DNA from: Paucilactobacillus hokkaidonensis JCM 18461
GTDB lineage: Bacteria > Bacillota > Bacilli > Lactobacillales > Lactobacillaceae
NCBI RefSeq assembly: GCF_000829395.1
Contig: NZ_AP014680.1
Location: 1,364,001 to 1,428,000, forward strand
Length of the DNA: 64,000 bases
Reading direction: 5' to 3'
Part shown: one piece after another, positions 1-64,000 of the stretch
Position numbering within the stretch: position 1 is the stretch's first letter
How the letters are laid out: each line of letters starts with the position of its first letter
The notes under the pieces: model-generated
Seen by the model: only the letters and a program-made list of their open reading frames with translations
The model's database searches: none
What the model was told of the DNA's origin: nothing
Made by a program: the position numbers and the translations under genes

Positions 1-90
1 CCAAACATTATTCATTTTATCTGTCATTTCAGCAATTACTTCTGCCGACATAGGGGTCGTAGCTGCGTTATCTAAATAAACTGGTTCCAC
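1..90 (-). CDS. Cysteine desulfurase, N-terminal fragment (runs off window)
   Basis: The minus strand encodes about 30 residues from a GTG start at 90, beginning V/M-EPVYLDNAATTPMS. This is the N-terminal signature of NifS/IscS-type PLP-dependent cysteine desulfurases (YLDNAATTP). A ribosome binding site (AAGGAGTGAG) overlaps the end of the upstream mtnN gene, so the two are probably co-transcribed. Family role: it takes sulfur from cysteine for tRNA thiolation or Fe-S assembly. In lactobacilli a desulfurase commonly lies next to mtnN and the tRNA thiouridylase gene mnmA, but mnmA is outside the window. Only the first 30 codons are visible, so the subtype is not assignable. Confidence 0.85.
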   Translation of the reverse strand, partial: MEPVYLDNAATTPMSAEVIAEMTDKMNNVW

Positions 91-105
91 TTTTAAACTC
101 ACTCC

Positions 106-801
106 TTACTTAACCGATGAATTCAACAATGCTATTAGCATCTGCGCAGATCGTTTTCCTGCTTCAATAATAAATTCATCAAATGATACACCGGCCTCTC
201 CGTCACCGGTATCTGACATTGCACGTACTACTACATACGGAACTTTGTGATCATTGGCCACTTGTCCAACCGCAGCCCCTTCCATTTCACTGGAGAGTGC
301 ATTAGGAAAATGTGTCAAAATTTGTTTAATTGCTTGCTCACTAGCAACAAACTGATCACCAGTAACAATCAGCCCTTTGAAAATATTCAAACCGGTTGTT
401 TCTCCAGCCTTAACGATTGCATCAGCCCATTTTGTTGAAGCTAAGAATTGCGCTGGTTGACCAGGTAACTGACCATATTGATAATCAAAGGCAGTTGCAT
501 CAACATCGTGATAGGCCGTTGCAGATGAGACCACCACATCACCCACATGCAGACCAGAACCAATCCCGCCTGCAGAACCCGAATTTATAATTACATCCGC
601 CTTAAACTCAACAATTAGATGTTCTGTTGTAATCCCGGCCTCAACCTTACCAATCCCTGACTCAACTAATACAACATCTTGTGCATTAATCTTTCCTTCA
701 AAATATTTTTTCCCACCTAATTGTTTAACTTGCGGTTGTTCTAAAACAGCCGTTAATTCTTTAATTTCTTCTGGCATTGCACAAATGATTCCAAATTTCA
801 T
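106..801 (-). CDS. mtnN: 5'-methylthioadenosine/S-adenosylhomocysteine nucleosidase
   Basis: The 231-residue protein has the usual family length. It hydrolyses MTA and SAH, releasing adenine, in methionine salvage and in the route to the autoinducer-2 precursor. Visible motifs are the N-terminal GIICAMPEEI strand, the GSAGGI phosphate/ribose loop, the SSEMEGAAV segment that contacts ribose, and the C-terminal SDTGD, which holds the catalytic aspartate. The ATG at 801 follows a TTGGAG site. It is cytoplasmic. It sits downstream of the small membrane protein gene at 831 and directly upstream of the cysteine desulfurase, apparently in one operon. The assignment is strong. Confidence 0.95.
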   Translation of the reverse strand: MKFGIICAMPEEIKELTAVLEQPQVKQLGGKKYFEGKINAQDVVLVESGIGKVEAGITTEHLIVEFKADVIINSGSAGGIGSGLHVGDVVVSSATAYHDVDATAFDYQYGQLPGQPAQFLASTKWADAIVKAGETTGLNIFKGLIVTGDQFVASEQAIKQILTHFPNALSSEMEGAAVGQVANDHKVPYVVVRAMSDTGDGEAGVSFDEFIIEAGKRSAQMLIALLNSSVK

Positions 802-830
802 TTTAATTCAAACTCCAATTCAATTTTAAA

Positions 831-1148
831 TTAGCCTACAAAAAACAATACGAGATAGACAATGATAATTGCTAAAACCAATCCAATAATTACCAAGTTT
901 AATTTTCGTTTTAGTTGATGTACTTTTTGATCACCAGTGACTATCTTTTTACTTCTAAATTCAGATACATCATCAGGAATATCTTGGTCCGGTTGATCAA
1001 CCTTTTCACCTCGATGCATCCGTGAATATTCACGTTCTGCTTTAATTCTTTTTTGATCACGCTGGTCAAATTCATCATCTGACTGACGCTGATGCTCTCG
1101 ATATGCTTTTCGTGTCTGTGGTTCTTTGTCATCATCTTCAATACTCAT
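831..1148 (-). CDS. Small tail-anchored membrane protein of unknown function
   Basis: The protein has 105 residues. The first 75 are very charged (Asp/Glu/Arg/Lys/Gln-rich), and one hydrophobic helix (about residues 83-104, LNLVIIGLVLAIIIVYLVLF) ends the chain, so it looks like a C-terminally anchored membrane protein with a cytoplasmic head. The start codon directly follows the nudF stop (TAA ATG), which suggests translational coupling. Proteins of this shape are often found between nudF and mtnN in lactobacilli. I recognise no functional domain. Confidence 0.8.
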   Translation of the reverse strand: MSIEDDDKEPQTRKAYREHQRQSDDEFDQRDQKRIKAEREYSRMHRGEKVDQPDQDIPDDVSEFRSKKIVTGDQKVHQLKRKLNLVIIGLVLAIIIVYLVLFFVG

Positions 1149-1703
1149 TTAATTATCACCACGCAAAGTTAGAGTTTGCCAATAATAAACCGCCATAATT
1201 GTTTTGGCATCACAAATTTTACCTGTTTTAATCATTTCTAATGCTTTATCCAAGGTTACTTTTTCTAACTGTAAATTTTCGTCTTCATCTTGGGGTAATT
1301 TTTGTGTCACAGGAATCAAATTTTGAGCTAAAAAAAGCGTCATATATTCATCAGAAAAACCAACAGACGTATAAAACGAGCTTACTTTTGTTAAATTATC
1401 AGTCGCTAGCCTAGTCTCTTCATTCAGTTCCCGATGGGCTGCATCAATGGCATTTTGATCTCGATCATCAACTTTGCCGGCTGGAATTTCCAACGTTGCT
1501 TGATCAACAGCTGCTCGCCATTGACGCATCAACAACATTTGCTGGTCATCGTCAATGGCTAAAATTGCCACTGCCGGCGCATGCCGCACAATTTCTCTAG
1601 TTGTCATTTTACCATCAGGCAACTTTACATCTGCAACCTCGACATCCATAATATGACCACTAAATACTGATCGTGAAGAAATCTGCTTTTCTTCTTGTGA
1701 CAA
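1149..1703 (-). CDS. nudF: ADP-ribose pyrophosphatase (Nudix hydrolase)
   Basis: The 184-residue Nudix protein hydrolyses ADP-ribose to AMP and ribose 5-phosphate. A Nudix box is present around residues 76-98: GKVDDRD, then AHRELNEETRL. Compared with the textbook G-x5-E-x7-REUXEEXGU it carries one extra residue, Asp in place of the first Glu, and Arg instead of the last Gly. The catalytic RELxEE core is intact. The start is a TTG at 1703, with AGGAGG ten bases upstream inside the end of the cold-shock gene. It is likely co-transcribed with csp and dapF. Substrate specificity is inferred from the family. Confidence 0.88.
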   Translation of the reverse strand: MSQEEKQISSRSVFSGHIMDVEVADVKLPDGKMTTREIVRHAPAVAILAIDDDQQMLLMRQWRAAVDQATLEIPAGKVDDRDQNAIDAAHRELNEETRLATDNLTKVSSFYTSVGFSDEYMTLFLAQNLIPVTQKLPQDEDENLQLEKVTLDKALEMIKTGKICDAKTIMAVYYWQTLTLRGDN

Positions 1704-1705
1704 TG

Positions 1706-1924
1706 TTAATCATCCTCCTGATCATCTATCACAGTCACATGTGCCGCTTGTGGCCCTCTAATTCCTTTTGCAACTACTAACTCAACTTTCTGGCCAGCAA
1801 CTAGTTCTTTGTGGCCAGCCCCTTCAATGCCACTAAAATGGACAAATACATCAGGTTCATTTTCTACCTCAATAAAACCAAAACCCTTTTTACCATCAAA
1901 ATTCTTTACTGTTCCACGTAGCAT
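1706..1924 (-). CDS. csp: Cold-shock domain protein
   Basis: A 72-residue single cold-shock domain protein. Both RNA-binding motifs are present: RNP1 as KGFGFIEV (about residues 13-20) and RNP2 as VFVHF (about residues 26-30). It should fold as a five-strand OB barrel that binds single-stranded RNA as a chaperone. It lacks the long 5' leader typical of cold-inducible cspA genes, lying only 19 bases after dapF, so expression probably follows the dapF transcript. Paralogue identity (cspA/B/C/D) cannot be told. Confidence 0.93.
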
Positions 1925-1943
1925 AATTATCTTCCAATCTGTT

Positions 1944-2933
1944 CTAATTTAGTTGGAGATTCGAAATAAATTTTTCGTAATTGACCTGTTCACCAGTTTC
2001 ATTAAATTTAGCTTGCGCGAAGTTCCCTGCTAAAGCATCATCTAAATCAAGTTCCACAGTGCTAACAAACGTAGCGTTACCAATTAAGTCAATTGTGTCT
2101 GCACCAGTATCTTGGTGATGGACATTTGTTTTTACCATTCCACCAGGATTACGCACAATAATATCTGTATTATTAGCAATTTGATCACCATGCAGTAATA
2201 CACTGACTAAACTAGCTGCAGACATACCGGTACCACAAGCATTAGTGTAGCCAACCCCACGTTCAAAAGTACGGACAAAAATTTGATTTGCCCCTTGAAT
2301 GAGCACAAAACTAACATTAACTCCATCTGGGAAAATTGGATTAACACCGTTGTTTAAGTAACGCCCTAACTCCCCGAGTTGATCACCATTGATCGTTGCT
2401 TCATCAACAAAGGCAATCAAATGCGGATTAGGCACCGCAACCGCTGTAAAACTTAAGTCACTGTCTAATTCTTTAATTTGTTGATCAACTAAAGTTTCTG
2501 ATTCATTATTTACATGCATTTTTAAATCTGCAGCCTTAAAACTAACTGGAGCAATCTGCACCTGATATGTGGATACCCCAGTAGCCAGATCCTTCATTTT
2601 AGCTACCGGTAAGTCAGCTTCCATTGTTTCAACACTGAAAGCTGACTCTTGATTTTGTTCAGCTAAATAGCGAGAAACGCTACGTAACCCATTACCACAC
2701 ATGCTGGCCTCACTGCCATCCGCATTAATGACCCGCATTTTACCCAATGGTCCTTGATGACTGGCCCGGTCTATCCATAATAGGCCATCAGCACCATCAC
2801 CTAATCCACCGTTTCGCTTACATATTTTAACCGCTAACTGCTTGATTTGTTGATCCGTTAATCCCTGTTCGAATTGCTTTGCATCTAACATGTAGAAATC
2901 ATTTTCTGATCCATGGACTTTTAATAGTTTCAT
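1944..2933 (-). CDS. dapF: Diaminopimelate epimerase
   Basis: The gene encodes 329 residues from ATG 2933, chosen because TAAGGGTGA lies just upstream and the protein then begins [13 protein letters not shown], as in the family. An in-frame extension to 2978 lacks a good site. The enzyme interconverts LL- and meso-diaminopimelate for peptidoglycan and lysine. Both active-site cysteines are visible: [10 protein letters not shown] in the N-terminal half and [10 protein letters not shown] in the C-terminal half. It is unusually close (24 bases) to the strong hairpin at 2958-2991 that follows ileS, so it either starts from a promoter overlapping that hairpin or depends on read-through. Confidence 0.93.
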
Positions 2934-2957
2934 CTTTTTCACCCTTATCATGATACA

Positions 2958-2991
2958 AAAATACCAAGTAATTTTCATTACTTGGTATTTT
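2958..2991 (-). terminator. Intrinsic terminator after ileS, just upstream of dapF
   Basis: A perfect 14-bp stem (2958-2971 with 2978-2991) encloses a 6-base loop and is flanked by A and T runs. On the minus strand it follows the ileS stop at 3023 by about 30 bases and ends in a T-rich tract. The symmetric A/T flanks could make it work in both directions. The dapF ribosome binding site begins only about 15 bases further on. Confidence 0.8.
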
Positions 2992-3022
2992 ACACCGTTC
3001 CACCCTAATTGTCAGGTGTTCA

Positions 3023-5821
3023 CTACTTTTCTAATCCTTCGTTAACTGTTGCAGGAAATTCTGTCCGTACAATTTTAGCGCATCGTGCACATAATTGTGG
3101 ATAATCACTATCTGAACCTACATCTTGAGTAGTCATCCGACAACGTTGGCAAACATCCCCTTGTGCTGGCGTAACTTTAACTGCGACACCATCATTAAAT
3201 TTCAATGCATCAACTGGTGCTTCATCCAATGCAGCCACATGTAAATCAGATACTTCTAATAACTGACGAACATTCCCATTCAATGAATTTAGCATCTTTT
3301 GGTTTTCATCGGATACATATAGATCTAGCCGAGCCTCCAAAGATTTACCAATCTTCTTAGCATCTCGAGCTTCTTCGAGTACTTTCAACACATGTGTTCG
3401 TAGCTGCATGAACGACGTCCAATTTTGCAACATCGCATCTTCATTGTCAAAATGTTTAACAACGGGCATTTCTGCTAATTGCACAAATTCTTCGGGTTCT
3501 TTTAAATATTGCCAAATTTCTTCAGTAGTATGCGGTAAAACTGGCGTTAGCAATTTAGATAATGTTACCAGCACCTGATAAAAGACTGTTTGCATCGATC
3601 GCCGTGTTTTAGAGTCCTTTGCATCAATGTAAACTACATCTTTAGCAACATTCATATAGAACGCAGATAATTCAGTAGTGACAAAGTTCATTAATTTTTT
3701 GTAGATATTTAAGAAGTCATAATCATCAAAATGATTTTGCACATCGGCTGTAAATTGATTCAATCGAATCAACATAAATTGATCAACAGACTCCAAATCA
3801 TCATATTTAAGACTGTCAGTAGCTGGATCAAAATCAGTGGTGTTGGCCAATAAAAAGCGCATCGTATTACGAATCTTACGGTAACTCTCTGACACCTGCT
3901 TAAATATTTCCATTGATACCCGGACATCAGCGGAAGAATCAACACTGATGACCCACAATCGAATGATTTCAGCACCCATTTGTTTAACCACTTTATTGGG
4001 TTCAATCGTATTACCGATTGACTTACTCATCTTTTTACCTTCGCCATCAAGGGTAAAGCCTTGCGACAAGATTGACTTATATGGGGCATGACCTGAAACA
4101 ACCACACTAGTAATGAGACTTGAGTTAAACCAGCCACGGTATTGATCCGAGCCTTCCATATACATGTCCGCTGGATAGGTTAAATAATCACGTTGTGCCA
4201 ACACACCTTGATGTGACGAACCAGAATCAAACCACACATCCATAATATCAGTTTCTTTTGTAAACTTACCATTGGGTGAGTGTTCACTAGTAAATCCATC
4301 TGGTAACAAATCCTTAGCTTCACGATCAAACCAGACATTGGAACCATATTCACCAAATAGATCAGCTACATGATTAATGGTTTCTTTAGTCATAATTGGT
4401 TCACCATCTTCAGCATAGAAAATAGGCAATGGTACCCCCCAAACACGTTGACGAGAAATAACCCAATCGCCACGACCACTAATCATATTATGAAGACGTG
4501 TCTTACCCCAACTTGGGTAAAAAGTAACTTCATCAATTGCAGCTAAAATTTCATCCTTAATTTTGTCAACTGAAGCAAACCATTGATCGGTAGCTCTGAA
4601 AATGATTGGTTTTTTGGTCCGCCAATCAAATGGGTAACTATGAACATATGGCATATACTTCAATAGTATGCCTGCATTCTTTAATTTATCCAATGCAATT
4701 TGATTAGCATCTTCATAGAAAACACCTGCAAAATCGGCACCAGTATCGTCCGTCAAATATCCTTGATCATTAACTGGGACATAAACATCTAATCCATATT
4801 TCCGGCCAATTTGGTAATCATCATCCCCAAAGCCGGGAGCAGTATGCACTAACCCGGTTCCGGCATCTAAAGTAACAAAATCGCCTAGCATTGTGACCAA
4901 TTTACGTTCTGGATAAAATGGATGTTGTGTCAAGACGTTGTCCAATTCCTGACCTTTAACTGTCTTAACAGTCTTAACATCTTCCCAGCCAAACATTTCA
5001 GCACATTTATCCACCAACTCAGTGGCAAGCACATACTTCTTGTCGTCAGCACTATGAGTAACAACTGAATAATCGAATGATGCATCAATTGTAATTCCCT
5101 CTGATGCAGGAATTGTCCAAGGCGTCGTGGTCCAAACAACCATATAAGTATCTGTATCTAAGACACCCTTACCATCAATCACACGTTCACCATAAAATGC
5201 TGACGGTGATGTAACATCTTTATAATCAACTTCAGCTTCAGCTAAGGCAGATTCTGATGACCATGACCAGAAAACGGGCTTCTTACCACGGTACAACAAG
5301 CCCTTCTTGGCAAAGTCACCGAATACCCGAATCTGAGCGGCTTCATATTCCTTTGTTAAAGTAATGTATGGATTATCCCATTCACCCGCAACACCTAATC
5401 GTTTAAAATCATTTCGTTGCTTATCAACCTGCTCTAACGCATATTTACGACATAAATCACGAAAATCAGAGGTATTCATCTTTTTTCGATCATAACCCAT
5501 TTTAGTTAATTGTTGTTCAATTGGTAGACCATGAGTATCCCAACCTGGAACGTATGGTGAACGAAAACCAGACATTGACTTGTAGCGCACAATAATATCT
5601 TTAGTGATCTTATTAAGTGCATGGCCAATATGAATATTACCATTAGCATATGGGGGGCCATCGTGCAGAACAAAGGTTGGCTTGCCTTCATTCAACTTTT
5701 GTCGTTGTTCATAAACCTTATTTTCTGCCCACAAATTCTGACGTTCAACTTCTTTGACCGGTAAATTACCACGCATAGGAAAACCAGTTTTCCCAAGATT
5801 AAGTGTTTCTTTGATTCGCAT
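3023..5821 (-). CDS. ileS: Isoleucyl-tRNA synthetase
   Basis: A 932-residue class I aminoacyl-tRNA synthetase of full bacterial length. HIGH is at residues 64-67 and KMSKS at 597-601. A C-terminal zinc-binding module has two CxxC pairs (CQRC and CARC). The connective editing domain lies between the two signatures ([11 protein letters not shown] is part of it). It charges tRNA-Ile. Its expression is controlled by the T-box leader immediately upstream, and it ends at the hairpin at 2958-2991. It is downstream of the dcw cluster, as in many Firmicutes. Confidence 0.98.
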
Positions 5822-5872
5822 TTAAAATTCCTCCTATATATGTATAAAGTCCTTAACCAACAAATTTATGGT

Positions 5873-6110
5873 ACAAAAAAAACTCCACCCGCAAGGGACG
5901 AAGATTTCGTGGTACCACCCAAATTTAGAATTAAATAATTCTCTCAAGCCATTAGTTAACGGTGATGAACCGGTTTGACTAAACATTTCTGCCGGTCAAA
6001 CAATTCTCAAGAGCTGATCTATTAATTTAGCTAACCGATCAACCTCACATCAACTGTTGACTCGCTTGCGGCACCTAAAATTAACTTGCTATTCTCTTCA
6101 ATTATTTATT
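5873..6110 (-). promoter_or_regulatory. T-box riboswitch leader of ileS (Ile specifier AUC)
   Basis: The minus-strand leader carries the conserved T-box sequence GGGTGGTACCACG at 5908-5920. It is followed by a terminator hairpin (GTCCC...GGGTGGAG) and a long T run at 5873-5881. Stem I can be drawn with AAGAG near its 5' base pairing to CTCTT. On the 3' side of the internal loop the triplet AUC, followed by A, lies at 6016-6018, which is the position of a specifier codon and fits tRNA-Ile. Uncharged tRNA-Ile would stabilise the antiterminator and turn on ileS. The exact transcription start is not assigned. Confidence 0.92.
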
Positions 6111-6141
6111 TTATTTGTTAAGTCTTTTAATTAAGTTCAGC

Positions 6142-6831
6142 TTACTTCTGATCACTATCTGGAAAGATAACTACAGTTTCACCCGGATCGGCTGCAACCT
6201 TGTTCTCAACTTTCTCAGAGACAACCTTTTCAGGAGCAGTTGCACTTGATGACACTGAGTTTACACTCTGGTTTCCCTGGTTGTCAAGCGTCTTTCCTAA
6301 AACCTTTTGGATCTCATCATAAGAACTTGCATCTGCCTCTTGCAACAATGAATCCCAATCACTGCTATTAACCACCGCTAATTGCGACTCCAGCATTACT
6401 TGTAGCCGTTGTCTGAAGACGCGGGTCTGTTTCTTTAAATCATTAGTTTGAACGGTTAATCGTTTAGTTGATTCTGCTGCATTATGAACCAATTGATTAG
6501 CCTTTTCATTAGCTTCTGACACAATATCAGTTGCTTGCTTTTGAGCTTCGCGTAACGTGATATCAGCTTCTTTTTGAGCATTAGACTTAACCTTATCAGC
6601 AGCTTCTTGTGCTACTAAGATTGACTGATTCAATGAATCCTTTAATTCAGTAAAATATTGTAGTTTTTCTTGATCGCCCTTAACCGTTTCTTCCAACTCA
6701 TGATTCTTTTCAGTCATTGTTTTAAATTCTGCAACGATCCGATCTAAAAATTGATTAACTTCCTCAACATTATACCCACGCATTTTAGTTGCAAATTTTT
6801 CATTTTGAATATCATCAACTGTTAAACTCAT
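6142..6831 (-). CDS. divIVA: Cell division initiation protein DivIVA
   Basis: 229 residues from ATG 6831 (GGAGG seven bases upstream; an in-frame TTG at 6834 is too close to that site). The N-terminal lipid-binding domain MSLTVDDIQNEKF...RGYNVEEVNQFLD is typical. A long Glu/Lys/Gln-rich coiled coil follows (about residues 30-160), then a Ser/Val/Glu-rich tail. DivIVA binds negatively curved membrane and marks septa and poles. It closes the dcw operon, 14 bases after ylmH. The low-complexity tail is lactobacillus-like and poorly conserved. Confidence 0.95.
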   Translation of the reverse strand: MSLTVDDIQNEKFATKMRGYNVEEVNQFLDRIVAEFKTMTEKNHELEETVKGDQEKLQYFTELKDSLNQSILVAQEAADKVKSNAQKEADITLREAQKQATDIVSEANEKANQLVHNAAESTKRLTVQTNDLKKQTRVFRQRLQVMLESQLAVVNSSDWDSLLQEADASSYDEIQKVLGKTLDNQGNQSVNSVSSSATAPEKVVSEKVENKVAADPGETVVIFPDSDQK

Positions 6832-6845
6832 CAAATTACCTCCGA

Positions 6846-7631
6846 TTATTTTGCGGTCACAATTGAAAATGTGACCCTAATTTTGTCTTTTTTGGTAGTA
6901 CCTTCGATCGAACTCAATCGAATCCGTCCACCATGCCGAACCGAAATCATATCATGCAAAGCAACCGGATAATCTGGTTTAGTTACATCGGCCCAGTTAA
7001 CTCTAATTTTTTGTCCTTCAATCAACGTTTTTACTCGATTACGCGAATAATTAAATGCCCCAGCAATCACAACATCTAACCTTAATGAACTAACTGTTGT
7101 ATTAATTGATTCCCAATCAGAAATTGGAATGAGCACTGCATCTAGCTCTTCAGGTACTAACGAAACCCGTACACTGGCAATTTTGTCAATTTGAGTAATA
7201 AAAAAGTCAGCTAAATTGGCTTGCACGATGACTTGCCATTGTGCACCATCAGTAATGATATCACCAAACGTTGCTCGCTCAATTCCTTGACTGAGCAACG
7301 TACCTAAAACCTGACGATGATGCAATTCAGCAAACTTTTGCGGGTACTTAATTTGTAACACTTGTAACTGAAAATCATTATCCTGTGGCTGATAGTAAGC
7401 AGGAAACAACAACATTCGCTGTAATTCTGCAGCTTCATAACCACCAAAACTTCTAACTGATAATTCGTCATTTTGATTAATCAAAGTCTCCGCAATATAA
7501 CGTTGCCGTGGATTCAAAAATCCAGTTAAAATAGGCCGGTACTGATCCGTTGCCTGCGCAATCCATCCATTGATTTCTTCAATGATTGGCATTTCATCCA
7601 CTCGAAAATGTTGGGCTAAATTTTCTTCCAC
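6846..7631 (-). CDS. ylmH: YlmH-type S4-domain RNA-binding protein
   Basis: The 261-residue protein has a C-terminal S4 domain (about residues 185-245, SSLRLDVVIAGAFNYSRNRVKTLIEGQKIRVNWADV), preceded by a conserved FLNPRQRYIAE segment. The family lies in dcw clusters beside sepF and divIVA. Homologues act on stalled ribosomal complexes in RNA quality control. The start is GTG 7631, with AAAGGAG about ten bases upstream. It is in one operon with yggT and divIVA. Confidence 0.92.
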   Translation of the reverse strand: MEENLAQHFRVDEMPIIEEINGWIAQATDQYRPILTGFLNPRQRYIAETLINQNDELSVRSFGGYEAAELQRMLLFPAYYQPQDNDFQLQVLQIKYPQKFAELHHRQVLGTLLSQGIERATFGDIITDGAQWQVIVQANLADFFITQIDKIASVRVSLVPEELDAVLIPISDWESINTTVSSLRLDVVIAGAFNYSRNRVKTLIEGQKIRVNWADVTKPDYPVALHDMISVRHGGRIRLSSIEGTTKKDKIRVTFSIVTAK

Positions 7632-7646
7632 AATTACACGGCTCCT

Positions 7647-7922
7647 TTAACCAATAAATTGAATCGTAATTGATTGTAATGCGGCAACCCCATATTGTGC
7701 CAACGATAAAACTAGAATGGCAACTAATGGTGAAAAACTCAAGCCACCAAGTGTTGGAATGAAATCAAACAATCGGATATATGGTACCACTAGTTTACTA
7801 ATTAATCGGCCCAGTCGACTTTGATAGGCACCTGGGAACCAAGAAAGTAACGCCCATACTACAATCACCATCATATAAAAATAGATCAAACGATCTAAGG
7901 CGTAAAATATAAATCCGATCAA
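7647..7922 (-). CDS. YggT family membrane protein
   Basis: A 91-residue protein with two hydrophobic segments (about residues 1-26 and 58-85), the YggT pattern, and a conserved PYIRLFDFIPTLGGLSFSPLVAI core. The start is a TTG at 7922, supported by AAGGAG eight bases upstream; the next in-frame Met lies within the first membrane helix. It lies between sepF and ylmH, as in other Firmicutes. It is an integral membrane protein that is presumed to help cell envelope or division functions, with no defined biochemical activity. Confidence 0.9.
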   Translation of the reverse strand: MIGFIFYALDRLIYFYMMVIVVWALLSWFPGAYQSRLGRLISKLVVPYIRLFDFIPTLGGLSFSPLVAILVLSLAQYGVAALQSITIQFIG

Positions 7923-7934
7923 ATTAAATACTCC

Positions 7935-8357
7935 TTATAGGTTGTCTTGTTCTTTTGTAAGATTAGCAGATAGATTCCCAGAAACCTCATAATTATGAGG
8001 TGTACATAAGAAAATCTGATCGCCAACCCGTTCAATTGCTCCATCAACTGCATAAACAGTACCATTCAAAAAATCAACTACTCGTTTAGCAGAATCATTG
8101 TCCATCTGTGTAAAGTTGACGATAATAGCACGATTATTTAATAACTGAGTCGCAATTTCTTTCACATCAGAATATAGTCGTGGTTCAAACAATGAAATTT
8201 TGCTAGTTTCACTCTGACGACCACCATTGATAGACACTACCTTTTTCCCCCGCTCTGGTGCAGATGAGCTTTGGGTAGCCGGCTCTTCATCATAATGATC
8301 TTCTTCAGGGTCTTCACTCATTCCAAAGAAATTATTTAAACTAAATTTCCCAGCCAT
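7935..8357 (-). CDS. sepF: Cell division protein SepF
   Basis: 140 residues from ATG 8357 (MAGKFSLNNFFGMSED). An ATG nine bases upstream touches AGGAG with no spacing, so it is rejected. An N-terminal amphipathic membrane-binding helix is followed by an acidic linker (about residues 15-45), and then the SepF core with IATQLLNNRAIIVNFTQMD and RVVDFLNGTVYAVDG. SepF forms rings that tether FtsZ to the membrane and align filaments. It sits 35 bases downstream of ftsZ in the dcw operon. Confidence 0.95.
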   Translation of the reverse strand: MAGKFSLNNFFGMSEDPEEDHYDEEPATQSSSAPERGKKVVSINGGRQSETSKISLFEPRLYSDVKEIATQLLNNRAIIVNFTQMDNDSAKRVVDFLNGTVYAVDGAIERVGDQIFLCTPHNYEVSGNLSANLTKEQDNL

Positions 8358-8392
8358 ACCTGTCATCTCCTATCAATTAAATTAACTTCAAT

Positions 8393-9613
8393 CTATGAAC
8401 GACGTTTTTTGAAAAATGGTGGTGTATCTAATCCATTGTCACCATCTTCTTGCGTCTCATCAGCAGTATCATTACTAAAAACATTAAAATCAGGTTTTTC
8501 TACCTGGGCAAATTCATCAGTCGCATTTTCAGCATTATTCTCGCTGTCACCACTTGGTTGCGTGGTTTGCATATCCCAGCCATCAAATGGATCATCTGCT
8601 GATTTTATTCTCGTAGTATCGGACTTTTGACCAGCCTGACGAGCGGGCTTTTTATTTTCCTTATCAATTCCAGTTGCAATTACGGTTACTCGAACCTCAT
8701 CACCAAGACTCTCATCGATCGAAGTTCCAAAAATAATATTAACATCGGTAGTTGCTGCTTGGGTAACAATATCAGAAGCGTCTTGCGCCTCAAATAATGA
8801 TAGATCTGGACCACCAGTAATGTTCAACAAAACATTTTCAGCACCATCAATTGACACTTCAAGTAATGGTGATGAAATAGCTTTTTTGGTTGCTTCCGCA
8901 GTTCGGTTTTCACCAGTAGATGATCCAATCCCCATCAATGCTGATCCTTGATTTGACATTACTGTTTTTACATCAGCAAAATCCAAGTTAACATATCCTG
9001 GTGATGTAATCAGATCGGAGATTCCTTGAACACCTTGTCGTAACACATTGTCGGCAGCCTGGAACGCCTCCATCATCGGTGTTTTTTTATCAACAATTTC
9101 TAGCAAACGATTATTGGCAATGATGATTAAAGTGTCCACATTGTCCTTCATTTTGGCTACACCCTCGGCAGCATATTTACCACGTTTGGGGCCTTCAAAA
9201 CTAAATGGTCGCGTAACAACACCGACTGTTAGTGCACCTTGATCCTTAGCAATCTTAGCAACTGCAGGAGCAGCACCATTACCAGTACCGCCACCCATTC
9301 CGGCTGTGACAAAAACCATGTCAGCGCCCTCCAAGGCCTCTGATAATGCTTCTTCACTTTCCTCTGCCGCTTTAGCACCAATCTCTGGATTAGAACCTGC
9401 TCCTAATCCTCGAGTCAATTTAGGTCCTAATTGAATTTTAGTTTCTGCACTTGATGCATCCAATGCTTGAACATCAGTGTTTGCAACGATAAATTCAACA
9501 CCTTTAACATCTTCGGAAATCATTCGGTTGACAGCATTACTTCCACCACCACCAACACCGATAACTTTTATTTTGGCACCAAAGGTCTGGCCCGCATCCA
9601 TTGAATAATCCAT
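8393..9613 (-). CDS. ftsZ: Cell division GTPase FtsZ
   Basis: 406 residues from ATG 9613 ([19 protein letters not shown]). I chose this start because GGAGGAA lies nine bases before it; in-frame starts at 9634 and 9640 have that site downstream instead. The tubulin-like GTPase signature GGGTGNG is at residues 107-113, and the synergy loop [11 protein letters not shown] is present. A variable acidic linker leads to a C-terminal tail [10 protein letters not shown], which should bind FtsA and SepF. It polymerises into the Z-ring. It is the strongest-marked gene of the cluster. Confidence 0.98.
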
Positions 9614-9640
9614 ATTTTTAAATTCCTCCGTCATTGCCAA

Positions 9641-11047
9641 TTAATCAAAGAAGTTATTAAAGAAATTTTTGATTCCCTCAAAACGATCTTTCTTCGGCTG
9701 TTTTTGTTCTGGCTCTTCATCAGTTTCACGAGTTTGCACTTCAGTTGGTTTTTGTCTGTGCTGAGTTTGAGTCTCACGGGCTGCTTGCTTGGTTTCTTGA
9801 GCAGCCTTTTTCCTGGTTCTGCTTGAAACTGTATGTGCTGTTTTATTACCACTTTGTAATTCGACCTTCAGCTCATTATCTGCTAATAATGCTTGCTTGA
9901 TAAGCAGGTCAATATCTACTAAGCCAGCCTCATAACTAGCTAGTGATAACCCCTGTGTAAATCCGGGATGTCGAATACCCATTTGATCTGGCACATAAAC
10001 TCTTGCATTGACACCAAAATGTTGTGATGCTAATTCCGCAACACCCGGAAGGGCCGCTACGCCACCAGTCAACACAATACCACCAGGTAATTCCAACGCT
10101 TTAATATCAGTTAATCGCGCACTAATTCGTTCGAAGATCTGTGATACTCGTGCCTCAATAACTTGGGCCAAATACTGTTCACTAACCTCGGTTGGCTCTT
10201 GTTGTCCAACAACTTCTACTGTAAAAGTATTTGATTCGGAAGCCTGACTAGAGTCAGCGAAACCATAATCACGTTTCAACCGTTCAGCATTTTGTAATGA
10301 AGTGTTTAACACAACTGAAATATCCTTAGTTATGTATTGTCCACCCTCTGCATCAACATATGAAAACTTCAGCTTGTGATCATGAATCACGCTGGTAGTT
10401 GTTTGACCACCACCTAGATCAATCACAATCGTGCCAAAGTCTTGTTCACCATCATTTAAGACATTGGCACCAATTGCTAATGGCGCCACGACCAAATCTC
10501 GAACATTCAATCCTGCCTTTTGAATTGCCTTTTTGGTATTATGAACAACTGTTTTTGGACCAGTGAAAAGTGTTCCATGTAATTCTAATCGAACACCAAC
10601 CATGCCCCGAGGATCTTTTATTTGATCGAAACCATCAACGATAAATTCATCGGCTAATAAGTCAATAACTTCTCGTTCTGGTGGGATGTTTTGTGTCAAA
10701 GCTGCTTTAGCAACATCGACTACATCCTGATCAGTAATTTCTCTTGATTGATTTTGCGAAGCAACTGTTATCATGCCCCGACACTTTTCAATTTTAAGAT
10801 AGTTAGCAGGTAACCCCACAACTACATCTTTAATTTTTACGTTTGATTTTTCCTCTGCTTGAGCAACGGCTTTTGAAATCGCCTGTGCAGTTTTATCAAT
10901 ATCAACGATAATCCCACGGTTCAGTCCAGCAGAAGGTTGATTACCAACCCCAACTACATTTAACTGCCCTTTGACGTTCTCACAAACAATTGCTTTAATC
11001 GAGGTGGTTCCAATATCTAATCCAACGTAGATTCCTGAATTATCCAT
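9641..11047 (-). CDS. ftsA: Cell division protein FtsA
   Basis: A 468-residue actin-like ATPase that anchors FtsZ to the membrane. N-terminal IYVGLDIGTTSIKAIV and internal IVIDLGGGQTTTSV are the ATP phosphate loops. SHS2-type subdomain 1C follows the first loop. The tail is unusually long for FtsA: about 75 residues rich in Arg/Lys/Glu/Gln, then an amphipathic membrane-targeting helix, GIKNFFNNFFD, at the very end. It starts at ATG 11047, after a 143-base gap holding a candidate promoter. The ftsZ start lies 27 bases downstream. Confidence 0.97.
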   Translation of the reverse strand: MDNSGIYVGLDIGTTSIKAIVCENVKGQLNVVGVGNQPSAGLNRGIIVDIDKTAQAISKAVAQAEEKSNVKIKDVVVGLPANYLKIEKCRGMITVASQNQSREITDQDVVDVAKAALTQNIPPEREVIDLLADEFIVDGFDQIKDPRGMVGVRLELHGTLFTGPKTVVHNTKKAIQKAGLNVRDLVVAPLAIGANVLNDGEQDFGTIVIDLGGGQTTTSVIHDHKLKFSYVDAEGGQYITKDISVVLNTSLQNAERLKRDYGFADSSQASESNTFTVEVVGQQEPTEVSEQYLAQVIEARVSQIFERISARLTDIKALELPGGIVLTGGVAALPGVAELASQHFGVNARVYVPDQMGIRHPGFTQGLSLASYEAGLVDIDLLIKQALLADNELKVELQSGNKTAHTVSSRTRKKAAQETKQAARETQTQHRQKPTEVQTRETDEEPEQKQPKKDRFEGIKNFFNNFFD

Positions 11048-11122
11048 GCACGGAACCCTCCTATTTATTTTTATGATGATAACTAAATCGAGTTTTAAAT
11101 ATTTTTATCTTCAACTATAAAG

Positions 11123-11130
11123 ATTTTACC
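11123..11130 (-). promoter_or_regulatory. Candidate extended -10 promoter for ftsA-ftsZ
   Basis: In the 143-base divIB-ftsA gap the minus strand reads TGGTAAAAT, an extended -10 (TG-n-TAAAAT), about 75 bases before the ftsA start. No good -35 is seen 17 bases upstream (TTCGGT). Independent ftsA/ftsZ promoters are common in dcw clusters. This is a candidate only. Confidence 0.4.
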
Positions 11131-11190
11131 ACACTTAACCCGCTCACCGAAAGTCTTTGTCGCCATTTGTCCGCCCCCGTTAACAATTTT

Positions 11191-12045
11191 TTAATGATCT
11201 TTTGTGCCATATGAATATGAATAAGCACCTAATTCAAGATTAACGACTCCATTGGCCGACATTGTCTGGGCAATACTAGGGTAATATGGCATCTTTTTAG
11301 CTAATTTCGAGTACTTGATTAAGATTTCATTACCATCATTCATAAATACACGTAAACGTTGTTCATCATTGTTAGTGGGTTGAAACTTAATTTCAGAAAT
11401 TCCTAACTGAACTGTCTCAGATAGTTGTGAATATTGATTGACTGTCTTTTCCAATATTTTTGTCGATTTAAATCCATCATACACAGGTTGCCCACTTTGA
11501 GGCTGCTTTAACTTATTTTTTTTGACGTGTCCACTTGCTAAAATTGGATAGTAGTAATTATTGCGCTTTAAGTATCCGACAATTTTATTTTCATTTACCG
11601 TTAGTTTAACTTTTTGTGGTCCCGCCATTTTAACTTGGACTTTTTTAATTTCTGGATTAGCTGCCGTAGCATCACGATTAATCTGTTTGCCATGCACTAA
11701 CGTCTGCCACATAAAGTTACCCTTTTTTATTTTAGTTGCAGTTAATATACCTTGACGATCAACCTGTTTATTGCCAACAATTGTTATCTGATCAACTTTG
11801 CTAATTGGAGACACCAAGTAAACCATGATCAACAAAATAATTCCAAAAACAAATATTAAACTACCTGCTCGCAATGTTGTTGCCCAATGTCGTTGTTTTT
11901 TTAAATTCGGTAGTTTGTTACCAATTGGATTACGACTTCTGTCATGGTGCAAACGAGAATTACTGTTTAAGTCATGTTCTGCATCAATTTTAGCAAGTCT
12001 CTTTGCATATTTTTGTTGATCCTTCTTTGACCCATGTTTACTCAT
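11191..12045 (-). CDS. divIB: Cell division protein DivIB/FtsQ
   Basis: 284 residues from ATG 12045 (GGAGG seven bases upstream; an in-frame GTG two codons earlier abuts the site). The cytoplasmic N-terminus is basic (about 55 residues). One membrane helix follows (about residues 58-80, GSLIFVFGIILLIMVYLV). The extracytoplasmic part starts with a POTRA domain (KVDQITIVGNKQVDRQGIL) and ends in the FtsQ/DivIB domain with NLELGAYSYSYG. It scaffolds the divisome with FtsL and DivIC. It sits between murG and ftsA, as usual. Confidence 0.95.
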   Translation of the reverse strand: MSKHGSKKDQQKYAKRLAKIDAEHDLNSNSRLHHDRSRNPIGNKLPNLKKQRHWATTLRAGSLIFVFGIILLIMVYLVSPISKVDQITIVGNKQVDRQGILTATKIKKGNFMWQTLVHGKQINRDATAANPEIKKVQVKMAGPQKVKLTVNENKIVGYLKRNNYYYPILASGHVKKNKLKQPQSGQPVYDGFKSTKILEKTVNQYSQLSETVQLGISEIKFQPTNNDEQRLRVFMNDGNEILIKYSKLAKKMPYYPSIAQTMSANGVVNLELGAYSYSYGTKDH

Positions 12046-12073
12046 CTGCACACCTCCAATCGATAACTAATCT

Positions 12074-13174
12074 TTATTTAACATCCTGCTGTGCTTTCTT
12101 TAATAATTTAATTAATCGATCAGCAGCATCATCAATCCCCATATTTTTGGCCGCAATTGCCATTTGTGATCTGGTTGCCTCATTTTGCATCAACTTGTCT
12201 GCAGCTTTAACCAATGTCTGCCCCGTTAATTGATCTTCAGTAATCATTTCAGCAGCATTTTGATCAACTAAAGCCTGTGCATTCTTAAATTGATGATTAG
12301 CAGTAACATACGGACTTGGAATTAAAATTGATGGGATTCCTAGCGCAGTTATCTCAGCAATACTTGTTGCACCTGCACGGCCAACAATCACGTCAACTTT
12401 AGGAAGCATCTCAGGCATATTACTAATATATGGGCTAATGACAATATTTGAGTTAACACTAACATGTTGTAGTTGATGCTGAACCAGATCATAACGTTTT
12501 TGCCCTGTTGCAAATACTACCTGATAGTCACGTTTGTTGAATTCTGGAATTGCTTCAACAACACTTGTATTGATTTTAGGGGCCCCTTGACTACCACCAA
12601 AAATCATCATTGTTGGTTTTTGATTATCTAATCCAATTTCATCCCAGTTAAAGTTACTAGTACTATTAGCAACTTGCTGTGCCCGCGGATTGCCTGTCAT
12701 CGTCACATTTTCAATTGGAAACTGATCTCTAGCTGCTTCAAATGAGATTCCAATTTCATTCACAAACCGACTCAAAAATTTATTGGTAACTCCCACGACA
12801 CTATTTTGTTCATGAATCACTGTTGGCACATGCATTTTGGCGGCAGCATATAAAACAGCTCCACTAACATAACCACCAGTACCCAAAACAACATCTGGTT
12901 TAAAATCACGCACCATTTTTTTGGCATCCCGAATACTCTTCAAAAATAGGTAAACTGTTTTTATGTTATCCAATGATAAGGATCTTTTGAATCCTTGAAT
13001 TTTAATTATTTTAAAATCAATATTAGCTGCTGGAACAATTTTATCTTCCAGTCCCCGATGAGTTCCTACGTAGAGAATTTCAGTTGTCGGTTCAAGTTGT
13101 TTTAATCGTTCAATCAAGGCTAAGGCAGGATAAATGTGACCACCTGTTCCACCGCCTGAAACCATCAATCGCAT
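12074..13174 (-). CDS. murG: UDP-GlcNAc:lipid I N-acetylglucosaminyltransferase MurG
   Basis: 366 residues, the usual length. The N-terminal loop [16 protein letters not shown] and the second glycine-rich loop in the C-terminal lobe ([11 protein letters not shown]) mark the GT-B fold. [13 protein letters not shown] is the UDP-binding signature. MurG adds GlcNAc to lipid I on the inner membrane face, giving lipid II. Its ATG overlaps the murD stop by one base (TAATG-type junction), so translation is probably coupled. Confidence 0.97.
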
Positions 13175-14547
13175 TATTCTTCCTTCTTTCCCGTTAATTG
13201 TTCAACTGCTTTAATATAAGTATCCCCACGAACCTCAAAATTAGGGAATTGATCCCAGCTAGCATTCGCAGGCGAAAGCAAGATCACATCGCCAGCTTCA
13301 CTATATTTAACCGCCAACGGTACACCTGTAGTGCAATCCTTCGTAGATACAATATGGGTAACCCCAGCTTGTTTAGCAGCGTCAGCCAATTTATCAGCTG
13401 CCTCACCAAATAAGATAATTGCCTTAACGTGTTCTCTAAACGCTGGTATTAATTTTTCAAAAGTGTACCCTCGATCTAATCCACCGGCCAGTAAGATAAC
13501 TGGTTGCTGAAATCCTTTCAATGCCATTTGCGTTGCTTCAATATCAGTTGCCTTAGAATCATTGTAAAATTGGCGGCCATTATCTTCCAACACAAATTGC
13601 ATTCGATGGCGGACGCCTCCAAATGTTTTTAAAACATGCACAATATTTTCTGTGGTAATTCCCTGTATCTTAGCAACAGCAATGGCTGCTAGTGCATTTT
13701 CAATATTATGATCGCCCACAACTTTAATTTCAGCCGCATTCATAATTAACTCATCGCGCCAATATAGTTTTCCATCGCTTTCATATGCTCCTGATTTTGA
13801 TTTGCCGAGGCGAGAAAATGGAATAACCTGCGCTTTAGTTTGTTTGCTTAGTTCCTGCCATTCAGAATTATCCCAATTAATTACTAAATAATCACTGTTA
13901 GTTTGATTGGCAGTGATTTTCATTTTTGCGTTAACATAGTTAGCCCTTGTTTTATGGTAATCTAAGTGATTAGAAAATATATTAGTAATAACCGCAATAT
14001 GGGGCCGCAACGTTTTAGTTCCCACTAATTGAAAGCTAGATAATTCAACAACAATTGTATCATTAGAATCTGTTTTCTGAACTACCTGACTAATTGGAAT
14101 CCCAATATTACCAGCATCAAACACTTTATTTTCAGCCTGACGGGTTAGCATTTTAGTAATCATTGTTGTTGTCGTCGTTTTACCATTACTACCAGTAACA
14201 CCAACTAATGTCCCATCAAAAAGCGTTGCTGCAACTTCAACATCTGTAATAACAGGTACTTTTCGCTCAATAAAACCGGCAACAAGCGGATTATCATAGG
14301 GAATTCCTGGATTTTTTACGACTAATTCAAATTGCTCATCTAGCAAAGATAGTGGATGAGAACCCGTAATTACTTTAATCCCTAATTTTTCTAAACCAAT
14401 AATTTGTTGATTATCTGATGGCTTTTGTTTGTCATTGATAGTTACATTTGCCCCAAGTTTAACTAACAGTTTGGCCACGCTGGCACCACTTTTACCTAAA
14501 CCGATGACTAATATCTTTTTATTTTGATAATTACTACCCTGTTTCAT
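13174..14547 (-). CDS. murD: UDP-MurNAc-L-alanine:D-glutamate ligase
   Basis: 457 residues from ATG 14547, with AAGGAG seven bases upstream. The ATP loop [14 protein letters not shown] lies near residue 118. The Mur-ligase central and C-terminal domains are complete (FYNDSKATD and [12 protein letters not shown] are the hallmark stretches). It adds D-Glu to UDP-MurNAc-Ala in the cytoplasm. It lies between mraY and murG in the dcw operon. Confidence 0.97.
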
Positions 14548-14558
14548 TTTGCCACTCC

Positions 14559-15521
14559 TTAGTGATTAGTTAACCATAGTAGACCTAGCGTTAGTACCGA
14601 TCCAATTGCCCCAATTGTCCAGAATACATAGTCGATTTTCCATTCACTCCAGCCAGACATTTCGAAATGATGATGAATTGGGCTCATTTTAAAAATTCGT
14701 TTACCAGTTAATTTAAATGAAGCTACCTGCAAAATAACACTAGCTGTTTCAATCACGTAAATAATTCCAATTAGAAGTAACGAAAATTCGTGATGTAAAA
14801 TTAAAGCAACGGCTGCTAGCGCACCACCCAATGCTAATGAGCCCATGTCTCCCATGAAAATTTTAGCAGGCTTATGGTTGAATGGAAAGAATCCTGCTAA
14901 GGCCCCCACGATTGCTAGACAAAACAATGCCACATCATACTGATGTTGATAAATTGCAATTACAAAATATGTTAAAAATGAAATAATGGCTAGTCCTGAT
15001 ACAAGACCATCAAGGCCATCAGTTAAGTTAACCGCATTTGAAAATCCGACCAACCAAAAGATAATGAAAATTCCGTATAACCAGCCAAGTTGCCAGTTAC
15101 CAAATCCCATTTGGAAGCCCTCATGTTGATAAATCACAGCAAAAATCAATGCCACAATCACCTGTGCCAATGCTTTTTGCCAAGGTTTGAAGCCTTCATT
15201 TTGATGCTGAAAAATTTTAATACTATCATCCCACATACCAATGAGACCGTACATAACGAGTGTAAACAGTAATGCCCATAGTGTGTTGGTTAGCCAGCCT
15301 TGCAATATTGCCACCCAAATTGATGTAATGACACTAGCCAAGATGAATAACGAACCACCCATTGTAGGTGTCCCAGATTTTGCAGCATGCCATTTAGGAC
15401 CAACTTCGCGAATTTGTTGGCCTTCTTTTTTCGCTCTAAAATAGCGAATCAAAAACGGCATCAAAATAAACGTTATTAAAAACGCACTAATTAATGTTAG
15501 ACAAATTATTAAAATATTCAT
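14559..15521 (-). CDS. mraY: Phospho-MurNAc-pentapeptide transferase MraY
   Basis: A 320-residue polytopic membrane enzyme with about ten hydrophobic helices. The active-site aspartates are visible in MWDDSIKI and in [10 protein letters not shown], and the SPIHHHFE histidine loop lies near the C-terminus. It transfers phospho-MurNAc-pentapeptide to undecaprenyl phosphate, giving lipid I. It starts 25 bases after the penicillin-binding protein gene and lies 11 bases before murD. Confidence 0.97.
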
Positions 15522-15545
15522 ATTAAAATAGTCCTACCTTGTCAC

Positions 15546-17708
15546 TTATTTTTGATGGTACACAACTGTAATTGCCTGGCCCTTATTAATTTTTTCTCCA
15601 GACTTAATGCTCTGTTTCTTAACAAAGCCACTCCCACTATTAGTGATATCCAACCCAGTTAATTGTCCAAACTTGTTCACTTGTGCCTGCGACCAATCAG
15701 TCATATCTGGCATTGTAGCCTGTCCTCCAGTTGTCAGAAAAACTCGGCTATTGACCATGACAGTTTGTTTGGTCTTTACTGATTGGGCAGTAACATCATT
15801 TCTATTTCCAATCACAGTTACTTGTAATTTTTTGGCCATTAATGTTTGTTGTGCCACTGTTGTTGTTTTACCAACTACGTTCGGCACTTTGACAACTCCA
15901 GTTTGCTTTTGGTTGGCTAATTTGGACTGATCCAAAGCTTGCTTCATAACTGATTTAAACACAGTCGCCATATAAGCTTCGGCCGACTGAGTCGTATTTT
16001 GCGGTTTTTTCAATGTAATATACATAATGTATTTCGGATTTTTAGCTGGTGCCATCCCCACAAATGAGTACACATAATCGTTAGATCCAGTTTCATATCC
16101 ACCAGATCCTCCAATTTGCGCAGTTCCAGTTTTACCGGCAACTCGGTAACCATCAATCTTATATTTGCCACCAGTTCCTTTATCTGCATAAATAACATCT
16201 TGCATATACTTACGAACCTGTTGGGCAGTCTTTTTACTAATTGGTTGGCTGATTACCTTTTTATGATTTTTGGTAACTACTTTATTCGTATCTGGATCAA
16301 CAATTTTATTAATATAGTATGGTTTTAACATTTTACCGTTATTTGCAATTGCAGTAAACCCTTGCATCATTTGCATAGAGGTAACCGTAATCCCCTGACC
16401 AAAAGCCGTATTAGCTTGTTCCAAGGCTCCTTTAAATGGAGTTGCTCCAGTTGCCTCATTGGCCAACCCTGAATTAGTTGACTGGAGAAAGCCAAACTTT
16501 TTCAGATACTTTTTCCAGGTAGTTGCCCCCATTGTATTTTCTAGATGAGCCATTGCAACATTACTTGACCGTTCGAAGCCTTCACGATAGGTAATTGATC
16601 CCCATCCAGTTGGATTCCAATCAGTTACCTTGCCACCCCCAATTTCATAACTACCAGAATCATAATAGGCATTCGGATTAAAATTACCGGAATTAATAGC
16701 AGCAGCAATCGTAAAGACTTTCATCGTTGATCCTGGCTCAAATGCATCTTCAACTAAAGTATTACGCCATACCTTGTTCAGCCCTACTTTTGTATCTGCA
16801 TTAAAAGTAGGCCGTTGTGTCGCAGCCACAATTGCACCAGTTTTAGCATTCATTACAATTGCATTCATCGAAGTTGCCTTAGATGCATTCTCCGCAGCAC
16901 TCATTTGGCTTTCCAATAACGTCTGCAATTTGTTATCAAATGTTGTGTAGATATCATCGCCATTTTGCGCTTTTTTTGGTGTTTGCTGTGAATCATTTAT
17001 TTGATAGCCAGATGTATCTTGTTTAACTTTTTTTACACCATTAACCCCGGTTAATTGCTTGTTAAACGCTAATTCAATCCCCATTTGGCCAACAAGAGTT
17101 GTCTTACCAGTTTTTTCGCTTGTTTGTGCTTGTGCAATACCAATAACCTGGGATGCAAATGTACCATTAGGATACTCGCGAGCCGGTGATGCCACAAAAT
17201 TGATACCTTTCAAATGTTTGGCTTCAATAGCCTGTTTGGTTGCAACTGAAATATTGGTTCCCGCACTACCAAACTCTACCTGAAAAATATTAGGTTTGCT
17301 TGGTGACAAAGCTTTTAATGCTTTAGCCTTTGAAATTGACAGGTTTTGCGATAATACAGTGGCCACTTTCTGTTTATTGGTAACATATAGTGGCTTGCCA
17401 CTGGTCGATTTTTGACTATGATCAATTACAGCATAAATCGAGTATGTACTGGTATCTTCAGCAATCGCCTTACCCGAAGCATCGTAAATTGTCCCTCGTT
17501 TAGCCGTAATTGTTTGCTTTTGGGTATACAATTTCTCCGCGCTACTTTTTAAATTAACATTCTTAACATCTTTAAAAATACCAATATACGCAAAACGAAC
17601 GATTAACAGCACAAACAACGCCATCACAATGAAAAACAGCCACTGGCCGAAAATTTTGCGATTTTTTCTAGTTTTGCTACTACTCGTTCGTTTTGAATGA
17701 TTATTCAT
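15546..17708 (-). CDS. ftsI: Division penicillin-binding protein (PBP2x-like) with PASTA domains
   Basis: A 720-residue class B PBP. A short basic cytoplasmic tail is followed by one membrane helix (about residues 24-46) and a PBP dimerisation region with RGTIYDASG. The transpeptidase domain has STMK (catalytic Ser327), SSN at 381-383, and KTG starting at residue 526. Two PASTA domains close the chain (from about residue 600: VKVPNVVGKTTTVAQQTL, and then TMPDMTDWSQAQVNKF), as in PBP2x. It crosslinks septal peptidoglycan. Its ATG abuts the ftsL stop. Gene names differ between species (pbp2x, penA, ftsI). Confidence 0.95.
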   Translation of the reverse strand: MNNHSKRTSSSKTRKNRKIFGQWLFFIVMALFVLLIVRFAYIGIFKDVKNVNLKSSAEKLYTQKQTITAKRGTIYDASGKAIAEDTSTYSIYAVIDHSQKSTSGKPLYVTNKQKVATVLSQNLSISKAKALKALSPSKPNIFQVEFGSAGTNISVATKQAIEAKHLKGINFVASPAREYPNGTFASQVIGIAQAQTSEKTGKTTLVGQMGIELAFNKQLTGVNGVKKVKQDTSGYQINDSQQTPKKAQNGDDIYTTFDNKLQTLLESQMSAAENASKATSMNAIVMNAKTGAIVAATQRPTFNADTKVGLNKVWRNTLVEDAFEPGSTMKVFTIAAAINSGNFNPNAYYDSGSYEIGGGKVTDWNPTGWGSITYREGFERSSNVAMAHLENTMGATTWKKYLKKFGFLQSTNSGLANEATGATPFKGALEQANTAFGQGITVTSMQMMQGFTAIANNGKMLKPYYINKIVDPDTNKVVTKNHKKVISQPISKKTAQQVRKYMQDVIYADKGTGGKYKIDGYRVAGKTGTAQIGGSGGYETGSNDYVYSFVGMAPAKNPKYIMYITLKKPQNTTQSAEAYMATVFKSVMKQALDQSKLANQKQTGVVKVPNVVGKTTTVAQQTLMAKKLQVTVIGNRNDVTAQSVKTKQTVMVNSRVFLTTGGQATMPDMTDWSQAQVNKFGQLTGLDITNSGSGFVKKQSIKSGEKINKGQAITVVYHQK

Positions 17709-18097
17709 TACTTATTAACGTTCCTTATATCAGTATTCGAAATTGTTAAGCCATTTTTTTGAGCTACCTTCTCTAGGTGTGATTGACTTGTTAACTCATT
17801 AATTACTTGTCGGGTGCTTGTGTTGCTGCTACCAACCTTTGTAATATTTGCGTTAACATTTTGCAGTTGATGCTGCGTATTTGTAACTGAAATTTTGGTA
17901 GCGACTAACATTATCATCATGCATGTTAACACTAAACTACAGCCACTTACTAGTACTTTTTCAAATTTCGACCAGGTAATCTTATTAGGCAAAGTCGTTG
18001 GAACAGGTGTATGTATTGGTTGTTGCTTGGGTTGTGCAATTTGAGCCGCTTCATTTGTTTGTTCAACTGTCAGTTGTTCAGCTGCATTTTGTGCCAT
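17708..18097 (-). CDS. ftsL: Cell division protein FtsL
   Basis: 129 residues from ATG 18097 (MAQNAAEQ). An upstream GTG at 18106 overlaps the AAGGAAAG site and is rejected. A cytoplasmic Gln/Pro-rich head of about 50 residues precedes one membrane helix (VLVSGCSLVLTCMMIMLVA). A short extracellular leucine-zipper-like coil (TQHQLQNVNANITKV) follows. The size, topology and position between rsmH and the PBP gene identify it, since the primary sequence is poorly conserved in this family. It partners DivIB and DivIC. Confidence 0.9.
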   Translation of the reverse strand: MAQNAAEQLTVEQTNEAAQIAQPKQQPIHTPVPTTLPNKITWSKFEKVLVSGCSLVLTCMMIMLVATKISVTNTQHQLQNVNANITKVGSSNTSTRQVINELTSQSHLEKVAQKNGLTISNTDIRNVNK

Positions 18098-18126
18098 GAT
18101 AATCACTTTCCTTACATTTTATTTTA

Positions 18127-19074
18127 TTATTTAACTTTTTCAATAATTCTCAGTTTAGCGCTGTGGGCTCGGCGATTATTTTCTAACTCTAATTTGCCGG
18201 GTAGAATAGGCTTTTTATTAATTAGTTTAAAACCAGGTTGCATCTCAGTAGGAACCACCGGCAACCCGGCTGGAACATCTTGCAAAGTTGTTTTTTCTCG
18301 AAATAAGGCTTTTACTAATCGATCTTCCAACGATTGAAAGGTAATCACGCTAATTCTTCCACCAACATTTAGCATTGATAATGCTTGCTCCAGTGACTCT
18401 TCCAGTGCACCAAGCTCATCATTAACCGCAATTCTGATGGCCTGAAAACTTTTTTTAGCCGGATGGCCGCCATGTCTTCTGGTTGCGGCTGGAATTGCAT
18501 CCTTAACTAATTGTGCCAATTCTAATGTAGTCTCAATTGGAGCTTCGTTACGTTGCCGTTCAATTGAACGAGCAATCGGCTTAGCAAATTTTTCTTCACC
18601 ATACCGATTTAGAATTTGGACTAGCTTAGCATATGGCCATTCGTTGACTACTATTTTGGCATTTAGCTCTTGATTCTGATTCATTCGCATATCAAGCGGA
18701 GCATCATATTGATAGCTAAATCCACGCTGAGCATCATCAAATTGTGGCGACGAAACTCCCAAATCATAAACAATGCCGTCAAAGTTAATAACACTTTGCT
18801 CTTGTAAAGCATCTTGTAATTCTCGAAAGTTACGTTGAACAAACGTTACTTGCTTCGTTTTTAAATATGATGCCAGGTGATCTTGGTTATAGTCAATTGC
18901 GGTTTGATCTTGATCAAACGCATACAAGTGACCACCGGCAGTTAAGCGTTTTAAAATCTGTTCACTATGACCGCCACCACCAAGCGTCGCATCAACATAG
19001 ATTCCACCGGGCTTAATATTCAGGCCAGCAACCGCCTCATTTAATAACACTGTAACGTGATTAAATTCAGCCAT
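18127..19074 (-). CDS. rsmH: 16S rRNA (cytosine(1402)-N4)-methyltransferase
   Basis: 315 residues from ATG 19074 ([15 protein letters not shown]). The upstream TTG at 19080 is too near the GGGGG site. SAM-binding motif I is [16 protein letters not shown]. The family-typical [16 protein letters not shown] and [16 protein letters not shown] stretches are present. It N4-methylates C1402 in the decoding centre of 16S rRNA. It is second in the dcw operon, behind mraZ, which regulates it in other bacteria. Confidence 0.97.
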
Positions 19075-19094
19075 TGTCAATCCCCCTCATATTG

Positions 19095-19523
19095 TTATAA
19101 TCCGAAATCCATTTTTTCAGCAATTTCATCAAAATTGTCTTCTGCTTCATCGGCAAAACTATTCCAGCGATCTTCGCTCCAAATTTCAATTCGATCAGAA
19201 ACACCAACCACAACACACTTTTTATCGAGTGCGGCATGGGTTCGTAATGCAGCCGGCAAATTAATCCTTCCCTGCTTATCGAACTCACACTCCGTTGCTG
19301 CTGAATAAAAGAAGCGAACAAATGCACGTGCATCTTTTTTAGTTAATGGCAATTCCTTTAGCTTAGCTTCTAGCACTTGCCATTCATCTAGTGAGTAGCC
19401 AAACAGGCAGCCATCCATTCCTCGGGTAACAATAAACTGTGTTCCCAATTGTTCGCGAAACTTAGCTGGGATGATTAATCGTCCTTTGGTGTCAACTGTA
19501 TGTGAAAATTCTCCCATAAACAC
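19095..19523 (-). CDS. mraZ: Transcriptional regulator MraZ
   Basis: 142 residues from GTG 19523 ([16 protein letters not shown]). A very strong site, AAAGGGGGTGA, lies nine bases upstream, and MFMGE is the usual family N-terminus, so GTG is preferred over the ATG two codons later. Two AbrB-like swapped-hairpin repeats are visible, each with a DxKGR/DKQGR loop ([13 protein letters not shown] and [13 protein letters not shown]). MraZ forms ring oligomers and binds repeated boxes upstream of its own operon. Three such boxes lie 40-66 bases upstream. Confidence 0.96.
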
Positions 19524-19563
19524 GACTAATCACCCCCTTTACTAGTACTTACAAATAAGTTTA

Positions 19564-19588
19564 CCACAATTACCCACAATCCACCACA
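19564..19588 (-). promoter_or_regulatory. MraZ operator: three TGTGG boxes at 10-bp spacing
   Basis: The minus strand has TGTGG at 19584-19588, 19574-19578 and 19564-19568, each separated by exactly five bases. The 10-bp period puts all boxes on one helix face. Enterobacterial MraZ binds TGGG-type repeats with five-base spacers upstream of mraZ, so this fits autoregulation. The two A/T-rich stretches on either side may hold the promoter, but I cannot fix -35 and -10 elements. Confidence 0.8.
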
Positions 19589-19610
19589 AAATTTAAAAAA
19601 TTAATATTAA

Positions 19611-19652
19611 TCAAAAAAATAGTAGTGTTTCTATTGAAAGAAACACTACTAT
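19611..19652 (-). terminator. Intrinsic terminator between the DUF3397 gene and mraZ
   Basis: A perfect 14-bp stem (19619-19632 with 19639-19652) has a six-base loop. On the minus strand a run of seven T follows. It ends the DUF3397 transcript before the dcw operon. Confidence 0.85.
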
Positions 19653-19688
19653 CTCAACTTTTAGCGATTAACTTTTGGAAGTGGGGCA

Positions 19689-20042
19689 CTATCCCATAAA
19701 TCGATAAAAAATTGAACAAAGATACGCAATCGTGGTGTAAACAACACTAAAGCGCCAAAAAACTGGAAAAAATTGACGGTATAAGAACTCTTTTTTTATG
19801 ATAACCTGTCCTAGGACAATTAAAATACTGATTGACATCCAACCAATTACCATGTACAAAAACCAATTGAGAGACAAATTAAGAGCACTCAAATATACTG
19901 TAATTAGCGGCCAAAAATCATAATACCTTAATCGACTAGGCCAAAATCGATGCAACACACGCCTAATTAGTGCGATAATAATTGAAATTAAAATTAAAAT
20001 TAACAATTGAATTGGCAAATTATTTAGTTTCACAAATTTCAC
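19689..20042 (-). CDS. DUF3397 family membrane protein
   Basis: 117 residues with four predicted membrane helices separated by basic loops (Arg-rich RRVLHRFWPSRLRYYDFWP between helices 1 and 2). The size, topology and position directly upstream of mraZ match the DUF3397 family of lactobacilli and enterococci. The start is uncertain: GTG 20042 has no clear site, while an in-frame GTG at 20033 has a weak AGAGAG eight bases upstream. It is transcribed away from the neighbouring plus-strand corA. No function is known. Confidence 0.8.
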   Translation of the reverse strand: MKFVKLNNLPIQLLILILISIIIALIRRVLHRFWPSRLRYYDFWPLITVYLSALNLSLNWFLYMVIGWMSISILIVLGQVIIKKEFLYRQFFPVFWRFSVVYTTIAYLCSIFYRFMG

Positions 20043-20141
20043 TCTCTCGTTTATACTTTAGTTAACTTAAACATTATAAAAAAATACACGCAACTATTCA
20101 ATCGAAAATTAGAATTTAGAATAAGAAATGAGGTGAACTTA

Positions 20142-21104
20142 ATGATTCAGTATTTTTCTTCTGACGCAGAACAATTAACTCCGATTAGCACCCCCGATAT
20201 TTCAGTTAATACCCCCAGCTGGATTAATGTTGAGGCCCCCACCAAAACTGAAATTAATACTTTAACTAAAATGTACCAACTACCTCAGCACTATTTTAAT
20301 GCCATTTTAGATGACCAAGAAAACTCTCGTGTCATCGGACTTGATGAAACTAATGATGGGCCATTAATGATTCTAATGCAATATCCTAAGTTTACGACTA
20401 GTCCATTAGGATATCTCGGTTACAGTACTTATCCGATTGCTTTTATTTTGACTGATTCAACAATTATTACTGTTTCAAATCATCCAGCCGCGTTCATTCA
20501 ACATTTTGTGATGTATCAAAATTCCTTGGGTAAAGTCATCACTAGCCATGAAGATTTTATTTCTCATATTCTTTGGTTTATCTCACATGATTTTGTAACC
20601 GCGCTTCAAAGCACCTCCAAAAAAATGAACCGGTTAGAACGCCAATTAACAACTGCAACCAAAAACGAACAAATTTATCAAATTATGGCCCTTCAAAAAA
20701 CATTAATCGAATTTGATGCTGCTTTACAGCAAAACCAACCAGTATTGAAAAAAATCAGCTCAGGAGATCAATATTTTTCAACCAATGAACTAAATGAGCT
20801 CAGTGATCAGACATTGATTGAAAACGACCAGGCCATAACTATGACAAATAACCAAAGTCAGATTTTAGATCAATATAGTAATATGGTTTCATCGGTGGTT
20901 TCCAATAATTTGAATGATGTTATGAAAATTTTAACTTCTATTACGTTAATTCTGACGGTTCCCACAATCATCGGTGGCCTCTACGGTATGAATGTTAATT
21001 TACCAGGAGCTCAAATGGCCTCGGCATTTACCTGGATCATGATCGCTACTATCATTATTTGTTTAATCACCCTACATGTTTTACGGCATCACGACTATAT
21101 GTAA
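20142..21104 (+). CDS. corA: CorA-type magnesium/cobalt transporter
   Basis: 320 residues from ATG 20142, with GAGGTGA five bases upstream; an in-frame GTG at 20133 lies inside that site. The large soluble N-terminal domain and a long helical stalk (about residues 140-250) are followed by two C-terminal membrane helices. The pore signature GMN is present as YGMNVNLPG near residue 288. CorA forms pentameric Mg2+ channels. It is the first plus-strand gene and is transcribed divergently from the DUF3397 gene. Confidence 0.93.
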   Translation: MIQYFSSDAEQLTPISTPDISVNTPSWINVEAPTKTEINTLTKMYQLPQHYFNAILDDQENSRVIGLDETNDGPLMILMQYPKFTTSPLGYLGYSTYPIAFILTDSTIITVSNHPAAFIQHFVMYQNSLGKVITSHEDFISHILWFISHDFVTALQSTSKKMNRLERQLTTATKNEQIYQIMALQKTLIEFDAALQQNQPVLKKISSGDQYFSTNELNELSDQTLIENDQAITMTNNQSQILDQYSNMVSSVVSNNLNDVMKILTSITLILTVPTIIGGLYGMNVNLPGAQMASAFTWIMIATIIICLITLHVLRHHDYM

Positions 21105-21112
21105 GGTAATGA

Positions 21113-21141
21113 TTGAACTTTAGGCTATTTTTAGTTACACT
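21113..21141 (+). promoter_or_regulatory. Candidate promoter for the DUF4044-like gene
   Basis: TTGAAC at 21113-21118 and TACACT at 21136-21141 are separated by 17 bases, just after the corA stop, and lie 35 bases before the small gene's start. Confidence 0.45.
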
Positions 21142-21175
21142 AGAATGAATATATTTTGAAAGGCGGGCACTATTA

Positions 21176-21295
21176 ATGCAGAAAAAAAAGCGTTCCGGAT
21201 TCGAGAAAATCACGATGGTTGCTGTGTGGGTCATGATTATTTCAATGGTCGGTGGATTAATTCTCGGCGCCGTGGCAGGACTAGGATTATATTAA
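21176..21295 (+). CDS. Small single-helix membrane protein (DUF4044-like)
   Basis: 39 codons (MQKKKRSGFEKITMVAVW...LGLY), preceded by AGGCGGG eight to ten bases upstream. A basic head of about 11 residues (KKKRSGFEK) is followed by one membrane helix to the C-terminus. This matches the small DUF4044 proteins of lactobacilli. It is followed directly by a strong terminator at 21312, so it forms its own short transcription unit or the tail of the corA unit. Its function is unknown. Confidence 0.75.
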   Translation: MQKKKRSGFEKITMVAVWVMIISMVGGLILGAVAGLGLY

Positions 21296-21311
21296 AATAA
21301 AAAAGTTCACT

Positions 21312-21354
21312 AAAGAAGCTGGGCAAAAACTACGTTTTTGCCCAGCTTCTTTTG
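21312..21354 (+). terminator. Strong intrinsic terminator
   Basis: A perfect 19-bp stem (21312-21330 with 21334-21352) has a three-base loop and is followed by T residues. It lies 17 bases after the DUF4044-like stop. The A-rich left flank could also terminate minus-strand transcription coming from ftsK. Confidence 0.9.
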
Positions 21355-21375
21355 CTTTTAGGAACTTTATTGCTA

Positions 21376-21563
21376 AAACGTGGGAAATAAGGCAGATTCT
21401 TCCGCTTAGCTACGATTAACAAACGATCCAAAGTACGGATCATTCGTTAGTCTAGGCTATGCTCAGCATCTAAGCGCCTTATTTCCCACTCTTTTTAGTA
21501 TCTATCTTTTTTTGACACATGCTCCACAAGCTGTGCTTAATGCCTAAGCCAAACAGCTTGTAG
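21376..21563. repeat. Structured intergenic element with long nested inverted repeats
   Basis: The arms 21380-21393 (GTGGGAAATAAGGC) and 21476-21489 are perfect inverted repeats enclosing 82 bases. Inside, 21403-21409 pairs with 21470-21476, and GATCC/GGATC (21425-21429 with 21437-21441) forms an apical hairpin. A second hairpin follows at about 21525-21560 (ACAAGCTGT arms), close to the ftsK stop. The whole lies between convergent genes. It may be a dispersed intergenic repeat of the genome or an RNA element. I see no coding sequence in it. Confidence 0.6.
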
Positions 21564-21564
21564 T

Positions 21565-23856
21565 TTATTCCTCTTTTTCCTTATAGACTTGTCGTGGCTT
21601 AGATCCTTCCGATGGGCCAATAAATCCACGTTGCTCCATCTCATCAATCATTCGTGCGGCACGATTATAACCAATCCGGAATCGACGTTGAATCAGCGAA
21701 GTAGAAGCCCTTTGTTGATCAACAACAAAAGCTAACGCATCATCAAACAACTCATCTTCGTTTTCCTTATTCTCGTCTGCTTCCATTTCATCATCTTTAA
21801 CAACCATAGTTTCGTCGTATTGAGCTGTCTGCTGTTGTTTGATAAAATCAACAACTGCCTCCACATCATGATCTGATATAAACGCACCTTGCACTCGAAC
21901 CGGTTTGTTTTGATCAATTGGCATAAACAACATGTCCCCGCGACCAAGTAATTTTTCAGCTCCATTGGAATCCAAAATTGTTCGTGAATCAATTCCACTA
22001 GAAACTGCAAATGCCATTCTGGATGGCACATTGGCTTTGATTAATCCAGTAATAACATCAACAGATGGCCGCTGAGTTGCTAAAATCATATGAATTCCAG
22101 CTGCACGCCCCATTTGGGCAATTCTAACAATAGCATCTTCAACATCGTTAGAAACTGTCATCATTAAATCTGCCAATTCATCCACAATGACTAAAATTAG
22201 TGGGAGATATGGTTGATTTTCGTCGTCTTTCTCATTTGAATCACGAACCATTTTGTTGTACCCATCAATATTACGCACACCAAAACCAGCAAATAATTCA
22301 TAACGGCGTTCCATCTCACCAACGACCTTGGCCAACGCTTTTGCTGCCCTTTTGGGTTCGGAGACTACTGGGCTCAATAAATGTGGAATCCCATTATAAA
22401 CGCTTAGTTCTACTTTTTTGGGATCAATCATTAAAAATTTAACTTGATGCGGTTTTGCTTTCAACAAAATACTTGTAATGATGACATTAATCGCAACAGA
22501 TTTCCCACTACCAGTTGCTCCCGCAATCAGTAAATGAGGCATTTTCGTTAAATCTGCAGTCATAACCTGCCCATTAACAGCACGCCCCAGGGGTACTTCC
22601 AGCATTTTATCATTTTTAGGAGTTGCTTCAATCATATCACGAAAACCAACTGTGGCAATTTGACGATTAGGAACTTCAATTCCAATTAATGACTTGCCTG
22701 GGATGGGTGCTTCAATTCTAATATCTTTAGCCGCCAATGCCAGTGCTAAATCATCGGCTAGATGTACAATCCTGCTAACCTTAACACCAACAGCTGGTCT
22801 TAATTCATATTTAGTCACTGATGGTCCTAAATTGACGTTTTCAACCTTAGCATCCACTCCAAATGAAGCTAACGTATCTTGCAAGGTTTTTGTATTTAGC
22901 TTAATTGCATTCAATTCTTTGCTTTGATCGGTCGACTTAACTTTAGTTAACAACGTCGTTGATGGTAGCTGATAATCCGTATTTTCACTTTCCTGGGCTG
23001 GTTGCATTTCAACTGGGGCTTCAGCGGCCTTATCAGCAGCCTTTTTCTGAGAATCACTAGCTACCGTAATATTAGGTGCCTGAGCAGATTTTATGTCAGA
23101 CTCCGGTTCACTAAAGAAATCAGTAACTGGTTTCTGGTGTTCAGTTTCTACTTGAGACTGACTAGTTGGTTGAACCTTTTTATCAACTTTTGCTGATTGC
23201 TTTTTAGCAGCCTTATATGCACTCGATGTATGCTTATTTTGGAGTGCTTTTACTTTTGCACTTCCATTACCGATTGCTGTACTAGTTGCATTTAAAATCT
23301 TTGTCACTGGTAAATCAAAAAAAACAACTATTCCAACTATTATCAGTAATACTGCTAATAATGTGGTGCCCAGATTAGAAACTAAAAAATAGCACAGCTG
23401 GTATAAATAAGCTCCAATCATGCCACCGCCAACAGGCATATCGATACTGCCCTGGATAATATCTTGATTTAAATTAGTCCAAGTAATTGCCACAAAATCT
23501 GAATGCCTATCCAATTGATTAAACATTGAACCATGGAATAGCAATAATAATCCGATATATGCTAAAAACCCGCCAATTAGAAAACGAATATTAAAATGTG
23601 GCCAACGTCCTTTAAACGTTAATCCGACAGCATAAATGGTAATAATTACCAGCATAAGTGGATACGTCTGTCCAACAATAATTCTAAACAGATTGGCAAC
23701 TAATGTTCCAATTGCTCCCAAATTAAAGAGGCCCAATAACATCAACAATATAATTACAATCCCAAGCAGATTGTTGAGGGCTGAATCATATTTAGTTGAG
23801 TTCTTAGGTTTTCGTTTTGTTGTTTGCCGTTTTCTAGTTTTCTTTTTTGCAGCCAC
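21565..23856 (-). CDS. ftsK: DNA translocase FtsK
   Basis: 763 residues from GTG 23856 (AGGGA seven bases upstream; the TTG at 23859 is the other option). The basic N-terminus and four to five membrane helices (to about residue 180) are followed by a low-complexity linker. The RecA-like motor has Walker A GATGSGKS (near residue 445) and Walker [14 protein letters not shown]. The C-terminal gamma winged helix ([22 protein letters not shown]) reads orientation sequences. It pumps chromosome termini across the closing septum. It lies alone between the structured intergenic element and trmL. Confidence 0.96.
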
Positions 23857-23882
23857 CAAAATCCCTCTCTTTACTGTTTCAA

Positions 23883-24395
23883 TTATTTAAGTTTATCATG
23901 TTCATATTCATGGACGCGTTGCAGATGTAAAAAATCCTGTTGTCTTAAAACTTCATAAATCACAATTGCCGCACTATTAGACAAATTCAAAGCTCTAATT
24001 TTGGTATCATCTTGTGGAATTCGAATTGCATTTTCAGGATACTGCCGCATAAATGGTTCTGGTAATCCCGTAGTTTCTTTGCCAAACAAGAAATAATAAT
24101 CACCAGTAGCAGCAGAATAATCAGGACTGGAATAATCCTTACTGGCAAATTTAGAGACGATAAACAGTTTATTAATGTCTGGGATACTAGCAATAAATTC
24201 TGGTAGATTTTCATGATATGTAATATCAACTTTATCCCAATAATCAAGACCGGCACGCTTCATATGCTTGTCATCTACAGAAAATCCTAGTGGCTTAATC
24301 AGATGCAACTTAGTATCTGTTCCCGCACACGTTCTGGCAATGTTACCAGTGTTAGCTGGCATTAATGGTTCAAATAATACAATATGGTTAGTCAC
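23883..24395 (-). CDS. trmL: tRNA (cytidine(34)-2'-O)-methyltransferase
   Basis: 170 residues from GTG 24395, with GAGGAG eight bases upstream. It is a minimal SPOUT methyltransferase without an extra RNA-binding domain. Motifs include [21 protein letters not shown] at the N-terminus, [11 protein letters not shown] (the trefoil knot glycine turn) and [25 protein letters not shown] at the C-terminus. It 2'-O-methylates the wobble base of some leucine tRNAs. It lies downstream of the putative small RNA element at 24436-24541. Confidence 0.94.
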
Positions 24396-24435
24396 AGTCT
24401 TTACTCCTCATTAAGTCACATTAAATTTAGCCAAA

Positions 24436-24541
24436 TAAAAAAGCAGGGTCTCGGTGTGGGCACGGCGAAACGCTACTTTAATGAAGTACTCCTTGATAGT
24501 CGCCAACGAACATGTCGATGTCAACCACCAAACGATTTCTA
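24436..24541 (-). ncRNA. Candidate structured small RNA upstream of trmL
   Basis: The 194-base gap between rlmA and trmL holds a tract whose GC content is visibly higher than its surroundings. A well-formed promoter precedes it (24548-24576), and a run of six T on the minus strand (24437-24442) ends it about 105 bases after the expected start. GGCGA and TCGCC flank an inner TACTT/AAGTA hairpin. A classical terminator stem right before the T run is not obvious. It could instead be a leader of trmL. I could not match it to a known RNA family. Confidence 0.35.
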
Positions 24542-24547
24542 CATAGA

Positions 24548-24576
24548 ATAATACCACTAGTATAGTAGAATTACAA
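24548..24576 (-). promoter_or_regulatory. Candidate promoter for the 24436-24541 element
   Basis: On the minus strand TTGTAA (24571-24576) and TATTAT (24548-24553) are separated by exactly 17 bases. The expected start is near 24541. Confidence 0.5.
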
Positions 24577-24589
24577 ATTTACCTAAATT

Positions 24590-25438
24590 TTAACTATTAG
24601 TGGTACTTAGTAAAGTCACATCTACTGTCACCATTTTTAATTGTTTTAATTCTGCTGGTGCTAGCTGTCGAGCATTTTTACCCCAGTGTAATGGCGTCAT
24701 CAATACCATTGCATCCGTTAACGTAGTCGGTACCTGAAATTGATATCTGACGGCCTTAACGGTTGCTTGTGGATAGTGTTTTTTGAACAAATCAATGACG
24801 TTAGAATTGTCATACTTAGCATGTTCACCACTAGGATACAGCAATTGCCGCAATTCCACTAAATATTCAGCGTTTGGAATCACTTTGATTAATCGTCCAC
24901 CCGGTTTTAGGACCCGCTTAAATTCACCATAGTCGGATGGTGAAAATATTTCAACAACCGAATCAAAACTCTGATCAGCAAAGGGCAACCGCCTTAAATC
25001 CGCAACACAAAAAAATGCATTTGTCTGTAACTGGGTTGCTAAATTGATGCCATCCTTTGAAATATCAAACCCAATCGCTATATCCCGATTAGCTCGAAGC
25101 TGCTCTAGTTCAGCCAATGGTGTGCCTTCACCACAACCAACGTCCAAGACAGTCTGTGCGCTGTCTGGCAATTGTTCATTCATCTGTTCAACAATTGGTT
25201 GAAATAGTCCAGCGGTCAATAAATTTCTTCTTGCACTGAGCATTGCTTGGTCATACTCAGAATCAACTGCTCGTTGTAAAAAGTATAAAAAGCCATGTTT
25301 GTTGAAATCAATTGAATGATTTTGTTCGCAAATAACACTATTTTTTGCCACAGTTTTCATGGGTGCCTGGCAAATTGGGCATCTGAATAACTCCAAATGC
25401 TGCTTAACAAATTCTTGACTACGCTCAATTTTTTTCAC
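24590..25438 (-). CDS. rlmA: 23S rRNA (guanine-N1)-methyltransferase RlmA-type
   Basis: 282 residues from GTG 25438 (MKKIERSQEF), with AAAGGTG just upstream. A longer in-frame reading to 25489 would overlap the previous gene and begins with low-quality sequence. An N-terminal zinc site is formed by CPICQAPM and CEQNHS. A class I SAM fold follows, with VLDVGCGEGTPLAEL. This pattern fits RlmA(I)/RlmA(II), which methylate G745 or G748 in 23S rRNA; the exact base is not predictable here. It lies 10 bases after the permease gene. Confidence 0.85.
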   Translation of the reverse strand: MKKIERSQEFVKQHLELFRCPICQAPMKTVAKNSVICEQNHSIDFNKHGFLYFLQRAVDSEYDQAMLSARRNLLTAGLFQPIVEQMNEQLPDSAQTVLDVGCGEGTPLAELEQLRANRDIAIGFDISKDGINLATQLQTNAFFCVADLRRLPFADQSFDSVVEIFSPSDYGEFKRVLKPGGRLIKVIPNAEYLVELRQLLYPSGEHAKYDNSNVIDLFKKHYPQATVKAVRYQFQVPTTLTDAMVLMTPLHWGKNARQLAPAELKQLKMVTVDVTLLSTTNS

Positions 25439-25448
25439 AAAAGCACCT

Positions 25449-26636
25449 TTATTCTTTTGGTTTTTGTTGTTCATTGCTTTGTTGCTCATACAATGAAGAA
25501 TTAGCCTGATACCAATTAAACAAATGTGAGACTAACACCTTCAAAACGGCATACCCTGGAATTCCAAAGATAACTCCCAGCACCCCGAACATTTTACCCG
25601 AAGCTAACAACACTACAATAATTGTTACTGGATGAATTTTTAAATTGCTACCCAAAATTAATGGCGACAAAACTCGTCCCTCGACTGTTTGTTCAACTGC
25701 AAATACGATTAAAACCTTCACCAACATCCATGGCGATATGAAAGCCCCCACTAAAATAGCTGGAATCATTGCCAAAAACGAACCTAAATACGGAATCATG
25801 TTTAAAATACCGGCAATAATGCCAATGGTCAGGGCATATTTCAAGCCAATTATTAAATAGCCTAGCCAAAACATAATTGCTACAAAAAAGGCAACCGTTA
25901 ACTGACCACGAACATAGTTACTAATTTGTTGATTAATTTCACCCAGCACACTTTGAAACGACGGCTTCATTTTATCGGGAACAAATTTAATTAAAAACTT
26001 AGGTAATTGCTTACCATCACGCAGTAAATAAAAAAGGATAAATGGCATGGTAATCAGAGCCACTACCACTGTTGTTACAGTCCCTAAAACATTACCTAGT
26101 GAATTAACAGTAGATTTTACATAGGCGCTCGAACGCTGCGATAATTCTTTTGATGCTAGATCAGTCAAATGGTTAACCTGGTCTTGAAATCGATTAAACA
26201 TTGGTTGGCTGATTAACCCATTGATATCACGTCCAATATGGCTTAAATATTCTGGCAAGGCGTGAACCATTGCTTGAATCTGTTGATTAATGGTGGGAAT
26301 AATACTCCAAATCCCCCAACCTAACAACAAAACCACAATGACAAAAACGGCACTAATCGTTAAAGTCCGATTAATTTTAAATCGCCGCTCCAGCCGATCA
26401 ACCAATGGATTAAGGAGATAATAAAATACACCAGCCAACACAATTGGCAAACCAACAATACTCATAAATTGTTTTAACGGTTTAAATAGCCAGGGTACTT
26501 TACTGCCAATCAATAAAATCAATAATACTAATAAAGTAACTACTAATACACTGATAATTCTACTGCTCTTAAGCAAATTCAAAACTGAATTAACTTTTTT
26601 TGGTGGCTGCGATTTTATTTCCTTCAAATTTAACAC
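25449..26636 (-). CDS. AI-2E family transporter
   Basis: 395 residues with eight hydrophobic segments and the family's long extracellular stretch between helices 3 and 4 (QAMVHALPEYLSHIGRDINGL). The IIAGILNMIPYLGSFLAMIPAIL segment is the hallmark of the AI-2E/PerM family. The family has been tied to AI-2 export in one case and to Na+/H+ antiport in others, so the substrate is open. The start is either GTG 26636 or TTG 26627, the latter with GGGGTG six bases upstream. It is transcribed divergently from the lactonase gene. Confidence 0.9.
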   Translation of the reverse strand: MLNLKEIKSQPPKKVNSVLNLLKSSRIISVLVVTLLVLLILLIGSKVPWLFKPLKQFMSIVGLPIVLAGVFYYLLNPLVDRLERRFKINRTLTISAVFVIVVLLLGWGIWSIIPTINQQIQAMVHALPEYLSHIGRDINGLISQPMFNRFQDQVNHLTDLASKELSQRSSAYVKSTVNSLGNVLGTVTTVVVALITMPFILFYLLRDGKQLPKFLIKFVPDKMKPSFQSVLGEINQQISNYVRGQLTVAFFVAIMFWLGYLIIGLKYALTIGIIAGILNMIPYLGSFLAMIPAILVGAFISPWMLVKVLIVFAVEQTVEGRVLSPLILGSNLKIHPVTIIVVLLASGKMFGVLGVIFGIPGYAVLKVLVSHLFNWYQANSSLYEQQSNEQQKPKE

Positions 26637-26674
26637 CCCATTGAAAAAATTCTTGTTAATAGTGTAACATAGAT

Positions 26675-26714
26675 TCTATACTGACTAGTATTGATCAGGT
26701 TCAATTGTTATATT
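26675..26714. promoter_or_regulatory. Divergent promoter region
   Basis: Minus strand: TTGAAC (26699-26704) and TATAGA (26675-26680), 18 bases apart, point to the AI-2E gene. Plus strand: an extended -10, TGTTATATT (26706-26714), points to the lactonase gene. The two overlap. Both are candidates. Confidence 0.35.
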
Positions 26715-26742
26715 AGTAAGTAAATCAATGGGAGGCAATGAA

Positions 26743-27774
26743 ATGCAAGAAAAATTTTTAATTGGTACATACACAAAAAAAACAAGTCAGGGAATTTATA
26801 CAATTAGCTTAGACACAACCACTAAACAATTGTCAGATATTAAGTTACTGATTCCTGCACAAAATCCAACCTATTTAGGTGTTTCGGCGGCCAATAATTT
26901 ATATTCTGTTATTAAAGAAGGTACCCAAGGTGGAGTCGGTGCATATAATCTGAACACACAGCCACCAACTTTAACTAATGCCGTATTAGGTGCAGGCTCA
27001 CCACCTGCTTACGTTAGCATTGACGAAACACGTCAATTAGTATTTAGTGGTAATTATCATCTTTCAACTGTGACGGTCTATAAAATCAATTCTAACGGTG
27101 GTCTTACTCAAACAGATCAAGTAACTCATCAAGGATTGACAGGCCCGGCTACGGAGCAAGATACGCCTCACGTTCACTATTGTGACCTAACCCCGGATAA
27201 TCGTCTAGTTGTTTGTGACCTTGGCATGGACCTAACCGTTGTATATGATGTAACAGATGATGGTAAACTAACCGCTGTTTCACGTTATCAAAGTGAGCCT
27301 GGCTTTGGGTCACGCCATATTAAATTCAACCCCACTAATCCTAATATTGCCTATCTCTTAGGAGAATTAAGCAGTAAGCTGGAAGTATTAAAATACAATC
27401 CTAATTTGGGTGAATTCACACATCTACAAACTATCTCCACTATTCCTGCAGATTGGACAGCTCATAATGGTGCCGCCGCAATTCACGTTTCTGCTGATGG
27501 GAAATATATTTATACCTCTAACCGTGGTCAAGATACATTAGCTGTTTTCGAAGCTTTACCAGATCAATCTGTTAAATTAATTCAGTCAATCAGTACAGAA
27601 GGATCTTTCCCACGTGATTTTACTCTTGATAGTACTGAAAAATTTGTGGTTTGTGCTAATCAAGAAACAGATAACCTAACATTATATGCACGAGATTCTA
27701 AAAGTGGTCGTTTAACATTACTTCAAAAGGATGTTCAATGTCCTGAGGGTGTTTGTGTTAAGGTGTTACGTTAA
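26743..27774 (+). CDS. pgl: Lactonase family protein (6-phosphogluconolactonase-like beta-propeller)
   Basis: 343 residues from ATG 26743, with GGGAGGC six bases upstream; an in-frame ATG at 26728 overlaps it. Repeats of about 45 residues carry the YVSIDETRQLVFSGNY, YIYTSNRGQDTLAVF and DFTLDSTEKFVVCANQ motifs of the YkgB/Pgl seven-bladed propeller family. PHVHYCDLTPDNRLVVCDLG is the diagnostic stretch. It likely hydrolyses 6-phosphogluconolactone in the pentose phosphate or phosphoketolase route, though the family also includes other lactonases. Confidence 0.9.
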   Translation: MQEKFLIGTYTKKTSQGIYTISLDTTTKQLSDIKLLIPAQNPTYLGVSAANNLYSVIKEGTQGGVGAYNLNTQPPTLTNAVLGAGSPPAYVSIDETRQLVFSGNYHLSTVTVYKINSNGGLTQTDQVTHQGLTGPATEQDTPHVHYCDLTPDNRLVVCDLGMDLTVVYDVTDDGKLTAVSRYQSEPGFGSRHIKFNPTNPNIAYLLGELSSKLEVLKYNPNLGEFTHLQTISTIPADWTAHNGAAAIHVSADGKYIYTSNRGQDTLAVFEALPDQSVKLIQSISTEGSFPRDFTLDSTEKFVVCANQETDNLTLYARDSKSGRLTLLQKDVQCPEGVCVKVLR

Positions 27775-27788
27775 TTATTTAAATGCAG

Positions 27789-27822
27789 GTCATTGCTGTT
27801 ATTATCAGTGGTGACTTTTTTA
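27789..27822 (+). terminator. Intrinsic terminator after the lactonase gene
   Basis: GTCA...TGAC arms (27789-27815), with three internal G-T wobbles, are followed by TTTTTT. It lies 15 bases after the stop. Confidence 0.6.
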
Positions 27823-27866
27823 TTGCCCAAATGTGTCCTCATATCCAAAGCCGGATCCATCTAACC

Positions 27867-27914
27867 AAAAAATGACACGGCATGGTCAAAATGGACCATA
27901 TCCGCATCATTTTC
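27867..27914. terminator. Bidirectional terminator between convergent genes
   Basis: An imperfect hairpin has the arms AAAATGA, CGG and ATGGTC, with matching GGACCAT, CCG and TCATTTT. A runs on the left and T runs on the right mean it could stop both the plus-strand lactonase transcript and the minus-strand mgtE transcript. Confidence 0.65.
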
Positions 27915-27949
27915 ACGTAACACCTTGTCACTTAATCGTGGCCTTTGTG

Positions 27950-29296
27950 CTATATTAAATACTTCAAAAACAACTGTGCAATCGAAAAATAAATCATTAC
28001 AGAAGTTAAATCAGATAGAGTTGAGATGAATGGACCACTTGCGACCGCAGGGTCTACTCCAATTTTATCCATTAAGATCGGAATCAAACTACCTGCCAAG
28101 TTAGCAACTACAATTGCAACCATCATCGAAATTCCAATCACACCGCCCAAAATAAAGTTATGCTTCCAAACACCGACAATAATCGTAATCACGACAGCTG
28201 TCACAATTCCAATTAAAACACCTGTCAAAACTTCATTGCTGATTAACCGCCAAATTTTACGATCGTTTTCTACTGAAATTTTACGAATTGCAATTGCTAA
28301 ACTTTGTGTTCCTGCATTTCCAGCAGTTCCAGTAATCAATGAAATAAAAACAGCTAAAATACTGGCCTGACTCACTAATCCATCAAAATGATTAATTAAA
28401 CTAGCCGTAGACATTCCCAGTACCAACAACGTAACTAACCAAGGAAGTCGATGCAATGCAGCCGACCACGGACTTTCTTTGGTATCATCAACGTTAACAC
28501 CGGCCAAGCCAGAATAATCTTCAGCCGATTCTTCGTCAATAACGTCAATAATATCATCAACCGTAATAATACCAAGCATGTGTCCTGCCTGATTAACTAC
28601 CGGAACCGCCAAAAAGTCGTACTCACGCACTTTTTGTGCAACGTCTTCTTGATCATCATCAACTTGTACACTATAAACATACGGATTCATAATTGTCTTA
28701 ATTTCAGTCCGTTTATCACTGATCATCAAATCACGTAACGTAACTACACCAATTAAATTCTGGGCATCATCTAACACATACAAATAATAAATTATTTCTG
28801 CATCTGATGCTTGATGCCTGATTATTTGCATCGCCGTACTAACAGTTTTATTTTGATCAATGGATACATATTCTGTTGTCATCAAGGCCCCAGCAGTTTT
28901 ATCATCGTAATTTAATAATTTACGAACCTCTGGGATTTCATCTTTTGGCATCAAATTTAGATAAGTCGCAAGATCAGATTTTTCCATTTGCCCTAAAATA
29001 TCAACCGTATTATCAGTAAACATTTCGGAAAGTACATTAGCTGCTAACTGAGGAGTCATCTCTTTTAAATAACTAATAACCATCGTTTCATCTTCGGCGA
29101 ATTCATCAAACATGTCACCCAATTCCTTCGGCGATAAAAAGCGATAAATTCGTTGTCGCTGTTGCTGAGTAAATGATGCAAATAATTGCATTTGATCATA
29201 AAAATGAAGCTCCAAAAAATGATCACGAAAGACAGCTCTTTTTTGGTTGCTTAGCGCAGTTACAATGATTTTATTTTCGATATTCAATTCATCCAT
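27950..29296 (-). CDS. mgtE: Magnesium transporter MgtE
   Basis: 448 residues, full length. The N-terminal MgtE superhelical domain (about residues 30-130, FLSPKELGDMFDEF repeats) is followed by two CBS domains (about residues 130-255, with TEYVSIDQNKTVSTAM and VPVVNQAGHMLGIITVDDIIDV). Five membrane helices then form the Mg2+ channel. The N and CBS domains close the pore when cytosolic Mg2+ is high. GAGGTGA precedes ATG 29296. It is the last gene of the relQ-nadK-rluD-mgtE group, an arrangement also seen in Bacillus. Confidence 0.95.
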   Translation of the reverse strand: MDELNIENKIIVTALSNQKRAVFRDHFLELHFYDQMQLFASFTQQQRQRIYRFLSPKELGDMFDEFAEDETMVISYLKEMTPQLAANVLSEMFTDNTVDILGQMEKSDLATYLNLMPKDEIPEVRKLLNYDDKTAGALMTTEYVSIDQNKTVSTAMQIIRHQASDAEIIYYLYVLDDAQNLIGVVTLRDLMISDKRTEIKTIMNPYVYSVQVDDDQEDVAQKVREYDFLAVPVVNQAGHMLGIITVDDIIDVIDEESAEDYSGLAGVNVDDTKESPWSAALHRLPWLVTLLVLGMSTASLINHFDGLVSQASILAVFISLITGTAGNAGTQSLAIAIRKISVENDRKIWRLISNEVLTGVLIGIVTAVVITIIVGVWKHNFILGGVIGISMMVAIVVANLAGSLIPILMDKIGVDPAVASGPFISTLSDLTSVMIYFSIAQLFLKYLI

Positions 29297-29310
29297 GACT
29301 GCAACTCACC

Positions 29311-30198
29311 TCACATTTGGTCAATAAATTCTTGCATATCCGCAGGTAGCGGACAATTTATTTCAATATAGCGTTGTAAAAATGGACTATAAAAATTTAA
29401 ATTTCCACAATGCAACGCCTGTCGCTGCATCCAATCCGGTCCACCATACATATCATCGCCAACTAACGGATGTTTTAAGTAGCTAAAATGGACTCTAATC
29501 TGATGGGTTCGTCCGGTATGCAATAAAACTGATACCAAACAAGCACGTTTCCCCTGCCTTTGGCGCCAATACTCCGTTTGTGAATTTTTCCCAGCAACTG
29601 CACCAACTTGCCGTTTAACAAACGATTCTGGGTCACGTTGAATTGGTGCATCGATTAATCCATGCTGCACAGTTAAGTTACCAGCAACAATTGCTTGATA
29701 CTTTTTAACCACTCGATGCTGTTTTAATTGTTGATCAAACGCCGAATGGGCAAAATGATGTTTGGGAAAAACAACAATTCCACTTGTATTCTTATCCAGC
29801 CGCGTTGCAATATGGGTGACCTGATCAGCATAATTTTGCCGCTGATAGTATCCTTTAACCCGATTTACCAGACTGTCAGCCCTGGCAACATTATGTGCAG
29901 GCACAGAAGCAACTCCGGCCGGTTTATTTAAAATCAAATAATCGTTATCTTCATACAAAATATCAATGGGGTCGTCACTACTGTCGACATTTTCACTAGC
30001 AGTCTCATCAGGCAAAACTAACGTCGCTTGATCACCAGTTTGCATTAAATTAATTGTCCAGACGTGTTGCCCATTAACTAAAATATCGCCACCATGATAT
30101 TTGGCGACGATCATCAGTGCTCGCGTTACACCGTGCATCCCTAAAAATGTCCGCACTTTAATTGGTGCACTGTCTTGATAGGTCCATGAAAATTTCAC
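29311..30198 (-). CDS. RluA/RluD family pseudouridine synthase
   Basis: 295 residues from GTG 30198, with GGAGG six bases upstream and a four-base overlap with nadK. The catalytic motif ATRLDKNTSG puts the nucleophilic Asp at residue 135. LLHTGRTHQIRVHF is the second family motif. The first 75 residues form a divergent, S4-like segment. It isomerises uridine in 23S rRNA or tRNA. The position next to nadK matches yjbO of Bacillus, whose target is not fixed. Confidence 0.92.
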   Translation of the reverse strand: MKFSWTYQDSAPIKVRTFLGMHGVTRALMIVAKYHGGDILVNGQHVWTINLMQTGDQATLVLPDETASENVDSSDDPIDILYEDNDYLILNKPAGVASVPAHNVARADSLVNRVKGYYQRQNYADQVTHIATRLDKNTSGIVVFPKHHFAHSAFDQQLKQHRVVKKYQAIVAGNLTVQHGLIDAPIQRDPESFVKRQVGAVAGKNSQTEYWRQRQGKRACLVSVLLHTGRTHQIRVHFSYLKHPLVGDDMYGGPDWMQRQALHCGNLNFYSPFLQRYIEINCPLPADMQEFIDQM

Positions 30199-31004
30199 TT
30201 TGATCCTCCAATGAACGCTTCATCAACCCGTTCCCAAAAATTAGTATGTCGATACCTAGCAAAATAAATTTCATTCATTGAAATTTGATAACGAACGGAA
30301 GCGATTGCCCGCTGTTCATCTAATCCATGTGCCTGAAACTGATCGCAACTGACAATTAATCGGTCTTCAGTCCGTAGCTCTAAATCCAAATATTGATCTT
30401 TACCCACAATAATAGGTGATCCCAGTGTCCGAAACACCCGATTATTAATTGATGCAATTTCGCTTAATTGCAACCCCACTAAACTAGGATCAATTACTGC
30501 TCCACCAATGGATTTATTATATCCAGTTGAACCAGTAGGAGTAGAGATACATAAACCATCACCGCGAAAGCGTTCAAAGAGTTGTCCTTTAATATAAATA
30601 TCGCAAACCATTGTATTTTCAATTTTTTTGATCGTCGATTCGTTTAAAGCAACGAAATGCTCCTGACTGCCATCAGTATATTTAATATCAACATCCATCA
30701 AGGGATAACTAACCCTTTGCCCGTTGTCTTGTTTCAAACTATCTACCAGTTGATCGACTTCAAAATCACGCCAGTCAGTGTAAAAGCCCAAATGACCCGT
30801 ATGAATGCCGACAAATCGAACATGACTCAGTTGATTTCGATAGTGATGAAAGGCTGATAATAACGTTCCATCCCCGCCAACCGATAAAACAACATCTGGT
30901 GAAACATCATCAATTATTATATCTGTTTGCTCCAAAAGCTGATTAATTCGTTTAGTGACTCTATTAGAATCATCTGTATGATTGCTATAAACTGCAACTC
31001 GCAT
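30195..31004 (-). CDS. nadK: NAD kinase
   Basis: 269 residues. The GGDGT motif is at residues 43-47, and the glycine-rich TPTGSTGYNKSIGG conserved region lies near the middle. SLVGLQLSEIASINNRVFRT is typical of Gram-positive enzymes. It phosphorylates NAD to NADP in the cytoplasm. It lies between relQ and the pseudouridine synthase, with a four-base overlap to the latter. Confidence 0.96.
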   Translation of the reverse strand: MRVAVYSNHTDDSNRVTKRINQLLEQTDIIIDDVSPDVVLSVGGDGTLLSAFHHYRNQLSHVRFVGIHTGHLGFYTDWRDFEVDQLVDSLKQDNGQRVSYPLMDVDIKYTDGSQEHFVALNESTIKKIENTMVCDIYIKGQLFERFRGDGLCISTPTGSTGYNKSIGGAVIDPSLVGLQLSEIASINNRVFRTLGSPIIVGKDQYLDLELRTEDRLIVSCDQFQAHGLDEQRAIASVRYQISMNEIYFARYRHTNFWERVDEAFIGGSK

Positions 31005-31015
31005 AGTATTCCCTC

Positions 31016-31705
31016 TTAATTTGGGGTAGTTGGCCCAGTATCATCATTTTGTTCATGATCTTTATTTTCCTGTTCAGACCAGGAATTACTTTTACCGTAA
31101 GAAAATAGGTTTTGTGCCTCTTGAATCTCTTCACGAATCTCAGACATTTCGTTATCTAATTTAAATGCGGCCTCACCAGCCCGTTGTAGTCGCTCACTCA
31201 ACTCAATTGGAAAATCATCTTGATATTTATAGTTAAGTGAATGTTCAATTGTGGCCCAAAAATTCATTGATAAAGTCCGTACTTGAATTTCAGTCAATAA
31301 CTTTTTTTCACCCGAAACTAATTGAACCGGATACTCAATTACAATATGATATGAGCGATAACCACTGGGCTTGGCATTCGTAATATAGTCGCGTTCCTCT
31401 AAAATAGTCATATCGCTGCGTTGCCGCAATAGATCGACTACTTGATAAATATCTTCCACGAATTGACACATAATTCGGAGCCCGGCAATGTCTTGCATAT
31501 CCTGCTCTAACCGATCTTGCTGAATATGCCGTCGCACCATTTTCTCCTTAATGCTATCGACGGGTTTCACTCGTCCCGTGACAAACTCAATCGGTGCATG
31601 CTGGTTCAAATCCTGAAACTGTTTTCGCATACCACGTAATTTAATTTTTAATTCATCAACTGCTTGTTGATAAGGTAACAAAAAGTGTCGCCAGTTTTCT
31701 GCCAT
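31016..31705 (-). CDS. relQ: Small alarmone synthetase RelQ (GTP pyrophosphokinase)
   Basis: 229 residues. A single RelA/SpoT synthetase domain without a hydrolase domain or regulatory TGS/ACT domains defines a small alarmone synthetase. DIAGLRIMCQFVEDIY, AKPSGYRSYHIVIEYP and EIQVRTLSMNFWATIEH are the catalytic and G-loop stretches. It makes (p)ppGpp from ATP and GDP/GTP. Linkage to nadK marks the RelQ (SAS1, YjbM) branch rather than RelP. A candidate extended -10 lies just upstream. Confidence 0.93.
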   Translation of the reverse strand: MAENWRHFLLPYQQAVDELKIKLRGMRKQFQDLNQHAPIEFVTGRVKPVDSIKEKMVRRHIQQDRLEQDMQDIAGLRIMCQFVEDIYQVVDLLRQRSDMTILEERDYITNAKPSGYRSYHIVIEYPVQLVSGEKKLLTEIQVRTLSMNFWATIEHSLNYKYQDDFPIELSERLQRAGEAAFKLDNEMSEIREEIQEAQNLFSYGKSNSWSEQENKDHEQNDDTGPTTPN

Positions 31706-31735
31706 AATTTCTTTTCCCCCTCATCTTCGAATACT

Positions 31736-31744
31736 ATTTTATCA
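31736..31744 (-). promoter_or_regulatory. Candidate extended -10 of the relQ operon
   Basis: The minus strand reads TGATAAAAT (TG-n-TAAAAT) about 35 bases before the relQ ATG. There is no convincing -35. Confidence 0.4.
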
Positions 31745-31978
31745 TACATCTGACCAATTTTAGCAGTTGAAAGTTTTTCACAATCTTTATCTGTATCATA
31801 TTACTTTACAATCTCGCCGTAATTTGGCACAATACAAACATTGATTTTAATTTTTCATTATTTAATTTCACAAGCTTTTTGGTTGTTTTTTACTCAATAT
31901 TTGGTAAGGTTAGTTTGCAGCAAATTAAGGATTCTTAATACATAGTTTAATTGGTGGCTCAATCGAGGAGGAAGTATC

Positions 31979-32614
31979 TTGTTGGAAGTTTATTTATTTA
32001 TTAACCCATTGGGAACTCAATGTGTGCGATGTGAACATGATGTTTTAAAACTGGATAGTACCTTAGATGGCAATGTTCAATATCAGTTTATTCCCTTGCT
32101 CAATATGCAAACTATCACCAATACACTAGACGCATATGGTCTTAACTCTCGCGATCTGCAACTACGGAACAATGCTTCTGATACTTTATTTCAAATTATC
32201 ATGGATTATAAGGCTGCTTTGTTTCAAGGCCGCAAGCGCGGACGTGCCTTCTTACTTCAAATGCAATGGCGTCTAATGCATGAACAACGTGAATATTCAG
32301 CTGAACTGGCCCAAGAGATCGCTCAAACAGCAAAACTTGATTTGGATATGTTTGTCGATGATCGTAGTTCCAAGTTAGCTCGTCAAGCATTCACTGCTGA
32401 TCAAAAAATGGCTAACGAGATGGGTGTAACTAGACCATCTTCTGCCGTTGTATTTGATGCTGATCGGTCTGATTATGGCATTTTAATTGATGATTTCGAT
32501 TATCAAACCTTAGCAGATATTTGCACGAATAAAACTCAAGAACTCCAAAAATCAGCACAAGAATTTGCTAATTTTTATCTGCATCAAAGTAATCCTGATT
32601 TACATGTTTTATAA
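31979..32614 (+). CDS. spxH: SpxH/YjbH-type ClpXP adaptor (DsbA-fold protein)
   Basis: 211 residues from TTG 31979, with GGAGG seven bases upstream. The thioredoxin-like N-terminus MLEVYLFINPLGTQCVRCE has a CxxC-type pair, as in YjbH. A helical insertion domain follows (about residues 65-140). YjbH brings Spx to ClpXP for degradation and so tunes disulfide stress responses. Location beside relQ/nadK and coiA is as in Bacillus and other Firmicutes. Assignment rests on fold features plus context. Many databases label it only DsbA family protein. Confidence 0.78.
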   Translation: MLEVYLFINPLGTQCVRCEHDVLKLDSTLDGNVQYQFIPLLNMQTITNTLDAYGLNSRDLQLRNNASDTLFQIIMDYKAALFQGRKRGRAFLLQMQWRLMHEQREYSAELAQEIAQTAKLDLDMFVDDRSSKLARQAFTADQKMANEMGVTRPSSAVVFDADRSDYGILIDDFDYQTLADICTNKTQELQKSAQEFANFYLHQSNPDLHVL

Positions 32615-32631
32615 AACCAAGTATCAATCAC

Positions 32632-32661
32632 AAGATGACCTCAACAGTGGTCATCTTTTTT
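32632..32661 (+). terminator. Intrinsic terminator after spxH
   Basis: A 9-bp stem, AAGATGACC/GGTCATCTT (32632-32640 with 32649-32657), has an eight-base loop and a following T run. Confidence 0.85.
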
Positions 32662-32677
32662 ATGCTCAAATAATTAA

Positions 32678-33715
32678 TTACAGCGCACGAATGTAATTAA
32701 TTTTGGCCGTGCCGTCTTTAAACCACTGCGGTAGATTTATATAGCTAACATCTTGATTGATAGCAATCACGTTGTATCGTTGAAGTGCTAATGTAAATTG
32801 CTGCAGATATTTTTTCTTAATTTGATTTAATGATCCCAAACAGGGAAATAAAAACCATTGTCGTTGTCCTACTTGGTCCAACCAATCATACCAATCCGTA
32901 AGCGACCATTGTTGACCCAATTGAAACTTTTCTAATTCTAATAAAACTTGCGTTTGCCAAACTGTTAATCCATTGCAAGTACTCGGCCACTGCTCAGCCA
33001 AATAATGGCCCACCAACGGAATACCTACAAATAGATGACCAGCCTGATAACATTGCTGAACAATCTCTTGAAGATGCGCTTGTCCTTCCATTACTTGGCG
33101 ATTAATACTTTTTGTTTGTTGCATTAAAACTTGTTTCGACCATGGTTTGCTGTACCTTTTTTTATAAAAATCAATTTTCAAATATTGCTGGCCATAACTG
33201 AACCTTTCCTCAGTCGTATTCCAAAATAATAAATCAAATCGATTAAAGATAAATTGAGTGAATTGTGCTACCTTAAAATTACTCAAACGGCGATGGCGAT
33301 ACGGCGCACCCAAAATCCACCATACTTTGATATTCATTTTTCGATAACCTGCATTTCTCTCTTGCAATCGCGTTAATGAAATTGGACTGCACTGATATTC
33401 CAATGCCACCGTTTGCCTACCAATTTTAATTAAAAGATCAGGCCGTTGTTTAATTTCAGGTAAATATACTTCGTACACTGGTTTATATTGATGCCGTTTG
33501 GCCCAATTAAATAACTGCTTCTTGCCCAATAAATGTTCCCTGGTCTCTCCTTCACTCGCAACACAATCACTGCCCTTAGCATGTGCAAAGTGGGCCATTT
33601 TTACCGATCCTGCCCGTAAAAATACCGTTTGACTACAAGCCGGACAGGTAAAATGATTTCTTTTCATTTTTGAACTTGCTAACACCATTTTTCCATTTTC
33701 AACAGCCATCAACAT
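32678..33715 (-). CDS. coiA: Competence protein CoiA family
   Basis: 345 residues from ATG 33715, with GGGGTGA five bases upstream. An N-terminal zinc-finger-like part (FTCPACSQTVFLRAG...HFAHAKGSDC) is followed by a nuclease-like core (EHLLGKKQLFNW, RPDLLI and VALEYQCS resemble a PD-(D/E)XK fold). A long hydrophobic, Trp/Leu/Gln-rich C-terminus follows. CoiA aids processing of incoming single-stranded DNA in natural transformation. Presence of coiA alone does not prove competence in lactobacilli. Confidence 0.88.
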   Translation of the reverse strand: MLMAVENGKMVLASSKMKRNHFTCPACSQTVFLRAGSVKMAHFAHAKGSDCVASEGETREHLLGKKQLFNWAKRHQYKPVYEVYLPEIKQRPDLLIKIGRQTVALEYQCSPISLTRLQERNAGYRKMNIKVWWILGAPYRHRRLSNFKVAQFTQFIFNRFDLLFWNTTEERFSYGQQYLKIDFYKKRYSKPWSKQVLMQQTKSINRQVMEGQAHLQEIVQQCYQAGHLFVGIPLVGHYLAEQWPSTCNGLTVWQTQVLLELEKFQLGQQWSLTDWYDWLDQVGQRQWFLFPCLGSLNQIKKKYLQQFTLALQRYNVIAINQDVSYINLPQWFKDGTAKINYIRAL

Positions 33716-33762
33716 ATTGATCACCCCTAATTATTACATACGAGCAATCTAGCTTTTTTAAC

Positions 33763-33793
33763 TAAAAAAGACTGAAAAATAATTCAGTCTTTC
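33763..33793 (-). terminator. Intrinsic terminator after metY
   Basis: The stem AAAAGACTGAA/TTCAGTCTTT (33766-33776 with 33783-33793) has a six-base loop. The minus strand continues into T residues just after the metY stop at 33799. Confidence 0.85.
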
Positions 33794-33798
33794 TAATC

Positions 33799-35073
33799 TT
33801 ATATTTTGGCCAATGCTTGGTCCAAATCAGCAATCAAATCATCAACGTTTTCAATTCCAATTGACAGCCTAATTAAATCAGGTGTAATCCCAGCTTGTTT
33901 CAATTCATTTGCATTCAACTGCGCGTGGGTGGTTGATGCTGGGTGAATAATAAGTGAATGTGCATCACCAACATTGGCGAGCAATGAAAATAAATTCAGA
34001 CTTTCAATTAATTGTTTACCAGCCTGCTCTCCACCGGTCAATCCAATTGTAAATATTGACCCGACCCCATTTGGAAAATACCTACTAGCCAAATCATAGT
34101 ATGGACTGTCAGCCAATTCAGGATAATTAATCCAGGCAACTTTTGGATGTGCGTTTAAATAATTAACAATTTTACGCGTATTTTTAACATGTCGTTCAAC
34201 CCGCAGCGATAGACTTTCTAATCCTTGAATAAACAAAAATGAATTTGTTGGGCTGATAGCTGCCCCAGTATCACGTAATACCTGTGCCCGGACCTTAGTT
34301 GTGAATGCACCTGGTTTCAAGTCATTCCAAACTAATCCGTTATATTGCGCATCCGGAGTGGTAAAATCTGGATACCTTCCTCCGACGGCATAATCAAACT
34401 GTCCATTTTCAACAATTACACCACCCATAGAAGTTCCGTGTCCACCGATAAATTTAGTAGCTGAGTGGACAACCACGTCAGCACCATAATCTAGCGGTCT
34501 AACCAAATACGGGGTTCCAAATGTATTATCTACAATCAAAATAAGATTATTATCGTGCGCAATCTTAGCAATTGCCTCGAAGTCAACCAGGTTAATTCCT
34601 GGATTACCAATACTTTCAACGTATAAAGCTTTTGTTTTGGCATTGATTTGGGTGGCAAAGTTGTTCGGATCGTCTGGATTAACAAAATGGGTGGTAATTC
34701 CTAATTTCTTTAACGTAACACTGAATAAATCATAAGTACCGCCATAAATTGTGCTGGCGGAAACAATTTCATCCCCGGCAGCAGCCACATTTAAAATTGC
34801 CGCTGTAATTGCTGCTGATCCAGTAGCCAGCGCAACCCCTGACGTGCCATTTTCGAGCGCTGCAACCCGTTTTTCAAATACATCCGTTGTAGGATTGGTT
34901 AGTCGCGTATAAATGTTGCCTGCATCGGTTAATGCAAACCTGCCGGCTGCTTGCGCGGCATCTTTAAACACATACGACGTTGTCTGATAAATTGGTACCG
35001 CCCGTGCTCCAGTTTCATCAATGGTTTGCCCAGCAGTAACTTGTAAAGTTTCAAATCTTAATTTGTTTGTCAT
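33799..35073 (-). CDS. metY: O-acetylhomoserine sulfhydrylase
   Basis: A 424-residue Cys/Met metabolism PLP enzyme. The PLP-binding lysine is K207 in [34 protein letters not shown] and [12 protein letters not shown] are family stretches. It joins O-acetylhomoserine and sulfide to give homocysteine, in the direct sulfhydrylation route to methionine. It is co-transcribed with metA, 12 bases downstream, under the methionine T-box, and ends at a strong terminator. Confidence 0.95.
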
Positions 35074-35085
35074 TTTATTTTCCTC

Positions 35086-35937
35086 CTATAATGTTTCAAC
35101 TTGATTTAACCAATTTGTAAATAATCGAATTCCGGCGTCATGCCAACGATTAATTACTTGTTTACTTGGATCATTTGCATAAAAGTAATTTTCTGGCAAA
35201 TTGATTGGAATTTCATTTTTTCGGTCTCGAAAGTATTCATCAGCCAACGTATTCGTATTATATTCTGGATGACCAGTTATAAATGTATCGCGCCGATCAA
35301 CAGTTGTAATTAATTGTGGGCCCGTACTACTTGAGTCAAGAATAATATTCAAATCATCATGCCTTGTTACATCGCTGGATTGAATAGTCGTTCTTCTTGA
35401 GTGCGGCAAGTAAAATACATCCTTTAGGCCATGCAATAATGGATTGGCTTGCTTGATATGGTGTTTAAACACACCAAATATTTTTTGTTCTACCTGATAT
35501 TTAGGAATTCCGAAATCATAATTCAAAGCTGCCTGTGCGGCCCAACAAATGAATAAACGCTGCTTTACATGTGTCTTGGACCAGTTTAACAATTGGGTGA
35601 ATTCATTCCAATAATCAACTTGCGTAAAATCTAAATTTTCGACGGGCGCACCTGTCACAATTAACCCATCAAAATATTCATCCTTAACTTCTTCTAACGT
35701 TGCGTACGTTTTCTCTAGATAAGGTACAATATTGGTCTTAAAATGGTGTGTCTGTGGATATAAAAAAGTGAAACTTAGATTTTGTGAATAGTTAGTACAT
35801 AGATTAAGAATTTGACCTTCAGTTTCTAATTTATTTGGCATAATATTTAATACAAGTAAATTTAACGTTTTTGCTGACGATATACTTGATCGATTTAGTA
35901 TAAATTGTTTACTGTACCTCTGTTTTAATTTTGTCAT
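35086..35937 (-). CDS. metA: Homoserine O-acyltransferase MetA
   Basis: 283 residues. The nucleophile Cys131 is in LFICWAAQAAL, and His223 and Glu225 are in TGHPEYN. LNIMPNKLETE near the N-terminus is a family mark. MetA-type enzymes of Firmicutes usually use acetyl-CoA. The sulfhydrylase next door uses O-acetylhomoserine, which agrees. GGAGG precedes ATG 35937. It is the first gene after the T-box. Confidence 0.95.
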   Translation of the reverse strand: MTKLKQRYSKQFILNRSSISSAKTLNLLVLNIMPNKLETEGQILNLCTNYSQNLSFTFLYPQTHHFKTNIVPYLEKTYATLEEVKDEYFDGLIVTGAPVENLDFTQVDYWNEFTQLLNWSKTHVKQRLFICWAAQAALNYDFGIPKYQVEQKIFGVFKHHIKQANPLLHGLKDVFYLPHSRRTTIQSSDVTRHDDLNIILDSSSTGPQLITTVDRRDTFITGHPEYNTNTLADEYFRDRKNEIPINLPENYFYANDPSKQVINRWHDAGIRLFTNWLNQVETL

Positions 35938-35960
35938 ATTGAAACCTCCATAAGAACAAT

Positions 35961-36238
35961 AAAAAAGCCTTCATCCGCCAAATGTCGCTACGACATTTAG
36001 GGACGAAGACCTCGCGGTACCACCCATATTTATATTGATCTCACAATCAACATCTCAAAAGTACATCAAATAGACTATACTCTGCAAAATATCGCTTGCT
36101 AACGGATCATCAGCATTAACACACCAAATCACTAGCTCAAAGATCATCTTCACAGCACGTCCAAATTGTTTCATCTCACCAACCGAAACTCTCTGAATAA
36201 ATGAACTGCCGTTACTCTTCTTTGTCATTGCCATTAAA
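35961..36238 (-). promoter_or_regulatory. T-box riboswitch of metA-metY (Met specifier AUG)
   Basis: The minus strand has the T-box core GGGTGGTACCGCG (36013-36025) and a two-part terminator stem (CTTCGTCC/GGATGAAG plus AAATGTCG/CGACATTT) that ends in six T (35961-35966). In stem I, AAAGA pairs with TCTTT, and AUG followed by A sits at 36145-36147, the specifier position for tRNA-Met. Uncharged tRNA-Met would allow read-through to metA and metY. This layout is the same as the ileS leader (AUC A). Confidence 0.93.
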
Positions 36239-36291
36239 TTTTAACTTGTTTTTAATCTTAACATCATATTTACTAAAGTCAATCTTTTTTA

Positions 36292-36323
36292 TTAAAAAAA
36301 CTCTACCTGTAAAAGTAGAGTTT
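36292..36323 (-). terminator. Intrinsic terminator upstream of the metA leader
   Basis: The stem AAACTCTAC/GTAGAGTTT (36298-36306 with 36315-36323) is followed on the minus strand by seven T. It may insulate metA from prophage transcription. Confidence 0.75.
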
Positions 36324-36329
36324 AGATCT

Positions 36330-36631
36330 TATATTACTTAGAAAAATAAAAACGCGTTACATTAATATGCTGTTAAATCAACGTTAATAGACAAAAGTAC
36401 TCACTTTTTCCCACTGCATATATTCACGCATATAATGAATGTGAATGCATAATCGAGCTAAGGCAATTAATACATATGATCCTGTTTCTACTATTATAAT
36501 GCAATCATCCTTGTATGAACAAGAAACCGACCTTTACTTTTAGTTTTTCTTGTAAAATCAAAAGTAAATTCTAAACCCGTCGATTTCGACCGGTTTAAAA
36601 GTGGCTGTTTCCAAAATGGAAATACCCACAC
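36330..36631. other. Non-coding prophage/host border with three consecutive hairpins
   Basis: About 300 bases show no coding sequence. Three inverted repeats follow one another: TTTACTTTT...AAAAGTAAA (36533-36568), AAACCcGTCG...CGACcGGTTT (36573-36596), and TTTCCaaaatGGAAA (36609-36623). The tract lies between the host metA leader and the last prophage-side gene, so the attachment site of the prophage is expected in or near it. The core cannot be named without the other prophage end. Confidence 0.45.
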
Positions 36632-36666
36632 AAAAAAAGCCTCTACCCAATTAAGGATAGAGGCTT
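36632..36666 (-). terminator. Intrinsic terminator after the GNAT gene
   Basis: A stem of nine pairs plus a mismatch and two more (36637-36648 with 36655-36666) has a short loop. On the minus strand seven T follow (36632-36638). Confidence 0.75.
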
Positions 36667-36678
36667 AAATTATATTCA

Positions 36679-37260
36679 CTAATTCCAATAAGGAATAGTA
36701 AATTCCATCATTTTATTAAAGCTATAAAACATATCAAATGACTTTTTTACGGAATTTTTTTCGTAATCTTTTAAATAGTCAAAACCAATATTTTCGTAAA
36801 AATCAACGGCTCCAGATAATGCCTCAATTTGAACACCTGTAAATCCAATTCCATTTTTGATAGTCGCATTAATTAAGTTTTTAAACAGATGAAGCATCAT
36901 AGCTTTTCCCACATCTTGATGCTGATATTCAAAATCAACCGCAAAATAATCGATACTAATTGCCGGGAAATTAGTCATTCCTTCTCTTTTTGATGGCGGA
37001 ATGACATCTTTAGCGGTATTTCCATAATCAAGACTAAGCACAGATGGAGCTACGGTATAAAATCCAATTATTTCTGATGTTTTCTTGTCATAATATAGTG
37101 TTGTTGCTGATATGTGTTTTGTTTCAAATTCCACTGATTCGTCTTTTAGAAACCTATTCAAAATCGAATCCTTGCAATCAAACTTTTGAATTTCTTCAAC
37201 CGCCAAAAAAGAAGAGGCATCGGTTGCCTCCACTTCTGCTTTATTAATATCTTTAGTCAA
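36679..37260 (-). CDS. GNAT family acetyltransferase, prophage-border cargo
   Basis: 193 residues. The acetyl-CoA loop is seen as YQHQDVGKAMMLHLF (motif A, Q/R-x-x-G-x-G/A), preceded by the ISIDYFAVDFEY strand and followed by GAVDFYENIGFDYL (motif B). FYTVAPSVLSL resembles the substrate-side strand of toxin-type GNAT proteins such as TacT. It starts at TTG 37260 directly after the stop of the small gene upstream, without its own clear ribosome site. Composition is AT-richer than the lysin next door, as expected for a moron. Toxin function is inference only. Confidence 0.8.
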   Translation of the reverse strand: MTKDINKAEVEATDASSFLAVEEIQKFDCKDSILNRFLKDESVEFETKHISATTLYYDKKTSEIIGFYTVAPSVLSLDYGNTAKDVIPPSKREGMTNFPAISIDYFAVDFEYQHQDVGKAMMLHLFKNLINATIKNGIGFTGVQIEALSGAVDFYENIGFDYLKDYEKNSVKKSFDMFYSFNKMMEFTIPYWN

Positions 37261-37431
37261 TTATTTAATAGTAAAAGGAATATCTTTAAATACAGTACGT
37301 ATCCTATCAATTTCCTTTTTCCCTTCGCCTTGTGTGAAGGCATCTTTTTTTGGTGTAATCAATTGTTGTAAACGTTGAAAATCTTGTTTGTTATGCACAT
37401 CAACATTGGTTGTAAAATTAAGTCCAGCCAT
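37261..37431 (-). CDS. Small protein partner of the GNAT gene
   Basis: 56 residues from ATG 37431, with GGGAGG seven bases upstream. The protein (MAGLNFTTNVDVHNKQDFQRLQ...) has no domain I can name. The stop TAA abuts the TTG of the GNAT gene, so the pair is translationally coupled. The layout, with a small upstream gene and a GNAT downstream, resembles toxin-antitoxin operons. However, it lacks a visible ribbon-helix-helix or helix-turn-helix, unlike known GNAT antitoxins. Confidence 0.65.
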   Translation of the reverse strand: MAGLNFTTNVDVHNKQDFQRLQQLITPKKDAFTQGEGKKEIDRIRTVFKDIPFTIK

Positions 37432-37544
37432 GATAATACCTCCCATTAATTTATATTAATAGTCTATCACAAAATTTTGTTCGCGCATATTTTACCGCTC
37501 ATAAATGCTTTAACGATGAGCTAAATTTTGTGTTGACAACTTTT

Positions 37545-37581
37545 ATAAAAAAGCCCCTAACTCGAAATGAGCTAGAGGCTT
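37545..37581 (-). terminator. Intrinsic terminator after the lysin gene
   Basis: An imperfect stem AAGCCcCTAaCTC/GAGcTAGaGGCTT (37551-37563 with 37569-37581) is followed by T-rich minus-strand sequence. It closes the prophage late operon. Confidence 0.75.
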
Positions 37582-37617
37582 AATTAAATCAGTACTTACT
37601 ATTGTATCAGTTAATGT

Positions 37618-38649
37618 TTATTTGAATGTTCCTAACGCAACACCATTGTGGCGCACAGCAACGTAGTGATGATAGCCACCTTTGATTAGATAACTAACAT
37701 AGATATAGTTACCATTGCGGACATAACCATCATAGATAACCGACTCGCCTTTGTAATATTTAGCTCCTGTTGATTGTACACCCGGATAGGCAAATACTCG
37801 CAAAGTCTGACCGGCAGTAAATACACCAGTTTGACGATGAATGATATATGGGCCATCTCTAAACGTTCCTGATACTGCTTGCTTGTGAGTGGTCGTATGC
37901 TTGTTATTGATCGCTACATGGGTCGTCTGTGAGTTGCTAATAACAGCATTTTTATCCGTATTGGCCGTATAGTAGTTATCATATAACTGGCTAACATCAT
38001 AGCGCCCTGATAAGCCTGTAAAGGTCATCGTGGAGCTGAATTGCCATGCGTGATTGCCAGTATACCGATCAGTTGTCACGTGATATGGGTAATAAGCAAT
38101 CCAACCAGTGCCATCAGAGACGGTCATCTTAGTGTTAACCCAGCTACCCATCGTGTAAATATCACACCGATAACCAGCTTGTTGAACAACTTGCGCGAAT
38201 GCTTGGTTCGCTTGGTCATTAGTTGCCTTAGATACGCTAGATTGCGCTGAACTCTCGGCATCCGTTACAATCACCGAACCAATACCTAGGCCATCAACTT
38301 GTGCCTGTTGGACCGCATGGCGTGCTTCTGCTTGCGCAGTGACCACCGAATTATAGCGGGCAAAATGATACCCATTTGTATATAGTCCGGCTTGACTAGC
38401 GTTGCTAATGTTAGCCTTAGCAGTCGAGGCATTCCACGTCTGACCCTCGCTAATCTTAACGTTAACAGCCTTGATCCCGTAGTTATTACGTAGATTAATA
38501 TACTGTTGTGTGGTGAGTGCCTGACCATTGTTATTATAATCGGACACGTCTAGCATATCGGTGCGAGCCGCGTGGGCTGTTCCACCAATCCCGATCACTA
38601 CTAAAAAAGCCACCACAAATGTGATGACTAATTGTTTAATCTTATTCAA
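37618..38649 (-). CDS. Phage endolysin, GH25 muramidase with signal peptide
   Basis: 343 residues from TTG 38649, with AGGAGG about eight bases upstream. A signal peptide (MNKIKQ, then a hydrophobic core ending TAHAA) suggests Sec export independent of the holin. The GH25 core follows, with MLDVSDYNNNG near residue 33, VNVKISEG, and a catalytic acid stretch VIVTDAESS. The C-terminal 85 residues (from about 260, FRDGPYIIHRQTGVFTAGQTL) look like an SH3-type cell-wall binding domain. It cleaves the host peptidoglycan glycan at lysis. It is the last gene of the late operon. Confidence 0.92.
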   Translation of the reverse strand: MNKIKQLVITFVVAFLVVIGIGGTAHAARTDMLDVSDYNNNGQALTTQQYINLRNNYGIKAVNVKISEGQTWNASTAKANISNASQAGLYTNGYHFARYNSVVTAQAEARHAVQQAQVDGLGIGSVIVTDAESSAQSSVSKATNDQANQAFAQVVQQAGYRCDIYTMGSWVNTKMTVSDGTGWIAYYPYHVTTDRYTGNHAWQFSSTMTFTGLSGRYDVSQLYDNYYTANTDKNAVISNSQTTHVAINNKHTTTHKQAVSGTFRDGPYIIHRQTGVFTAGQTLRVFAYPGVQSTGAKYYKGESVIYDGYVRNGNYIYVSYLIKGGYHHYVAVRHNGVALGTFK

Positions 38650-38661
38650 TTAAGTTACCTC

Positions 38662-39129
38662 CTATTGAGCTTGTGTGAGGCTAGTTACCTTTGCTTGTGC
38701 GGCCGTTAAATCAGCTTGTGCTTGTTGCAGCGCTGCCTCCTTCGCTTTAGCTTGGGCATTGGCCTGTTCTTCAACTTGTTGAGCTGTCTTTTGCGGATAA
38801 GCCGCTTCAATCGCTTGCTTTGATTCAGCGAATTGTTTTTCGACCACACCGGCAATGGTTGCTTCATCAGCCATAGTGAAACCTAGCTTTTTGAGTTCTG
38901 TTAGGACATAGGCAACGGCTTTAGACTTTTTGGCTTCACTCGTGAGGTAATTTGTTACCCCGGCTTGTTCGGCTAGAACAACGCCTGTTTTCGCCAACGG
39001 TTCAGCAGTTTGTAGTAAGCTAACCACTTTCTTATTCGCTAGTACATGCTTAGTGACAAAGCCCCCAATAACAGGGACAATTACAACGAATAACGACACG
39101 AGTAAATCAGTAATATTTTGGACGTTCAT
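38662..39129 (-). CDS. Phage holin, LLH family
   Basis: 155 residues. One N-terminal membrane helix (about residues 8-30, LLVSLFVVIVPVIGGFV) is followed by a helical domain (KVVSLLQTAEPLAKTGVVLAEQAG) and a long Ala/Gln-rich coiled coil. It matches the holin family first described from Lactobacillus phage LL-H. It makes membrane lesions that time lysis. GGAGG precedes ATG 39129. It is followed 12 bases on by the lysin. Confidence 0.9.
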   Translation of the reverse strand: MNVQNITDLLVSLFVVIVPVIGGFVTKHVLANKKVVSLLQTAEPLAKTGVVLAEQAGVTNYLTSEAKKSKAVAYVLTELKKLGFTMADEATIAGVVEKQFAESKQAIEAAYPQKTAQQVEEQANAQAKAKEAALQQAQADLTAAQAKVTSLTQAQ

Positions 39130-39160
39130 AATTACATTTCCTCCTTATTTCATCAAAAAA

Positions 39161-39265
39161 TTATCTACAATAAATAACGCGACCGGCAATCACCACGACC
39201 ACTGGTGTGATCACAGTTAACCAATACTTTTTTGATTTTAGTCGGATATTCCAATTAATCTTCAT
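39161..39265 (-). CDS. Tiny membrane protein, phiLC3-holin-like N-terminus
   Basis: 34 codons, MKINWNIRLKSKKYWLTVITPVVVVIAGRVIYCR. The start MKINWxxRLKxxxYW is the typical opening of phiLC3-family holins, but those run 70-90 residues, so this is either a truncated relative or a separate minimal holin. One membrane helix is predicted. The first codons overlap the end of the upstream gene by 11 bases. It may act with the LLH holin. Confidence 0.5.
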   Translation of the reverse strand: MKINWNIRLKSKKYWLTVITPVVVVIAGRVIYCR

Positions 39266-39470
39266 CTTTATCACGTTCCTTTCTTAAGGATTCATTTTCT
39301 TTTCGTAATCGTTCATTATCGGTGGCCGTTTTATCATATAAATCTGATAGTTCATCATGCTTCGTCTTGCGTTTGGATTCTAGAAAACTAAACCATGATA
39401 CTAAGCCACCGATAATCACTGATATATACGGTGCAAATGCAACCAATACATCATGTGTGTTACTATCCAT
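39255..39470 (-). CDS. Phage lysis-module membrane protein with coiled coil
   Basis: 71 residues from ATG 39470, with GAAGGAGTGA eight bases upstream. One membrane helix (about residues 12-34) is followed by a strongly charged coiled coil to the C-terminus (SKRKTKHDELSDLYDKTATDNERLRKEN in part). It resembles small phage proteins placed before holins in lactobacillus and lactococcus phages. The precise role (holin partner or haemolysin XhlA-like) is not determined. Confidence 0.65.
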   Translation of the reverse strand: MDSNTHDVLVAFAPYISVIIGGLVSWFSFLESKRKTKHDELSDLYDKTATDNERLRKENESLRKERDKDED

Positions 39471-39840
39471 GGCGTGTATCACTCCTTCGTGCACATATCA
39501 GCACAAAGGCTGTGATGATCGTGTTACTGATCCAACTCATATACAAACCTGTGGCTACCCAAATAACGAACTGATATGTGGTTAAGAAACCCATTAAAAA
39601 AGCCGTAGCTGTTAATAGCCTACGGTTCCATTTAACTGATTCATCCCCTTCAAACACCCATACTAATAATGTGGTGCCATCAAATATAAACAATGCACCC
39701 CAGATGTCATCGTTCACAAAATTAATTTCATTCGGTGGCCACGTAAAAAAATGATTATTAAGAATCAGCCACAAACCAATCACAATCATACCAACCCCTA
39801 GTACAGTATGGGTAGGATGGACTCTAATTTTATTGATCAA
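39463..39840 (-). CDS. Phage membrane protein, four-helix
   Basis: 125 residues from TTG 39840, with GAGGAG about ten bases upstream. Hydrophobic segments at about residues 12-27, 47-62, 73-95 and 101-115 suggest a polytopic protein. It lies between the structural genes and the lysis genes and overlaps the next start by 8 bases. No family is recognised. A holin or superinfection-exclusion role is possible but unsupported. Confidence 0.6.
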   Translation of the reverse strand: MINKIRVHPTHTVLGVGMIVIGLWLILNNHFFTWPPNEINFVNDDIWGALFIFDGTTLLVWVFEGDESVKWNRRLLTATAFLMGFLTTYQFVIWVATGLYMSWISNTIITAFVLICARRSDTRHG

Positions 39841-39867
39841 TATGTCTTACATCTCCTCTACCTTGTT

Positions 39868-39996
39868 TTATTTGTACCAATTAATGCGGCATAATCGGCT
39901 GCTGTCAGCCTGTGTGAAATCTGAATACTGACCGATGTAGCTCGGCCAGTCAGCAATTTGCCAGCTAAGAAACATCATGTGTGGTTCCAACCGCAT
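39868..39996 (-). CDS. Possible small phage ORF
   Basis: 42 codons, opening MRLEPHMMFLSWQIADWPS. GAAGGGG abuts the ATG, so the true start may be the TTG two codons on, which would have normal spacing. It fills the gap between the late terminator at 40021 and the membrane protein. I do not recognise it, and coding is only moderately supported. Confidence 0.4.
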   Translation of the reverse strand: MRLEPHMMFLSWQIADWPSYIGQYSDFTQADSSRLCRINWYK

Positions 39997-40020
39997 CCCC
40001 TTCTCTCAAATTTGGACAAG

Positions 40021-40046
40021 ATAAAAACGCCTAGGATGTAGGCGTT
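40021..40046 (-). terminator. Intrinsic terminator between structural and lysis modules
   Basis: A perfect 8-bp stem AACGCCTA/TAGGCGTT (40026-40033 with 40039-40046) and TTTTTA follow on the minus strand. The stem includes the stop codon of the XkdX-like gene. It could lower expression of lysis genes relative to structural genes. Confidence 0.7.
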
Positions 40047-40228
40047 ACGTTAGCTGTGCCAGTCGGTGTCGTAGAAGCCGCCGCCATTGCTTGATAGTCG
40101 TCGCCGGTAATTGTCTTGTATTGATCGGCTGTGATCACCTTGAGTTCAACCGCTTTAGCTACCATTTCGGGCGTCCAAAGCTTTAAATTAAACCAACCTT
40201 TAATTGCATCGTAATCTGGAAAAGTCAT
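40031..40228 (-). CDS. XkdX-like small phage protein
   Basis: 65 residues. The N-terminus (MTFPDYDAIKGWFNLKLWTPEMVAKAVELKVITADQYKTITG) fits the XkdX family: W at residue 12 followed by a small helical unit in which a D/N-Q-Y-x-x-I-T-G motif recurs. XkdX proteins are found after tail fibre genes in Bacillus and lactobacillus phages. The last 20 residues are Thr/Ala-rich. It overlaps the previous gene by four bases. Confidence 0.75.
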   Translation of the reverse strand: MTFPDYDAIKGWFNLKLWTPEMVAKAVELKVITADQYKTITGDDYQAMAAASTTPTGTANVTPTS

Positions 40229-40557
40229 GCTGTCGCACCTCCTTGTGTCATTAACTTATACGCCATTTGTGCGTTTTGCGTTTGCAGATAAGTGATTGTC
40301 TGCTGTGTAGTCATCTGCTGATAAGCTAGTGCCGCTAACTGTGTCTCAATCGTTGATGGTACCGTTGCAAGAACAGATTCTTTGGGTGCAGTGTAATTAG
40401 GATTCGCGATAATCACACCATCTTTTAGTAAATAAAAAGACGGCTTAAAGTTTGCCATAAAGTCGTCCGGTACTTTATCGACTATAATTGCATCTGTTAA
40501 ACTGCCAGTAACTGCATAGCCGATGATTTCATTTTTATCATTAGTTAAAACCTGCAT
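40225..40557 (-). CDS. DUF2977 family phage protein
   Basis: 110 residues. MQVLTNDKNEIIGYAVTGSL, followed by VPDDFMANFKPSFYLLKDGVIIANPNY, is the DUF2977 pattern. The second half is Gln/Thr-rich and helical. The family occurs beside XkdX-like genes at the end of phage tail modules. Likely a minor structural or tail-tip component; no direct evidence of role. It overlaps both neighbours by 1-4 bases. Confidence 0.8.
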   Translation of the reverse strand: MQVLTNDKNEIIGYAVTGSLTDAIIVDKVPDDFMANFKPSFYLLKDGVIIANPNYTAPKESVLATVPSTIETQLAALAYQQMTTQQTITYLQTQNAQMAYKLMTQGGATA

Positions 40558-41312
40558 TAGAGGACCCCCTCAATTTTAAGCAAGCTCATCGCTGGGCCTG
40601 CGTGTGGTGTGACATCTGAGCTTTTAATATCAGTACCGTGACTGTACTCAATGTTACCAGAAAGTGCAATAAAAATACGCATATCAAACATCACTAAACC
40701 GTTGGATGTTGATGTGATGTAAAAATCGTTAACATTTATTTCTTGCTGATTTTTAATCAAATGTTTTTTGATGGTATTACTGACTGGATTTAATGTTGTT
40801 ATTTTTAGAAATGGATAAATTTGTATGTTATCTGCAAAGACTAGTTTAGTGTTAATATCAGACACGGACCCCTCCCAAAGCGTTACTGTACGCTCGATTG
40901 ATGCCCATCCACTTGGCGCATATGTGTTTGTTTTGCCGTCTGCGCCGACATGTTTAGTATATACAAATAATTTTCCAGAAGCCGAAACTGTCTCGTAAAT
41001 TTGTGTGTAATACTCGCGATATTGATAAACATCAATCATCAAAGTACTGCCGTCAGCAGGGCCTAAACTACTATTGACTAAGTTTTTACCAACATAATGG
41101 CCTGGTTTCAACGTAAAGACATCTGTTCCGTCTGCCAGCTGCGAACGATACCCCATTGCTTCTAAAAGGCTTAGATAATCCACACTCGTCATAAAACCGG
41201 AATGCTGTCTGTCTACCGATAAATGTGCGTTGTCACCTCCACCAATGTGCGTGGCCAAGCGACTACTCAATTCTTGGACAGCGTTTTGTAAATCACTATT
41301 ACTCATGCTCAT
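40557..41312 (-). CDS. Phage tail/baseplate protein, possible receptor-binding component
   Basis: 251 residues. An N-terminal helix (about residues 5-20) and the DRQHSGFMTSVDYLSLLEAMGYR segment are followed by a beta-rich C-terminal part from about residue 60 (LKPGHYVGKNLVNSSLGPADGS), as in lactic acid bacterial phage upper baseplate or tail-fibre tips. Position after the phosphoesterase tail protein, and before DUF2977, suits a receptor-binding protein. I cannot name the family. Start ATG has AGGGGGGGC nearby; ATG at residue 3 is an alternative. Confidence 0.65.
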   Translation of the reverse strand: MSMSNSDLQNAVQELSSRLATHIGGGDNAHLSVDRQHSGFMTSVDYLSLLEAMGYRSQLADGTDVFTLKPGHYVGKNLVNSSLGPADGSTLMIDVYQYREYYTQIYETVSASGKLFVYTKHVGADGKTNTYAPSGWASIERTVTLWEGSVSDINTKLVFADNIQIYPFLKITTLNPVSNTIKKHLIKNQQEINVNDFYITSTSNGLVMFDMRIFIALSGNIEYSHGTDIKSSDVTPHAGPAMSLLKIEGVL

Positions 41313-42772
41313 TTGCTAGCCCCCCCTGCGATTCCATATTGTGCTGAACGGTTTTTCGCTCGGCCAAAGCCGGTGATATTAATTTTGGCATTATCACGGT
41401 CGATGCTGATTACATCCCAACCATCAATGTTCGTCTTACCGTCGTAAGGAGTCCCGTCCCTGCCATCATTGATTGATGAGGTCACTGAAACACTAGTAAA
41501 ACCCAAATTCTGCGTCAAAAATTCTTGATGTAAATGGCCATTAACATATGCAACAACCGTTCGTGAACCCTGTGCACTATAGTTAGCTGACACATCAACG
41601 GGCCAATCCACATCAGTTGACAAGGCATGGATAGCTTGGCCTGATTGAAAGGCATTTAGAATTTGGTTGATAAGCGTCTGGTTGTTCTGATCACTGCCCA
41701 CTGCCGCGGCTGGAATATGGCCAACTACCATTACCACATAGTCGTCAGGTACCCCCGTGAGTGCCGTGTTGGCCAGCCAATCAATCTGGGCTTGCTGATA
41801 CCCCATGTGCTTAATAGCAAAATATTTTGGTAAGCCTTTGTCATCTAGCACTTCCGGTCCGTCATTAGAATCAAGCCCAATCAGCCGCACCTTTTTATCC
41901 GGATAGTCCTTGTAAAAATACAGGCTATCTGCAACCCGATGCTCATTAAAAAGCAAATCGCCAGTATGATAAAGTTGCTTTAATTGGTCGTCACTAATCA
42001 CGGTAGGAATTGCAGCCGAATAGCCTAAAGCCCCATCGCGCCATTTAATGTAGTCGTAATCCCCTTCGATATATTGCAGAATCCTGCCACTACCATCATC
42101 ATGGTTTCCTTTGAGCGTAAATCTGTCAGCGCGATTGCCACCGCCAAAAAGTAGTTTCCGGGCAAATTCGCTATGTTCATTCAGCAGCCCAACAAGTGAA
42201 TCAGTCCAGCCGTCGATGTTGTCACCACCCGCCACTATTACATCAACGCTATCGTCTAAATAAAGCGCATTGGCAAGATGATTAATCGAAGTGTTATTTG
42301 CCCGTTCTGGATTAGAACCCCATTTTCCGTAATGCGCGTCAGTGAAAAATAGCAAGTTAAATTTTGCTGGATCTAAAGCTTTTTTGATAGCATCCAAAGT
42401 GACTTTGTCATCATCGCTCACCTCACCACTAATAACACTATCAGCAGCAAGATTTATACCTAAATTTTCAATTTTATCTAGTCGTTTACCAATAGTAGCA
42501 AAGTCACCATATTTTCGACTGTCTCGAGCATCAACAATTTCTGACAAATTTTTGTCGCCATCAGTAGCGGCACTCATCTGATCGTCAAATTGCTTATCAA
42601 AATATGACATCTTAGCATCTAAACTATCGGAATAATCCGTGAATCCATTGAACAAACCCAACGCCCAGCCACGTAGTGCGTCCCAGTTAAACTGTTTCTG
42701 TCGTCGAAATTCCACATTCTGCATGGGGCTTGGCTCGTCTTTTAGTGTTAGTTTTGGCCATTTCCAGCTCAT
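41309..42772 (-). CDS. Phage tail protein with calcineurin-like metallophosphoesterase domain
   Basis: 487 residues. A phage-structural N-terminal segment (about residues 1-110) includes NWDALRGWALGLFNGF. From residue 140 a metallophosphoesterase domain has all metal motifs: D145-x-H147 in TDAHYG, GGDN around 182-185, GNHD at 222-225, a GH in MVVGHIP and GHLH near the end. The substrate is unknown. At the tail tip it could cut phosphodiester-linked wall polymers such as teichoic acids, by analogy with other phage tail enzymes. Confidence 0.85.
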   Translation of the reverse strand: MSWKWPKLTLKDEPSPMQNVEFRRQKQFNWDALRGWALGLFNGFTDYSDSLDAKMSYFDKQFDDQMSAATDGDKNLSEIVDARDSRKYGDFATIGKRLDKIENLGINLAADSVISGEVSDDDKVTLDAIKKALDPAKFNLLFFTDAHYGKWGSNPERANNTSINHLANALYLDDSVDVIVAGGDNIDGWTDSLVGLLNEHSEFARKLLFGGGNRADRFTLKGNHDDGSGRILQYIEGDYDYIKWRDGALGYSAAIPTVISDDQLKQLYHTGDLLFNEHRVADSLYFYKDYPDKKVRLIGLDSNDGPEVLDDKGLPKYFAIKHMGYQQAQIDWLANTALTGVPDDYVVMVVGHIPAAAVGSDQNNQTLINQILNAFQSGQAIHALSTDVDWPVDVSANYSAQGSRTVVAYVNGHLHQEFLTQNLGFTSVSVTSSINDGRDGTPYDGKTNIDGWDVISIDRDNAKINITGFGRAKNRSAQYGIAGGASK

Positions 42773-43110
42773 TACCCATCACTCTCCTTCGTAATCTTAA
42801 TCTCCCCATCATCCACGGTGAGTAGATAAATAGCCCCCGTCTTCGCGTCCTTGAGTTGAACGCTGGTCAGTGGGCCTGTGTCTATACTGTCTAATTTTTG
42901 CTTGTCGGCTGCCGACATTAATCCGGCCGTCTTATCCGTTGCTTCGGTGTACGTCTGCTGGCCGGCTTTGATCTTCTCGTCTAGCCCAACGACACAATCA
43001 GCTCCAACTTGTGGGTAATACTTGTCACCCTTTTTTAAACCCATATCAGTGTTATCAGATGCCGCAACGAGTTGCACAATCTTAGTAATCGCTATCACCC
43101 ACCTTTTCAC
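42772..43110 (-). CDS. Small phage tail protein
   Basis: About 112 residues. The central TDKTAGLMSAADKQKLDSID stretch is a motif found in many phage tail fibre and baseplate proteins. It overlaps the Tal gene end by 29 bases if GTG 43110 is used; that start has no ribosome site. A strong AAAAGGTGGGTG is further downstream, so the protein may start nearer AITKIVQLVAAS, perhaps at a rare start codon. N-terminus is uncertain. The role is structural by position. Confidence 0.65.
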   Translation of the reverse strand: MKRWVIAITKIVQLVAASDNTDMGLKKGDKYYPQVGADCVVGLDEKIKAGQQTYTEATDKTAGLMSAADKQKLDSIDTGPLTSVQLKDAKTGAIYLLTVDDGEIKITKESDG

Positions 43111-44257
43111 CGTATATTCTTGAGTTGTAAGCCTTAGTAGCCGTATTTTGTGCCGTAATTGCTAACTGGGAGTTTTGCTTGCTGTTCTTAACCGCCTTGG
43201 CTATCATCTTGGACTGGGAATTCTGTAAGTCCAGAATACTTTTAGCACTAGTATTCAGTGTGATTGTAGTTTGTGTACCCGGCGAGTTTGGATACCACTG
43301 ATAGCCCACAACTTGTAAATTGCTCGAATATCCTGCATTCCGAATCTCTGTTCGACGAATCTCACCCGGAACAGGTTCAGTATTATCATTCATGGTTATG
43401 CTAATACTGAACTGTGGCTCCGTTACCAGTTGAGTTCTAGCATAGACATCCATCGAGTTCTTATCAGTAAATCGATCATCGCTAATATCGGCTCCTGGGC
43501 GCTCACCCCATTTAGCTATTGAAGCCTCATCCTTAACAATGTAGGGATCGAAGTAATATGACGTTGTATCTGAATCAGTATCACTATTGGTATCAGTATC
43601 TTTGGTAGCCCCATACACCATGACTTCGTTGAACAGTGATGTAGAATCGGGGCTCATCTGAATCTCTGTGGTGTCGTGAATGTAATTAATGCGATTACCT
43701 AAGTCTTGAGCCCACTCATCAGCCGAATAAACAACGATCTGTCGGCCATGTGGAAAGACTACTGCGGTCGGCCATGTCTCAATGATCTTACTGATCATAT
43801 CTGTACCCGATCCATTACCGAGGTTCTCAATAGGCTGATTAGTAAATGTTCCCTTGACCGCATACGTATACCCTAATGAATTGTCATTAAGCCAATATGC
43901 CAGCACATCATTGGGAGAGTAAGAAAATGTCCCCGTCTTAGTCTGCCATTGGTGCACCCGCGACACATCAAAATACGCATGAGTTGCGGTCACTTGATTA
44001 GTGTTAACCATACCTGAATAATCTGGTAGTGGCGTCTTAACGATCCATTCCTCCCCCTGAAAAAAGATGCTGCTTTCATTGGTTAGCATACTATAGGCTA
44101 ATGAGTGGTCATCATAGGCAGTAAATTGTAGCTGAAAGGTACTGTTGACTTCCCATTGGATCGAACATGAATCCCAAGCGACACTATTCAAAGGCTCACG
44201 GTAGGCACTTCCCCACCCTTGAACAATGATCTTGTTGTTCACACTATTACTAGCCAA
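43082..44257 (-). CDS. Phage tail-associated lysin/Tal (prophage endopeptidase tail family)
   Basis: About 391 residues if started at TTG 44257, or 386 from GTG 44242 (NNKIIVQGWGSAYREPLN). The reading frame stays open to 44401 but that part overlaps the Dit gene by 150 bases and reads as non-coding. The N-terminal gp27/baseplate hub-like domain, with WDSCSIQWEVNSTFQLQFTAYDD and EEWIVKTPLPDYSG, is typical of the prophage tail protein family. It forms the tail tip. No separate peptidase motif is visible in this short version. Confidence 0.8.
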   Translation of the reverse strand: MASNSVNNKIIVQGWGSAYREPLNSVAWDSCSIQWEVNSTFQLQFTAYDDHSLAYSMLTNESSIFFQGEEWIVKTPLPDYSGMVNTNQVTATHAYFDVSRVHQWQTKTGTFSYSPNDVLAYWLNDNSLGYTYAVKGTFTNQPIENLGNGSGTDMISKIIETWPTAVVFPHGRQIVVYSADEWAQDLGNRINYIHDTTEIQMSPDSTSLFNEVMVYGATKDTDTNSDTDSDTTSYYFDPYIVKDEASIAKWGERPGADISDDRFTDKNSMDVYARTQLVTEPQFSISITMNDNTEPVPGEIRRTEIRNAGYSSNLQVVGYQWYPNSPGTQTTITLNTSAKSILDLQNSQSKMIAKAVKNSKQNSQLAITAQNTATKAYNSRIYGEKVGDSDY

Positions 44258-45089
44258 GATAAATAAACGGGAATGAAAATGTGATGTCAACATCTGTCGT
44301 GCCTGTAACAGATATTTCGTTCCAACCCGGTTCCAGTATGATGTCGCCGAAGTCGGTGTTACCACTCGCGAGGCTCCCGTTGAGGGTTGTTGTAATCCCA
44401 TCTTTAATAATGGTATCGGACTTAGTAGCTGATTTCTGGTACTCCCACTCCGTGCTATTAGTAGTGTTCGTCAATTTCAAACTATTTCCTGAAAATTGAC
44501 AAATAATTTTTAAATCGTGGTGTTGCCAATACGGATCTATTGTGACGTCACTCGCGTTGTAAACTTGGAAATTTGTTGTTGTGAAATGGTAATTCAGATC
44601 CTCGCCGTTAGGCAGATTCATACCAATTTGCCATAATTCAGCGTCATAAGTATACAAGTTGTCCGAACGGGCTAAGGAATATTTATAGCCGCTTGGATTA
44701 TCGAAAGAAACTGTAAACAGCGCATCATGGGCACCATTTTCAACTGGAGCAATCTCAAAAGGAACAACCCTTACGTATTTAACAATAGCCGGTTCAGCGT
44801 CCGTACGAATCCTCAATCGCTTCCGCGAACTAAGCATTCTAAAAACATCATGCTTGGTTAGTTTGTAGTCATACCAATCGCCGAAATGAAGCCAAAACTT
44901 AGCATTAATGACGTTCTTATCATAGGTCTGTGAGACGTCCAGTTCGCCATCTAGTCCTGTTAATTGTTGATACGTGTTAACTGGAGCTGGATTTTCATCG
45001 TCGCCCAAAAATTCAAGGCCAGAAACTACTTCGGAAATATCGAACTCATCTGCATCTTCTGGCTTAATATACAGCTTTGGTTTACTCAA
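44250..45089 (-). CDS. Distal tail protein (Dit, siphovirus type)
   Basis: 279 residues from TTG 45089, with AAGGGGGG upstream. The ISEVVSGLEFLGDDENPAPV start, the TYDKNVINAKFWLHFGDWYDYKLTKHDVFRML region and PVENGAHDALFTVSFDNPSGYKYS belong to the Dit N-terminal ring domain. The C-terminal half carries a beta-sandwich. Dit hexamers form the hub below the tail tube. It is placed between tape measure and Tal, as expected. Confidence 0.88.
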   Translation of the reverse strand: MSKPKLYIKPEDADEFDISEVVSGLEFLGDDENPAPVNTYQQLTGLDGELDVSQTYDKNVINAKFWLHFGDWYDYKLTKHDVFRMLSSRKRLRIRTDAEPAIVKYVRVVPFEIAPVENGAHDALFTVSFDNPSGYKYSLARSDNLYTYDAELWQIGMNLPNGEDLNYHFTTTNFQVYNASDVTIDPYWQHHDLKIICQFSGNSLKLTNTTNSTEWEYQKSATKSDTIIKDGITTTLNGSLASGNTDFGDIILEPGWNEISVTGTTDVDITFSFPFIYLG

Positions 45090-45104
45090 TTAATAACCCC
45101 CCTT

Positions 45105-48100
45105 TTAAAATGACTGATAGTCAGATAGCCCCTGATCAGTTGCCATCTTCTTATATAACTTATTTTGGTCGAATGTCCCAATACCTTTAGTGGCGGCAAT
45201 TTGATCAGCATTTAAGCCGATAATAGTTTTCATCATCGTAGCCATCTGATTAACTGTACTAGTTAGTTCTGCAACCTTGCTATCTAAATCACTACCTGAT
45301 GTTGCTGTTTTTGCAGACGAACTACCGCTGCCATCAGCAAAGTTGTCGATAACTTTTTTAAGTAGCATCCAAGCACGACTTGACTTCATAGCATCCATCG
45401 GGATAACAGCTTCTTTTTTATTATTCTCGGCAATCTCAATCATTTGATGTTGCCCAATAATTCCACCATTAGCCATTTTATTATGTCCAGTTGGACCCCA
45501 GCCACCTTTAACACTGATGTCACGTAGCCAGTTGGAGTCATTGAACATTGCGGCAATTTGAGATGAGCCATTATGGATGTCGTTTGTAAATCCTTTAGGT
45601 AGCCAATGATCAAAAGTTGGCTGAATATACTGCAACAAACCAGTAGAAGGATGTCCAGCTTTAGCGTTGGAATCCCAATTGTTGGTAACGGTAGGACTAC
45701 CATTAGACTCTTGTGCAATTCGATGCATAACTGCTGACATTCCAGCACTGGTTAAGTTGATACCCATGCGGTCGGCGACCTGTTGAATAACTGATCTCCA
45801 ACGTTCAGTTCCTGCTCCACCTGGATTATCCATACTTCCACGCAGTCCTTTAAACAAATCTTTGAACCACTTCTCACCTTGCTTGATGATATAGTGCCCA
45901 GCAGGCGGAACCATGTCAGCAACTAGCTCAGCTTTACCAGACAAGCTACCAACGGCCTTATCAAACACGCTAGATAATTCTTTGACAGGGTTTTTAAAGA
46001 ATTTTTCAATTGCTTTAAACTTGTCACCTAAGAATGTACCAACATCACCTAACTTGTCGCCGGCCCAATCAACCGCACCAGACACTGCATTAGCTATGCC
46101 AGAGCCCAAACCAAAGCGTGGCAATAAGCCCTTTAACATTTTGCTTGTTTGCTTGGCGTTGTAAACAGCGTCCCCAGCTTCGAGTTTTGCAAGTGTATTA
46201 ACACCTTTTACCAAATACATAGAACCGTCTTTTTTCTCAACCAATTCTCTGTTTTTAGTTTTTGGCGAATCATTACCATCATTAAGCACTGCCAAAGTAT
46301 CTTCGGTTAATCGTCCGTTTTGTGTACCAGCAGCTAATTTACTGATCTTAGGTACTGCACTAGCTTTGCCTCCAAATGTGTGGATGACAGTATCAATGCC
46401 ACCAATACCACCATTGATGAATCCAATGACGCCATTTAATGCATCTTTTCCAAGCGATTTGATATCATTCCAAATATCACCAAAGAAGTTTTTCATACCT
46501 GTCCAAGCAGATGACCAAGCCTTAGAAATTGAAGACAATCCGCTCTGGAAAAGCTTAAGCATATCGCCTAAACGACCGCCAGTTTCTTTGTTCATCCAAT
46601 TATAAGTATCCCCCATGACATTCTTCCAAAACTTAGTCATGTCTTGAGCTGTCTTCTTGGTGTCGTTACCTAACCGATCCCAATGACCATTTGTAACGTC
46701 TTTCCAGGTATTTGAATAGTCTTGCATAACCTTATATCCGGCCTTAAACGTTCTAGGATGATCTCTCATCATTTCCTTAGCGATTTTACCGGTAGTGCTT
46801 TGCAAATTACTCCATACACGCTCAATGCTATTAATACCAGTACTAGTAGCCGACTTAACGTTGTTCCATCCGCCTTTGAAATCTTTCTGTGTCTGTTTCC
46901 ACATTGATGAACTAGCCTTGGATGTATTCTTTTTAAAATTGTTCCAAGCTTTTTGATCATTCTTAATACCTGTGTCAGCCGTTTTTTTAAGATTACTCCA
47001 TCCTTTAGAAAAGAACCCCTTAGTTGATTTCCACATTGATGAAGCAGCTTTAGAAACATTTTTGCCAATGGTAGCCCAGAGCTTTTTATCGGCTTTGACA
47101 TAAGCATCATTAGCTTTTTTAACTCCATTCCAACCCTTTTTAGCAAAACCACCTAAAGCTCCAAAAACTTTGCCAACTGTTTTTCCGAGACTGGTAAAAA
47201 ATTTAACTATTGGTGTAATAAACTTTTTGGCATCTTTAGCTAACCCATTGACAAACGTACGAAACTTCTTATTATGCTTATACAGTTCTACTAGGGCTGT
47301 ACCAATAGCAATCACAGCAACTGTAATCGTAATGAATGGATTAGCTTTCATTGCCAATCCCAAAGCCTTAAAGCCTTTACCTGTTAATTTTACAGTTTTA
47401 GTTAATCCTAAATATGCTAATTTAGCAGCTGCTACAGCTTTTGCACCAAGCCATTGTGCAGCTATTTTAATAGCCGATCCAGCCTTTGAAACACCTTTGA
47501 CCGCTAGCTTAGCTAATGTAACAGCCTTACCACCGACCCACTTTGCTGCAATTTTGATTGCTGATCCGATTTTAGAAACACTTTTAATTGCAAATTTTGC
47601 AATAGAAATAGTTTTGCCACCAGCCCATTTAAGACCAAGCTTGATACCACCTAGGCCTTTAGCGACACCTTTTAAGTTGTCTAAGTCTGCTACCGTTTTA
47701 GCTACTTTGATTGCTCCAATAGCGTTTTTGATGTTGACTATTCCAGCAATCAATTTTGTTGAGACAAAAGCCCCCAGCATAATTTCACCAAAGGTTTTAA
47801 TTGTCTTACCGTGCTTCCCAACGAATTCCACAAAGCTTACCAAAGCATTAGCTACATCGCCAATACCATTGGCAAAGGTTTTTAAACCCTTTTGAAAATT
47901 TTTTGTTTCAAAAGCTTTAGCCATTCCTTTAGCAGCTTTTGATAAAGCCGGCATTAAAGCAGTACCTAATTCAATTTGAATTGCTTTGAAAGCCTCTTTG
48001 AATTGTTTGGTAGAGTTCTGGGTTGATTTCATATTCTTGTTAGCAAGCTTGCCAACGTAGTCATTTTGATAAGCTCCACCAACTTGCTTGTTAACTTTGT

Positions 48101-49730
48101 CTAATTGGTCAACATTTTGTGCAAGTACAGCAGCGGCATTTTGTCCGGTCGTACCAAACACATTGTGGAAGAAATTAGCTTGATCACCCTTTGGGACTTT
48201 ATCACCAATTTCTTTGAAAATGGTTCCTACAGATTTCAAATTTCCAGATTTGTCTTTAAAGTCTGAAATTGACATGCCATATTTCCCAAGCGCGTCGGTA
48301 CCAGTTTTTGTTGGTGAGATTAAACTGTTAATTGTCTTACGTAGTCCAGTACCAGCTTTATCAGCTTCAATACCGGAGTTTGAAAGTACACCCATGGCAG
48401 ACGCAGTGTCGTTCAACGATAACCCAGCCTGCTTAGCTGATGTTCCAACGTATGACATACCAACACCTAGATCGCTAAAATTAGTAGATGTAGCATCCGC
48501 TGCCATCGCCAACGTATTAGCCACTTTTGAAGTGTTTTTCATCTGAGTAGCTGTATTGTTTGACTTCATGCCAAAAGCTTCCATTGTGGAGGTTGTAACT
48601 TGCATAGTATCGTTGAAACTATCGCCAGAAGCTTTAGAGGCTTGCAAAATAGACTTCATTGATCCCAAAGCTTGGTTGCTTGAATAGCCTCGTTTAATTA
48701 ATTCTTGATATCCATCAGCAATTACTTTTTGAGATTCACCATACTCAATCGAGTATTTCTTGCCGTCTTTTTGCATGTTATTGACAGCTTTTTGAACATC
48801 AGCTTGTTTTTCACCAGCTGTACTCATTAAGTTCGCATTAGCAACGTATGCGTTTTGCAAAGCAGAAGCTTGCTTAGCACCACTTAACAACGAAGCACCC
48901 AGAGCAGCAACTCCAACCGAGGCAGCCATTGCGGCAGTCCTAAATTTAGCAAAGCTTGCCTTAGCTTTAGTTGCCATTTTGCCAGTGTTATCTTTTACCT
49001 TAACCACAGCATGGTCAATTTTATTGATCCCGGTAGGCTGTAGCTTATTCATGGTGGAGTTCATTGACTTCATTTTGCTACGAGTCTCAGCAACTGATTT
49101 ACCAGTTTCATCTAATTTAACTTTCTGCTTTTGATAAGCAGTGCTAGTTTTGCCAGACTCATTAGCAACTCGTTCTAACTCTGTAGTCTGGGCTTTGTAC
49201 TGCTCTTTTAAATTGCTAAGGCTTTTCTTTACACCATTGTATTTAGCGACTGTGGCAGAAGCCTTGTTTCCTTCGGCAGTTAAACGCCCAACATACGCAC
49301 TGGAAGCCTTAGTGAGTGTTTTGTACTCTGATTGAAGCTTAGCAAGCCCAGACTGTTGTGCTTCCATAGCAGACTTTGCTCGTCCTTGCTGTGCTTCCAT
49401 CGACTTGAGACGGGTAGTAGCAGAATCAATGTTTTTCTGAAACTTCAAATATTCTTTGGCAGTTTTCTCTGTATTTCCGTTCAGTTCCGACTGCTTGTTT
49501 TTTAGGCTTTCAATATAGGTTTCTTGTGCCTTAATTGATTTGCCTAAGCCTTCATATTTACGCTGTGCAGCGGTTATATAATCACCAGCTGAGGCCATTT
49601 GTTTAGATTGAGCTTGCCATGCCTTAGTCGTAGAATTAACCACTTGTTTTAGTGAGCTAAGGCTTTCGCTCGCTTTTAGAACATCCAGTGCAACCTCAGT
49701 CGACATTCTAGCTTGGACTTTTTTAACCAT
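45105..49730 (-). CDS. Tape measure protein with repeats and lytic transglycosylase-like domain
   Basis: 1541 residues. The N-terminal 250 residues are coiled coil, followed by the TP901-type core (residues about 280-620) with hydrophobic helices. Three tandem 29-residue repeats start at Trp702, Trp731 and Trp760 (motif W-x-G-G/A-K). Four 44-residue repeats span 866-1041, each with Trp at position 20. The C-terminal region (about 1305-1415: MHRIAQESNGSPTVTNNWDS...GLLQYIQPTFDHW) looks like a soluble lytic transglycosylase domain for wall passage. It sets tail length. SD GGAGGAGG lies in the gpT end. Confidence 0.93.
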   Translation of the reverse strand: MVKKVQARMSTEVALDVLKASESLSSLKQVVNSTTKAWQAQSKQMASAGDYITAAQRKYEGLGKSIKAQETYIESLKNKQSELNGNTEKTAKEYLKFQKNIDSATTRLKSMEAQQGRAKSAMEAQQSGLAKLQSEYKTLTKASSAYVGRLTAEGNKASATVAKYNGVKKSLSNLKEQYKAQTTELERVANESGKTSTAYQKQKVKLDETGKSVAETRSKMKSMNSTMNKLQPTGINKIDHAVVKVKDNTGKMATKAKASFAKFRTAAMAASVGVAALGASLLSGAKQASALQNAYVANANLMSTAGEKQADVQKAVNNMQKDGKKYSIEYGESQKVIADGYQELIKRGYSSNQALGSMKSILQASKASGDSFNDTMQVTTSTMEAFGMKSNNTATQMKNTSKVANTLAMAADATSTNFSDLGVGMSYVGTSAKQAGLSLNDTASAMGVLSNSGIEADKAGTGLRKTINSLISPTKTGTDALGKYGMSISDFKDKSGNLKSVGTIFKEIGDKVPKGDQANFFHNVFGTTGQNAAAVLAQNVDQLDKVNKQVGGAYQNDYVGKLANKNMKSTQNSTKQFKEAFKAIQIELGTALMPALSKAAKGMAKAFETKNFQKGLKTFANGIGDVANALVSFVEFVGKHGKTIKTFGEIMLGAFVSTKLIAGIVNIKNAIGAIKVAKTVADLDNLKGVAKGLGGIKLGLKWAGGKTISIAKFAIKSVSKIGSAIKIAAKWVGGKAVTLAKLAVKGVSKAGSAIKIAAQWLGAKAVAAAKLAYLGLTKTVKLTGKGFKALGLAMKANPFITITVAVIAIGTALVELYKHNKKFRTFVNGLAKDAKKFITPIVKFFTSLGKTVGKVFGALGGFAKKGWNGVKKANDAYVKADKKLWATIGKNVSKAASSMWKSTKGFFSKGWSNLKKTADTGIKNDQKAWNNFKKNTSKASSSMWKQTQKDFKGGWNNVKSATSTGINSIERVWSNLQSTTGKIAKEMMRDHPRTFKAGYKVMQDYSNTWKDVTNGHWDRLGNDTKKTAQDMTKFWKNVMGDTYNWMNKETGGRLGDMLKLFQSGLSSISKAWSSAWTGMKNFFGDIWNDIKSLGKDALNGVIGFINGGIGGIDTVIHTFGGKASAVPKISKLAAGTQNGRLTEDTLAVLNDGNDSPKTKNRELVEKKDGSMYLVKGVNTLAKLEAGDAVYNAKQTSKMLKGLLPRFGLGSGIANAVSGAVDWAGDKLGDVGTFLGDKFKAIEKFFKNPVKELSSVFDKAVGSLSGKAELVADMVPPAGHYIIKQGEKWFKDLFKGLRGSMDNPGGAGTERWRSVIQQVADRMGINLTSAGMSAVMHRIAQESNGSPTVTNNWDSNAKAGHPSTGLLQYIQPTFDHWLPKGFTNDIHNGSSQIAAMFNDSNWLRDISVKGGWGPTGHNKMANGGIIGQHQMIEIAENNKKEAVIPMDAMKSSRAWMLLKKVIDNFADGSGSSSAKTATSGSDLDSKVAELTSTVNQMATMMKTIIGLNADQIAATKGIGTFDQNKLYKKMATDQGLSDYQSF

Positions 49731-49736
49731 CTAGCC

Positions 49737-49947
49737 TTAACCTCCTCCGATTAATGACATTGGATCAACAACTCGATCTTTTTTATCTTTAGCCGACAAG
49801 ATTTCATTTAACGCAAAATAGTCCGCTTGTTCGTACTGGTCTAATGTCCAGTGCATATTAAGTAGACAATCTCTTTCGGCTATTTTTAAATCTTCAATAG
49901 TGTTTTCCAACTCAAAAACTCTTTGGGCTGGACTTACTCTTCCCCCG
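49737..49947 (-). CDS. Tail assembly chaperone gpT-like extension, read by -1 frameshift
   Basis: Downstream of the gpG stop an open frame in the -1 register continues through RVSPAQRVFELENTIEDLK to NEILSAKDKKDRVVDP and stops at 49737, seven bases before the tape measure ATG. It has about 68 codons and no start with a ribosome site. The 0-frame reads TCG GGG GAA, so a five-G run (49942-49946) lets tRNA-Gly slip back one base. This gene order and layout is that of the lambda gpG-gpGT system. Confidence 0.8.
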
Positions 49948-50284
49948 AGTCATCTTCGTCAGCCTCTTGTGATTTCTTAATGTCAGCATCAGACATGCCC
50001 ATTAAGCGCATCATTACGTAGTTTGCTAAATCAATAGTTTCGTCTTGTTCCAAATCATCAAGTGTTTCTTGCTGTTTGTCGGTTAATTTCAAAATAGTTT
50101 TTAAGTATTCTTCAGTTCCACTGACTGTTGCTCTAGCTAATTCAATTTGTTCTACGAACTCTTTTTCTTCGATGTCTTGATTCTTGGCCATCAACAACTG
50201 TTGGTTATAGGTCAATAGCATATTTTTGTTTGTTTGCTTAATCTGAAACTTTTTCTTAAATGGCTTTAAATGAATATCAATCAT
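49934..50284 (-). CDS. Tail assembly chaperone gpG-like
   Basis: 116 residues, with AGGAG eight bases before ATG 50284. The basic beta-like N-terminus (MIDIHLKPFKKKFQI) and helical remainder end in a very acidic tail, KKSQEADEDDSGEE. It lies between the major tail gene and the tape measure gene, the position of gpG/gpT chaperones that wrap the tape measure. Near its 3' end a five-G run would allow -1 frameshifting to form the gpGT fusion of about 180 residues. Confidence 0.85.
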   Translation of the reverse strand: MIDIHLKPFKKKFQIKQTNKNMLLTYNQQLLMAKNQDIEEKEFVEQIELARATVSGTEEYLKTILKLTDKQQETLDDLEQDETIDLANYVMMRLMGMSDADIKKSQEADEDDSGEE

Positions 50285-50352
50285 GGGTTGTATCTCCTTT
50301 GTCTAATTGCCGCCCTTGCGTATTGTGTATTTAATTGGCGACTCAGTTTTAA

Positions 50353-50434
50353 CTAAGCTGTACCTGCAGAAGTAGCATTGCTACCACTAGCTGCGCTTGA
50401 TTCAGCAGGTGTGCTAGAAGTATTTGCTGCTGAA
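50353..50434 (-). other. Candidate +1-frame C-terminal extension of the major tail protein
   Basis: Just after the major tail stop TAG at 50435, the +1 frame stays open to TAG at 50353. It encodes about 27 residues rich in Ser, Ala and Thr (SSAANTSSTPAESSA...), continuing the composition of the 0-frame end, PAAASSSTTG. Either a programmed +1 (or -2) recoding or a single-base change has separated it. No classic +1 slip codon is obvious. Confidence 0.5.
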
Positions 50435-51043
50435 CTAGCCGGTGGTGCTACTACTCGCCGCAGCTGGGAAAACGTCTGCAAGCATAGTTTCTTCCTTGAA
50501 TAGCGTATCGCCACTGTAATAGTTCTTGTATGGTTCACCGTTGTTCCAATCTGAAACGCCTAATGCAGTGAATGTTAGAACATCGTTTTGACGAGTTGAA
50601 GCTGTATCAGTATCGGTTTGCACGTTTTCAGACGCTGCAGAAACTTGAGTTCTACGGAATCCAAAAAAGATACTGTTCTTGCGATCAATCGTCTCTGTCT
50701 CAATAAGGACAGCTACTTTAGGCTTAGCTCCAGAATACACGTAACCACCAGCGCCATCAGATTCATTACCAAGAATTTGATTTTTGATCGGAACAAATAA
50801 ATTGTTAACCGTCATAGCAATCTGTGGAGCTGAAGGGTTTGTGTATGAATCTTGAACTAGGTTGTTACCAGCAACCTTTACTACTGAACCTTCTAGGTTA
50901 GTAATATTAGCTGTTTGTGTACCGAAGTATGTGTTGTCAATGGCTAGAATTCCAGTTTCTGAAAGTCCTTCTGCACCAGAAATAATTTTTTCGTTATCAT
51001 CGATCAAAGCAAGTTTGACCATTTTTAAACCAACATGTGCCAT
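50435..51043 (-). CDS. Major tail tube protein
   Basis: 202 residues, with a strong GAGGAGG site before ATG 51043. The MAHVGLKMVKLALID start, the GAEGLSETGILAIDNTYFGTQTANITNLEG strand pair, and the later FGFRRTQVSAASENVQTDTDTASTRQNDVLTFTALGV stretch match siphovirus major tail proteins (phi13/TP901 type). It polymerises into the tail tube. Its last 9 residues before the stop are AAASSSTTG-like, and a same-composition stretch lies in another frame right after. Confidence 0.88.
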   Translation of the reverse strand: MAHVGLKMVKLALIDDNEKIISGAEGLSETGILAIDNTYFGTQTANITNLEGSVVKVAGNNLVQDSYTNPSAPQIAMTVNNLFVPIKNQILGNESDGAGGYVYSGAKPKVAVLIETETIDRKNSIFFGFRRTQVSAASENVQTDTDTASTRQNDVLTFTALGVSDWNNGEPYKNYYSGDTLFKEETMLADVFPAAASSSTTG

Positions 51044-51046
51044 GGT

Positions 51047-51427
51047 TTATTCCTCCTCTAATATGTGAAATTGGGTAAAATAAAACGTTGCAGTCATCTG
51101 GAAAGTATCCGGATCTACAATGTGTTCTTGTATTTGGGTTATGCTCCAATGATTAGCCTTAAAGAGTTTTAACATCTTTGTTTCTAAGTTTTCTGGATCA
51201 TAATCCATGTTTATTGAATAGAATATTTGCACTTCAATTTCCCGATTAGTGGCATAAAAATCTTCATTGCCATCTAATTCGGTATCAGTGCTAACATCTC
51301 GAATCAACATCACCGTCTCATCTGTGTTATCTACTTCTTCTTTTGGAACGTTATGAATAAAAACCTTGTTAATCTGCTTAAATTTGGCTGATTCAACAAG
51401 GCTTCTTGCCTCTTTGACTGCAAGCAT
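51047..51427 (-). CDS. DUF806-type tail completion protein
   Basis: 126 residues. MLAVKEARSLVESAKFKQINKVFIHNVPKE and the later REIEVQIFYSINMDYDPENLETKMLKLFK match DUF806 proteins, found between the HK97 gp10-like gene and the major tail gene in lactic acid bacterial phages. It is probably the tail terminator that joins tail and head. It overlaps the gp10-like gene at the start codon. Confidence 0.82.
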   Translation of the reverse strand: MLAVKEARSLVESAKFKQINKVFIHNVPKEEVDNTDETVMLIRDVSTDTELDGNEDFYATNREIEVQIFYSINMDYDPENLETKMLKLFKANHWSITQIQEHIVDPDTFQMTATFYFTQFHILEEE

Positions 51428-51849
51428 TAGCTATCCGCCTCCGCCTTTTTGACTTTAGCGACATAAATTGCAGCTTCAGCAGCGGTAACTTCACCAATAA
51501 CAGCCTCATTTTTGCGTAAGTTTTCCACAAAATGGTCAGCTTTTATCTTTTTTGTACCGTCATTTAACCGCTGCATATTCATTGCGTGGTAACTGTTGTC
51601 CCAGCCAACTGATGCAACACCGATTTTTGTGCCGTCTACATCACCGCTTTGCATTGTGACGTGGTCAGCAGCATGTCCATAGACCTTATCTTTATGACTT
51701 GATCTATGTTTGGAGCTCGTCTCATTGGTTAGTTTCTCTTCGAATACCTTAGCTCCTGCAGCAGTGATGGCAGCTTTTTCTTCGGTTGGAATATTAACTA
51801 AAGATTCAACAGATTTATACCACTTGTTAATTTCATCGTCTAATTCCAT
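51427..51849 (-). CDS. HK97 gp10-like head-tail protein
   Basis: 140 residues. MELDDEINKWYKSVESLV, AAGAKVFEEKLTNET, and a GxVGWDNSYHAMNMQRLNDGTKKIKADHFVENL segment are typical of the HK97 gp10 family (minor tail/neck). Position after the head closure gene matches. It lies 2 bases after the previous stop. Confidence 0.85.
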   Translation of the reverse strand: MELDDEINKWYKSVESLVNIPTEEKAAITAAGAKVFEEKLTNETSSKHRSSHKDKVYGHAADHVTMQSGDVDGTKIGVASVGWDNSYHAMNMQRLNDGTKKIKADHFVENLRKNEAVIGEVTAAEAAIYVAKVKKAEADS

Positions 51850-51851
51850 CG

Positions 51852-52229
51852 TTATTTACCTCCACCACGCTTTATTTTGCTAAGTGTCACAAAATCATAG
51901 GCGATATACATTTCATCATCAGGTGAGACGTCCGTAATGTCATACGTAACACCGTTGACTACACATTGCTGCATATTTTCCAACTGATTATTGTGACGAA
52001 CCGCAATCGTACTCGTGTCTTCAAGTTCTGTGCCAGCAGCTAAATATTTTTGAGTCATTGTGGTTTTAACACGTGCATAATGCAGAGTTAACTTTTTTTG
52101 AAACTTTGGAACATTAACGCCTGCACCATTTTCAACCGATCCAACAACACCAAAATCAGCCGTTTTGTTAAGCTGATAAGGCTTATAGCTGCTTTTTAAT
52201 TGAGAGTTGCTACTCAGTTGAAGTGCCAC
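51852..52229 (-). CDS. Phage head closure (head-tail joining) protein
   Basis: 125 residues from GTG 52229, with AAGGGAG nine bases upstream; TTG 52238 would be too close to it. KKLTLHYARVKTTMTQKYLAAGTELEDTSTIAVRHN and the DITDVSPDDEMYIAYDFVTLSKI end fit the SPP1 gp16/HK97 gp9 head closure group. It overlaps the upstream connector by about 20 bases. Confidence 0.8.
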   Translation of the reverse strand: MALQLSSNSQLKSSYKPYQLNKTADFGVVGSVENGAGVNVPKFQKKLTLHYARVKTTMTQKYLAAGTELEDTSTIAVRHNNQLENMQQCVVNGVTYDITDVSPDDEMYIAYDFVTLSKIKRGGGK

Positions 52230-52497
52230 TGAAATCAACTCCCTTCAAATTGTTGATCATCATTTGTGTTCCTAAACTCAATCCATTAGGCAAAGTACGG
52301 TTGTAATACAAGTCCGTTGCTAACGTTTTGACTGCGCGATTAAAAATTGAATTATTTTCGAATAAATTTTTCGGCACTTTAGAATCGACAGAGTTAATAA
52401 TAATGTCCTCTGATTCATTAATTAAGCTTTTTGCAATAGCTTGATTCTCGTCAGTAATATCTAAATTTAATTCTGATAATAAAATATCAGTGTCCAT
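52210..52497 (-). CDS. Phage head-tail connector (gp6/gp15-like)
   Basis: 95 residues, all-helical. ITDENQAIAKSLINESEDIIINSVD, followed by IFNRAVKTLATDLYYNRTL, is the four-helix adaptor pattern of the HK97 gp6/SPP1 gp15 family. It docks on the portal. It begins 15 bases after the end of the HeH extension frame. Confidence 0.85.
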   Translation of the reverse strand: MDTDILLSELNLDITDENQAIAKSLINESEDIIINSVDSKVPKNLFENNSIFNRAVKTLATDLYYNRTLPNGLSLGTQMMINNLKGVDFSGTSTE

Positions 52498-52509
52498 TTA
52501 AATCACCGC

Positions 52510-52698
52510 CTATTCTGCAGGCACTAAAGCCAATAGATCAGCTTTCGCAGTTTTGCCCGTGTGGTCAATGCTATGTGCATCTAACCAAGCGGTAATTTCA
52601 GCAACTGTATTTGCATCAGTAGGTTTTACATTACCAGCTGGATTAAATGCTGTTGTTTTTGAACCACCGTCAGTTGTCTCAGACGGGTCTACGCTTTT
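52510..52698 (-). CDS. HeH/LEM-like C-terminal domain of capsid protein, -1 frameshift product
   Basis: Open -1 frame of about 61 codons after the capsid slippery site. It opens SVDPSETTDGGSKTT, then has a linker, then the helix-extended-helix unit TVAEITAWLDAHSIDHTGKTAKADLLALVPAE in two pieces (VAEITAWLDAHSI, TGKTAKADLLALV). It has no ATG, GTG or TTG with a ribosome site in a sensible position. Composition and the conserved fold show that it is coding. It ends at TAG 52510-52512, just before the connector gene. Confidence 0.85.
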   Translation of the reverse strand, partial: KSVDPSETTDGGSKTTAFNPAGNVKPTDANTVAEITAWLDAHSIDHTGKTAKADLLALVPAE

Positions 52699-53612
52699 GG
52701 GGCTGTACCAGCAATCAATGCAATAAGGTCTGGACGTGCTTGCACAACGTCAAGACGTTCGTAGATACCTAATAGACGGTAGAATACGTCGTAAGTATCA
52801 ATGAACTTACCAGTGATTTCATGGTTTTTAAATTCAATGACTGCTTTTTGCATCGGAGCAATAACAACATTAATGTCTCCAGCCTTAGCGTTGGGGAATA
52901 ATTCGTCGGCCACAACAACAACGGTTTTACCTAGCAGACGAACTGAGGCACCCTGTGTCATGTCTGGTTGAATTAAGTCACGTCCTTCTTTGTCTTGCAA
53001 CTTATGGATTGTAGCAAAAGCGGATTGTGACAATACAATTGTGGCAGCTTGCGAATCTTGAGGCTTTAATCGCTTATCAAGTGCATCTTTAATTGCTGCA
53101 ACAATATCAGCAGAACCATCTGAAGCGGTGATGCCAGTTGTTAAGGCAGCCATAATCATTGCATCATCAGTGTTATCACGTAATTCAAGCAAACGCGATT
53201 GCAATTCTGTCTCCCAGTTATATTGTGAATCGTCAAGAAGCTCTTGTGAGTAGGCATAAGTACTTGAGTATGATTTCAAATCCCAAGGAATTGGCTTAAT
53301 TTCTGGCACTGCATGACGACTTGAAGAACCAAATTCAGTGTGTTCAGATAATGTGTCATCCGATGTCATGAACACTGGTAATTTACCAGTAGTGGTCTTA
53401 ACAGCAATCTTTCGAACCAAACCACCTAAGCGTGGGAATTGGTGCTGTTCGTGTTCTGGATTAAGGATAGTTTCAGGAATGATAACTGAACCATCTGACA
53501 ACGCAATGTGTGAATCTGCTGCACGCTTAACTTCACCTTTACGTAAAAATTCTTCAAAATCGCGTTTTTCTTCATCTACCACTTTTAATTGTGGGGTAAT
53601 GTCCTGAGCCAT
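52689..53612 (-). CDS. Major capsid protein from internal start
   Basis: In-frame ATG 53612 (MAQDITPQLKVVDEEKRDFEEF) is preceded by a near-ideal AAGGAGG at seven bases, inside the fusion gene. The product would be 307 residues, the usual size of an HK97-type capsid protein after scaffold removal. VIIPETILNPEHEQHQFPRLG, WETELQSRLLELRDNTDDAMI and the ERLDVVQARPDLIALIAG end are capsid-fold stretches. About 1 in some number of ribosomes would frameshift at 52695-52701 to add the HeH domain. Nested initiation is inferred from the ribosome site only. Confidence 0.8.
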   Translation of the reverse strand: MAQDITPQLKVVDEEKRDFEEFLRKGEVKRAADSHIALSDGSVIIPETILNPEHEQHQFPRLGGLVRKIAVKTTTGKLPVFMTSDDTLSEHTEFGSSSRHAVPEIKPIPWDLKSYSSTYAYSQELLDDSQYNWETELQSRLLELRDNTDDAMIMAALTTGITASDGSADIVAAIKDALDKRLKPQDSQAATIVLSQSAFATIHKLQDKEGRDLIQPDMTQGASVRLLGKTVVVVADELFPNAKAGDINVVIAPMQKAVIEFKNHEITGKFIDTYDVFYRLLGIYERLDVVQARPDLIALIAGTAPKA

Positions 53613-54581
53613 GTTTTGGCCTCCTTCTTTAATATCACGTTTCTTTTCTTTGACTGGTTGCTTTTGATCTGTAGGTGCAGTACTAGAAGAAGCAGCACCC
53701 TCATTAGCTTGTTCAGCTTGAGGAACTGCTTCATCAGTTTTCTTTGCATTTGTTTGCTCATCATCACCATCATCACGTTTTTTGGTTCCTGGTAATGTTG
53801 GTTGAGGTGTGACTGTGTCACCCGCGTTGGCACTTGCTTTCGGTGCTGCTGATGTTTTAGCCGCACGGTCTTCATCATCGCCATCATCTCTAGTAGGAGC
53901 TGGTGTCGGCTTTTGCGGTTGATCATTACTATCTGCTGGATTCGGTTTAGTATCTGAATCAGCAGGTTGATCATCAGCTGGTTTGCTTTGCTGCAATTTT
54001 TGTAGTGTTTCTTTTAACAGATCCACTAAGGTTTCATCTTTGTTCATATCTCTTTTTTCAACTCCCTTTTTAAATTCTTCTAAGCTTCGCTGAACTTGCG
54101 TTGAGACTTGTGTCTCTTGATATGCCGGTATCGGAGTGATTGAAATTTCACTCATCGATTCAATTTGAGTCACTGTGTGAATAGTTATACTGTCTCCACC
54201 TTGACTCCATGTGTCACCACCATCAGCAATCTTGAAGCCAAATGACATCCCCGAAACTCGGTTCGTTGCAATTAGTTCTGCAACGTCATTACCCAACGTT
54301 GTGTTTGGCAATTCGGCTGTAAAATGCAGGCCGTTATCATCATCGGTAATCGCTAAACTCCCTGACGGAATGCTAGCAAGCACGTTTTGATAATCATGGC
54401 TGTACAACAAAAGGAGCTGGCCTAAGTCAACTCCTTCAAGTGCCCCAGGCATGATGTATTCCACAAATCCCATGTCCTGTGAGGGCTCGTTATAAACAAT
54501 TGCAGTTCCTTCGATTTGATGAGTATCTTGCTCATCTGAACGCACATGAAGCTTAGTAGCTCTAATTTCCATTGTTTTCAT
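52689..54581 (-). CDS. Fused prohead protease, scaffold and major capsid protein (HK97 type)
   Basis: 630 residues from ATG 54581 (GGGAGG eight bases upstream; GTG 54590 rejected). The U35 protease covers about residues 1-170: IEGTAIVYNEPS, LLYSHDYQNVLA with the catalytic His, and NRVSGMSFGF with the catalytic Ser. A low-complexity acidic linker with two RDDGDDE repeats follows, which probably acts as scaffold. The HK97 major capsid is the last 307 residues. Usually the first two are separate genes from the capsid, so the fusion is notable. An internal start at 53612 is present. Confidence 0.9.
   Translation of the reverse strand: MKTMEIRATKLHVRSDEQDTHQIEGTAIVYNEPSQDMGFVEYIMPGALEGVDLGQLLLLYSHDYQNVLASIPSGSLAITDDDNGLHFTAELPNTTLGNDVAELIATNRVSGMSFGFKIADGGDTWSQGGDSITIHTVTQIESMSEISITPIPAYQETQVSTQVQRSLEEFKKGVEKRDMNKDETLVDLLKETLQKLQQSKPADDQPADSDTKPNPADSNDQPQKPTPAPTRDDGDDEDRAAKTSAAPKASANAGDTVTPQPTLPGTKKRDDGDDEQTNAKKTDEAVPQAEQANEGAASSSTAPTDQKQPVKEKKRDIKEGGQNMAQDITPQLKVVDEEKRDFEEFLRKGEVKRAADSHIALSDGSVIIPETILNPEHEQHQFPRLGGLVRKIAVKTTTGKLPVFMTSDDTLSEHTEFGSSSRHAVPEIKPIPWDLKSYSSTYAYSQELLDDSQYNWETELQSRLLELRDNTDDAMIMAALTTGITASDGSADIVAAIKDALDKRLKPQDSQAATIVLSQSAFATIHKLQDKEGRDLIQPDMTQGASVRLLGKTVVVVADELFPNAKAGDINVVIAPMQKAVIEFKNHEITGKFIDTYDVFYRLLGIYERLDVVQARPDLIALIAGTAPKA
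52695..52701 (-). promoter_or_regulatory. -1 ribosomal frameshift slippery heptamer C CCA AAA
   Basis: In the 0-frame the capsid gene ends GCC CCA AAA GCG TAG. The heptamer C-CCA-AAA fits X-XXY-YYZ (X=C, Y=A) exactly and lies one codon before the stop. A short GC-rich hairpin (CGTC...GACG within GACCCGTC and GACGGTGG) can form a few bases downstream. The -1 frame is open into the HeH-like domain. A CCCAAAA -1 frameshift at the end of the major head gene is known to me from Lactobacillus phage A2. Confidence 0.88.
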
Positions 54582-55737
54582 CTTTCTCACCTCCCCCTGG
54601 TGATTCTACTGGTGGGTTACTGGCAAGAATCGTTGGATCATAAACTTCCTTATCAGATAAGATTTGTCTAATCTGTGTGCCTGATAGAACTGCGCTCTTG
54701 CCGGCCAAACTAACTAATTTGTCAATCAAGTCACTGTTATCAATATCAACAGCTGATTCAATATCCAAGTTAACTGGCTGGCCAAGCTTCATTGTCAATT
54801 CCGATTCAATTGCTTTCATATAAGGGTTCAATGAATCGATAAACAAGCTACGCATCATAGACACACTAGATTGTTCATCACCCTGACCATTCAGATAGCT
54901 GTCGGAAATACCGAATGCCTTAGCAATTTGGGTCTGTGAGAACGTTACGTTGCTCAACAGTTTGGCAACGTCTGGATCAATCTGTAACGGATTAATCTGC
55001 AAACCTTGATCAAGTACAATTGCTTTCCCTGAATTATCGCCAGCGTTGGCTTTTTCAAACTCAGCTCTAATTTTGTCCTTTGCATCAGGCCCAAGAATAC
55101 CTTCAGGAACAGTTAGCGTGTAAGAAGGAGCAATCGCATTTTTTAGCATTGAAATAGACATCTTGTTGGAATAGTCCTGGAGATTTAATTCCCTGACTAA
55201 ACTATCAAGTGGTGACACGCCGACATACTTAGTGCTCACTTGCCCACTAACGAATAAGCGGAAATGCAACATATTGGCAGATTTGATTTTTGTTGTGCCA
55301 CGTTCATCGTTGTAGTTAACTGTGTAGGTAATATCCTTAGAGCTATCTTCTAGTGTGATAGTCACTTGATCAATCGGTATCTGCTCTAAACGTGTTGGCA
55401 CGCCTTGATTATCCCGTGTAATTACCACATAACAGTTACCCGCTAAACATAATTGTGAAACAACTGATTGCCAAAAATTATAAGAATTAACTAGATTATT
55501 TGGGTTGTCTAACAATTGCTTGAATGGTTCATTAACACGAAACGTACAAGCTGAAATATCGGAAGCAATCCGATTAATAACCGCAAAAATATCACTATTC
55601 TTCAGGGCATTATCTGCATTGACCGTATTAGCCGTGATCACTTGGCCATCACTTGAAAAGACGAATGGCATGTACCCACCATTGGTTAACGTCTGACTAC
55701 GAATATTGTTACGTTCAAATTTTCTAAATGGATTCAT
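54562..55737 (-). CDS. Phage portal protein, HK97 family
   Basis: 391 residues, with GGGGGTGA seven bases before ATG 55737. NSDIFAVINRIASDISACTF, QLCLAGNCYVVITRDNQGVPTRLEQIP and GISDSYLNGQGDEQSSVSMMRSLFIDSLNPYMKAIESEL are diagnostic of HK97-type portals. It forms the dodecameric DNA channel. The C-terminus overlaps the protease start by about 20 bases. Confidence 0.95.
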   Translation of the reverse strand: MNPFRKFERNNIRSQTLTNGGYMPFVFSSDGQVITANTVNADNALKNSDIFAVINRIASDISACTFRVNEPFKQLLDNPNNLVNSYNFWQSVVSQLCLAGNCYVVITRDNQGVPTRLEQIPIDQVTITLEDSSKDITYTVNYNDERGTTKIKSANMLHFRLFVSGQVSTKYVGVSPLDSLVRELNLQDYSNKMSISMLKNAIAPSYTLTVPEGILGPDAKDKIRAEFEKANAGDNSGKAIVLDQGLQINPLQIDPDVAKLLSNVTFSQTQIAKAFGISDSYLNGQGDEQSSVSMMRSLFIDSLNPYMKAIESELTMKLGQPVNLDIESAVDIDNSDLIDKLVSLAGKSAVLSGTQIRQILSDKEVYDPTILASNPPVESPGGGEKDENNGN

Positions 55738-55914
55738 CTATTTGTCACCCCCAATCGGGCTGATAATATAGGCTAACCCTATCAATGCCAGCCCCAGCAC
55801 GACACAGCCTAGAATTTGATTAAATAAAAAGCCAGCAAACACGAAGCTTGCCAGCCCTGAAAATACAAATATAAAAGATAAATTATTAATTAATATCAAA
55901 AATATTTTTTTCAT
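55738..55914 (-). CDS. DUF1056-like small phage membrane protein
   Basis: 58 codons, MKKIFLILINNLSF...SPIGGDK, with two membrane helices (about residues 3-32 and 34-52). Its stop TAG directly precedes the portal ATG. Small DUF1056 proteins lie at this place, between TerL and portal, in many lactobacillus and lactococcus siphophages. The family's role is unknown. Confidence 0.75.
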   Translation of the reverse strand: MKKIFLILINNLSFIFVFSGLASFVFAGFLFNQILGCVVLGLALIGLAYIISPIGGDK

Positions 55915-55923
55915 AATTACTCC

Positions 55924-57825
55924 TTAAAAACTGAAATCATTTGTAAAGTAATTGTTGATATCATTGTTGCTCATGCCGCTAAACGGATTACTTTTATCAG
56001 CTTTTTCTAGTGAGATATCATCAAAATGGAACATAGCAGCAAAGAAAGCATCCATTGTGGCATCAACAAAATCAATTTTGGATGTTTGTTTTTCTTTATC
56101 GATCTTCATTCCGTTGTTGTTCATAAACAACACAGCGTTCTTGAGTGAGTATTTGATAATTGGATCATTCAGATAACTAATCTCACCGCTTGCCATTCGC
56201 TTACGAAAATCAATTGTGGGTTCATTGAGCGATTGAATCACGTTTTTAACTGGCATAGTTGTCCATTCAGTTTTTTGCTCAATCCATGGAATGATTCTTG
56301 ATGTTCCCCAACGGTCGTAGCAAAAATAAATAATTTTTAAATCATTTATTTCAATAAAATTTAATAACCAATCGAATACTGACTCATCATCGATATAACC
56401 AAACTGGTTCTTAGTAATATCGGCGTAACCCATCTTTTCAGCTTGTCGATAGCTGATGCCGTCTTCTTTTTCTTTAATGTTGATATTGTTCTGTGCTCTA
56501 GCCAACGGAATCCACGAATGCTGGTAGATGTACCATTTATTTTTTCCGTTATGTTGATATGGGAAAATAAAACTAATCGACGTATCATCAGAAAAGTTAG
56601 ACTTATCAAAACCAACATAGACAGAATGGCCTTTGATATCGAACGGTGGTTCAGTAACAACTGCGTTATTGATATCATCTAAATCTAGATAGGAATTAAC
56701 CTTGACTTGCAGCCACATGTTAAGATTTTTATTTTGAAATTCGGCTAGTGAACCATCCTGCATCTTAGTATCACGTTCAGACAGCAACGATTTAAGCATT
56801 AAATCATGTTTTTCTTTGTCTAAACCAAGGATTGGATTGCTTTTAGGCCACAATTCAGGCTGTTCAGTCTCCGATAACTCGTCTTGTTCATAGACAATAC
56901 ACAAATAATCATCTAACGTGCGATCATAATCTTGCATCATGACCTCTTTTATCATCTGCTCATCGTGATAAAAGTAGGAATTGCTGTCTGGATAAGCTGT
57001 TGAGATTTGAAAATATTGATGATTAGCAGTTTGAATCTGTCCAGAGGTGATTTTTCCGTTGTTTTCTTTAATTTTTCCAATTCGTTTATCATCACCCTGC
57101 TCATCAGCAACCGCTAATAAGTAATGGTGGCTATCAAACTTACCTGACTCGTGAGAGTTACGGCTTAATTTGTTCTGCCTTTTACGTGAAATAACCAAAT
57201 CATGCAGTGGATCAATACCTAACCGGTTGAATTCTTTTTTAAACGCTGGAATTTCAGCCAAAGAATTAAACGTTGTCGTGATATATGAGAAACCCTTCTG
57301 GCTTTGGTCGGTAATTGGCGCAATATAAGCCATGTCTTGGTTATATAGCCCTGAGGCTTCAATAACGAACGCGTAAGCCAATAGAATGTTAGACAGATAT
57401 GTTTTCCCATTTGTTCGTGCAACACTGAATAGCACCCTAGAATAGCGTTTCTCACCCTTACTGTCTCGCCAACCTTGAGATGAGCAAAGAATCTTTTGCT
57501 GCCAAAGCATTAGTGGGAGTGGTTTACCCATAGAAACATCAGGGACTAACTTGGCAAAGTTTAAAATAGAGCGACATTTACTTAGATCATAAATATATTT
57601 AAAATCATCATCTTCGGCTATCCTGCGTAAGTCTTGCAAGTGACGAAACGAATCTAATTTAATCATTTGACCAGCAACGATGTTACCTTCCAGAACAGCA
57701 AATGCATAGCGAGTAGCCGGATCTTTATATTTCTCAAATACATCAGTGTAGCAGCCTTTATCTCGTTGGCTTTGATAAGCCTTGTCGACTGTCATCCCTT
57801 TTTTTGTTAGATCAATACTGTCCAC
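55924..57825 (-). CDS. terL: Phage terminase large subunit
   Basis: 633 residues from GTG 57825, which overlaps the TerS stop. Walker A lies at ARTNGKT (136-142), and YAFVIEASGLYNQDMAYIAPI follows. The C-terminal nuclease domain has VGFDKSNFSDDTSISF and YFCYDRWGTSRI with metal-binding aspartates. It pumps and cuts DNA into proheads. Association with HNH and P27-type TerS genes suggests the cos-cutting HK97-like group. Confidence 0.95.
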   Translation of the reverse strand: MDSIDLTKKGMTVDKAYQSQRDKGCYTDVFEKYKDPATRYAFAVLEGNIVAGQMIKLDSFRHLQDLRRIAEDDDFKYIYDLSKCRSILNFAKLVPDVSMGKPLPLMLWQQKILCSSQGWRDSKGEKRYSRVLFSVARTNGKTYLSNILLAYAFVIEASGLYNQDMAYIAPITDQSQKGFSYITTTFNSLAEIPAFKKEFNRLGIDPLHDLVISRKRQNKLSRNSHESGKFDSHHYLLAVADEQGDDKRIGKIKENNGKITSGQIQTANHQYFQISTAYPDSNSYFYHDEQMIKEVMMQDYDRTLDDYLCIVYEQDELSETEQPELWPKSNPILGLDKEKHDLMLKSLLSERDTKMQDGSLAEFQNKNLNMWLQVKVNSYLDLDDINNAVVTEPPFDIKGHSVYVGFDKSNFSDDTSISFIFPYQHNGKNKWYIYQHSWIPLARAQNNINIKEKEDGISYRQAEKMGYADITKNQFGYIDDESVFDWLLNFIEINDLKIIYFCYDRWGTSRIIPWIEQKTEWTTMPVKNVIQSLNEPTIDFRKRMASGEISYLNDPIIKYSLKNAVLFMNNNGMKIDKEKQTSKIDFVDATMDAFFAAMFHFDDISLEKADKSNPFSGMSNNDINNYFTNDFSF

Positions 57826-58343
57826 TAGAAATCACTATCCTTATTTAACATGTCGTCAATCGATTCATCGTCAGTATTCTTTTCAACCGTTTCAAGCAAT
57901 CTAGCACGCGCTCCAGGTGCAAGGCCTAAATCATCAGATAGAGATTGAACTTTTGACGTCGCGTCACTTAACATCCTGACAGCTGGATTTGCCTTGAATC
58001 CTTTAAAATCTTTCCCAATGATTTTCCCAGAACTATCTTGCTTTGATTCCCAAATTTCAGTTTCTATTCCGTGCTCTGTAATGTTTTCATAAGCCTGTTT
58101 GTAGATTTGAATTTGCATACATAACAGAATTACAGTGTGTAGGTCTGCTTGAACAATAAAACCCGACTCGTTAAGAATCGGGTATAGATCACGGTAAGCT
58201 TGCTTGGCTTCTTTTTGCAATTTAGCTGGTGGAGTCTTTTGCAATTTATTAGAATTACTAGCTACTTTTTTAAGGCGTTCTGTTCGTCTGCGCTGGTCAG
58301 CTCTGTCATCTTTATTCGTTGATATTTTAGCTTTTCTGCCCAT
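57825..58343 (-). CDS. terS: Phage terminase small subunit, P27 family
   Basis: 172 residues, with AAAGGAG before ATG 58343. The basic N-terminus (MGRKAKISTNKDDRADQRRRTERLKKV) and the AKQAYRDLYPILNESGFIVQADLHTVILLCMQI helix-turn-helix region followed by LGLAPGARARLL match P27-like small terminases. It recognises the packaging site, probably in the gap just upstream. Confidence 0.92.
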   Translation of the reverse strand: MGRKAKISTNKDDRADQRRRTERLKKVASNSNKLQKTPPAKLQKEAKQAYRDLYPILNESGFIVQADLHTVILLCMQIQIYKQAYENITEHGIETEIWESKQDSSGKIIGKDFKGFKANPAVRMLSDATSKVQSLSDDLGLAPGARARLLETVEKNTDDESIDDMLNKDSDF

Positions 58344-58465
58344 GCAAACTCTCCTTTTTAGTGGTATATACCCCCTAGGATAAAAACGAAAAATTTTTGC
58401 ACATCGACAAAATACTAACTAATGTGCGTTTGCTCTTTTAAATTTGCTTCTTGGGGGGGATATTT
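58344..58465. other. Gap between HNH and terS; probable cos region
   Basis: A 122-base gap contains two short C/G runs (ACCCCCTAGG near 58370-58380 and TTGGGGGGG near 58451-58459) in otherwise AT-rich DNA. In HK97-like phages with a P27-type TerS and an HNH gene beside it, the cos site lies here. I cannot define the nicks. Confidence 0.35.
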
Positions 58466-58945
58466 TTATTTTTTAATTCTTTCTTTTAAATATTTAATCC
58501 AAATTGGTCTAGTCATATGTTTGAGTTTATTATCACCATTATTGGTCTGTGCGATCTGTTCTTCGAGCTTAGTTTTGATCAAATGTTCTTTGCGTGATAA
58601 ACACCACAGATTAGACACATCTAATGGGTTATCACATAGTCGTCTTGGTATGATGTGATCAACAATGAGTTGTTCATCAGGTATGGCATTGCCTGTCAAT
58701 GCTGACGTATACATGTCACGATTGGCTACATAGTTTCTTACTCGAGTCCATCTCGAATCATGATAGAAACTATTAGCAACCTCATCTCGTTGTGTCCTGT
58801 TGTATATCTTGTACGCTTGAAGCTTATCTTTGTGCGATACCTTAGCATAGTGCTTATGCAATGGTGCATGAATATCACAATACCTTTGGTTAAACGGAAT
58901 AACTCGATGGCATCTTAACTCGCCACATTGATGAACCTTAGCCAT
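58466..58945 (-). CDS. Phage HNH endonuclease
   Basis: 159 residues from ATG 58945 (MAKVHQCGELRC), with GGAG six bases upstream. A longer frame to 59077 overlaps the neighbour and reads as non-coding. An N-terminal zinc pair (CGELRCHR...RYCDIH) precedes the HNH core LIVDHIIPRRLCDNPLDVSNLWCLSRKEHLIKTKLE. In cos phages HNH proteins beside terS help the terminase cut cos. Confidence 0.93.
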   Translation of the reverse strand: MAKVHQCGELRCHRVIPFNQRYCDIHAPLHKHYAKVSHKDKLQAYKIYNRTQRDEVANSFYHDSRWTRVRNYVANRDMYTSALTGNAIPDEQLIVDHIIPRRLCDNPLDVSNLWCLSRKEHLIKTKLEEQIAQTNNGDNKLKHMTRPIWIKYLKERIKK

Positions 58946-59213
58946 GCCTTTCTCCAAATAATGTAGTTGCACCTTTATCATCAACTGTTTGAATATCATA
59001 TTGAACCTTACCTGAGCCTGGAATTCCGTCTTTAGTTGTCCAATTAAATGACAAATTGATAAGTCCTCGAGAACCATCTATTTGTGCTCCATCAATGTAT
59101 ACTCGTGGTACTGATCCCATATCATCCAACTCTATTTTTAACTTACATTTTGGTTTTGGAAATGGATTAACTAGCCTATCGCTTGCAGGCCTTTTTTTAT
59201 TTCGAACTTTCAT
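58938..59213 (-). CDS. Phage protein of unknown function
   Basis: 91 residues, with GGAGGGAAAC before ATG 59213. The N-terminus is basic (KVRNKKRPASDR) and the rest is beta-rich (CKLKIELDDMGSVPRVYIDGAQIDGSRGLINLSFNW), with VYIDGAQIDGS an easily spotted strand-turn. It overlaps the HNH start by 8 bases. It is the first gene of the packaging-late unit, after the terminator at 59237. Confidence 0.75.
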   Translation of the reverse strand: MKVRNKKRPASDRLVNPFPKPKCKLKIELDDMGSVPRVYIDGAQIDGSRGLINLSFNWTTKDGIPGSGKVQYDIQTVDDKGATTLFGERHG

Positions 59214-59236
59214 TCATGTTTCCCTCCATAATAAAA

Positions 59237-59265
59237 ACCACATCAGGAATCGAACCCGATGTGGT
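59237..59265 (-). terminator. Intrinsic terminator with tRNA T-arm-like loop
   Basis: An 11-bp stem (59237-59247 with 59255-59265) closes a 7-base loop reading TTCGATT on the minus strand, and TTTTTATT follows. It separates the regulator gene (59428) from the packaging genes. The apical part, TCGGG-TTCGATT-CCTGA, is a passable T arm, but no acceptor, D or anticodon arm is found upstream. Confidence 0.7.
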
Positions 59266-59427
59266 CGTTGATGTAAATTGCAATATTTGAATTTGCTTTG
59301 TTTGATTTGAGCAGCGCTCAATTAGTTTTGATAATACTTTGTCGCTCTCAATCAAACTTGCATGCTATTAATATAAACCATGTAAAGCAAGATGTCGGCA
59401 TCAATAAGGGTGCTACTTTAATGATAC

Positions 59428-59874
59428 CTAGAACAATTTAATTTGATCATCGTTCGCTTCATGGATATCCCACATATCAAGCCATACTAACCTGCGCTTC
59501 AATTCTGCATGGATTCGCTTGATAGTCTGGTATGAATATCCAATGTCGTCCATGTCTGCAATATCCATCAGTGTCTTGCCATTGATATACTTCTCTTTCA
59601 AGATTGTATTCTCAATCCCACTGAATCTATCAAGCAATGCCATGACTTCATTTCTAATTTGGTAATCCTGTTCAAGCAACTTCTTATGTTCACAAATAAT
59701 CTCTTCTAACTGTGAAGCATTCGACTTCTTGCTTAACTTAATATTCCTTAGGTCTCCGTCTGTATATCTGGATAGCTCGATTTCGGTTCGTCTCAAGTTC
59801 AGCTCAATATTGGCTATCTCTTCCTCGTTATCCAAATACGTCTTCAACCACTGGAAACTGTTACGACTTCCCAA
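59428..59874 (-). CDS. Phage late transcriptional regulator (ArpU/DUF1492-like)
   Basis: 148 residues from TTG 59874. The N-terminal two thirds are helical (SFQWLKTYLDNEEEIANIEL). The C-terminal sigma-70 region 4-like helix-turn-helix includes IENTILKEKYINGKTLMDIADMDDIGYSYQTIKRIHAELK. Such genes precede terS in lactobacillus and enterococcus phages and are thought to switch on late transcription. Confidence 0.82.
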   Translation of the reverse strand: MGSRNSFQWLKTYLDNEEEIANIELNLRRTEIELSRYTDGDLRNIKLSKKSNASQLEEIICEHKKLLEQDYQIRNEVMALLDRFSGIENTILKEKYINGKTLMDIADMDDIGYSYQTIKRIHAELKRRLVWLDMWDIHEANDDQIKLF

Positions 59875-59881
59875 TCTACGC

Positions 59882-59958
59882 CACCCCTTGTGTTATAATT
59901 AAATTTGTAAGTTAATTTTGAGTGGTGACGTTTCCTTAATTGGGAGCGTCTTTTTTTA
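59882..59958 (+). ncRNA. Candidate plus-strand phage small RNA
   Basis: In an all-minus gene neighbourhood the plus strand shows an extended -10 TGTTATAAT (59891-59899). About 50 bases later, an imperfect hairpin GACGtTTCC...GGgagCGTC is followed by seven T. A transcript from about 59906 to 59957 is predicted. A -35 is not evident. It lies upstream of, and divergent to, the regulator gene. Confidence 0.5.
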
Positions 59959-59963
59959 TGCAA

Positions 59964-60209
59964 TTATTTATCCAATTCCATTTCAGTTTGTCCGTCCGCT
60001 TCACGTCGCTCATCAGTATCTAGCTCTGTTTGGTTTGGAGTAATTGCTAGAGTAACCTTTGAATTAATTAAATTGGCTAACTCACCAATATGCCCATCTA
60101 ACATTGCTGTATCAACTTCAAGAGTTATCTTAGTAACTCCTTTATTTGTTGGGTGAACATCTGCTAATACTGCTTCTACATCAATAGTGTTGTCTTTAAT
60201 TTCATTCAT
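59964..60209 (-). CDS. Phage protein of unknown function
   Basis: 81 residues, preceded by GGAGG. Acidic, with a beta-alpha pattern (ITLEVDTAMLDGHIGELANLIN) and a charged tail. No family recognised. It lies 1 base from the RusA gene stop, so in the same operon as the early genes. Confidence 0.65.
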   Translation of the reverse strand: MNEIKDNTIDVEAVLADVHPTNKGVTKITLEVDTAMLDGHIGELANLINSKVTLAITPNQTELDTDERREADGQTEMELDK

Positions 60210-60664
60210 TATGGTTCCTCCATTTGATATTCAAATTCATTAATTGAATTGATCTCTTTAATTACAATTTCAACTCGTGGATTATCACTATATTGCTTCT
60301 GCGTAATAACCTCACACACTAAATTATCATCAGTCCAAATATCCGCTTGTGACAGTCCATCTAAGATACCTTTAGTGTAATTATCCACATCTGGTTTTTT
60401 AATCGGTAAAACGGCTCCTGTGGCTTTTAAACTATATTGCTTTTTGGACGTTGATTTTTGAATTGATCGGTATACTTTAATCATCACTGACAATGGTTTA
60501 TCTAGGATTTCGTTCGACCATGTTTGTGTGACAACCTCGACAATATGTTTTTTATATAATTTAGATTTTGGTGGATCATACGTAGTTACAAATTTGCCAC
60601 GTGATACAAATCTAGGCCTGCCCTGTGCTACTGGTTCACCTGGAATAATCAACTTAATCGCCAT
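60209..60664 (-). CDS. rusA: RusA family Holliday junction resolvase
   Basis: 151 residues from ATG 60664 (MAIKLIIPGEPVAQGRPRF), with GAGGTGA five bases upstream; the frame stays open 12 codons further without a ribosome site. PVAQGRPRF at the N-terminus and KKPDVDNYTKGILDGLSQADIWTDDNLV carry the catalytic aspartates. It cleaves branched DNA during phage replication or before packaging. Confidence 0.94.
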   Translation of the reverse strand: MAIKLIIPGEPVAQGRPRFVSRGKFVTTYDPPKSKLYKKHIVEVVTQTWSNEILDKPLSVMIKVYRSIQKSTSKKQYSLKATGAVLPIKKPDVDNYTKGILDGLSQADIWTDDNLVCEVITQKQYSDNPRVEIVIKEINSINEFEYQMEEP

Positions 60665-60665
60665 A

Positions 60666-60839
60666 CTAATCACCTCGCCAGAATAGAACAAATGTGCCAA
60701 CTGCTACAATGTCACACGCTACTAATAGCCAGCCTAGGTCTGTTAATCCGTGCAAAAATACATAGCCAGCATAACCAGTTAAGATTGCGATTGAGCCTGC
60801 TAACAAGGCCAGAAAGATTCCATTAATTGCTTTCTTCAT
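60666..60839 (-). CDS. Small phage membrane protein
   Basis: 57 codons, MKKAINGIFLALLAGS... FVLFWRGD, with two membrane helices. Its end carries the SD for RusA (GAGGTGATTAG), and its start overlaps the end of the upstream gene by 17 bases. Unknown role; a similar two-helix small protein is common beside rusA in lactobacillus phages. Confidence 0.65.
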   Translation of the reverse strand: MKKAINGIFLALLAGSIAILTGYAGYVFLHGLTDLGWLLVACDIVAVGTFVLFWRGD

Positions 60840-61038
60840 CTTCGATTACCTCCAATATTTCTGGTGGTTTGATACCCATCACATTCATGCTGGCAAACCT
60901 GTGCATCATTTCTGATCTAGCCTGTTTTTCCGACAGCGCTTGTACTTCTGATGTGTTGCCATCGCTTAATTTAATCTTGTAAGTTTTCAAATTCTGATAC
61001 TCCTCCATATATTCGTTTGCTGCATAGTGTTTAGTCAT
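60823..61038 (-). CDS. Phage protein of unknown function
   Basis: 71 residues, opening MTKHYAANEYMEEYQNLKTYKIKLSDGN. A short beta part is followed by helix LSEKQARSEMMHRF and a strongly acidic end. No domain recognised. It lies within the early operon between the Zn-ribbon gene (2 bases away) and the membrane protein it overlaps. Confidence 0.65.
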   Translation of the reverse strand: MTKHYAANEYMEEYQNLKTYKIKLSDGNTSEVQALSEKQARSEMMHRFASMNVMGIKPPEILEVIEDEESN

Positions 61039-61040
61039 CG

Positions 61041-61244
61041 TCAGTCACTTAATTTCCTACCACATCTAGGGCAATAATTAATATCGGCGGTGTACACGTA
61101 AGATTCGTAGCTTATCATTCTCAAGCAATTTTCTTTCGACGTTGTTGAAATTGCCACTTTACTACCATCCTCTGCTTCCATCAACTGATTGTATGGTTCG
61201 TGGCAATACGGGCAATTAGCCTGCTTTTCTTCTAATTCTGTCAT
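61041..61244 (-). CDS. Zinc-ribbon phage protein
   Basis: 67 residues. Two CxxC knuckles, CPYC at about residues 11-14 and CPRC near the end, form a zinc ribbon around an insert of about 44 residues. GGAGG precedes ATG 61244, which overlaps the YopX-like stop. A small nucleic-acid-binding or regulatory phage protein is likely. Confidence 0.72.
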   Translation of the reverse strand: MTELEEKQANCPYCHEPYNQLMEAEDGSKVAISTTSKENCLRMISYESYVYTADINYCPRCGRKLSD

Positions 61245-61615
61245 TCATCTACCTCCAACAATTCCGGATTTTCGTGTATGTTTCCGATAATCTCTGGAAC
61301 CATATCGTCCCAAACATAATTCCGGAATCCACCTGTCCAAACGCAGAAGCCACCATTGAAAAACATAACTTTTCCGTTGTAATCAGTGCCTTGATAATCA
61401 TGTTCACAGCGAACAATATCACCTTCATAAATATCTTTTCCGTTTTTGTCTTTGAGGCCGGTATATTGTTCAAGAACAAAGTTTTTAGGCCGATACATAC
61501 CATTATCAACTACCCAAGGCTCTGCCTTGCCTTTATAAATACTAAAAAGAGTAGTGACATTAAATATTTGTTTCTTGTCCTTGTCCCACGCTCTGAACTT
61601 AATCTCTCGTTTCAT
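61241..61615 (-). CDS. YopX family phage protein
   Basis: 124 residues. MKREIKFRAWDKDKKQIF at the N-terminus, LEQYTGLKDKNGKDIYEGDIVR in the middle, and PEIIGNIHENPELL near the end are the YopX family markers. Common in Firmicutes phages; role unknown. It has AGGAGG eight bases upstream, inside the short ORF ahead. Confidence 0.92.
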   Translation of the reverse strand: MKREIKFRAWDKDKKQIFNVTTLFSIYKGKAEPWVVDNGMYRPKNFVLEQYTGLKDKNGKDIYEGDIVRCEHDYQGTDYNGKVMFFNGGFCVWTGGFRNYVWDDMVPEIIGNIHENPELLEVDE

Positions 61616-61656
61616 TTATCTTCCTCCAGTTTCACGATTTCTGTTTCCCAATTCAT
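61612..61656 (-). pseudogene. 14-codon ORF, likely remnant of a DUF1642 gene end
   Basis: MNWETEIVKLEEDK, stopping in ATGA overlap with YopX. It closely matches the C-terminus of the DUF1642 protein two genes upstream (ETGEIVKLEAEK), also at the DNA level (GAAATCGTGAAA-TGGAGG). It now mainly supplies the ribosome site of YopX. Confidence 0.45.
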
Positions 61657-61663
61657 TAGCCTT

Positions 61664-61855
61664 CTACCTCTCAGATTTTTCCGTTCTATAATTGACTAAT
61701 TCACGAGCACATTCCCTTAACTGTTCTGCTATTAAATTTGTGTCTCCTAGTAATTGATCTTTTGCAATACTAAACTTGTTAGTCTTAGTCTTAGCATTAT
61801 CAAAAATAATTAAAACAGGATCATTATTTAATTCATTAATTACTTGTATCTTCAT
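61664..61855 (-). CDS. Phage protein of unknown function
   Basis: 63 residues. Opens MKIQVINELNNDPVLIIFDN; one strand-helix unit ending AEQLRECARELVNYR. GGAGG nine bases upstream comes from the DUF1642 gene end, overlapping by 4 bases. No domain recognised. Confidence 0.6.
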   Translation of the reverse strand: MKIQVINELNNDPVLIIFDNAKTKTNKFSIAKDQLLGDTNLIAEQLRECARELVNYRTEKSER

Positions 61856-62217
61856 TTTTCTGCCTCCAATTTCACGATTTCCCCTGTTTCCTCAACGCGC
61901 CAGACACCTAGCACCCATGCACTAGCGAAAGTGTTCTGATAGGCAATTATCCATGCCAAGGTATCGCTAACCTTATATCCATTTTTGGCCGTGTCTAAGA
62001 TGCCCAGCAAATTAGTTTGCCCATATGCTGATTGCAATATCTCTCCCACAGCTTTCGGGATCACTGGCAGATCATCTGGCAAGGCTTTTTCGTATTCAGC
62101 CATGAATAAATCTGCATCTTGGTGTCCAAGTCCAACATTATTGTCACTGCTCGCCTGTGCATCAGCCAGTGCGTCAACAGCATTTACCAACACGTCCCGC
62201 TTCGTCTCATTGTTCAT
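61852..62217 (-). CDS. DUF1642 family phage protein
   Basis: 121 residues. VPKAVGEILQSAYGQTNLLG-type centre (here PVIPKAVGEILQSAYG), TLAWIIAYQNTFASAWVLG, and ETGEIVKLEAEK end match the DUF1642 family of lactic acid bacteria phages. Function unknown. Confidence 0.82.
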   Translation of the reverse strand: MNNETKRDVLVNAVDALADAQASSDNNVGLGHQDADLFMAEYEKALPDDLPVIPKAVGEILQSAYGQTNLLGILDTAKNGYKVSDTLAWIIAYQNTFASAWVLGVWRVEETGEIVKLEAEK

Positions 62218-62220
62218 AGT

Positions 62221-62361
62221 TTATCCTCCAATTCGTAGCTTAACCACTTCCACTGTGCCTTTATATTTATCGGCATAGTCTGTGGCTTTTTGTTTGTCTA
62301 AAAAATTTAATTTGTGACCGTTAGTTTCAATTACTAGATAACTGTTAACTTCATGATCCAT
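62221..62361 (-). CDS. Small phage protein
   Basis: 46 codons, MDHEVNSYLVIETNGHKL... VEVVKLRIGG. One beta-alpha-beta unit. The end carries the ribosome site of the next gene (GGAGGATAA). An ATG two codons on is an alternative start. No family recognised. Confidence 0.6.
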   Translation of the reverse strand: MDHEVNSYLVIETNGHKLNFLDKQKATDYADKYKGTVEVVKLRIGG

Positions 62362-62364
62362 GCT

Positions 62365-62763
62365 TCATTCCCCTTGTCGTTGCTCTGTGTCCAATCTGTC
62401 TAGCAATACGACTAAATCATTGCTTAACTGTTCAGACTCACTAGCGCGGCTTATATCGCCCTCATATTTGATGAGTAAAGCAGACAGATACGTTTCACCA
62501 TCTTCAATAAATTGCCACCCTTGTTCATGCTCTTGCTCAGCTATCCAGAATGCCTGCCATACGTCTTCAATCCGTTTTGTGTCATATTGCCTGATGAATT
62601 TTTGAAGTGAATCACTAGGATGTTTGTTAAACGTTGCTTGCAGCTTCTTCTGAACGTAGGAATAATATTTTGCTCTTCCTAGCATTGCCTTGACCGCTAA
62701 GCTCTCTTTGTAGTTAGCCGATTTCATTAATGTTTTATATTCGTTGTAGTCCATATATGCCAT
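62365..62763 (-). CDS. Phage protein of unknown function
   Basis: 132 residues, helical. MAYMDYNEYKTLMKSANYKESLAVKAMLGRAKYYSYVQKKL opens it. It ends 3 bases from the 46-codon gene start. It lies directly after the DnaB-like helicase, 3 bases away, so may act in replication. No domain recognised. Confidence 0.65.
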   Translation of the reverse strand: MAYMDYNEYKTLMKSANYKESLAVKAMLGRAKYYSYVQKKLQATFNKHPSDSLQKFIRQYDTKRIEDVWQAFWIAEQEHEQGWQFIEDGETYLSALLIKYEGDISRASESEQLSNDLVVLLDRLDTEQRQGE

Positions 62764-62765
62764 GT

Positions 62766-64000
62766 CTACACCTGCAATTCTTTAAATAGCATGTGTTGAC
62801 CATTAAACATAAAGTTAATAGCGCCTAGTGAACCTTCACGGTTTTTCTGCACTATCAGTTGTTCAATATCACGATCATCATATGGTCGATGTAAGAACGC
62901 AACCACATTACTGTCTTGTTCAACTGAACCAGACTCACGAATGTCACTAAGCTGTGGGGTTTTGTCTTGCCGATTCTCAATACCACGATTCAATTGTGTT
63001 AAAGCAATAATCGGTACATCAAACTCATTGGATGTAATCTTTAAATCACGTGTAATCTTTCCAATTTGTAAATAACGATCCTTAATGTCGGGTACTGATA
63101 TCAAACCAATGTAATCAATCATGGCAACATATTTGTGTGGCTTAGCCTTAGCAGCATTTCTTCGAATAGTATTTATAATTCCATCTATTCCCGGTATCTG
63201 GTCATAGATAAACAAATGCTTGTCTCTGAACCAATCAATGCCACTATTAACGAGCAAGGTTTGTACTGGATTCAATTCCTTTACTGGATTTCGCAGCGCT
63301 TGGCTACTGATACCAGTGTTACGTGACACAAATCGATTGAACATTTCACGTTTGTTCATTTCCAACGTGAAAAAATCTATTTGTACATCCGGGTCTAATT
63401 CAATCATTTTATAAGCTAAGTTGACCGCAAAGGCTGTCTTACCAACTGATGGCCTAGCGCCAATGGTTAACAACATAGACCCATACAAACCACCACCGAG
63501 TAACTTATCTAGTTTGCTGTAGCTTTGAATGCCACTAGGCTGTTCATGAACCAATCTATCTTTAAGGTCTTGAAACTGTTCCGTTAACTGTCCCGTATCA
63601 GCCTCATTACCCAACGATTTTATTTTTGATAAAGCTTCAAATAACTGTTCCTGCGTATCATCAAATGGATCCTTCTGGTAGTTAACAATTGCTTGGTCAA
63701 TATCACGTTGCATTGCTAATTTACGAAGCATCTGCACATCACTATGCAAGTTAGCATCAGTAATATATTGAGCCTGCAAATTACCCAACTGCCTAAACGT
63801 CAGATTCAAATTAGGATTAACCATTTTGGCCTTACCATAAATTGTCATTAAATCAGATTCAGTGCCATCAAGTTTCTGCAATGCTTCAAAAACAGAACGC
63901 AAGTCACTATCAACAAACCAGTCAGCATTGGCGGAAATGGTATTAATTAAGTTCTGGTGGTTCAGGAGTGTAATGATGATTGACTTTTCAATTTCGTTAT
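62766..64000 (-). CDS. dnaB: Replicative DNA helicase, DnaB-like (5' end outside window)
   Basis: At least 411 codons visible; the frame stays open to the window edge and reads NEIEKSIIITLLNHQNLINTI, a DnaB N-terminal region, so the true start lies beyond 64000. Walker A is GARPSVGKTAFAVN, Walker B is in HKYVAMIDYIGLI, and FDVPIIALTQLNRGIENR is motif H4-like. It would unwind prophage DNA as a hexamer. A separate loader or primase may lie beyond the window. Confidence 0.93.
   Translation of the reverse strand, partial: NEIEKSIIITLLNHQNLINTISANADWFVDSDLRSVFEALQKLDGTESDLMTIYGKAKMVNPNLNLTFRQLGNLQAQYITDANLHSDVQMLRKLAMQRDIDQAIVNYQKDPFDDTQEQLFEALSKIKSLGNEADTGQLTEQFQDLKDRLVHEQPSGIQSYSKLDKLLGGGLYGSMLLTIGARPSVGKTAFAVNLAYKMIELDPDVQIDFFTLEMNKREMFNRFVSRNTGISSQALRNPVKELNPVQTLLVNSGIDWFRDKHLFIYDQIPGIDGIINTIRRNAAKAKPHKYVAMIDYIGLISVPDIKDRYLQIGKITRDLKITSNEFDVPIIALTQLNRGIENRQDKTPQLSDIRESGSVEQDSNVVAFLHRPYDDRDIEQLIVQKNREGSLGAINFMFNGQHMLFKELQV

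Follow-up and report, generated by a model that had tools for sequence, protein, structure and literature searches.

In Lactobacillus phage A2, a head component made by frameshifting has been reported, and two A2 frameshifts, one in the head and one in the tail, are named in a review (PMC5009743; this and the other PMC articles are cited from excerpts). In the A2 genome (AJ251789), the heptamer stands in the context CCCAAAAGCGTAA, and BIG2-like extensions are found on both the head and the tail-tube genes, which matches the two frameshifts named in that review. In Listeria phages, the coat protein is extended via a -1 shift in A118 and A500 and via a +1 shift in PSA (PMC5009743). A CCCAAAA slippery sequence is also mentioned for the head gene of phage BH1 (PMC6950654). 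In a Streptococcus agalactiae phage, an annotated HeH/LEM gene adjoins a GpE-type capsid gene, and a relative was called DNA/RNA-binding (PMC10221047). An HeH extension produced by frameshifting is not described among the open-access matches listed or in the excerpts cited.

Here, a window of 64,000 nucleotides from Paucilactobacillus hokkaidonensis JCM 18461 was analyzed (NZ_AP014680.1, positions 1,364,001 to 1,428,000; all coordinates below are those of the window). It holds a prophage in which a programmed ribosome slip very probably appends a small HeH-like domain to a minor share of the shell protein. The predicted arrangement is a frameshift extension of the A2 type with a different domain, HeH-like instead of Ig-like. 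Similar to A2 gp5, the site lies at the 3′ end of the head gene, with a CCCAAAAGCGTA(A/G) site, a PKSV.P junction and a shift in the -1 direction. However, A2 gp5 gains a BIG2-like Ig domain, 87 residues past PK, whereas the extension in the window has 61 residues, composed of a linker and an HeH unit; in addition, the A2 product was studied experimentally (PMC5009743), while that of the window is predicted from the sequence. The initial annotation had named A2 as a precedent, which stands for the heptamer (AJ251789) but not for the domain, which is Ig-like in A2. The Listeria phages resemble the loci surveyed below in using both -1 and +1 routes, HeH being reached mostly by -1 and, in nine loci, by +1 behind CCC. 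They differ in being treated with Ig-like extensions (PMC5009743), the domain here being HeH-like.

The capsid gene and its slip site

The open reading frames place a tailed-phage head-tail module on the minus strand, at about 42-60 kb of the window, and all features given here lie on that strand. The portal protein gene (54562..55737; Pfam Phage_portal, 2e-54) is the upstream neighbor of an ORF in which a prohead protease of the S78 type is fused to an HK97-type major capsid protein (52689..54590; Pfam Peptidase_S78, 9e-40, and Phage_capsid, 3e-15; major head protein phrog_2263, 4e-104). Downstream lie a small gene of the head module with its own ATG and without a Pfam match (52210..52497) and, identified by Pfam, the genes of a head completion protein (51852..52238) and of the tail-tube protein (50435..51043). 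Beyond its stop, the tail-tube gene is followed by a Ser/Ala/Thr-rich +1 frame of about 28 codons (50353-50437), which could represent either an extension by a +1 shift or a remnant. This frame was not found in three relatives at 51-52% identity, and a second frameshift at the tail-tube gene was therefore rejected.

The capsid gene ends with GGT ACA GCC CCA AAA GCG TAG, and its 0-frame product has the C-terminus GTAPKA. The heptamer C CCA AAA (52695..52701) is in phase and lies one codon before the stop TAG (52689..52691); together with the following GCG codon it is identical to the site in the A2 head gene. The -1 frame reached by the slip (52510..52701) would be read as PK plus 61 residues, encoding SVDPSETTDGGSKTTAFNPAGNVKPTDANTVAEITAWLDAHSIDHTGKTAKADLLALVPAE past the slip site, up to a TAG at 52512-52510. 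Residues 3-31 of this product (P0001) form a Ser/Thr/Gly-rich linker (52609..52695), whose length and sequence are variable among relatives, and residues 32-60 form the HeH-like unit (52522..52608), with limits taken from the Pfam PF12949 match. The initial annotation had described a heptamer one codon before the stop and a -1 frame open for about 61 codons without a start of its own: the first is exact, as is the second (61 codons past the heptamer plus the stop), and no ATG, GTG or TTG is read in the -1 frame upstream of the HeH unit.

In mononucleotide shuffles of this stretch, the -1 frame stays open in 2.1% of cases. Of 26 hand-picked minus-strand genes, just two, the capsid gene being one of them, carry an in-phase heptamer (X XXY YYZ, where Y is A or T) within the last 12 codons. 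Readthrough of the stop codon was rejected, as the 0 frame beyond the TAG encodes 20 unrelated residues. A second record of the same phage, on a viral contig (L032), has the same junction and is probably from the same isolate. In a DNA-level search, no phage record matched the junction region. The decisive argument beyond chance is comparative, namely the recurrence of the unit in the -1 frame at 107 of 124 loci.

Recurrence of the extension and the RNA stem downstream

The survey used the extension as a protein query and did not require a frameshift. It covered viral contigs (71 loci), phage records (53 of 50,697 matched, 20 of these 53 being fetched before the scan) and 397 genomes of the host's family, of which 121 had a match and the best-scoring matches were taken as loci. 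By profile scan, the unit was located at 124 loci, which are the better-scoring matches and hence a sample biased to strong ones; relative to a long ORF upstream, it is found in the -1 frame at 107, in the +1 frame at nine and in frame at eight, the window's own phage accounting for four of the 124 (L001, L002, L032 and L041). For four of the 107 (L042, L044, L113 and L120), separate genes are the better reading, given a start with a Shine-Dalgarno match past the slip site. In L042, the -1 frame entered at the slip site ends before this start, and the stand-alone gene of this type has AGGAGG and ATG. A further 25 weaker genome matches correspond to 20 ribosomal proteins, two stand-alone HeH genes, two in-frame head fusions and one unassigned match (L421). 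An annotation gap is also exposed, as 22 of the 53 phage records matching the HeH extension list no gene beneath the match.

With the window included and the four stand-alone loci left out, there are 61 distinct -1 junctions, 58 of which have one of four heptamer classes. The heptamer lies 10 nts ahead of the stop in the CCCAAAA (25 of 61) and AAAAAAA (2 of 61) classes and 7 nts ahead of it in the GGGAAAA/C (21 of 61) and GTCAAAA (10 of 61) classes, the other three junctions having another sequence. GTCAAAA (found in L045, L046, L049, L058, L061, L065, L131, L139 and L154, among others) is not a standard X XXY YYZ heptamer, and a slip at these sites would have to take place on A AAA next to the stop codon. 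At the nine +1 loci (L146-L150, L152, L158, L161 and L012), which belong to Streptococcus phages, one Leuconostoc phage and one host-family genome, a CCC codon is always present among the last five codons. This codon suits +1 slippage on CCC, and these loci, with HeH in the +1 frame behind CCC near the capsid stop, are candidate +1 programmed frameshifts. In another locus (L030), the +1 frame behind the capsid ORF encodes about 40 Thr-rich residues and no HeH.

Judging from the pattern of substitutions, the HeH unit evolves as a protein in its own frame. For the HeH core, pN/pS amounts to 0.22 in the frame of the extension versus 1.63 and 2.27 in the other two frames (71 distinct cores, 959 pairs, 3-35% divergent; of 116 frameshifted loci, two that the motif did not pick up, L012 and L156, are outside this set). 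In the closest pairs (below 15%), differences fall at codon positions 1, 2 and 3 in 37, 12 and 253 cases, respectively.

The upstream ORFs of 76 distinct loci form eight BLAST clusters. The representatives of these clusters, together with one phage record, are major head proteins in 10 out of 10 cases (PHROGs 10, 29, 247, 422 and 544), so that, counting PHROG 2263 of the window, six head-protein families carry the unit. Within the window's own capsid family (the window and 14 others, L005 and L034 apparently being one prophage), both the heptamer and a long -1 ORF are present in two of the 15 loci, the window with HeH and L008 with an Ig-like extension, and neither is present in the other 13. 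Because these 13 close capsid loci are without any extension, the module is evolutionarily dispensable. EV3, Lv-1 and bIL309, further phages of this capsid family, have no long -1 or +1 frame.

The initial annotation had also pointed to a GC-rich hairpin just downstream of the heptamer. A candidate 3′ stimulatory hairpin, with a 5-bp stem of CCGUC and GACGG separated by 10 nts (52667..52686), can form 8 nts past the heptamer, but its folding energy of -7.0 kcal/mol (z = 0.45) is no better than that of shuffles; five relatives chosen for their strong stems reach -11.5 to -15.2 kcal/mol. Strong short stems are found directly downstream at 53 of the 70 distinct -1 junctions obtained when the stand-alone loci are counted, versus 3 of 70 farther downstream and 4.5% of shuffles, and at six of the nine +1 loci. 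By a looser cut, 50 of the 58 junctions in the four heptamer classes have a stem, which starts 5-7 nts past the heptamer in 38 of these 50; this spacing from the heptamer is kept although the stop sits at two distances, 10 or 7 nts. CCCAAAA is the loosest class, its 25 junctions including seven without a stem, six with a stem at 2-4 nts, 10 at 5-7 nts and two at 8 nts.

Among 14 hairpins sharing a single geometry, 12 of them distinct, which were chosen for perfect stems and are therefore fully paired by construction, three of the seven pairs have changed on both sides while remaining paired; the covariation score of 0.335, compared to 0.160 in shuffles, was reached by none of 500 shuffles. RNAalifold gave no common structure for 38 junctions of mixed loop lengths, and an Rfam scan of positions 52300-52900 gave no match up to E = 1. 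Among the matches listed of the slip-site scan described below, a strong stem is present at 13 of 19 HeH sites and 10 of 33 unclassified sites, as opposed to 3 of 47 BIG2 sites. A short stem is associated with HeH sites, yet it is not diagnostic alone, since it also occurs at unclassified sites and at a few BIG2 sites.

The HeH-like unit and its exchange with BIG2

HeH is the best label for the unit, yet a weak one for the window's sequence taken by itself. A search against HeH families had been proposed with the initial annotation; HeH (PF12949) is the sole Pfam family matched by the window's extension at E up to 0.1 (E = 0.011), but the 15.9 bits are below the curated cut-off of 28.9, and the Ig-like BIG2 is not matched at this threshold. 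PHROG 12526, a family of unknown function, is a better fit to the extension (phrog_12526, 1.3e-15), and NCBIfam has no family for it, other members giving weak matches. Among 49 aligned members, 39 match Pfam HeH at E up to 0.1, with a best value of 8.6e-12, and weak profile matches at the same threshold are seen to SAP (9 of 49), Rho_N (3 of 49) and Ish1 (26 of 49). Two proteins with the same unit pass the curated HeH cut-off, L401 with 34.9 bits and L423 with 31.1 bits.

In the PDB, the extension profile matches a single sequence at E up to 1, FluMu gp35 (2OUT; E 9e-4, residues 70-120), which comes, however, from a Mu-like prophage of another bacterial phylum. The gp35 gene of phage Mu lies directly after the Mu capsid gene; Mu gp35 was rejected as an HeH homologue, as it gave no credible match. 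A link to JBD30 gp35 is irrelevant, that protein being an anti-CRISPR according to the excerpt that mentions it.

Viral contigs were also scanned for CCCCAAAAGCGTAA and CCCCAAAAGCGTAG, which gave at least 200 distinct matches, at least 111 of them at the ends of ORFs of at least 80 codons. Among the matches listed, the -1 frames at these ORF ends are BIG2-like in 58 cases, as called by our own four-sequence profile, HeH in 20, other frames of at least 40 residues in 23 and short tails in 10. Both modules occur within single head-protein clusters, with BIG2/HeH counts of 13/2, 5/7, 7/1 and 5/1 among the matches listed. The BIG2 extensions share with the HeH extensions an identical 14-base site and the same head-protein clusters; unlike HeH, they are also present on tail-tube proteins, where two clusters (of 12 and 4, named from the PHROG labels of their representatives) have BIG2 in 16 out of 16 members and HeH in none among the matches listed. 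The same predicted slip site takes exchangeable BIG2 or HeH modules. In two viral contigs, at L363:3900 and in the L395:8460 region, the 14-base slip site ends 612-codon ORFs and leads into an unclassified -1 frame of 134 codons.

HeH units are also encountered outside frameshift fusions. In L426 (2395-3102), a stand-alone gene encoding HeH, Big_2 and LysM domains directly follows a GpE-type capsid gene; its product looks like a detached head decoration protein and could bind the cell wall. L415 and L423 are of the same HeH, Big_2 and LysM type. Such stand-alone HeH/LEM proteins (L426; PMC10221047) belong to the same domain family and occupy the same genomic position as the extension, but each is encoded by a separate gene with a start of its own and is not fused to the capsid protein. 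A plasmid record of Enterococcus faecalis has a stand-alone HeH gene behind a tail-tube gene, which calls for caution against a strictly head-specific label.

Many genomes of the lactobacillus family bear such a unit as a C-terminal tail on ribosomal proteins. Among the 25 genome places picked, this HeH tail is found on bS16 in 13 (L400, L403, L404, L406-L413, L418 and L422) and on bL20 in seven (L401, L402, L414, L416, L417, L419 and L420), Pfam confirming L400, L401 and L402 and the others being read from the sequence. The ribosomal unit is up to 79% identical to a phage unit over 34 residues. In the genome of the window itself, the phage copy is the sole HeH match at E up to 1. No paper evidently dealing with HeH tails on bS16 or bL20 was present among the literature matches listed.

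A predicted minor capsid subunit and its alternatives

The -1 frameshift fusion of an HeH-like domain to the capsid protein, which the initial annotation had put forward, is the best-supported reading, given the conservation of the frame and of the slip site, the selection at the protein level and the three alternative decoding routes to the module. Some ribosomes at the end of the capsid message would slip back by one base on C CCA AAA, with the P-site tRNA-Pro and the A-site tRNA-Lys re-pairing on CCC AAA, and would then read the Ser/Thr linker and the 29-residue HeH-like unit. The product would be a minor form of the capsid subunit, exceeding the major one by about 60 residues (6 kDa) and predicted to co-assemble with unextended subunits, so that a limited number of HeH units would hang from the head on flexible linkers, most likely outside. 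HeH would act as a decoration or adhesion module, one that is exchanged in evolution for the Ig-like BIG2 module at the same site. As a whole, a slip-made minor capsid subunit that is co-assembled and displays HeH is the best explanation, with a probability of roughly 0.75. Its parts are not equally firm: expression of the extension by frameshifting is predicted with high confidence, the extended subunits are likely to be present in heads, and an outward display with a binding or stabilizing role is somewhat favored.

The main alternative accepts the frameshift but places the HeH unit inside the head or in assembly, acting on DNA or on another protein. The weak resemblance of members to SAP, Rho_N and Ish1 and the ribosomal HeH tails may fit docking to nucleic acids or proteins, and a stand-alone relative is annotated as DNA/RNA-binding (PMC10221047). 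On the other hand, the exchange with BIG2 at the same site within capsid clusters and the union of HeH with Big_2 and LysM in L426 fit work at the surface and would favor an outside function. In HK97-type shells, the C-terminus is expected to be accessible. An inside or assembly role is hence considered unlikely, though it is the rival that retains the most weight. More doubtful still is the suggestion that HeH is a docking tag of the host family, working on heads as host structures carry a near-identical 34-residue unit. If this were true, the phage, by displaying the unit on a controlled minority of its shell subunits, would use or copy a host protein- or RNA-recognition module via -1, +1, in-frame or stand-alone routes; during assembly, for example, heads could be kept close to ribosomes or to a shared partner, or a released ligand could be bound outside.

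Very improbable, in turn, is the reading of the -1 ORF as a separate small gene using an internal or non-standard start. Stand-alone HeH genes do adjoin phage structural genes, as in the L042 type, L426, the Enterococcus faecalis plasmid record and the Streptococcus agalactiae phage (PMC10221047). However, 83 of 114 loci resemble the window in having no ATG, GTG or TTG before the HeH unit. In six of the 114, four of them the stand-alone cases, a start is accompanied by a Shine-Dalgarno-like match. The in-phase slippery sites at 58 of 61 junctions would be without a role.

Slippage during transcription on the A-run rather than during translation is less credible again. Runs of seven A's do exist, at 2 of 61 distinct junctions, but the window has four A's, as in the CCCAAAA, GGGAAAA and GTCAAAA classes, and the spacing of the stem from the heptamer is characteristic of slippage in translation. 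For transcripts to slip efficiently, longer runs are generally required. Finally, a sequencing error or a recent frame-shifting mutation in a former in-frame fusion, a form that does exist at 8 of 124 loci, is the least probable explanation of all, given that the -1 arrangement recurs at 61 distinct junctions with different heptamers and that the L032 record, though probably of the same isolate, has the same junction.

The preferred reading, a slip-made capsid subunit displaying HeH, would generalize the A2 case to a cassette, in which one slippery site serves BIG2 or HeH in many head-protein families and through several decoding routes. Such a view would enable direct tests of why phages ration a capsid tail and of what HeH binds.
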